A stretch of DNA of 35,187 nucleotides from Herpetosiphonaceae bacterium (GTDB taxonomy: Bacteria; Chloroflexota; Chloroflexia; Chloroflexales; Kallotenuaceae), in assembly GCA_036374795.1 (NCBI GenBank), contig DASUTC010000373.1, positions 1 through 35,187 of the forward strand. The letters run 5' to 3'. The stretch's first letter is position 1, and each line of letters starts with the position of its first letter. Of the stretch, positions 1-35,187 are shown one piece after another. The notes under the pieces were generated by a model. That model was not told the origin of the DNA. It did not search any database and saw only the letters and a list, made by a program, of their open reading frames with translations. The position numbers were made by a program, and so were the translations under genes.

Positions 1-15
1 GCGGCACCTCAGGCT

Positions 16-133
16 TTGGGTGTGTGCGGAGCGCCACGGACCCACCCCGTCCCATCCCGAACCGGGCCGTGAAACGTGGCAGCGCCGCGGGTACTGGGGC
101 CTCGGCCCTGGGAGACAAGGTCCATGCACCCTG
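16..133 (+). rRNA. rrf: 5S ribosomal RNA
   Basis: The terminal stem is visible: GGGTGTGTG (18-26) pairs, with G-U wobbles, with CATGCACCC (123-131). Between them lie conserved 5S elements, CCCATCCCGAACCGGG (about 51-66) and the following GTGAAAC block. The length of about 115 nt is normal. No 23S sequence is visible in the 15 bases before it, so it is the last gene of an rRNA operon that begins outside the window. Exact ends are uncertain by a few bases. Confidence 0.93.
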
Positions 134-142
134 ACCATTAAT

Positions 143-180
143 CAACACCCCACTGGAAATTCCAGTGGGGTGTTGTGTTT
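143..180 (+). terminator. Intrinsic terminator of the rRNA operon
   Basis: A near-perfect inverted repeat has arms at 143-158 and 160-175 (core ACACCCCACTGG / CCAGTGGGGTGT, effective loop AAATT). It is followed by TGTTT and lies ten bases after the 5S gene. The T-run is short and interrupted, but the stem is very stable. Confidence 0.85.
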
Positions 181-189
181 AACCCGCTC

Positions 190-217
190 TTGGAGCATCC
201 ACCGCCGTGTGAATAAT
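190..217 (+). promoter_or_regulatory. Possible promoter for the nifJ operon
   Basis: TTGGAG (190-195) and AATAAT (212-217) are separated by 16 bases, just after the rRNA terminator. The -10 matches consensus at 5 of 6 positions but the -35 only at 3 of 6. It would give a leader of about 170 nt before nifJ. Nothing else in 181-396 looks better. This is weak evidence. Confidence 0.28.
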
Positions 218-396
218 TGCTCACCAAACCTTTACCGCGTGTAGCGGCTTCTTCACCATATCGACTCCTCCCTCAGCTAAAGTCAACCTTAGCGAACTGG
301 TTCAACTGCTACCGGTGTGCATAACGCAACAAGAGCGTATTGCTGACGCCTATCCATAACCACAGCGCATGGGTAGTGAAGTTTGGGGAGATTGTC

Positions 397-4068
<3,672 letters not shown>

Positions 4069-4108
4069 CGTGCCGATCGCATGGCGCATACGCTGATGGG
4101 AGTCTACC

Positions 4109-5113
4109 ATGCCTGATCTTACGACAACCTATCTGGGATTGCAGCTTCGGAATCCGCTGGTCGTCTCAGCCTCGCCGCTGTCCAAGCGCATCGATCTGGT
4201 GCGGCGGATGGAGGATGCCGGAGCGGCGGCGATCGTGCTCTACTCACTCTTCGAGGAGCAGATCACGCGCGAGAGCCTGGCGCTGGATCACTTTCTGGCA
4301 CGTACCAGCGAGAGCCATGCCGAGGCGCTGAGCTACTTTCCCGACCTCGGCAACTACAATATCTCGCCCGACGCCTACCTTGAGCATCTGCATCGCGTCA
4401 AGCGCGCGGTCGATATTCCAGTGATCGGCAGCCTCAACGGCATCTCATCGGGCGGCTGGATCGAGTACGCCCGCAAGATAGAGCAGGCTGGTGCCGATGC
4501 GCTCGAACTCAATCTGTATTTCGTGCCGACCGATCCCGGCCTGAGCAGCGCCGAGCTTGAGGACAATTATGTCAAGCTGGTAACAGACGTGCGCCAGCAG
4601 GTGACGATTCCGATCGCGCTCAAGCTCAGCCCATTCTTCACGTCGCTGCCACACATCGCGCGGCGCTTCGCGGCGGCGGGCGCGAACGGTCTGGTGCTCT
4701 TCAATCGCTTCTACCAGCCCGACTTCGACCTTGAGTCGCTGGACGTAGTGCCGCATCTTGAACTGAGCACGCGCGCGGATCTGCATCTGCCGCTGCGCTG
4801 GATCGCGATCCTCTACGGCAGGATCGAGGCTGATCTGGCCCTGACCAGCGGCGTGCATACCGCCGACGACGTGATCAAAGCGATGATGGCGGGGGCCAAG
4901 GTGGCAATGCTCACCTCGGAGCTGCTGGCGCACGGCATTCGTCGGCTGGGCAACATCCTCTTCGATCTTCAGGTGTGGATGGAGCTGTACGAGTACGAGT
5001 CGATCCGGCAGATGCAGGGCAGCATGAGCCAGCGGGCGGTCGCGGAGACGGCGGCGTTCGAGCGCGCCAATTACCTCAAGGCGCTCAACCTGTACGACGA
5101 TCGGATTGCATAG
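4109..5113 (+). CDS. Dihydroorotate dehydrogenase-like flavoprotein
   Basis: A 334-residue FMN-binding TIM-barrel protein of the dihydroorotate dehydrogenase fold. The start resembles class 1 DHODH (TTYLGLQLRNPLVVSASPLS), and later segments IPIALKLSPFF and ALTSGVHTADDVIKAMMAGA correspond to barrel strands and the phosphate-binding end. The loop that in class 1A enzymes reads ELNLSCPN, with the catalytic cysteine, is here ELNLYFVPTDPG (about residues 134-145). The usual base is therefore absent and orotate synthesis is doubtful. It matches the group annotated as dihydroorotate dehydrogenase-like; I recall such genes beside nifJ in other bacteria but could not check. GGGAG lies about seven bases before the ATG. 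Position between nifJ and a FAD oxidoreductase suggests a redox role tied to pyruvate oxidation, which is an inference. Confidence 0.85.
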   Translation: MPDLTTTYLGLQLRNPLVVSASPLSKRIDLVRRMEDAGAAAIVLYSLFEEQITRESLALDHFLARTSESHAEALSYFPDLGNYNISPDAYLEHLHRVKRAVDIPVIGSLNGISSGGWIEYARKIEQAGADALELNLYFVPTDPGLSSAELEDNYVKLVTDVRQQVTIPIALKLSPFFTSLPHIARRFAAAGANGLVLFNRFYQPDFDLESLDVVPHLELSTRADLHLPLRWIAILYGRIEADLALTSGVHTADDVIKAMMAGAKVAMLTSELLAHGIRRLGNILFDLQVWMELYEYESIRQMQGSMSQRAVAETAAFERANYLKALNLYDDRIA

Positions 5114-5128
5114 AGCAGGAGCACGGCT

Positions 5129-6061
5129 ATGAACGACTTAATCATTATCGGCGGCGGACCCGCGGCACTCTCGGCGGCGGCGTATGCGCTCAGCAAGCAG
5201 CTCGACTTTCGGATCGTCTTCGACGACCTTGGCGGTAAAGCGGGCTGGCATCAACATCTGGTCGGGCAACTGGCCGATGAGTCGCTGCCGGGAGAAGAAA
5301 CGATCAAGCTGCTTGAGCGCAAAGCGACCGCATCGGGGCGCATCCTCCGCGACCGAACAACCGGCGTGACGAAAGACGGCGCGACGTTCAAGATCACGAC
5401 CGAGCACCACGGCACGCTGGAGAGTCTGGCGGTGATCATCGCCACGGGCGCGACGCCGGTTGAGCTGCCGGTGCCGGGCGCGAAGGAGTTTCTGGGCCAG
5501 GGCCTGGGCTACTCGATCATCACCCACGCCGATCTGGTCGCTGGCAAGACCGTCGCGGTGATCGGCAATACGCTGCGCGCGCTGCGGGGCGCTGCCGAAG
5601 TAGCGCAGACCGCGAGCCAGCTCTACCTGATCGTGCCGAGCACCTCGATCCTGTACGTACCGCTGGCGCAGGCGCTAAGCCATCGTCCGAACATCGAGAT
5701 CCTGGGCGGCGCGCGAGTCAAGGAGATTACCGGAGCCTTCAACGTCGAAGAGATCGTGGTCGAGTACGAGAACAAGATTCGGCGGATCGCGGTCGATGCG
5801 GCCTTTGTGGACCTTGGCCTATACGCCAGCAGCGGGCCGGTGCGCGAGCTGTTGGATCTGACACCGGGCCAGTTCATCGCCATCGACGATCGCAACGCCA
5901 CAGCGGTATCCGGCCTGTTCGCGGCGGGCGATGTCACCACGGCATTCGGCGAGCAAATCCTGATCGCGGTCGGCGAGGGCATGAAGGCGGCGCTCAGCGC
6001 GTACGAGCATATTCTGGCGGCGAAAGCGCGTCACTCGCTGGCCGAGCGCACTGCGCCCTAG
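5129..6061 (+). CDS. Thioredoxin-reductase-like FAD oxidoreductase without cysteines
   Basis: A 310-residue protein with the two-dinucleotide-domain layout of thioredoxin reductase and TrxR-like ferredoxin-NADP reductases. FAD-binding LIIIGGGPAALSAAAYAL is at residues 4-21, ATGATPVELPVPG near 110, and the C-terminal FAD signature SGLFAAGDVTTAFGEQ near 260. It has no cysteine at all, so it cannot be a disulfide reductase. The second dinucleotide site, normally GGGDSA-like, reads VAVIGNTLRALRGAAEVA (about 145-162), a degenerate glycine motif, so NAD(P)H binding is uncertain. GAGCAGGAG precedes the ATG and the gene follows the DHODH-like gene by 15 bases. It may pass electrons between ferredoxin, the DHODH-like flavoprotein and NAD(P). 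Alternatively, it is a TrxR-like ferredoxin-NADP reductase variant. Confidence 0.8.
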   Translation: MNDLIIIGGGPAALSAAAYALSKQLDFRIVFDDLGGKAGWHQHLVGQLADESLPGEETIKLLERKATASGRILRDRTTGVTKDGATFKITTEHHGTLESLAVIIATGATPVELPVPGAKEFLGQGLGYSIITHADLVAGKTVAVIGNTLRALRGAAEVAQTASQLYLIVPSTSILYVPLAQALSHRPNIEILGGARVKEITGAFNVEEIVVEYENKIRRIAVDAAFVDLGLYASSGPVRELLDLTPGQFIAIDDRNATAVSGLFAAGDVTTAFGEQILIAVGEGMKAALSAYEHILAAKARHSLAERTAP

Positions 6062-6197
6062 TCCGATCCCCAAACGTGGCGGTCAATCCCACGCGCGCGG
6101 ACCAGCGATGGTTCGCGCCGCACTGGTGTGCACGGGGGATCGATCCATCTGCCTAGGGGCAGCCTGGCCCGCCGTGCTCCTACGGATCACCAAGAAC

Positions 6198-7190
6198 TCA
6201 GCGCCGCAGGCTCGAACCGCGCACGTGTAGCTCGCCCTGCAAGATCACCTTGCGCGTGGGCCGAGCCGGATCATCGATGCGCCGCAGCAGCAGCTCGGTC
6301 GCCGTTTTGCCGATCTCGTAGGTCGGCTGCGCGATGATCGTGATCGGCGGCTGCACCAGCGAGGCCCAGGTCGTCTCGTCAAAGCCCACCAGCCCAATGT
6401 CGCCGGGGATTGTAAGCTGGCGCTGGCGAATCGCCTGGAGCGCGCCCGCCGTGAGCAGGCTATTGCTGGTGAAGATCGCATCCGGCGGCTGCGGCAGATC
6501 GAGCAGTTCCAGCGCGGCCAGGCAGCCCGCCTCGGTCCTGGGCTGGATATATCTGACCAGCTCGGCGGCAGGCGGATAGCCGTGCTCGCGCAGTGCCTCA
6601 TCGTAGCCGCGCCAGCGCTCGCGTCCGGTGGTGCTGGTTTCGCCAAAGATCGCGCCGATGCGCCGGTAGCCCTGCTCGATCAGATGGCTGGTCAGATCGT
6701 ACGCCGCCGCCGCGTTATCCAGCAGCACGGCATCGACCTCGCCGTTCTTGAGCGAGCGGTCGACCATCACCACGGGAAAGTCGATGTTGAGATCGGCGAA
6801 GCGCTCAAGCGTGTGGCGCGTCGGCGAAAAGATCGCGCCAGCGACATGCTCGTCGCGCATTAACTGGAGATAGAGCGCTTCTTTCTCTGGATTTTCATCG
6901 GTATTGCACAGCACCACGCTCAGACCGTGGGCATAGGCGGTATCTTCGACGGCGCGGCTGATCGCGGTGAAAAACGGATTGCGAATATCGGACACGATCA
7001 GCCCGATCGTGTTGGATTGCTGCGATCGCAAGCTGCGGGCGATCAGGTTGGGCCGGTACTCAAGCCGCGCCACCGCCTCCCGAACACGCTCGCGCAGCTC
7101 AGGCCGCACGTGCGGATGGTTCGAGAGCACCCGCGAAACGGTCGCGGTCGAGACGCCTGCCGCCTCGGCAACATCCTTGATGCTTGCCAT
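6198..7190 (-). CDS. LacI-family transcriptional regulator of the fructose PTS locus
   Basis: A 330-residue repressor. The N-terminal LacI helix-turn-helix is IKDVAEAAGVSTATVSRVLS (residues 4-23), followed by the hinge helix LEYRPNLIARSLRS. A periplasmic-binding-like sugar domain runs from about residue 60 to the end (IGLIVSDIRNPFF, then GDIGLVGFDET near 270). GGGAG five bases before the ATG supports the start. It is divergent from the PTS genes, and the shared upstream region has three copies of a TGTAAACGnTTnCA operator, so it most likely represses the PTS operon and itself. A fructose phosphate is the probable inducer by position and analogy with other fructose regulators. It converges on the FAD oxidoreductase gene, leaving 136 bases with no clear terminator. 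Confidence 0.93.
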   Translation of the reverse strand: MASIKDVAEAAGVSTATVSRVLSNHPHVRPELRERVREAVARLEYRPNLIARSLRSQQSNTIGLIVSDIRNPFFTAISRAVEDTAYAHGLSVVLCNTDENPEKEALYLQLMRDEHVAGAIFSPTRHTLERFADLNIDFPVVMVDRSLKNGEVDAVLLDNAAAAYDLTSHLIEQGYRRIGAIFGETSTTGRERWRGYDEALREHGYPPAAELVRYIQPRTEAGCLAALELLDLPQPPDAIFTSNSLLTAGALQAIRQRQLTIPGDIGLVGFDETTWASLVQPPITIIAQPTYEIGKTATELLLRRIDDPARPTRKVILQGELHVRGSSLRR

Positions 7191-7228
7191 ATCAACTCCC
7201 TGAATTGCCAGTCAGCGGTCAGTCATTT

Positions 7229-7242
7229 TGTAAACGATTGCA
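7229..7242. promoter_or_regulatory. LacI-type operator O1 (regulator-proximal)
   Basis: TGTAAACGATTGCA is an imperfect palindrome with the central CG typical of LacI/CcpA-type sites. It lies just downstream of the -10 of the regulator's own minus-strand promoter, around its expected transcription start, which predicts autorepression. Confidence 0.75.
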
Positions 7243-7245
7243 AGT

Positions 7246-7275
7246 ATTGTAGCAGAGTCGGGTACCCTTATGCAA
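7246..7275 (-). promoter_or_regulatory. Promoter of the LacI-family regulator gene
   Basis: Read on the minus strand: -35 TTGCAT (7275-7270), an 18-base spacer, and -10 TACAAT (7251-7246) preceded by TGC, an extended -10. It gives a leader of about 50 nt. Operators O1 and O2 flank it. Confidence 0.7.
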
Positions 7276-7281
7276 GCATTT

Positions 7282-7295
7282 TGTAAACGTTTTCT
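7282..7295. promoter_or_regulatory. LacI-type operator O2 (middle)
   Basis: TGTAAACGTTTTCT: the left half-site TGTAAACG is identical to O1 and O3 and the right half is weaker. Its centre is 53 bases from O1 and 108 from O3, close to whole helical turns, which would allow looping between bound dimers. Confidence 0.6.
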
Positions 7296-7376
7296 TTGAA
7301 AGTATCATGTTTCGGGGAGCTTCGGGGAGAAGTCTATCTACATCTACCAGTTTTGAAATTGATCCGCCGAGGGGTA

Positions 7377-7405
7377 TTGACAAACAATATGTAAACGATT
7401 ACAAT
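7377..7405 (+). promoter_or_regulatory. Promoter of the fructose PTS operon
   Basis: Consensus -35 TTGACA (7377-7382), a 17-base spacer and -10 TACAAT (7400-7405). Operator O3 lies between and partly over the -10. Transcription would begin near 7412, which rules out the start codon at 7307 for the downstream gene. Confidence 0.85.
7390..7403. promoter_or_regulatory. LacI-type operator O3 (within the PTS promoter)
   Basis: TGTAAACGATTACA has 12 of 14 bases in palindromic agreement, the best of the three sites. It occupies the spacer and overlaps the first four bases of the -10 of the PTS promoter, so a bound repressor would exclude RNA polymerase. Confidence 0.85.
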
Positions 7406-7468
7406 ATCGCTATCATCCTCCTCTCAACCCAGCCCTGGTTCTTCTCTGATAAGCGTACGGAGCTGAGC

Positions 7469-9958
7469 ATGATCGAGCTTCACCAGCAGCAGATCCGGTT
7501 GCGAGCGCATGCAGCGGACAAGCAAGATGCGATCCGCCAGGTCGGCCAGATTCTGGTCGGGACCGGCCACATCGAGCCAGGCTACATCGAAAGCATGCTA
7601 GGGCGCGAGGCGGTCGCCAACACGTATCTTGGCAACGGCATCGCGATCCCGCACGGCTTGCCGCAGGATCGCGGCCTGATCAACCAAACGGGGATCGCCG
7701 TCGTACAGGTGCCTGAAGGCGTCACCTGGAACCAGAACGAAACGGTGCGGCTCGTCGTCGGAATTGCGGCCAAGTCCGACGAGCACATCGAGGTCTTGCG
7801 GCGGCTGACGCGGGTGCTGAGCGACAAAGCGCAGGTGGACCAGTTGACGCAGACCGCCGATCCGCGCGACATCATCGCCGCGCTGACCGGGGAGCGTCCG
7901 GCAGCGCCGCCCAGCGCCGACATCACCGATTATGCTCACTTCTTCGACGCCGTGATCCACAACAAGACCGGCCTGCACGCGCGGCCAGCGACGGCCTTTG
8001 TCGATCTGGCAAAGCAATTCCAGGCGCAGATTCGCGTGCGGCACGGCGAGCAGGTCGCCGAAGGCAAAAGCCTGATCTCGCTGCTGCAACTGGGCGTCGA
8101 GCCGGGCATGACTATTCGCGTCTCGGCGCAGGGAGCGGATGCCAGCGCCGCGCTGCAAGCGTTGCAGGCGGCCATCGCCACAGGGCTGGGCGACGAGGAC
8201 GAGGAGCCGCCAGCCGCCGTGGTCGGCAGCCACACCTGGACTCCCCGGCGGGTCGGCGCGACGGTCGCAGGCATCACCGCAGCGCCCGGCCTGGCGATCG
8301 GCACGATTCGGCAGCACACACGCCAGGAGATTGTCGTCGAAGACCGCACGAGCGTGCCTGCGATCGAAGGCGATCGATTCCAGAACGCGCTGCATGTGGC
8401 CCAGGCCGAGCTTGACGCGCTCTACGAAGAGGTCAAAACGCGCTTCGGCTCCGGCAAGGCCGCAATCTTTCGCACCCACACCGAGTTTCTGAACGACGCG
8501 CCGCTGATCCAGCAGACCGTCGCGCAGATCTTTCAGGGCCACAGCGCCGCCTGGGCCTGGCAGCAGGTGATCAACGACCGGGTGCGCTACATGGAGAAGC
8601 TGGACGATCCGATCCTGGCCGGACGGGCCGTGGATCTGAGCGACGTGGGACAGCGCGTGCTGCGGCATCTGGTCGGCGCTGCGGAGGACACCCTGCCGAC
8701 GCCGGACGCGCCCGTGATCCTGATCGCCGACGACCTCACCCCGTCCGATACCGCCGCGCTCGACCCCGACACGATTCTCGGATTTTGCACCGTCAAAGGC
8801 GGCCCGACCTCACACAGCGCGATTATTGCTCGCTCGCTGGGCATTCCCGCAGTTGTCGGCGCGGGACCGTCGGTGCTTGAGATTCCCGATCAGACGCCGT
8901 GTATTCTGGACGGCTACAACGGCAAGTTATATCTCAAGCCGCACGAGGCCGATGTTCAGGAGGCGCGCGATCTCCAGCAGCAGTTACAGCGCCAGCAGGA
9001 CATCGCCAGGGCCGCGCGCTTCGAGCCTGCGATTACCACCGATGGACACCAGATCGAAATTGCCGCCAACATCAACCGCGCCACCGACGCGGCCACGGCG
9101 GTCGAGGCGGGCGCGGAAGGCGTGGGCCTGATGCGGACTGAGTTTCTGTTTCTGGAGCGGACCAGCGTGCCCTCGGAGGACGAGCAGTTCGCGGCCTATC
9201 GCGATATGGTCCAGGCGATGCAGGGCCATCCGGTGATCATCCGCACGCTCGACATTGGCGGCGACAAAGAGGTGCCCTACCTCAACCTGCCCAAAGAAGA
9301 CAACTCCTTCCTGGGCATCCGTGGCATCCGGCTCTGTCTGGCGCGGCCCGATCTGTTCGTGCCGCAGCTGCGGGCGATCTACCGCGCCGCCGCGTATGGC
9401 CCGATCAAAATCATGTTTCCAATGATCGCCACGCTCGAAGACTGGTCGCAGGCGCGAGCGGTCGCTGAGCTGGCGCGGCAGGAGGTGGGCGCGCCGCCGG
9501 TGCCGATGGGCATCATGATCGAAGTGCCGTCCGCAGTTGTGCTGGCCGATCAGTTCGCGCAGGAGGTCGATTTCTTCTCGATCGGCACCAACGATCTGAC
9601 GCAGTACGTCCTGGCGATGGACCGCCTGCATCCTCAGCTGGCGAAGCAGGCCGACGGGCTGCATCCCGCCGTGCTGCGGATGATCCAGCAGACTGTGCAG
9701 GCCGCGCAGCAGGCAGGCAAATGGGTCGGAGTGTGCGGCGGCGTCGCGGGCGATCCCAAAGGCGCGGTGATCCTAACCGGACTTGGCGTGTCGGAGCTGA
9801 GCGTGAGCGTGCCGAGCATCGCCGAGGTCAAGGCGCAGATCCGCAGCCGATCGCTGGCCGAGATGCAGCAGCTCGCGCGCGCGGCGCTGCGGTGCCGCAG
9901 CGCCGTGGAGGTGCGCGCCCTGGCAACCAACGGCGATCTACGCGCTCAGACGGTGTAG
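7469..9958 (+). CDS. PTS EIIA(Fru)-HPr-enzyme I fusion (multiphosphoryl transfer protein)
   Basis: An 829-residue cytoplasmic protein carrying every soluble step of the phosphotransferase system. The EIIA fructose/mannitol domain (about 1-145) has active His62 in AIPHGLP. The HPr domain (about 152-245) has His170 in [10 protein letters not shown] and a regulatory-type serine in [11 protein letters not shown]. Enzyme I (about 260-829) has phospho-His449 in [21 protein letters not shown] (cut here to its core), then [11 protein letters not shown] and [16 protein letters not shown] for PEP and Mg2+ binding. Phosphate flows from PEP to enzyme I, HPr, EIIA and then FruA. The ATG at 7469 is chosen because ACGGAG precedes it and the promoter start point lies near 7412, downstream of the earlier in-frame ATG. 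The gene resembles FruB/PtsI fusions, but I leave the symbol empty because naming varies. Confidence 0.95.
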
Positions 9959-10013
9959 CGGTCGGGGCATCGATCCTGACGGCAGCCGCTCCTCGTGGCT
10001 GCAGTCGCCAGCG

Positions 10014-10071
10014 AAAGGAGGGCGGGCGTTGTCGGCTGCCGGAGTGTAGCAGCCACCACGCCCGACGCTGT
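10014..10071 (+). promoter_or_regulatory. Shine-Dalgarno separated from the fruK start by a hairpin
   Basis: AAAGGAGGG (10014-10022) is a strong ribosome-binding site but lies 49 bases before the fruK ATG. The bases between fold into a two-part hairpin: CGGGCGT (10023-10029) with ACGCCCG (10058-10064), and GGCTGC (10034-10039) with GCAGCC (10049-10054). If folded, seven bases separate hairpin and ATG, the normal spacing. A six-codon reading frame from TTG (10029) to TAG (10047) also lies in the hairpin. Folding was judged by eye. Confidence 0.5.
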
Positions 10072-11043
10072 ATGAAGATTGCAACAGTCACGCTCAACCC
10101 TGCCATCGACCAGACCGTGATCGTCGATCACTTTCAGCTCAACACCGTCAACCGTGGTCAGTCATTCCAGCTCGACGCGGGCGGCAAAGGCGTCAACGTC
10201 GCGTCGTTCCTGGCCGACTACGGCCTTTCGGTGGCAGTGACCGGCTTTCTGGGCCAGGAGAACCGGGCGATCTTCGAGCAGCTCTTTGCGCGCAAACAGA
10301 TCGAGGATCGCTTCGTGCTCCTGCCGGGACGCACCCGCACCGGGGTCAAAATCGTTGACGGGGCCAACCAGCAGACGACCGACATCAATCTGCCGGGGCT
10401 GGAGCCGACGTCGGAGGCACTGAGCGCGCTGCTTGCGACGGTCGACGAGCTAGCCGCGTCTTGCGACTGGTTTGTCTTAGCGGGCAACCTGCCGCCGGGC
10501 GTTCCGGCCTCGATCTACGCCACGCTGATCGCTCGACTCAAGGCCCACGGCAAGCGTGTGGTGCTGGATACCAGCCGCGACGCGCTGCGCGAAGGCGTGC
10601 AGGCGGGGCCGAGCATCGTCAAGCCCAACATCGACGAGCTGCAACAACTGGTCGGCCAGCCGCTCCCCGACGAGGCCGCGATCAAGCGGGCGGCGCGCCA
10701 GCTTCTGAATAGCGGCATCGATCTGGTGGTCGTCTCGATGGGCGCGCGCGGCGCACTCTTTGTCGATCGCCAGACCACGCTGATCGCCGTCCCGCCATCG
10801 GTGACGGTCCAGAGCACCGTCGGCGCGGGCGACGCGATGGTCGCCGGATTGATCGCCGGGCAGGTCCAGGGCATGAGCCTGGCGGAGTGTGCTCGACTCG
10901 CCACCGCGTTCTCTGTCGGGACGATCACGCGCATAGGCGCGCATCTGCCGGAGGCCGCCATGCTGCAAACCTACCGCGATCGTGTTTCCGTCCATACGCT
11001 CGATCACGCGCCGCTGTCAAGCATCGAAGCCCAGCGCAGCTAA
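10072..11043 (+). CDS. fruK: 1-phosphofructokinase
   Basis: A 323-residue PfkB-family kinase converting fructose-1-phosphate, the product of the fructose PTS, to fructose-1,6-bisphosphate with ATP. It begins with IATVTLNPAIDQT, typical of FruK. The substrate-binding GGKGVNVASFLADYG is near residue 39 and the C-terminal PfkB signature with catalytic Asp, STVGAGDAMVAGLIAG, near 247. The same frame stays open 351 bases upstream inside the EI gene, but homology begins at the ATG at 10072. There is no ribosome-binding site at normal spacing; the nearest is across a hairpin. It is the second gene of the PTS operon, 113 bases after the fusion gene. Confidence 0.95.
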   Translation: MKIATVTLNPAIDQTVIVDHFQLNTVNRGQSFQLDAGGKGVNVASFLADYGLSVAVTGFLGQENRAIFEQLFARKQIEDRFVLLPGRTRTGVKIVDGANQQTTDINLPGLEPTSEALSALLATVDELAASCDWFVLAGNLPPGVPASIYATLIARLKAHGKRVVLDTSRDALREGVQAGPSIVKPNIDELQQLVGQPLPDEAAIKRAARQLLNSGIDLVVVSMGARGALFVDRQTTLIAVPPSVTVQSTVGAGDAMVAGLIAGQVQGMSLAECARLATAFSVGTITRIGAHLPEAAMLQTYRDRVSVHTLDHAPLSSIEAQRS

Positions 11044-11049
11044 GAGCCG

Positions 11050-11148
11050 CCAGGACGGGAGAACGAAGAACCAAGAGCTGGGAACCAAGAACTTGAAACT
11101 TGGAACCTGAAACTTGGAACGTCTGATCCCCGATCCCTGGCCCCTGGT
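11050..11148 (+). repeat. Intergenic three-part repeat, copy 1
   Basis: A run of degenerate short units: AAGAACCAAGAG-like units, then two GAAACTTGGAAC units (11096-11107 and 11109-11120 region), then pyrimidine-rich CCCCGATCCCTGGCCCCTG. It lies between fruK and fruA. The same order of units recurs at 14130-14255 and, inverted, at 21909-21963. It is probably non-coding. I know of similar intergenic runs in other genomes but cannot name the family. Confidence 0.6.
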
Positions 11149-11202
11149 TGACCGTTGCGGGCTGTGTCGCCCGATACCTCATATGCTCGAAGGAGAAAAA
11201 CC

Positions 11203-13017
<1,815 letters not shown>

Positions 13018-13100
13018 CAGGAGGTCAGCTCGAACAGCCTGGGGCATGATGCCTGCTGCATACTGCCCCAGCGCGCAGGCTCACGATAGGAAGGTGAGGC

Positions 13101-14123
13101 ATGGCTGTTCACGAGATTATGACCATCAGCCGGTACATTGTCGAGAACCAGGAGGCGCATCCCGGCGCGACCGGCGAGCTTTCCAATCTGCTGTATGACA
13201 TCGCGCTGGCCGCCAAGCTGATCGCCCGCGAGGTCAATCATGCCGGGCTGACCGATATTCTGGGGCTGGCGGGCGGGCAGAATGTGCAGGGCGAGCAGCA
13301 GAAGAAGCTGGATGTCTTCGCCAACGAGACGATCGCCGGGATCATGACCGCGGCGGGGCGCGTGGGCGTGCTGGCCTCGGAAGAGGACGACGAGGTGATC
13401 CCGGTCGGCGGCGTGGATGCGAGCGGCAAGTACGCGCTGGTCTTCGACCCGCTGGATGGCTCGTCGAACACCGATGTCAACGTCGGCATTGCGACGATCT
13501 TCGGGATCTACCGCCGCACCACGCAGGACGGGCCGGGCACGCTCGCCGATGTGCTTCAGGCCGGGCGTCATCTCGTCGCGGCGGGCTACGTGCTCTACGG
13601 CCCCAGCACGATGCTGGTCTACTCGGCGGGCGATGGCGTGCATGGCTTTACGCTGGAGCAGACGCTCGGCGAGTTTCTGCTCTCGCATCCCGCGATTCGT
13701 ATCCCGGAGCCGCCGCGCTACTACAGCACCAACCAGGGACTCCATCGCTACTGGAGTCCGGGCGTGCGCGCGTTTACCGCCTGGCTCCAGGGCCTCGACG
13801 CCGAGCGTCCGCAGACGCCGCTGGCCGGACGCTATATCGGCTCGTTTGCCGCTGACTTTCACCGCAACCTGCTGGAGGGCGGCATCTACTACTACCCACG
13901 CGACACCAAAGATCCGCAGGTGCCTAACGGCAAGCTCCGGCTGATCTACGAGGCCGCGCCGATGGCCTTTCTGGTGGAGCAGGCCGGTGGAGCAGCCACC
14001 GATGGGCAGCAGCCGATCCTCGATTGCGTGCCCCACGAGCTGCACCAGCGCACGCCGCTCTTCATCGGCTCGCGCTCGCTGGTCGAGGAGGCGACGGCCT
14101 ACCTGCAACGCTACGATCGCTAG
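13101..14123 (+). CDS. fbp: Fructose-1,6-bisphosphatase, class I
   Basis: A 340-residue enzyme removing the 1-phosphate of fructose-1,6-bisphosphate to give fructose-6-phosphate, for gluconeogenesis and sugar-phosphate synthesis. The metal-binding signature [14 protein letters not shown] lies near residue 116, preceded by LASEEDDE. The substrate-binding region includes [19 protein letters not shown] (near 250) and [20 protein letters not shown] (near 278), all typical of class I. AGGAAGGTGAGG precedes the ATG at 13101. It lies 83 bases after fruA on the same strand with no terminator between, so it probably belongs to the PTS operon. There it supplies hexose phosphate when fructose enters as fructose-1-phosphate. 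Confidence 0.96.
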
Positions 14124-14129
14124 CGCCGT

Positions 14130-14255
14130 CAGAACAAAGAACGGGCGTCCGGCACACAAAGCATAGACAGAGAAGCAAGAACCGAGAACTAAGAGCCGGG
14201 GGCAGGAAACTCGAAACTTCCTGCCCCCGACCCCTGATCCTCGACCCCTGATCGT
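14130..14255 (+). repeat. Intergenic three-part repeat, copy 2, with strong hairpin
   Basis: Same order as copy 1: AGAACAAAGAAC and AAGAACCGAGAACTAAGAG units, then GAAACTCGAAACTT, then CCCCTGATCC and GACCCCTGATC units. Inside, CGGGGGCAGGAA (14197-14208) pairs perfectly with TTCCTGCCCCCG (14218-14229), a 12-bp stem with a nine-base loop and no T-run after it. It sits after fbp and could slow or stop transcription of the PTS operon, but it is not a classical terminator. Confidence 0.6.
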
Positions 14256-14342
14256 TGAATGTTGAGCTCGAAACACAGAAGGCGCATCTTCGCGTAACCA
14301 CAGGCCCATCGCAGGCGTTCCAATGGGTGAAGGAGGAGAGCC

Positions 14343-14918
14343 ATGCAAGGAGTTCAAGGACGGCAACGCCGGATGTACGTGAGCGTCCTGGCGCTCATCG
14401 GAGCGCTCGTGCTCGCGAGCAGCCTGGTGTATGAGCAGCGCGCAACGGCAAGCTCGACACGAGGTGCGACTGTCGCGCTGATTGCGCCAGCCCATGCGCG
14501 CGCAGGCACCCTGATCTCGGTCGATCTGGTTGCGCACAACGTCCGTAACCTGGCGGGGTATCAGGCGACGGTCGAGTTCAATCGCGATCAGGTGCGGCTG
14601 GTCGGAGCGTCAATCGCGGACGATCTCAGAGGCAGCGGGCGAGACTTTCTGCCGCTTGGGCCACTTCAGCGCGAGGGCGCGGTTGTCCTCGGAGCGGCGA
14701 GCTGTCCGGCTCAGGTATGCAGCGATCCGCGTCCGACACACGCCCGCCGCGTCGAGCGCGGCATCGACGGGCGGGTTAAGCTGGGCACCGTGCGGCTGTA
14801 TGTCGGCACGCCGGGAGCATACCCGCTGACGCTCGCCGATGTACGTCTCGTCGATCCACAGGGCCAGGCTTTGCCGGTCACGGCATCTGCCATCGTGCTT
14901 AACGTCAGCGATACGTAG
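14343..14918 (+). CDS. Secreted cohesin-domain protein
   Basis: A 191-residue protein with an N-terminal signal or anchor segment (about residues 12-37, YVSVLALIGALVLASSLVY) and one cohesin-like domain over most of the rest. Cohesin features are AGTLISVDLVAHNVRNLAGY near 54-73 followed by QATVEFNRDQVRLVGAS, and the closing strands VKLGTVRLYV and YPLTLADVRLVDPQG. Cohesins bind dockerin modules calcium-dependently. The next gene encodes a dockerin-like module, so the two products may bind each other outside the cell. AGGAGG (14331-14336) precedes the ATG. No catalytic domain and no cell-wall sorting motif is present. The cohesin call is from pattern recognition, not a profile search. Confidence 0.78.
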   Translation: MQGVQGRQRRMYVSVLALIGALVLASSLVYEQRATASSTRGATVALIAPAHARAGTLISVDLVAHNVRNLAGYQATVEFNRDQVRLVGASIADDLRGSGRDFLPLGPLQREGAVVLGAASCPAQVCSDPRPTHARRVERGIDGRVKLGTVRLYVGTPGAYPLTLADVRLVDPQGQALPVTASAIVLNVSDT

Positions 14919-14997
14919 GCTACCTATGTTCAGTGTTACCCGCGTTGTGCAACGATAGGGTATGCTGCTGCAACGATTGCTGGAAAGAGAACCGCTT

Positions 14998-17541
14998 ATG
15001 CTTCTGACGAAACGTAGCCTGTGGCGCTGGTGGACCCTGGCGACACTGAGCATGATGCTCGTCGCAGCCGCGTTCGGACAGGCCATGCCCACATTCGCGC
15101 AGACCGGCAGCAATCCCGATGCGCGCCTCGATCTCACCGGCAACCTACTGATTGACGATGCCGACGCGGCCAGCGTGATCGAAAGCTGGCGGAGCGCCTA
15201 TGAGCTTGGGCCATGCAGCGCGGCCCTCCAGACCGATCATGATCTGGATGGCAACGGCTGTGTCGATGTCGGCGATGTCCAGGCGGTATTCGCGCAGTGG
15301 GGCACGCGCACGAGCTCATCCGCCCCGGTGGCGGAGGCAGACCCGGCGGCAACCACCTACTCCGAAGCCTTCTACACGGTGAACTCGGCAGGCAACGACA
15401 ACGACGCCGACACGAGCGACGGGCTGTGCCGGACAGCCGGGAACACCTGCACCCTGCGCGCGGCGCTGACGCAGGCCAATACGCGCCTCGGCCCCGAAAC
15501 GATCACCTTTAATATTCGCAACGCGGACGGCTCGTGCCCCGCGCTGGTGACGATCGAGGCTCCCCCTGGTGCGAGCGGCTTCCGCATCGAGGACAAGTCG
15601 GGCCGGGTTGTGCTCGACGGATACACGCAGTGCGGCGCGTCGCCCAACACGCTGGCGGTCGGCGGCAACGCCGTGATCAAAATCGAGCTGAAGGGCAATC
15701 GGACGATAGATGTCAACGGCCTGTCGATCTACTCGTCCGGCAACATCGTGCGCGGCCTGGCGATCTACAACTGGGACTTTCAGATCAAGCTGCTCTACGG
15801 CGCGGCGAAGGACAATCGCATCGAGGGCAACTTCCTGGGCACGAATGCAAGCAATAGCTTTCAGTATGAAACCTCAAGCCCGTTCGGAGAGAATCACCAC
15901 GAGGGCGTGAGAATCCAGGGCGGCGGCGACGGCCCGGCGCGCAATATCATCGGCGGGACGACGCCGGATAAGCGCAACATCATCTCCGGCAACCGCAAGG
16001 ACGGCCTCAAAATCCAAGGGGCGGGCGCGCGGGAGAACCGCATCATCGGCAATTACATCGGCTTGAAACAGGACGGCGCGACTCCGCTGCGCAATTACAG
16101 CGACGGCGTGGACTTCGAGTTCGGCGTCAAGTCCAACTGGCTGGGCGGGACGACTGTCGGTGAGCGCAATGTGATCAGCGGCAACTTTTCCGAAGGCATT
16201 GAGATCTCGCATGATCCCGGCACGCAATATAACTCCGTCGTCGGCAACTACTTTGGGCTAACCGCTGATGGCAGACGTGCCGCGAGCTACGGCAACTCGG
16301 AGACGGGCATATCCTTTGAAGACGCAGTTGACTCGAACTACGCCTATAACAACGTTATCGGCGGTAACGGCACCAGCGGCATCTTCTTTTTCATCCTGGG
16401 CACCAACAACGAAGTCTATAACAACAAGATCGGCGTGGCCGCGGATGGGTCGACTCCGGTGCCCAACGGCTATCAGACCTCCTTCGATGGGCGCACGCCG
16501 CCGTACTACGAGCGTAACGGCATCACGATCATGGGTGGGAGCCAGCGGAACAAGATCCACCACAACCTGATCGCGCATCATCCGGGCGATGGCATCGTGC
16601 TGAAAAATACGTCCGACGCCGCGCATAATCACTTTGGCGAAACGTACTACAACACGATCAGCCAGAACAGCCTCTTCAACAATGGCGATCCCTCGGTGAG
16701 CGAGAGCGGCGCGATCGACGGCGTCTGGCTGAAGCCCTACTATGTCAACGGAGCCTGGACCTACCCGAACCAGGGATTACCCGCGCCGACGCTGACGAGC
16801 GCCACGACATCGGGCGTGCGCGGAGCAGCGCGCACCCGCAGCAATCAGGCGTGCGCCGGATGTACGATCGAGGTCTTTATTGCCGACAAGCCGAGTCTCA
16901 CCGATCCCAGCGGCGATAACGCAGGCGAAGGCAAGACCTTTATCGGCAGTGGGACGACCGACGCCAGCGGAAGCTTCGCCTTCAGCGTGAGCGGCGTGGC
17001 ACAGGGCCAGCTTGTGACTGCGACGGCGACTGATACGCTCGGCAATACCTCGCAGTTTAGCAGCAATGTGGCTGTGGCCGCCGGCTCAAACAGGATCGCC
17101 CTGCCCGGACGCTTCGAGGTCGAAGACTACAACCCAGGCGGCGAAGGAGTCGGCTACCACGACACCACTGCGGGCAACTCCGGCGGGAAGTATCGCGCCG
17201 ATGATGTCGATATTCAGACGACGACGGATACCACCGGCAGCTTCAACGTCGGCTATATCGTCGCCGGTGAGTGGCTGGCCTACGATGTGAACGTGACGAC
17301 AGCGGGCAGCTACCGCTTTACTGTGCGCGCCGCCACGCCGTACAGCGGCAGATCGTTGCATATCGAGATCGATGGCGTGAACGTGACGGGGCCGCTGGCA
17401 GTGCCACAGACGGGCGGCTGGCAAACCTGGACCAATGTGGTCAGTAGCCCGGTATCACTTACCGCCGGGCCTCACACGCTGCGGATCGCCGCCGATACCA
17501 GCAGCTTCAATCTTAACTATGTGCAGGTGGGTGCTCCGTAA
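14998..17541 (+). CDS. Secreted dockerin-like / CSLREA / beta-helix / CBM6 protein
   Basis: An 847-residue exported protein. After the signal peptide (to about residue 36, PTFAQ) comes a dockerin-like pair of calcium loops, DLTGNLLIDDADAASVI and DHDLDGNGCVDVGDVQAVF. A CSLREA-type segment follows (FYTVNSAGNDNDADTSDGLC, then TCTLRAALTQAN), then a long right-handed beta-helix of repeated INxIxGN / NVISGN turns (about residues 190-570). A short Ig-like segment precedes a C-terminal CBM6 carbohydrate-binding domain (RFEVEDYNPGGEG to the end). GGAAAGAGA before the ATG at 14998 and a cleaner signal peptide favour that start over 14962. The beta-helix is of the pectate-lyase-like kind, but no catalytic residues can be assigned. 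It probably binds or acts on polysaccharide at the cell surface. Confidence 0.85.
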   Translation: MLLTKRSLWRWWTLATLSMMLVAAAFGQAMPTFAQTGSNPDARLDLTGNLLIDDADAASVIESWRSAYELGPCSAALQTDHDLDGNGCVDVGDVQAVFAQWGTRTSSSAPVAEADPAATTYSEAFYTVNSAGNDNDADTSDGLCRTAGNTCTLRAALTQANTRLGPETITFNIRNADGSCPALVTIEAPPGASGFRIEDKSGRVVLDGYTQCGASPNTLAVGGNAVIKIELKGNRTIDVNGLSIYSSGNIVRGLAIYNWDFQIKLLYGAAKDNRIEGNFLGTNASNSFQYETSSPFGENHHEGVRIQGGGDGPARNIIGGTTPDKRNIISGNRKDGLKIQGAGARENRIIGNYIGLKQDGATPLRNYSDGVDFEFGVKSNWLGGTTVGERNVISGNFSEGIEISHDPGTQYNSVVGNYFGLTADGRRAASYGNSETGISFEDAVDSNYAYNNVIGGNGTSGIFFFILGTNNEVYNNKIGVAADGSTPVPNGYQTSFDGRTPPYYERNGITIMGGSQRNKIHHNLIAHHPGDGIVLKNTSDAAHNHFGETYYNTISQNSLFNNGDPSVSESGAIDGVWLKPYYVNGAWTYPNQGLPAPTLTSATTSGVRGAARTRSNQACAGCTIEVFIADKPSLTDPSGDNAGEGKTFIGSGTTDASGSFAFSVSGVAQGQLVTATATDTLGNTSQFSSNVAVAAGSNRIALPGRFEVEDYNPGGEGVGYHDTTAGNSGGKYRADDVDIQTTTDTTGSFNVGYIVAGEWLAYDVNVTTAGSYRFTVRAATPYSGRSLHIEIDGVNVTGPLAVPQTGGWQTWTNVVSSPVSLTAGPHTLRIAADTSSFNLNYVQVGAP

Positions 17542-17567
17542 CCGCAGCCCGCAAGCAGACGACAGCG

Positions 17568-17598
17568 GCGGGGTAGCATGGCTACCCCGCTGTGTCTT
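17568..17598 (+). terminator. Intrinsic terminator after the dockerin-like gene
   Basis: GCGGGGTAGC (17568-17577) pairs perfectly with GCTACCCCGC (17581-17590), with a tight ATG loop, followed by TGTGTCTT. It lies 26 bases after the stop codon. Confidence 0.75.
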
Positions 17599-17624
17599 GG
17601 TGCTGCGAGTCCGTCGTCAGGCGC

Positions 17625-17652
17625 TTGACAAATATTAACGGTCCCTTATGAT
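17625..17652 (+). promoter_or_regulatory. Promoter of the aldehyde dehydrogenase gene
   Basis: -35 TTGACA (17625-17630), a 16-base spacer, and -10 TATGAT (17647-17652). It lies between the preceding terminator and the ATG at 17704. Confidence 0.72.
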
Positions 17653-17703
17653 TCCTGGCCCTCGGCTATTTCATCGTCTGAGGGGCGCGCAGGAGCATCG
17701 GTC

Positions 17704-19167
17704 ATGATCGAGCAGCTAGAACGGCCAGAAATTCAGACTATCACCCCGACCGACGAGGTATCGCCTGCGGAGCTTCGGCGGATCTTCGCGGCACAGCAGG
17801 CGCATCGCTGGACGATGGCCCAGACGACCGCCGTCGAGCGTATCAGCCGGCTCAAGCGGCTCAGGGCATCGATCCTGGCGCATCGGGAGCAGCTCTACGC
17901 CGCGATGGAGGCCGACTTCGGCAAGCACCTCGCGGAGGTCGAGCTGACCGAGATTCAGCCGACGCTGCGCGAGCTAAGCCACGTGATCAAACATCTGCCG
18001 CGCTGGATGCGCGCGCGTCGCGTGTCGAGCGTGTGGTTTCTGGCGGGGACGCGCAGCGCGATCCGGTACGAGCCCAGGGGCGTGGTGCTGATCCTCGCGC
18101 CGTGGAACTATCCATTTAGCCTGCTGATCAATCCGCTGATCGCGGCGATTGCGGCGGGCAACTGCGCGATCGTGCGGCCATCGGAGAAAGTGCCGCATAC
18201 CGCCCGCGTGCTGGCATCGATCATCGCGGCGACCTTCGAGGAGCGTGAGGTTGCGCTGGTTGCGGGCGGGGTCGAGACGGCGGATCGGCTCCTGGAGCTG
18301 CCGTTCGACCATATCTTTTTTACCGGCAGCACGCGCGTGGGCCAGAAAGTGATGGCGGCAGCCGCGCGGCATCTGGCCTCGGTGACGCTGGAGCTTGGCG
18401 GCAAGTCGCCCGCGATCGTGGACGCCGACGCCGACATACGGCAGGCGGCGGAGCGCATCATCTGGGGCAAGTGCATCAACGCGGGCCAGACTTGTGTTGC
18501 GCCCGATTATGTGCTGGTGCATGAGTCGCGCGCAGCGGCGTTCACCACGGCGGCGCGGGAGGTGCTCACGCGCTTCTACGGTGCTGCCGACGCCGAGCGC
18601 CGCGCCAATCGGCACTTTTGCCGGCTGATCGACCGGCGCAGCTACGAGCGGCTGACCGATCTGCTCGACAATGCGGTCGCGGGCGGCGCGCGGATCGTGG
18701 TGGGCGGCGATCACGATCCTGACGAGCGCTACCTCGCGCCGACGCTGCTGGCCGATGTGACGGCGGACAGCCCGCTTATGGCCGAGGAGATTTTCGGCCC
18801 GCTCCTGCCTGTGCTGACGTATCGCACGCTCGACGAGGCTATCGCGCTGGTGAATGCCAAGCCCAAGCCGCTGGCGATGTACATCTTCAGCAGCCAGCGC
18901 CCGGTCGTCGATCGGATCGTGCAGCAAACATCGGCGGGTGGGACCGTCGTTAACAACGTGGTGGTCCACCTGGCGCATCCTGGCCTGCCATTCGGCGGCG
19001 TCGGCGCGAGCGGACAGGGCAGCTATCACGGCTGGTTTGGCTTTCGCGCCTTCTCGCACGAGCGGGCGGTTATGGCGCAGCAGCGCGTACACCTGACGCG
19101 GCTGTTCTACCCGCCCTACAGCAGAATGATGCGGGGAGTGCTCAAGCTGGTTGGCTGGCTTAGCTAG
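17704..19167 (+). CDS. Class 3-type aldehyde dehydrogenase
   Basis: A 487-residue NAD(P)-dependent enzyme oxidising aldehydes to carboxylic acids. The nucleotide-binding segment APWNYPFSLLINPL is near residue 137, the glycine motif FFTGSTRVGQKVM near 202, general base Glu230 in LELGGKSP, and catalytic Cys264 in NAGQTCVAPDY. The 34-residue distance between Glu and Cys is that of class 3 enzymes. LPFGGVGASGQGSYHG and FGFRAFSHERAV near the end are also class 3-like. The last residues (MMRGVLKLVGWLS) are hydrophobic or amphipathic and might associate with the membrane, as in fatty aldehyde dehydrogenases. GGAG (17692-17695) precedes the ATG. It has its own promoter and terminator-bounded upstream side, so it looks monocistronic. 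The substrate cannot be told from sequence. Confidence 0.94.
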   Translation: MIEQLERPEIQTITPTDEVSPAELRRIFAAQQAHRWTMAQTTAVERISRLKRLRASILAHREQLYAAMEADFGKHLAEVELTEIQPTLRELSHVIKHLPRWMRARRVSSVWFLAGTRSAIRYEPRGVVLILAPWNYPFSLLINPLIAAIAAGNCAIVRPSEKVPHTARVLASIIAATFEEREVALVAGGVETADRLLELPFDHIFFTGSTRVGQKVMAAAARHLASVTLELGGKSPAIVDADADIRQAAERIIWGKCINAGQTCVAPDYVLVHESRAAAFTTAAREVLTRFYGAADAERRANRHFCRLIDRRSYERLTDLLDNAVAGGARIVVGGDHDPDERYLAPTLLADVTADSPLMAEEIFGPLLPVLTYRTLDEAIALVNAKPKPLAMYIFSSQRPVVDRIVQQTSAGGTVVNNVVVHLAHPGLPFGGVGASGQGSYHGWFGFRAFSHERAVMAQQRVHLTRLFYPPYSRMMRGVLKLVGWLS

Positions 19168-19186
19168 CGCTGCCTGGCATGACGCG

Positions 19187-19396
19187 CTACTGCGTGGAGG
19201 GCAGCGGCGCTTCCTCGGTCATCGCATCCAGCGAGATCAGCGGCTCCTGCCTGATGTAGAGCGGGCAGGCATGATCGAATGAGACGCGGCTGGGATAGTT
19301 CCGTGGATGGCAGCACAACCCCAGGTACGACGTTGGCTTGCCGTCCCAGAACAGACACGACTCGCATGCCTTTTTAAGCGGTGTGTGCGCGTCCAT
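19187..19396 (-). CDS. Small cysteine-rich protein, function unknown
   Basis: A 69-residue protein. AGGAGAAGG about five bases before the ATG at 19396 supports this start over the longer frame opening at 19480. Five cysteines lie in a compact pattern: CESC near residue 14, LGLCCHPRNY near 28 and HACPLY near 44. Four to five Cys and two His residues in about 35 positions suggest a bound metal (zinc or iron-sulfur) or disulfides. There is no signal peptide. It converges on the aldehyde dehydrogenase gene with 19 bases between the stops. I do not recognise the family. Confidence 0.65.
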   Translation of the reverse strand: MDAHTPLKKACESCLFWDGKPTSYLGLCCHPRNYPSRVSFDHACPLYIRQEPLISLDAMTEEAPLPSTQ

Positions 19397-19546
19397 CGTG
19401 GCCTTCTCCTGTACGCAGCTGCTATGGATGCTCCTGCTGACGTACCAATGTTGCCGCGTATTGCAAGGAATATGCCGCAATCGCCGGAGATCGCCAGCAG
19501 CCCGACATGCTCAGCGCACAGTTAAGACCAGTGGCGGCTTCGCACT

Positions 19547-19593
19547 GGTTTAAATAGTATTAACAGCTACCCCCATATCCTCCTGAAGTCCCA
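19547..19593 (-). repeat. 47-bp direct repeat, copy A
   Basis: One of two direct repeats with start-to-start distance 58 bases. Shared bases include GGTTTAAATAGT at one end and CATATCCTCCTGAAGTCCCA at the other. On the minus strand each copy reads AGGAGGAT, then ATG, seven further codons and TAA. Copy A reads MGVAVNTI. The whole gap 19397-19779 is otherwise without a gene. Confidence 0.8.
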
Positions 19594-19604
19594 CTATCCG
19601 CGCA

Positions 19605-19651
19605 GGTTTAAATAGTGTTAAAAACTACCCTCATATCCTCCTGAAGTCCCA
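19605..19651 (-). repeat. 47-bp direct repeat, copy B
   Basis: It matches copy A with six mismatches in 47 bases by eye. The minus-strand micro-frame is kept and reads MRVVFNTI before TAA. The SD-like AGGAGG and the ATG are identical in both, but their spacing is only two bases, so translation is doubtful. The repeats could equally be protein-binding sites. Confidence 0.8.
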
Positions 19652-19690
19652 GTTACAGAAGCAACCTCGATAGGCTATGATCAGCCTATC
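19652..19690 (+). promoter_or_regulatory. Candidate promoter with inverted-repeat operator
   Basis: GTTACA (19652-19657), an 18-base spacer and TATGAT (19676-19681) form a plausible promoter for the peptidoglycan-binding gene. A perfect inverted repeat, GATAGGCT (19669-19676) and AGCCTATC (19683-19690), spans the -10, as an operator would. Further GTAC-containing short inverted repeats follow at about 19698-19730. Confidence 0.42.
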
Positions 19691-19779
19691 CTGCATCGTA
19701 CCGGCGTCGGTGGTACATCCTCGGTACCACAGCCACCACTTCAGCACTCACATCGCAGCAGGCTCAGGAGGTTAACGGT

Positions 19780-21114
19780 ATGCGCACGCACAAGCTCTGG
19801 TATCCCCTCTTCATCGTTATGCTCATCGTTCCGTGGCTGATCCCGCAAGTATCCTACGCGGAATGGCCCACCTACCAGCTCGGCGATAGCGGCCCCGACG
19901 TTTACGCGATCCAGTACTCGCTGCGCGCCGTCGGCAACGCAACGGTGCCCGTCGATGGGTATTTCGGGATCGAGACGGAAGAGGCGATCAGGGATCTGCA
20001 AGCGAATGAGGGCCTCGTCGCGGACGGCATCGTCGGGCCGGAAACATGGCAATCGATCCTGATCCCGGTCGGCGAAACCAGCGAAGGCGAAGATGTTAAA
20101 GCCGCTCAGTATCAGCTTGCCACCAAGCACGGCTATGCGGTCCCGGTCGACGGCATCTTTGGCAGCACGACCTATCAGGCGGTTCTCGATTTCCAGTCGT
20201 CACAAGGCCTGACCGCCGACGGCTTTATGACGCCCGATACCTGGTCGATGACCGTCTCCAGCTCTTCGGGGCCGGTCACGGCGACCGCTCGGCCCACCGG
20301 CACGACGACAACGACGACCGCTACGTCTACGCCCTGCCCGACAGCGACCAGTACCACCACTGTCACGGCTACGACGACCACCGCCACCGCAACCACCGCG
20401 ACGGCATATCCTGCGCCATCGGGCTTTGAAGTCAACATGGTGCAGATCGCTGCCACGCCGTGCGCGACGACCACCACGACGACGACGGCGACGAGCACGA
20501 CGGCAACGTCTGCTCCCACGCACACCCCGACGTCTGCTCCCACGCGCACGGCGACGCCGCTTCCCACGCGCACGCCAACGCCCAGCCCCACGCGCACGGC
20601 GACGCCGACGCGCACCCCGACGCCGACCCCGACGCCGGTTCCTTGCAGCGGGCTGACGCGGGCGCAGATCGCAAGCCGCATCCAGGGCAACGGCTCGATT
20701 GGGCTCCTGAACTTCCATGTCTCCGGCGTGGTCGATCGGGCAACTGCCCAGCATAACATCGACGATACCGCCGCCGGACGGGCAGCCCGACGCAGCAGCT
20801 ACGGCAATGCTCCTGGCGGTAGCGTCTTCCTTGATACGCGCATGCTGTGCGGCATGCTGCGCCTGGCAACCGACTACGGGTTTACCTTCCGTGTCACCGA
20901 GATCGCGGGCGGCTCGCATAGCCGGAACTCGCGCCACTATGCCGGCATTGCCTTCGACATCGATCGGATTAACGGCATGGCCGTCAGCGCTAACAATCCG
21001 CACGTCAGAGCGTTCATGGATCGCTGCCGCCAGCTTGGCGCGCAAGAGGTGCTTGGGCCGGGCGATGCCGGGCACGCCACCCACATCCACTGCGGCTGGT
21101 CGCGCCGCCGCTAA
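19780..21114 (+). CDS. Secreted peptidoglycan-binding protein with M15-type peptidase domain
   Basis: A 444-residue exported protein. After the signal peptide (cleavage likely after SYA, about residue 27) come two peptidoglycan-binding type 1 domains (about 30-95 with YQLGDSGPDVYAIQYSL and VDGYFGIETEEAI, and 103-170 with VDGIFGSTTYQAVLDFQ). A Thr/Pro-rich linker of about 120 residues follows. The C-terminal domain (about 290-444) has SRHYAGIAFDID and HATHIHCGW, matching the zinc ligands of M15-type D-Ala-D-Ala carboxypeptidases. It probably trims or binds peptidoglycan at the cell surface. AGGAGG (19766-19771) precedes the ATG. No terminator separates it from the gap upstream, while a strong one follows. 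The peptidase assignment rests on the His/Asp pattern only. Confidence 0.85.
   Translation: MRTHKLWYPLFIVMLIVPWLIPQVSYAEWPTYQLGDSGPDVYAIQYSLRAVGNATVPVDGYFGIETEEAIRDLQANEGLVADGIVGPETWQSILIPVGETSEGEDVKAAQYQLATKHGYAVPVDGIFGSTTYQAVLDFQSSQGLTADGFMTPDTWSMTVSSSSGPVTATARPTGTTTTTTATSTPCPTATSTTTVTATTTTATATTATAYPAPSGFEVNMVQIAATPCATTTTTTTATSTTATSAPTHTPTSAPTRTATPLPTRTPTPSPTRTATPTRTPTPTPTPVPCSGLTRAQIASRIQGNGSIGLLNFHVSGVVDRATAQHNIDDTAAGRAARRSSYGNAPGGSVFLDTRMLCGMLRLATDYGFTFRVTEIAGGSHSRNSRHYAGIAFDIDRINGMAVSANNPHVRAFMDRCRQLGAQEVLGPGDAGHATHIHCGWSRRR
20272..20646 (+). repeat. Thr/Pro-rich coding repeat (linker)
   Basis: Low-complexity ACG/ACC/CCG codon runs encode a linker rich in TTTTT, TATS and PTRTPTP blocks. 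Such linkers are typically extended and often O-glycosylated between surface domains. Confidence 0.85.
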
Positions 21115-21132
21115 TCCCTGATTCACGCAGCG

Positions 21133-21172
21133 GGCGTGGGCGCTCATCTCTCAGAAGCGCCCACGCCTTTCG
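21133..21172 (+). terminator. Intrinsic terminator after the peptidase gene
   Basis: GGCGTGGGCGCT (21133-21144) pairs perfectly with AGCGCCCACGCC (21156-21167), with an 11-base loop, followed by TTTCGATT. It is a 12-bp GC-rich stem 18 bases after the stop codon. Confidence 0.82.
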
Positions 21173-21413
21173 ATTCCGTCAGGGCTGCACGCAATAGCAG
21201 GGTCTAGGCCGGAAGTCGGAGCGCCGTACGCCACAAAAAGGATTCGTGGATCACCCTCACCATCGCATAGCATCGTACACCAGTGAGAGACATAGGCAGA
21301 TGCCCGGCTTCATCGCTCCACGATCGGCGGCGAAGACACCTTCATGATTCGCAGTTGCTTGCAGGGTTTATACTTTCCACAGAACAGCCCGCTGCCCAGG
21401 AGGGTAAGACCCG

Positions 21414-21908
21414 ATGCTACAGTCCGTGACGATGTTTGTGCCCTACTTCGAGAGCATTCGCCGCCGCACCGTGACTTATATTCGCTGCCTTCCGCCGGAT
21501 CAGCTTGACTGGAAGCCAAAGCCGGGCGAATTCTCATGCGCCGATCTGATTCGGCACATCGCGGCTGCCGAAACCATGTTTGTCGGTGCCGTCGCCGAGA
21601 GCGTCTGGCGCTACTCCGGCCACACCGCAAGCCACCCGACGACGCTCGATACGCTTCTGGCTGATCTGGAGCAGAGCCACGTGAGGGCGATGGCGACGTT
21701 ACGCCAGGTGCCCGACCACGACCTCCGGCAGCCTCGCCCCACGTTGGACGGCCCGCCGGTCAAAGCGTGGCGGCTGCTGATGGCCTTGGTCGAGCACGAA
21801 GTGCATCATCGCAGCCAGCTCGCCATGTACCTGATGCTCTTGGACGTGCAGCCGCCGCACATCTACGTCCTGGGTGTGGAGGATGTCATCGCCCGCGCGA
21901 CGGCGTAG
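21414..21908 (+). CDS. DinB-family metal-dependent protein
   Basis: A 164-residue four-helix-bundle protein of the DinB/YfiT type. The likely metal triad is His48 in LIRHIAAAE and His128/His132 in VEHEVHHRSQLAMYL. Members include thiol transferases and many stress-related proteins of unknown substrate. The ATG follows AGGAGGG (about 21398-21404). In the 240 bases before it, after the terminator, TATACT (21369-21374) is a good -10 but has no convincing -35. It may be transcribed together with the next gene, 66 bases on, though a repeat copy lies between. It gives no specific clue to that gene's function. Confidence 0.88.
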   Translation: MLQSVTMFVPYFESIRRRTVTYIRCLPPDQLDWKPKPGEFSCADLIRHIAAAETMFVGAVAESVWRYSGHTASHPTTLDTLLADLEQSHVRAMATLRQVPDHDLRQPRPTLDGPPVKAWRLLMALVEHEVHHRSQLAMYLMLLDVQPPHIYVLGVEDVIARATA

Positions 21909-21963
21909 TTCAACGTTTCAAGTTTCAAGGGCACCCGGTTCTTAGCCCTTTGTTCTTCGACCA
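21909..21963 (-). repeat. Intergenic three-part repeat, copy 3 (inverted)
   Basis: Read on the minus strand: GAAGAACAAAG and CTAAGAACC units, then a G-rich stretch, then CTTGAAACTTGAAAC. This is the order of copies 1 and 2 in opposite orientation, without the pyrimidine-rich third part. Confidence 0.5.
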
Positions 21964-21974
21964 AGGAGCCGTTT

Positions 21975-24707
21975 ATGAGCCAACAATCATCTGCTCGTCA
22001 CGGCGTCGAACAGCCCTTCATCCCATCGAGCGCAACCGAGCGCAGCCAGCTTTTAGCCCCGCTCATCCTGCCGCTTGCCGCATCCGACGCCACGCTCGAT
22101 CTCGTCGGCGGCAAAGGCGCGTCGCTGGCGCGGCTTGCGATAGCCGGGCTGCCGGTGCCGCCAGGATTTCATATCACCACCGCCGCGTACCGCAGCTTTG
22201 TCGCCGCAAACCAGCTTGAAGACGCGATCTTCTCGATCGTCGACAGCGCTCACGCCGACGATCCCGCATCGTTGGAGATCGCAGCCAGCCAGATTCAAGC
22301 GCTGTTTGCGGCGGGAAGCGTGCCTGTCGACGCAGCGCACGCGATCCGGCACGCCTACGCCGCCCTCAGCACGGTCGATCCGCCCGTCGCGGTGCGCTCC
22401 TCCGCGACCGCCGAGGATCTGCCCGAGCTGTCGTTCGCAGGGCAGCAGGAGACATATCTCAACATCTCCGGCGAGGAGCATCTGCTGGACGCGATCAAGC
22501 GCTGCTGGGCATCGCTCTGGACAGCGCGGGCGATCGGCTACCGCGCGCGGCACGGCATCTCGTCGGCCAGCGTGCATCTAGCCGTGGTGGTGCAGGCGCT
22601 CGTGAAGGCGGATGTCGCCGGTATCATGTTCACCGCCAATCCGCTGACCAGCGCGCGCGACCAGATCGTGATCAATGCGGCGTGGGGCCTGGGCGAGGCA
22701 ATCGTGAGCGGCGCGGTGACGCCCGATACGATCGTCGTAGATAAAAGCTCCGGCTCGATCCTCAGCTACGAGATCGCCGACAAAGCGCTGCACACCGTCA
22801 GGACTACGACGGGCACGACCGAAGAGGCCGTACCGGACGAGCGCCGACGTATCGCGGCGCTTACGTCAACCCAGACCGCCGTGCTGGTCGACTTTGCCAG
22901 ACGGATCGAGCAGCTTTACGAGCAGCCGATGGACATCGAGTGGGCGATTGAGGGCGTGCGCTGCTTCATCTTGCAGGCGCGGCCTATCACGACGCTCTCC
23001 ACAGCCGCCGTCGATCCTGCGTGGGCAGTGCCCCGGCCCAATCGCCAGTACGCCCGCGCCAGCGTGATCGAGCTGCTGCCGGAGCCGCTCTCACCGCTGT
23101 TTGCTACGCTGGCGCTGCCACGCTGGAATCAGGCGATGCTTGGGATGCTCGACGAGCTGGGCCTGGCCGATCTGATGATCGAGGCCGATAACTTCCAACT
23201 GACTACCGTCAACGGCTACGCCTACTACGACACGACCTTCACGCCAGCGCAGACGCGAGCCTTCTTACGTCACACTCCAGAGTTTGCCTCGTTCGCGTCG
23301 CGTGTATTGGGCAATGCCCGGCAGCGCTGGCAGGAGCGCGGACGGCAGCCATATACCGAGGTGGTTCGGCAGTGGCAGGCGCGAGAGCTATCAGCGATAC
23401 CAGCCGCACAGCTTCTCGACGGCGTCCAGGCGATCCTCGAAGCTGCCGCGCAGCATTATCTGGCGATCCAGTCGGGGATTCTGCCCAGCGCCTACCTGAG
23501 CGAGATGCTCTTCACGCAGGTGTATAACCTGCTGATCAAACGCCGCGACGATCCGCCCGCGCTGACGTTTCTGCTGGGCTTCGCCAGCATGCCGATCCTG
23601 GCCGAAGAGTCGCTGTACGATCTGGCCCAGTGGGCGCGCCAGCACAATCTGGCAGAGCTGATCACCGCGACGCCGACCGAGCGGCTGGCACATATGCTCG
23701 AAGGGGCGCTGCCGCCGGACGACGCGCTGCCGCCGGTGGAGCACACGGCAAGCTGGCTCGCCTTTCGAGAGCGCTTTGCGCAGCATCTCCAGCGCTTCGG
23801 CCATATGATCTATGACCTGGACTTTGCCAAGGACGTGCCCGCCGATAACGTCGCGCCGCTGCTCGAAGCGATCAAGGTCTTTGTGAGCGATCAGGCGCGC
23901 AATCCCCACGAGCGCCGCGCTACGACCGCCGCCGCGCGCGATCATGCAGCCGCGACGGTGCTGTACCATCGGCGTGGCCTGCGGCTTGCGCTCTTCTGGA
24001 AGCTGCTGCGCCTGGCCCAGACCTTCGCGCCGCTGCGCGAGGATGCGCTCGCCGATGTTGGCCTGGGCTGGCCGGTGCTGCGGCGGATGCTGCGTGAGAT
24101 CGGGCGGCGGCTGGCGGCCCGACAGGCGATCGAGGAGCAGGATGATGTTTTCTGGCTGACGGCGGATGAGCTACGCGGGGCTGTGTCGGCGCTGGATGCG
24201 GACGAGATGCTTCAGGCGCACCGCGACAGCATCGCCCGGCGGCGGGCAACCTGGCAGCAGGCCCGCGCGCTAACGCCTCCGGTCGCGCTGCCGATCCAGG
24301 GTGAGCTACGCTTTCTTGGCATCGACTACCGGCCATGGCTGCCAGCCCAATCCGAGCAAAGCCAGGACAGCACGATTAAGGGCATCGGGGCCAGCCCGGG
24401 CCGGATCACGGGCCGCGCCTGCGTGCTGCGCGGGCCCGAAGAGTTTGCTCGCATGCAGCCCGGTGATATTTTGGTCGCCAAGATAACGACGCCTGCCTGG
24501 ACGCCACTGTTTGCCCTGGCACGCGCGATTGTCACCGATGTCGGCGGGCCGCTCAGCCACGGCTCGATCGTCGCCCGCGAGTACCGCATTCCCGCCGTGA
24601 TGGGTACCGGCGTTGCCACCAAGCGCATCCAGAGCGGCCAGATTGTCACCGTCGACGGCGATAGCGGCACCGTCACGATCGACAGCGCGGAGTCCGTGGC
24701 GGCGTGA
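21975..24707 (+). CDS. Rifampicin-phosphotransferase-like PEP-utilising enzyme
   Basis: A 910-residue dikinase-type enzyme. The N-terminal ATP-grasp domain has LVGGKGASLARLAIAGLPVP (near residue 43), VAVRSSATAEDLPELSFAGQ (near 139) and GIMFTANPLTS (near 217). A large central domain (about 335-800) follows. The C-terminal swivel domain carries phospho-His862 in GGPLSHGSIVAREY and IPAVMG. The His domain is at the very end and there is no PEP-binding barrel after it. This is the arrangement of rifampicin phosphotransferases rather than PEP synthase, whose order is ATP-grasp, His domain, barrel. Rph enzymes use ATP to phosphorylate rifamycins. Whether this one does is unknown, since many relatives are uncharacterised. 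AAGGAG (21963-21968) fixes the start. It is 66 bases after the DinB gene. Confidence 0.85.
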   Translation: MSQQSSARHGVEQPFIPSSATERSQLLAPLILPLAASDATLDLVGGKGASLARLAIAGLPVPPGFHITTAAYRSFVAANQLEDAIFSIVDSAHADDPASLEIAASQIQALFAAGSVPVDAAHAIRHAYAALSTVDPPVAVRSSATAEDLPELSFAGQQETYLNISGEEHLLDAIKRCWASLWTARAIGYRARHGISSASVHLAVVVQALVKADVAGIMFTANPLTSARDQIVINAAWGLGEAIVSGAVTPDTIVVDKSSGSILSYEIADKALHTVRTTTGTTEEAVPDERRRIAALTSTQTAVLVDFARRIEQLYEQPMDIEWAIEGVRCFILQARPITTLSTAAVDPAWAVPRPNRQYARASVIELLPEPLSPLFATLALPRWNQAMLGMLDELGLADLMIEADNFQLTTVNGYAYYDTTFTPAQTRAFLRHTPEFASFASRVLGNARQRWQERGRQPYTEVVRQWQARELSAIPAAQLLDGVQAILEAAAQHYLAIQSGILPSAYLSEMLFTQVYNLLIKRRDDPPALTFLLGFASMPILAEESLYDLAQWARQHNLAELITATPTERLAHMLEGALPPDDALPPVEHTASWLAFRERFAQHLQRFGHMIYDLDFAKDVPADNVAPLLEAIKVFVSDQARNPHERRATTAAARDHAAATVLYHRRGLRLALFWKLLRLAQTFAPLREDALADVGLGWPVLRRMLREIGRRLAARQAIEEQDDVFWLTADELRGAVSALDADEMLQAHRDSIARRRATWQQARALTPPVALPIQGELRFLGIDYRPWLPAQSEQSQDSTIKGIGASPGRITGRACVLRGPEEFARMQPGDILVAKITTPAWTPLFALARAIVTDVGGPLSHGSIVAREYRIPAVMGTGVATKRIQSGQIVTVDGDSGTVTIDSAESVAA

Positions 24708-24742
24708 GCTTGCACATCCTCGGTGCGCTCGGAGCCATGTGT

Positions 24743-24771
24743 TTCACGAAATCGGACAGATGTGCTACACT
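24743..24771 (+). promoter_or_regulatory. Promoter of the family-B DNA polymerase gene
   Basis: TTCACG (24743-24748), a 17-base spacer and -10 TACACT (24766-24771), with TGC immediately before it (extended -10). It lies in the short gap after the Rph-like gene and sets a transcription start near 24778, which excludes the start codon at 24613. Confidence 0.55.
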
Positions 24772-24804
24772 GGACGCGCCGCCAGTAGCCGCATGCTCGG
24801 CGGC

Positions 24805-27228
24805 ATGATCGACGGAGGAGGCGATGATCTCAGCGTGACGCAACTGACCGACGCTCTGGCGCAGATCGAGGAGGAGTGGCTCTTCGGCTGGAATCCGACG
24901 CCGGGGATCGTCTCCATATGGGCGCAGCGCGAAGGCCACGCGCTGGTCTGGCAGCGCCGCGACGATCGGGTATCCTGCACGCGCGATCAGTTTCGGCCCT
25001 GGCTCTTCGCCGCCTTGCTCGACGATCTGACCCACCTCGGCAGCGCCTTTGCTCCTGCCTACACTGCCCGACGCGATACGCCGGTTACGTATCGCGAGCT
25101 TGATGGGCCTGCCGACGCCTATCGCTTCCTGATCTCGGCCCGGCCCGGCTACGCGCTGGAGCGCGCGATCCTCAGAGGCGCGTCGCAGCGGCTTGGACGT
25201 ACGATCCGTAGCCTGTATGATCTCGACGAAAGCTACTATTGGGTCGGCCCGGTCGAGCAATACCTGATGGCGACGGGCCGGGTCTATTTTCGCGGCCTGA
25301 CCTACGCCGATCTCCATCGGCTGCAATTCGACCTTGAGACGACGGCGCTGGACGCCGAGCGCGGACGCATCTTTTTGATCGCCGTGCGCGATAGCCGTGG
25401 CCTTGAGATCACGCTTGAGGCTCCCACGCCAGCCGACGAGCCGCGTCTGATCGCCGATCTCTGCGCGCTGATCCGCGAGCGCGATCCCGATGTGATCGAA
25501 AACCACAACCTCTTCGGCTTCGATCTGCCCTTTCTGGAGCAGCGCGCCGCGCGGCTTGGCGTGCGCTTGCAGTTGGGTCGTGCCTATGGACCGGCTTGGA
25601 TGGAGCAGTATGCCGATCCACATCGGCGCAGAAGCAGCAAACGCATGCGCTTCAGCGTCGCGGGCCGCGAGCTGATCGATACGCTCGATGCGGTCTGGCG
25701 CTACGATTTCGCCGCGCGCGATCTGCCGAGCTACCGGCTCAAAGACGTCGCGCGGCACTTCAACGTCGCCACCGCCGAGCGCGTGTATATCGCCGGCAGC
25801 GCGGTCTTCGAGACGTACCAGACAACGCCGGAGCTGACGCGGCGCTACGCCCTCGACGATGTGGCCGAGGTCGACGCGCTCTCTCAGCGCTTGCTGGGCG
25901 CGGCCTTTGCGCTGGCGGGCATGGCTCCCCGCCGCTTCGAGCGGCTGGCCTCGGCGGGTCCGGCGATGGGCATCCTCGAACCGATGCTGGTACGCGCCTA
26001 TCTCCACAGCGGTGCCGCGCTGCCGCGACTGTCGAGCATCCACACGGGCGCGGCGGATCTGCACGAGGGCGGCGCGGTGCATCTCTTCGCCACCGGCATC
26101 GCCGAGCATGTCGTCAAGGCCGACGTGGCCTCGCTCTATCCCTCGCTGATGCGCATCTACCGCATCGGCCCGGAGTGCGACCGCCTGGGCGTGCTGCTGC
26201 ATCTGGTCAACCGGCTGACCGATCTGCGCCTCGCGCACAAAGCGGCGGCCCGCACCGCCGCGCCGGGATCGCTCGAATCCGGCCTGCACGACGCCAACCA
26301 GGCCGCGATGAAGATCCTGATCAACTCGGCCTACGGCTACCTTGGCGCGGGCAGCATGGCGCTCTTCGCCGATCGGCGGGCGGCGGGCGAAGTTACCCGA
26401 CGTGGCCGCGAGATCCTCGATCAGGTGGTGGATGGTCTGCGCTCGCGCGGCATGGCGCTGCTCGAAGCCGATACCGACGGCGTTTATTTTGCGGTTCCCG
26501 CCGACTGGACCGAGCAGGAGGAGCGCGCGCTGGTCGCCGAGATTGGCGCGCTGCTGCCCGATGGGATTCGCCTTGAGTATGAGGGCCGCTACCGCGCGAT
26601 GTTCAGCTATGAGGTCAAAAACTACGCGCTGCTGACCTACGACGGCGCGCTGATCATGCGCGGCGTCGCGCTGCGATCGAGCCGCTCGGAGCCGTTCGGC
26701 GAGCGCTTTCTCCAGCGGGCGATGCGCTGCGCGCTGCTGGGCGATAGCGCGGGTGTGCGCGCCGCGTTCGTCGAAACCGTCGCGGCGCTCCGCAGCCGCA
26801 CGCTGACCGCCGCCGATGTCGCCGCTCGCTTCCGGCTCTCGAAAACGCCGGAGGTCTACGCCACTACCCGCGCAAGCCAGCGCGAGCAGCAGTACGAGGC
26901 GCTGCTGAATGCGGGTCGCGCCGACTGGGCCGCCGGAGAGCGCGTGCGAGTCTATCGCGCCGAGGGCGGCGCTGCGGTCTGGATTCCCGACGAGACAGAG
27001 GAGGGCGCGCCGCAGGCCGTCGGGATAGGCCAGGACGATCACCCGGCGCAGCGCCACGATTACGACGTAGAGCATTACCTCAACGTCTTGCTCAACTCCT
27101 ACGCCTCGCGGCTGCGCAAGGCGTTCGCGCCGGAGGATTTCGAGCAGCTCTTTCGCCTCGACGAGCAGCTAAGCCTCTTCGATCAGCCGTTCGAGCAGAT
27201 TCAGCCGCGCTGGATTCGCTGCCGCTAG
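24805..27228 (+). CDS. Family-B DNA polymerase with 3'-5' exonuclease
   Basis: A protein of about 807 residues. Exonuclease motifs are intact: FDLETT (Asp176, Glu178), ENHNLFGFD (Asp240) and YALDD (Tyr348, Asp352). Polymerase motifs are also intact: A, DVASLYPSLM (Asp440); B, KILINSAYGYLG (Lys503); C, EADTDG (Asp556, Asp558), a variant of the usual YGDTDS. QLSLF at 788-792 near the C-terminus matches the beta-clamp-binding consensus. The family includes E. coli Pol II, a repair and translesion polymerase. The start is uncertain. ATG 24805 gives MIDGGGDD but has a weak ribosome site. GTG 24835 lies 13 bases after GGAGGAGG. ATG 24793 is a third choice. Starts upstream of about 24778 are excluded by the promoter. 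It ends 25 bases from a convergent gene. Confidence 0.93.
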   Translation: MIDGGGDDLSVTQLTDALAQIEEEWLFGWNPTPGIVSIWAQREGHALVWQRRDDRVSCTRDQFRPWLFAALLDDLTHLGSAFAPAYTARRDTPVTYRELDGPADAYRFLISARPGYALERAILRGASQRLGRTIRSLYDLDESYYWVGPVEQYLMATGRVYFRGLTYADLHRLQFDLETTALDAERGRIFLIAVRDSRGLEITLEAPTPADEPRLIADLCALIRERDPDVIENHNLFGFDLPFLEQRAARLGVRLQLGRAYGPAWMEQYADPHRRRSSKRMRFSVAGRELIDTLDAVWRYDFAARDLPSYRLKDVARHFNVATAERVYIAGSAVFETYQTTPELTRRYALDDVAEVDALSQRLLGAAFALAGMAPRRFERLASAGPAMGILEPMLVRAYLHSGAALPRLSSIHTGAADLHEGGAVHLFATGIAEHVVKADVASLYPSLMRIYRIGPECDRLGVLLHLVNRLTDLRLAHKAAARTAAPGSLESGLHDANQAAMKILINSAYGYLGAGSMALFADRRAAGEVTRRGREILDQVVDGLRSRGMALLEADTDGVYFAVPADWTEQEERALVAEIGALLPDGIRLEYEGRYRAMFSYEVKNYALLTYDGALIMRGVALRSSRSEPFGERFLQRAMRCALLGDSAGVRAAFVETVAALRSRTLTAADVAARFRLSKTPEVYATTRASQREQQYEALLNAGRADWAAGERVRVYRAEGGAAVWIPDETEEGAPQAVGIGQDDHPAQRHDYDVEHYLNVLLNSYASRLRKAFAPEDFEQLFRLDEQLSLFDQPFEQIQPRWIRCR

Positions 27229-27253
27229 ACCCGCTCCTCGTTACCATCAATCA

Positions 27254-27847
27254 TTAGTCTGCGCGCTCGATGGTAAAGACCAGCTTATTCTCGTTTTCAT
27301 CTGAATAAATCATCTCCTCTCCGCTCTTGGGAAATCCTACGAAAAAGCGTGTCAGTAGGAAACTGCCATCGGGCTGTACAGTGGCGGGCCTGGATTCTTG
27401 CCCCACAGCAAAATCTTTGAAGGGATTGGGAATTATAAAATGGCTTTTCCCATTCGCAGTTTTGAGGTAATACTTGATCTCGTCATCTCGTGAGAGAGAC
27501 GTGTCCATCGAGTAGAGCGCAACAAGCACTTCCTCATCGGTCGTGTCTGCCGTCGCTTCATCCTTGGCGAGGATAACAGGAGCCTTCCCCGGCTGGCGCA
27601 GCTCTAGCTTGTACGCAATCTTGAGATCGGGTTCCGGCAAGACGACATAGAACTTCCAGCGCTCGATGTCTAAAATCTCGGCGATCTCATCCGGCTGCAC
27701 GTCGAGCGGGGTAATCTTCAGCCCATCCAGTGATTCAAAGGTTCTGTCGTCCGATGCTGCGTTGTGCCCCGGCAGCGGCGGCATCGCGCACGCGGCGAGC
27801 AGGAGCAGGGCGAAGAGCGCCGAAAATCCACGAGTAAGCAAACCCAT
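27254..27847 (-). CDS. Lipoprotein, function unknown
   Basis: A 197-residue exported protein. AAGGGAG six bases before the ATG at 27847 and a typical lipoprotein signal (MGLLTRG, a hydrophobic run, then LLAAC with Cys20) fix the start. The frame stays open to 28051 but that part lacks these signals. After a short Pro/Asp-rich segment the mature part looks like two beta-rich stretches (KFYVVLPEPDLKIAYKLEL and DEIKYYLKTANGKSHFIIP) and has no enzyme motif that I recognise. It is membrane-anchored outside the cytoplasmic membrane. It is convergent with the polymerase gene and follows the VOC gene on the same strand by 335 bases, so it is probably transcribed separately. Confidence 0.75.
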   Translation of the reverse strand: MGLLTRGFSALFALLLLAACAMPPLPGHNAASDDRTFESLDGLKITPLDVQPDEIAEILDIERWKFYVVLPEPDLKIAYKLELRQPGKAPVILAKDEATADTTDEEVLVALYSMDTSLSRDDEIKYYLKTANGKSHFIIPNPFKDFAVGQESRPATVQPDGSFLLTRFFVGFPKSGEEMIYSDENENKLVFTIERAD

Positions 27848-28182
27848 TGGTGGCTCCCTTCCGATGACGGCATTCCGCGACAAATGCATTTTGCCGATGT
27901 GGGCTGCATCCACGAGTTGTTCGGCGGCACAGCGACGGGAGGGATGAGCAGCCGCTATGTATGGCAAGAGTTTATCTTTGCTTCGATACCCAGCCTGTCC
28001 ACTAATTAGCCCTACTGTAAAGAATCCAAAAAGAAACAGAAACATCAGCACGAAGGTTCATGCGGTGCTACCACGTAGCCATAGGCTGACGCCTGAGGTA
28101 AGAACTAACTGAATGCCAAAGAGGATAGACTTGATTCCTCTATTTGCCCTTGCAAACCTCCAATCTATCTGCATACGATCGT
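27848..28182. other. Intergenic region between lipoprotein and VOC genes
   Basis: It is more AT-rich than its surroundings and I see no convincing gene or promoter. On the minus strand, AGAGGA and TCCTCT (28141-28136 and 28125-28120) can form a six-bp stem followed by TTTGG, a weak terminator candidate after the VOC gene. Confidence 0.4.
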
Positions 28183-28590
28183 TTACGCCGTTTCGGGTAG
28201 CTCCCAGGTCTGCGGCGTGGTCAGCTCGACGCTGTTCCCGGCGGGATCGCGAACATACAGCGAGTAGCCGCCGCTCGGCCAGGCAACCTCGGACTCGATC
28301 GCGATCTGCTGCTGTCGGAGTCGCTCCCGCCACGCGCCGATCTCGGCCCGGCCGATCGCAAAGGCAACATGACCCGCTCCATGCGCTCCATGCGGCGGAA
28401 TATTGCCGCCCGACTGTTGCGTCGCCGCCGGATCGAAGAGCAGCAGCATGCCCTGGCCGCAGCGGAAAAACACATGGCGGCCCGCGACTCTCGAATACAC
28501 GGACAGCCCAAGCGCCTGGCTGTAGAACTGCTCCGCTGCCGCAAGATCGTCGACGTAGAGACAGGTTTCGATAATCCGCTGTAGCTGCAT
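28183..28590 (-). CDS. VOC-superfamily (glyoxalase/bleomycin-resistance-like) protein
   Basis: A 135-residue protein with two paired beta-alpha-beta-beta-beta modules. RIIETCLYVDDLAAAEQFYS begins the first, and GHVAFAIGRAEIGAWRERL with YSLYVRDPAGNSVEL forms the second, ending with the metal-site Glu in NSVEL typical of the family. Substrates in this family range from methylglyoxal adducts to antibiotics and aromatic rings, and none can be assigned here. AGGAGAGGATC precedes the ATG at 28590. It starts 13 bases after the stop of the membrane-protein gene on the same strand, so the two form an operon. Confidence 0.9.
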   Translation of the reverse strand: MQLQRIIETCLYVDDLAAAEQFYSQALGLSVYSRVAGRHVFFRCGQGMLLLFDPAATQQSGGNIPPHGAHGAGHVAFAIGRAEIGAWRERLRQQQIAIESEVAWPSGGYSLYVRDPAGNSVELTTPQTWELPETA

Positions 28591-28603
28591 GATCCTCTCC
28601 TGG

Positions 28604-30160
28604 CTAGCACGCCTCGCTCAGCTTGAGATTTTCTTCCCAGAGCGTCGCCGCGATCGTGTCTGAGCCGCGCCGCTGCCATTTGTAGAACGTATCCTCATCG
28701 ATGTCCGCCAGCCACGCCAAAACCTGCTCTAGCTCCTCCGGCTGCGCCTGTCCCTGTCGGCGACGCGACTCCGAGAGCCGCCGCGCCTCCGAGAGCGCGC
28801 CTTTGCGCGACACCGCGTGGATGTACGGGTAGTACAGCACGTTATAGAAGCGCCACGGCTCGCCAACCGGGCCGGATGCGTCGTCGGTCGGACGCAGCCC
28901 CTCGATCTGCGCGATCAGGATCTCGCGTAAGGCCGCCGCCCGGTTGAGACGATTGTCGGGCAATCCCGCCTGCTGCACATGCTGCTCGACCAGCCGCAGC
29001 GTCAGCAGCGGGCTTTTCGCGAGCTGCGGCGGACTCTTCAGGCCGGTGATCGCCTTGCGCACCGCATCTTTGAACGCTTTGCCGCCGCCGATCTCCGTCG
29101 CTGCCACTGGTTCATCGGCATCGGCGACGGGCTGCTCGCTCGGCTGCTCCACCAGCGGCAGCACGGCTGTCACCGGCACCGTGCCCAGCAGCGTGGCATA
29201 ATCCCGCGCCTCCGCCCGCGCCGTCTGCTCCGCCGCCGTGAAAAAGAGCCGATCCAGCACGCCGCGCCAGCGGTCGAAGGTCGTATGCGTGAGCGTCACC
29301 AGGCTGACCAGCACGAGCAGGCTGTAGACAGACAGCGGCTCGACCAGCGACAGCAGCCCGGCGTAGAGCACATTGATCAGGCCGATGCCCGTCAGCGTAT
29401 AGAAGAAGTCGCGGCGGATGTCCTGGCCTTCGAGCAGCAGGCCGTAGTTGGCGATCCCATAGCCCAGCACGGCGACGCCAGCGAACAGAAACAGATAGCC
29501 GGGCAGCACATACGCCGTAATAACCCAGTTGTAGCGCGCCACGATCCACAGCGCGCCGATCAGGAACAGCACCGCCCCAACAACCAGCAGCTTGAGCTGC
29601 TGCGTCAGCGCGCCGTCGCGCGTCGGCTCGTGGGCTGCGCTGGCCCGTAGCGCCCGCAGCAGGTTGACGAAGGCACCCGCCGCCACCATGCCGAGATACG
29701 CGATCTGGACCACATACGCCGGTCCTGGGCCGATGTACAGGTATGGCCCGGCCTGACCCGCCGGATCGCTATAGCGCAGAAACAGATCGGTGAGGCTGCC
29801 GAGGATGCAGATTGCTGCCGCGCTGATATACACCAGGATCACCAGCGGCGAGAAGACGCGCGCCGAGCGCTGCAAGCGGATCGGCGCTGCGATCAGCGTG
29901 CTGAAATGAAACCAGATCGCGATCGGCACCACCGCCGTCCACCAGAACCAGCGCTCCAGCAGCGCCAGCGCGGCAAGATCCGGCGCGGTGTAGGTTAGCG
30001 CGCTGGAAGCAAAAAACATTGCCTGAGTAAATAGGCCCAGCGCTGCCGCCACGATCAGGACGGTGCGATACGCGGCCCGTACGAGAACATACGATCCCAG
30101 CCAGAAAAACACCCCAAAGCCGACAATTTGTGCCAGAACTACCGGGTCATCAATTGCCAT
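28604..30160 (-). CDS. Nine-helix membrane protein with cytoplasmic C-terminal domain
   Basis: A 518-residue protein. About nine hydrophobic segments span residues 5-310, for example AQIVGFGVFFWLGSYVLV, the WFWWTAVVPIAIWFHFSTLI segment, and LPGYLFLFAGVAVLGYGIAN. The arrangement recalls the seven-helix sensor region of some histidine kinases, but no kinase domain follows. The remaining 200 residues are soluble, with a Pro/Glu-rich linker (LVEQPSEQPVADADEPVAA) and a helical C-terminus ending in IDEDTFYKWQRRGSDTIA. The start at 30160 has AAAAGG seven bases before it and removes a proline-rich leader unlikely to be translated. It is transcribed ahead of the VOC gene. A sensory or signalling role is only a guess; I do not recognise the family. 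Confidence 0.75.
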   Translation of the reverse strand: MAIDDPVVLAQIVGFGVFFWLGSYVLVRAAYRTVLIVAAALGLFTQAMFFASSALTYTAPDLAALALLERWFWWTAVVPIAIWFHFSTLIAAPIRLQRSARVFSPLVILVYISAAAICILGSLTDLFLRYSDPAGQAGPYLYIGPGPAYVVQIAYLGMVAAGAFVNLLRALRASAAHEPTRDGALTQQLKLLVVGAVLFLIGALWIVARYNWVITAYVLPGYLFLFAGVAVLGYGIANYGLLLEGQDIRRDFFYTLTGIGLINVLYAGLLSLVEPLSVYSLLVLVSLVTLTHTTFDRWRGVLDRLFFTAAEQTARAEARDYATLLGTVPVTAVLPLVEQPSEQPVADADEPVAATEIGGGKAFKDAVRKAITGLKSPPQLAKSPLLTLRLVEQHVQQAGLPDNRLNRAAALREILIAQIEGLRPTDDASGPVGEPWRFYNVLYYPYIHAVSRKGALSEARRLSESRRRQGQAQPEELEQVLAWLADIDEDTFYKWQRRGSDTIAATLWEENLKLSEAC

Positions 30161-30261
30161 ACGTGCCTTTTCTAGCGCTGCCTTTGAACGTGGATTGGGA
30201 GGCACGGGCAATTGTAGCACAACCATCATCGGCAATCCTACGTTTCGGCTAAAGCCAGGGC

Positions 30262-30290
30262 TTGTTTAGTCTGGTAAAATTTGGTAAAAA
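30262..30290 (+). promoter_or_regulatory. Candidate promoter of the lipase gene
   Basis: TTGTTT (30262-30267), a 17-base spacer and TAAAAA (30285-30290), 51 bases before the lipase ATG in an AT-rich stretch. Each hexamer matches consensus at four positions at best. Confidence 0.38.
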
Positions 30291-30341
30291 GCATCTATTC
30301 GATTGTCGGTCCTCGTCGTTCGTAACACCAAGGAGACTCTC

Positions 30342-31061
30342 ATGCACCTGAGCCAGAAACGTGTCCGCCCGCTGTCGCTGTTGTTGCTGCTCGCGCTGCT
30401 CACGCTGCTCGGCTCCCAGCCCGCTACGGCCCATCCATCAGCCCAAACCAATCGGCCAGATGTGATCGCGGCGCTCGTCCACGACCCGATCCTTTTCGTC
30501 CACGGCTGGAGCGGCAGCGCCTCCAACTGGAATACGATGATCAGCCGGTTCAAAGCCGATGGCTGGACGACCAGCGAGCTAAACGCCTGGACCTATAACA
30601 CCGCCCAGTCGAACGCGACCACCGCTCAGGAGATCAAGACCAGGGTTGATCAAATCCTGGCGTCAACCGGAGCCACCAAAGTCGATATTATCACCCACTC
30701 GATGGGCGGCCTGTCGTCGCGCTACTACGCCAAAAACCTGGGCGGCGATACCAGGATCGATGCCTGGGTGTCGCTCGGCGGGCCGAACCACGGCACCACC
30801 AGCGCCAACGCCTGTACGCAGACATCGTGCATCGAGATGCGGATTGGCTCGACGTTTCTGACGCAGCTCAACAGCGGCGATGAGACGCCGGGCGCGCCGC
30901 GCTATGCCACGTGGTGGTCGCCGTGCGACGAGACGATCAACCCCGACGACACGGTGCTTCTCTCAGGCGCCACCAACACCCGAACGGCGTGTATCAGCCA
31001 CCTTGGTCTGCTCTCCGACGCGGTCGTCTATACCCAGGTCCGCGATTGGGTTGCTAGATAA
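30342..31061 (+). CDS. Secreted lipase/esterase (alpha/beta hydrolase)
   Basis: A 239-residue exported enzyme. The signal peptide covers about residues 1-30 (LSLLLLLALLTLLGSQPATA). The mature part begins the hydrolase fold with DPILFVHGWSGSASNW, where HGW forms the oxyanion loop. The nucleophile is Ser120 in IITHSMGGLSSRYY. Asp in NPDDTVLL and His in ISHLGLLSD complete a likely triad. Size and motifs resemble small Bacillus-type lipases (THSMGG here, AHSMGG there). Four cysteines in the second half (ACTQTSC, PCDE, TACISH) could make disulfides. AAGGAG six bases before the ATG at 30342 fixes the start over 30303. A terminator follows and the gene appears monocistronic. Confidence 0.9.
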   Translation: MHLSQKRVRPLSLLLLLALLTLLGSQPATAHPSAQTNRPDVIAALVHDPILFVHGWSGSASNWNTMISRFKADGWTTSELNAWTYNTAQSNATTAQEIKTRVDQILASTGATKVDIITHSMGGLSSRYYAKNLGGDTRIDAWVSLGGPNHGTTSANACTQTSCIEMRIGSTFLTQLNSGDETPGAPRYATWWSPCDETINPDDTVLLSGATNTRTACISHLGLLSDAVVYTQVRDWVAR

Positions 31062-31146
31062 AACGTAGCCCCAGAGTACTATCACGCCGCTCATGGAGTG
31101 AAAGCGGTACCGAAGCCGCGTTTCGATCCTGCCGCCGCCACTCCAC

Positions 31147-31192
31147 GCTGACGCCGATGTTTCTATCCATCGGCGTCGGCGCTTGTGTTTTG
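31147..31192 (+). terminator. Intrinsic terminator after the lipase gene
   Basis: GCTGACGCCGATG (31147-31159) pairs with CATCGGCGTCGGC (31168-31180), a 13-bp stem with one wobble and an eight-base loop, followed by GCTTGTGTTTTGTG. It lies about 85 bases after the stop codon. Confidence 0.72.
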
Positions 31193-31449
31193 TGACTTCC
31201 GCCACCCTTGACCCTCGAAGCGCTTTGGCCCTCAACCGACTCGACTGTTTTTATTTTTATTTGACAACCTCGGCTATAAGCAACTTCAAGTCATTGCGCA
31301 CCCAGTACCGAAGTACTATTGTCCTACCGTCTGTAAAATCCCTAGCATGACTATACTTACATTCAGCCGTGTTCTGAGATCCTCATAAGCTTGGCACACC
31401 GCACTCAAGCCGCCCAGTCACTCAAGGGACCATCATCAGGAGGCATTCG
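31191..31449 (+). other. Intergenic region upstream of the tail-collar gene
   Basis: It contains an AT-rich stretch with TTGACA at 31261-31266 but no -10 at the right distance. TTGCGC (31294-31299), 17 bases and TATTGT (31317-31322) form a weak promoter candidate, as does an isolated TATACT (31352-31357). The promoter for the next gene is probably here but cannot be fixed. No small gene is evident. Confidence 0.35.
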
Positions 31450-31998
31450 ATGGAAGGCTATATCGCCGAGATCAGGTTGTTCGCTGGAAACTTTGCGCCG
31501 CGCGGGTGGGCGTTCTGTAACGGTCAAATTCTCTCAATCGCTCAGAACACGGCGCTCTTTGCGCTCTTGGGCACAACCTACGGCGGCAACGGCCAGACCA
31601 CGTTTGCACTGCCCGATCTACGCGGGCGAGTCGCCGTTGGCCCAGGTCAGGGGCCTGGATTGCCAGCCGTGAATCTTGGTCAGATGTCGGGCGAACCAAC
31701 GCACACGCTGATCATCACCGAGATGCCCGCCCATAACCACACTACCCAGGTGACAATCAGGGCGTTCGATGAAGGCTTTGGCGGCGGTGGCAACTCCTCC
31801 GTACCGACGAATAACTACTGGAGTTCGGTTGCGAGCGGCGCGCCCTACAACAACACGTCGAACACGACGATGAACGCCGCGGCGGTCCAGAGCGTCATCG
31901 GCGTTGCGGGTGGCAGCCAGCCGCATAACAACATGCAGCCCTACCTCGGCGTCAACTATATCATCTGCATGGAAGGCATCTTCCCGTCGCGCAACTAG
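31450..31998 (+). CDS. Tail-collar-domain protein
   Basis: A 182-residue protein of the phage-tail-collar / microcystin-dependent-protein type. It begins with EGYIAEIRLFAGNFAPRGWA and FCNGQILSIAQNTALFALLG, has TTFALPDLRGRVAVGPGQG near residue 55 and MPAHNHTTQV near 94, and ends with QPYLGVNYIICMEGIFPSRN. All are hallmark positions of this domain. AGGAGG precedes the ATG. No other phage gene is nearby, so it is more likely a bacterial surface or secreted protein of the stand-alone type than part of a prophage. A fragment of a second copy lies at 34786-34828. No signal peptide is visible. Confidence 0.9.
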   Translation: MEGYIAEIRLFAGNFAPRGWAFCNGQILSIAQNTALFALLGTTYGGNGQTTFALPDLRGRVAVGPGQGPGLPAVNLGQMSGEPTHTLIITEMPAHNHTTQVTIRAFDEGFGGGGNSSVPTNNYWSSVASGAPYNNTSNTTMNAAAVQSVIGVAGGSQPHNNMQPYLGVNYIICMEGIFPSRN

Positions 31999-32085
31999 GC
32001 CCTGATTGCTGGTGATATGGGACGCTGATCGGCTCCCATCGTCTCCTAGCTTACCCCCAAATCTGCCCGAAGACGTACGCCACCG

Positions 32086-32379
32086 GCTACCGGCAACGGG
32101 AGCGCATCCCTGCGCCGCGAGCCTGGTAGCCACGCGCGCGATTGTGGTCGTGCGTCATCGGGGGCTTGGTTGTCAGTCAAGAACACGTTTCATTTAACTG
32201 TCGCTTTGCCCTGTGCGAGTGTGTCCTCGTGGTACTTCGCTGGCAGAAATGGAGCACTCCCTCATGCGTAGAATGGCCCCGTGGACGGTCGCGCTGACCG
32301 GGCTGCTGGTGCTGGTGCTGATCTGGCCCGCCGCCCAGGTCGCCTCCGCCGCCACGATCGTCGTCAATCCGGGTGGTGG
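32086..32379 (+). repeat. Segmental duplication, copy 1 (adhesin promoter region and start)
   Basis: It matches 34894-35187 at a constant offset of 2808 bases. From 32243 on (20 bases before the start codon and the signal-peptide coding part) the match looks perfect for 137 bases. The upstream 157 bases differ at roughly one base in six. The gap 31999-32263 holds no gene; a weak stem ATGGGA/TCCCAT (32018-32040 region) may end the tail-collar transcript. Confidence 0.9.
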
Positions 32380-34564
32380 CGGCAACTTCACCACCATTCA
32401 GGCCGCGATCAACAACGCCAGCCCCGGCGATACAATCGCCATCCAGACCGGCACCTACCCCGAAAGCCTGGATCTCAGCGCGATGGGCAGTGCGATCGGC
32501 GGCGCGACCGGCAACCTCCAGCTCGTGGCCGTCGATGGTCCCGGCACCGTGACGCTGAGCGGCACAGGCCTCAAGCTGATGCAGAGCGGAGGCTTCAACG
32601 GCAGCCTGATCGTCGACGGGCTGCGCTTCTCGACCAGCAACGACGATGCTATCCGACTTACGAACCTTAATAACCTGCTGCTCGTCAACAGCATCTTCGA
32701 TCCGATCGGCGTAGATAACACGCAGCACAATGGCCTGGAGCTGACGATCAGCAGCGGCGCGCCCAACGTCGTGCTCTACAACAACACGTTCCGCAACATC
32801 GCCAACGATGCGATCGTGATGACCGCGCAGGGAGCATCGCAGCCAACCTTTACGATCGTCGGCAACACGATCAGCGATGACGGCACGGCGGCCAATACCA
32901 CCGACCAGGCGATCGTCCTGACGATGAGCGGCAGCGTGAGCGCCAGCGCGACGATCACCGACAACAGCCTGAGCCAGTTGGAGAGCCGCGCGGTGGTCGT
33001 CGCCGCGACTGAGACGGCGCAGTTCCAGGCGCAGATCGCGCGCAACACCATCAACACGATCACGACGGTCGACCAGGCGATCGTTGCCGAGACGCTCAGC
33101 GGCTCGACGACGGCGCTGCTGGATGTGACGATTGCCGAGAATGCGATCAGCAACGTCAGCAGCGGCACAGGGGTGCTGGTCGGCCTGAGCGGCGTGACGA
33201 CCACGCTCAGCACGCCGCGCATCGTCGCCCGTATCGTACGGAACACGCTGACGAATATCGGCGGCAACGACTTCGACCGGGGCATCGCGATCATCCCGAT
33301 CAACGACACCAACGTGGACGGGACGATCAGCCTGCTCGTCGCGGACAACCAGTTGGACGGCAGCGCCGCGTCGGGCCTCTACATCGGCGCGCAGGGCAAC
33401 ACGCAGATCAACGCGACAGTCCGCGACAACACCTTCCGCAACACGGTGCAGTTCACAAGCGCAACCGAGGCCAGCTTCTTCATTGAGAGCAATAACCACA
33501 GCTCAGGGGTGCGGCTGGCGCTCACCAACAACACCGCGACGCCAGCGAACGCTACCAAGACTATTCACCTGATCGATGGGCCTGGAGCGTTTGAATTAGA
33601 GGGCGACCCGACACGGACGACGGCGCAGAACCTAGCGGCGGACAATCCCGGCGCGGCGTCCTCGATCCAGACCCAGGGGCCGATCTCGATCATCACAAGA
33701 GGCACTGTCGTGCCGCCGAACGAGAATCGTCCGCCACGGGCCGAAGACGATAGCGCGACCACGTTCGCCAACACGCCCGTGACGATCAACGTGCTCTCCA
33801 ACGATGTCGATCCTAACCAGGACGCGCTCAGGCTCAGCTTCTTCAGCTTCAACTCGTTCCAGGGCGGTACCGTCACCCGCGACGACAACGGCACGCCTGG
33901 TGATTTGAGCGATGATCGCCTGGTGTACACGCCGCCGACCGGCTTCAGCGGCACGGATACGTTCTACTATACGGTTGTCGATAACAGCACGCTTGGCAGC
34001 GCCAGCGATGTGGCGAAGGTGACGATCAACGTCGTCGCGCAGCCGACCAACACGCCGACGGCGACAGCCACCAACACACCGACGCCGACCAACACGGCAA
34101 CAGCAACGCCAACCGATACCGCGACGCCAACTAATACACCGACGGCAACGCCGACTAACACCGCGACGCCGACCAATACGCCAACCAACACGCCAACTAA
34201 TACACCGATTCCGACCAATACGCCGACCAATACGCCAACTAATACACCGATTCCGACCAACACGCCAACCAACACGCCAACCAATACACCGATTCCGACC
34301 AATACGCCAACCAATACACCGATTCCGACCAATACGCCGACCAACACGCCAACTAATACACCGACGCCGACCAATACACCGACCAATACGCCAACTAATA
34401 CACCGATTCCGACCAATACACCGACCAATACGCCCACGGCGACCAATACGCCGACCAATACGCCCACGGCGACCAATACACCGACCAATACGCCGACGAC
34501 GACACCAGTCAGGTATCGGCAGTACCTCCCGATGGTAGCCTATTGGGCTCCAAATCTTGAATGA
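32264..34564 (+). CDS. Secreted beta-helix surface protein with Ig-like domain and Thr/Pro-rich tail
   Basis: A 766-residue exported protein. The start at 32264 has GGAG nine bases before it and opens a clean signal peptide ending near PAAQVASA (residue 29). A right-handed beta-helix follows (about 30-480), starting with [20 protein letters not shown] and [15 protein letters not shown], then repeated NNTFRNI/NTISD-like turns. Next is a cadherin-like Ig domain (about 500-605; [20 protein letters not shown], then [18 protein letters not shown]). A PTNTPT linker of about 150 residues follows, and the protein ends [19 protein letters not shown] recall similar Thr/Pro linkers with YLPLV-like ends in other Chloroflexota secreted proteins, perhaps an attachment signal. 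No catalytic residues are recognised; an adhesin or polysaccharide-binding role is an inference. A second copy starts at 35072. Confidence 0.85.
34045..34506 (+). repeat. PTNTPT coding minisatellite
   Basis: About 460 bases of in-frame degenerate repeats of 12-base (PTNT) and 24-base units (for example ACACCGATTCCGACCAATAC). Codon choice varies between ACG, ACA, CCG and CCA. The run encodes the linker of the surface protein and is prone to length change and to assembly collapse. Confidence 0.92.
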
Positions 34565-34893
34565 GGCCACCAGCCGGGCAGAACTGCGCAGATTGAGCGT
34601 GACCGGATCGACTCCAGGTATTACGCGCTCCGCAGCGAATCTGCCATCGCTTCCGAATCGCTAAGATGGACTCCTGGGCGGGCTAAATATTTGGCGCGTC
34701 CAGGTGTATAATTTGACGATCACTATTTGTCGGGGCGTATGCCAATATGCCCCGACGAAGCTGATCAGCGCCGCAGATGGCCGCTTTATTCCTCTGCATG
34801 GAAGGTATCTTCCCGTCGCGCAACGAGACGTGAAGGGCAACCGCAATGAGCGCCGGGACAGCTTCCTTCACCACATCTGACCGAACATGTATT
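34565..34893 (+). other. Spacer between the duplicated surface-protein genes
   Basis: No intact gene. It holds a perfect -10-like TATAAT (34707-34712) without a good -35. It also holds an 11-bp hairpin, GTCGGGGCGTA (34729-34739) with TATGCCCCGAC (34746-34756), loop TGCCAA, not followed by a T-run. The tail-collar remnant at 34786-34828 follows. Confidence 0.5.
34786..34828 (+). pseudogene. 3' remnant of a tail-collar gene
   Basis: CTGCATGGAAGG, then ATCTTCCCGTCGCGCAAC, repeats the end of the tail-collar gene (31965-31995) with one difference in the core and encodes CMEGIFPSRN again, then two extra codons and TGA. Upstream of about 34786 the likeness is lost. This shows that the duplicated unit once included at least part of the tail-collar gene. 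Confidence 0.8.
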
Positions 34894-35187
34894 GCTACCG
34901 GCAACGGGAGCGCATCCCTGCGCCACGAGCCGGGTAGCCACTCGCACGATTGTGGTCGTACGTCATCGGGGCTGGATTTTCAGTCAAAAACAGCATTAAT
35001 TTAAACTGTGCTTTGCCTTGTGCCGAGTGCGCTCGCATGGTACTTCGCTAGCAGAAATGGAGCACTCCCTCATGCGTAGAATGGCCCCGTGGACGGTCGC
35101 GCTGACCGGGCTGCTGGTGCTGGTGCTGATCTGGCCCGCCGCCCAGGTCGCCTCCGCCGCCACGATCGTCGTCAATCCGGGTGGTGG
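34894..35187 (+). repeat. Segmental duplication, copy 2
   Basis: Partner of 32086-32379, offset 2808 bases, reaching the window edge. The last 137 bases are identical to copy 1 by eye, so the contig may simply stop where the two copies can no longer be told apart. Confidence 0.9.
35072..35187 (+). CDS. Second beta-helix surface protein (5' end only)
   Basis: The first 38 codons of a gene identical in this part to 32264-32379: signal peptide ([13 protein letters not shown], then [16 protein letters not shown]) and the first strand [13 protein letters not shown] lies nine bases before the ATG. The gene runs off the window, so whether it is complete, and how it differs from its neighbour, cannot be seen. 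Confidence 0.85.
   Translation, partial: MRRMAPWTVALTGLLVLVLIWPAAQVASAATIVVNPGG

Follow-up and report, generated by a model that had tools for sequence, protein, structure and literature searches.

Cohesin and dockerin form a calcium-dependent protein pair familiar from cellulose-digesting machines. Cohesins and dockerins outside cellulosomes have been on record since the genome of Archaeoglobus fulgidus, and the roles of most of them are still open; we know of no polysaccharide-locus link and no fused form of the A. fulgidus pair. Strong and specific binding is reported between the cohesin of ORF2376 and the dockerin of ORF2375 (PMC9705933). This pair resembles the one described below in being non-cellulosomal, in being encoded by genes that are neighbours by ORF number and in having the cohesin near the protein start (residues 29-162), but the ORF2375 dockerin lies at residues 432-506, whereas ours is N-terminal. 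For ANME archaea and the sulfate reducers that partner them, an extracellular or adhesion role has been proposed, with mention of "adjacent cohesin/dockerin domains" (PMC9012536, PMC10553843). There too the proposed role lies outside cellulosomes, but the proteins are varied, some have multiple cohesins, and they are not tied to one conserved beta-helix pair. The "Planctosome" of freshwater Planctomycetes, a non-cellulosomal cohesin/dockerin complex inferred from genomes (PMC6461901), differs in consisting of large proteins proposed to hold peptidases, without a beta-helix/CBM6 pair. Monovalent adaptor scaffoldins (PMC11557425) carry one cohesin and one dockerin per chain, as do the fused relatives described below; however, they are cellulosomal, whereas our fused relatives carry a beta-helix and have no accompanying scaffoldin. 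The arrangement reported here is not described in the titles and abstracts of the open literature on dockerins of Chloroflexi/Chloroflexota, subscription papers lying outside this scope.

The window, that is, the whole stretch of 35,187 nucleotides that was analysed, is contig G000:C373 of a 7.75 Mb assembly from a bacterium of the Chloroflexota. It was predicted to hold two adjacent genes 79 bases apart, and both open reading frames were confirmed. The frame of the second gene extends over 14962-17541 (+ strand, 859 aa); the ATG at 14998, which is preceded by GGAAAGAG, was chosen as its start, so that the intergenic gap is 79 bases, exact when counted from this ATG. The pair is arranged as follows.

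14330..14337, + strand: Shine-Dalgarno-like AAGGAGGA of the cohesin gene (sequence)
14343..14918, + strand: single-cohesin secreted protein, 191 aa (ORF; relatives; independent profile, 91.5 bits)
14982..14989, + strand: Shine-Dalgarno-like GGAAAGAG of the dockerin gene (sequence)
14998..17541, + strand: dockerin / beta-helix / CBM6 protein, 847 aa from the ATG at 14998 (ORF, start site)

Genes for a fructose-bisphosphatase and an aldehyde dehydrogenase (Pfam) flank the pair. The intergenic stretch upstream of the cohesin gene (14124-14340) consists of short pieces recurring around the genome, with 17 other partial matches, and contains an inverted repeat of 26 bases (14183-14243) whose arms are 77% complementary. 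Elsewhere in the window, at 32213-34564 and 31450-31998, a secreted protein with a beta-helix-like start (by eye) and Big_9 lies beside a phage tail-collar domain protein.

Cohesin and dockerin modules

Within the two proteins, the following modules and motifs were located.

14343..14450, + strand: N-terminal signal sequence of the cohesin protein (hydrophobicity; possible cleavage after ATA, residue 36, by eye; alternatively retained as an anchor)
14457..14915, + strand: cohesin module, residues 39-191 (alignments; fold of homologues)
14703..14720, + strand: CPAQVC, the conserved CPxxC of the cohesins (11 of 12 relatives)
14998..15099, + strand: signal peptide of the dockerin protein (hydrophobicity; possible cleavage after TFA, by eye)
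15121..15312, + strand: dockerin module (independent profile, 48 bits; alignments)
15130..15165, + strand: calcium loop 1, DLTGNLLIDDAD (loop alignment)
15241..15276, + strand: calcium loop 2, DLDGNGCVDVGD, with an invariant Cys at loop position 7 (loop alignment)

As a single sequence, the window cohesin had no match in Pfam (including PF00963), NCBIfam or PDB. A profile built from distant fused relatives only, with no window sequence in it, matched the window cohesin at 91.5 bits (E 1.7e-27), against 10.6 bits for the best of 3000 shuffled controls. PF00963 matched four of the seven members of the cohesin family, below or near the cut-off (best E 7.4e-4), and 11 of the 13 chains retrieved from PDB with the cohesin-family profile were cohesins (best E 2.9e-4). 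The fold was assessed on homologues. Foldseek placed the model of a fused homologue closest to 2xdh, the non-cellulosomal cohesin of A. fulgidus (E 1.3e-8), and that of the paralogue on contig C3 of the same assembly closest to cohesin 6kgc (E 2.4e-10). Structural comparison (VIA) of a fused-relative model over its cohesin part, model residues 1-155, gave cohesin 3l8q with Z 14.0, rmsd 2.4 and 138 aligned residues. The homologues thus have the cohesin beta-sandwich, and the window cohesin is tied to them by 46% identity and by the independent profile. The predicted single cohesin in the first protein is borne out by the agreement of the fused-relative profile, the PDB profile matches and the homologue fold.

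The window dockerin protein likewise had no PF00404 match as a single sequence. Against the profile made from fused relatives only, the module scored 48 bits (E 4.7e-13), the best of 3000 shuffled controls reaching 12.1 bits, and the cohesin and dockerin modules were the sole significant six-frame matches of the fused-relative profiles in the window. PF00404 matched five of the seven dockerin proteins, mostly weakly (best E 3.3e-3), and five of the six fused relatives, one being shown above the cut-off (24.0 versus 22.9). In the Pfam check named in the original prediction, PF00963 and PF00404 miss the single window proteins; with the family profiles the assignment is firm. For the cohesin, a Pfam score above the cut-off tells how far detection reaches and does not define the module. 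Both predicted calcium loops were found in place, with D at positions 1 and 12 in all 12 dockerins compared; position 5 is N, D or S in every one of them, and the remaining ligand positions are mostly N, D, S or T. The two loops, with acidic or polar residues at positions 1, 3, 5, 9 and 12 in a module of about 60 residues, are those of a type I dockerin. Position 7 of loop 2 is always C (n = 12), and a second invariant Cys lies between the loops. The N-terminal place of the dockerin, which had been pointed out as less usual, was confirmed; it is explained by the fused form, in which the dockerin comes straight after the cohesin.

Split and fused relatives and their loci

The adjacent pair recurs as the C3 paralogue in the same genome and in four relatives (G150:C2, G252:C95, G253:C159 and G254:C1134), with gaps of 21-55 bases. 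The window proteins are 46% (cohesin) and 59% (dockerin/beta-helix protein) identical to those of the C3 pair. At six further loci (G253:C165, G272, G287, G328, G026 and G325) cohesin, dockerin and beta-helix are encoded by one ORF, and genome G253 holds both forms, split (C159) and fused (C165). In the trees, one branch (support 100/100 in that of the beta-helix region, 96/93 in that of the cohesin) has every split copy on the same side. A single change between fused and split forms would explain these data; its direction is unsettled, the forks near the root being weak. Since the three parts are found on one polypeptide elsewhere in the phylum, the two window genes can be read as one unit that is split or not yet fused.

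Throughout the genome, the fused profile at E 1e-10 or better matched nothing besides the window pair and the C3 pair. A scan of genome contigs with the family alignment gave only three loci, all belonging to this cohesin/dockerin family. Extending the fused-profile search to the phylum brought little more; few candidates were scored in it, so a lack in other genomes is not implied. The pair was predicted to lie outside a classical cellulosome, and this stands: the genome search gave only two dockerins of the window family, each adjoining its cohesin. A single-cohesin gene beside a dockerin gene, without a scaffoldin, is the arrangement of the non-cellulosomal pair of A. fulgidus type. A cellulosome was rejected, as the genome has no multi-cohesin scaffoldin, few dockerins and no enzyme set. 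Besides the window family, the genome encodes two further cohesin ORFs. One of them, a 1279-aa ORF on contig C20 (13973-17812), begins with 14 beta-propeller repeats of the DUF5122 type and continues in the same chain with cohesin, dockerin and cohesin. In a distant Chloroflexota family (G011:C449, 1658-4240), a PKD-dockerin gene is separated by 41 bases from a single-cohesin gene, with a second dockerin gene on the opposite strand; that cohesin has a hydrophobic C-terminal end and a basic tail, and all three genes are above Pfam cut-offs.

All five split relatives (C3, G150, G252, G253, G254) are within exopolysaccharide loci comprising Bac_transf glycosyltransferase, a Wzz-type chain-length protein, cohesin, dockerin/beta-helix, kinase, Wzy_C, flippase (Polysacc_synt) and further glycosyltransferases, where the genes downstream of the pair were read as far as each contig reaches and Pfam was run on the C3 and G150 representatives. 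The genome has six Bac_transf genes in 7.75 Mb, so that, by our estimate, only 1-2% of its sequence is 10 kb or less from such a gene. The loci of the split copies probably go back to a single ancestral one and so are not five independent cases; for this reason the 1-2% chance was not multiplied across loci. Three fused copies have WecG/Wzy_C, Bac_transf/GT2 or ABC2/Wzt/GT2 as neighbours. The window copy is the only split copy outside a polysaccharide locus, and the fused copy of G253 (C165) is likewise outside; G272 is not among the cases shown. Two fused loci (L075, 3351-4346, and L077, 12288-13301) share a neighbour family of about 330 aa, starting near YVIGGQQRQ or YTVGGKQRQ, and the L075 copy had no Pfam match.

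Beta-helix, CBM6 and C-terminal tails

Beyond the dockerin, the second protein was divided as follows.

15376..15480, + strand: CSLREA-like beta-helix start (NCBIfam TIGR04214, E 0.0095, below cut-off)
15499..16749, + strand: right-handed beta-helix region, limits approximate (PF13229, E 6.5e-5, just under cut-off)
16933..17061, + strand: Ig-like (Big_6-like) stretch (PF17936, E 1.6e-4, below cut-off)
17101..17532, + strand: CBM6 (PF03422, E 1.8e-23; PDB 2y8k/5la2, E 1.2e-27; alignment)

Of the two parts predicted here, the CBM6 is certain: PF03422 scores 83.6 bits against a cut-off of 28.9 and covers profile positions 9-123 of 125. In the window protein the beta-helix narrowly misses the cut-off; PF13229 matches it in six of the seven family members. 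No glycoside hydrolase domain was found in the window dockerin protein by Pfam. The PDB profile search with the beta-helix alignment retrieved no beta-helix relative, and therefore no catalytic site is proposed; the beta-helix yielded no recognised enzymatic site.

The CBM6 stands where the copies in exopolysaccharide loci have a Pro-rich linker and a short WLPL-type tail, and among the split copies it is present only in that of the window. Complete copies from the exopolysaccharide loci end, after the Pro-rich linker, in AWFPMVRR, VWLPLITR or VWLPLVFK, and the fragment of G254 (C1134, 3074 bases; same genus) terminates in VWFPLVKP. By eye, two CBM6-like repeats are also present in G325, one of the fused relatives. 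A short C-terminal motif of the xWLPLxxR/K type, behind a Pro/Ser/Thr-rich linker, was seen in most of L042, L043, L044, L047, L048 and L076, and L080, a single cohesin, has VFLPVV close to its end. The motif might serve to sort proteins to the surface or to anchor them there. Both window proteins begin with a hydrophobic signal sequence, and no C-terminal anchor could be recognised in either. Of the predicted minimal cell-surface assembly for carbohydrate binding, the non-cellulosomal pair, likely one assembly, and its carbohydrate-binding end are supported, and the placement at the cell surface is conjectural.

Proposed action and its alternatives

We propose that the two genes would be one functional unit made as two secreted pieces. 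The small cohesin protein would bind the dockerin at the N-terminus of the beta-helix protein, presumably as a 1:1 complex that depends on calcium, and the binding would rebuild the cohesin-dockerin-beta-helix chain that the relatives make as one polypeptide. As the unit of the relatives is mostly found in polysaccharide loci of the Wzx/Wzy or ABC type, it would most likely act on the cell's own exopolysaccharide, which it would bind, organise or trim; we infer this action from the setting. The window copy would be a paralogue outside such a locus, with the CBM6 tail presumably directing the same complex to a polysaccharide. For the whole of this explanation, a two-piece cohesin/dockerin unit acting on the cell's own exopolysaccharide with the window copy re-aimed by its CBM6, we estimate a probability of about 0.6.

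Packing of the dockerin on the cohesin is predicted by structure models. In the AlphaFold2 model of a natural fusion, the dockerin was placed against the cohesin with a pTM of 0.86, pTM being a global score. For the C3 paralogue of the window pair, the two stop codons were translated as sense codons (NCBI table 6), which joined the proteins and put some 50-60 residues of meaningless linker between the modules; this tethered pair gave a pTM of 0.80, also a global score. In this model 48 of 275 residues were under pLDDT 70, both modules were mostly above 90 and the linker blocks were at 45-61. By our estimate, pTM would stay near 0.6 if the modules were placed uncertainly relative to each other, since only 55-63% of the chain is cohesin. 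Cohesin-dockerin complexes have already been seen by AlphaFold2. The window cohesin and dockerin may thus bind each other.

The modules could instead be merely cohesin- and dockerin-shaped and not bind each other. In that case the cohesin would be a beta-sandwich module for adhesion in general, and the dockerin would cap the beta-helix as a structural element that binds calcium. The missing Pfam matches of the single window sequences agree with this, as do the match of the dockerin profile to calmodulins in PDB and the conserved cysteines, which could mean disulphide-stabilised structural modules. Yet the strict pairing across genomes, the fusion in relatives, the one-to-one numbers in the genome and the predicted packing argue against it, and we regard it as unlikely. 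In another arrangement the modules would assemble head to tail, each dockerin binding the cohesin of another molecule, so that the fused form would make chains in a matrix and the split cohesin would be a stopper or linker. Relatives do carry both modules on one chain, and scaffoldins that act as adaptors, with a single cohesin and a single dockerin, are known (PMC11557425); however, the natural-fusion model places both modules confidently within one chain, and the split form, lacking a second binding module, would be unable to chain by itself. Such an assembly appears improbable. The CBM6 on the window protein might also suggest a minimal cellulosome-like device digesting plant polysaccharide at the cell surface. 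This has very little probability, as the window protein has no glycoside hydrolase domain, the genome has neither a many-cohesin scaffoldin nor a set of dockerin enzymes, and the relatives sit in biosynthesis loci.

Adjacent non-cellulosomal cohesin/dockerin pairs as such are already known from A. fulgidus. What looks new here is the polysaccharide-locus setting, the alternation of one-gene and two-gene forms, and a type of dockerin whose loop contains a cysteine. The two-piece unit is a one-to-one pair with recurring polysaccharide loci, fused relatives that show which cohesin matches which dockerin, and one copy whose carbohydrate end differs, and this combination makes binding and function directly testable. 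Being compact and having conserved cysteines in each module, the pair might also serve as an affinity tag. The setting of the relatives suggests a use unrelated to cellulose digestion. As a tentative generalisation, in which we have less than even confidence, export loci of Chloroflexota would encode a secreted cohesin-dockerin-beta-helix complex, of two subunits or fused, for binding or finishing the exopolysaccharide that the cell itself makes; the complex would have changed between one gene and two and been redirected when a CBM6 took the place of its tail.
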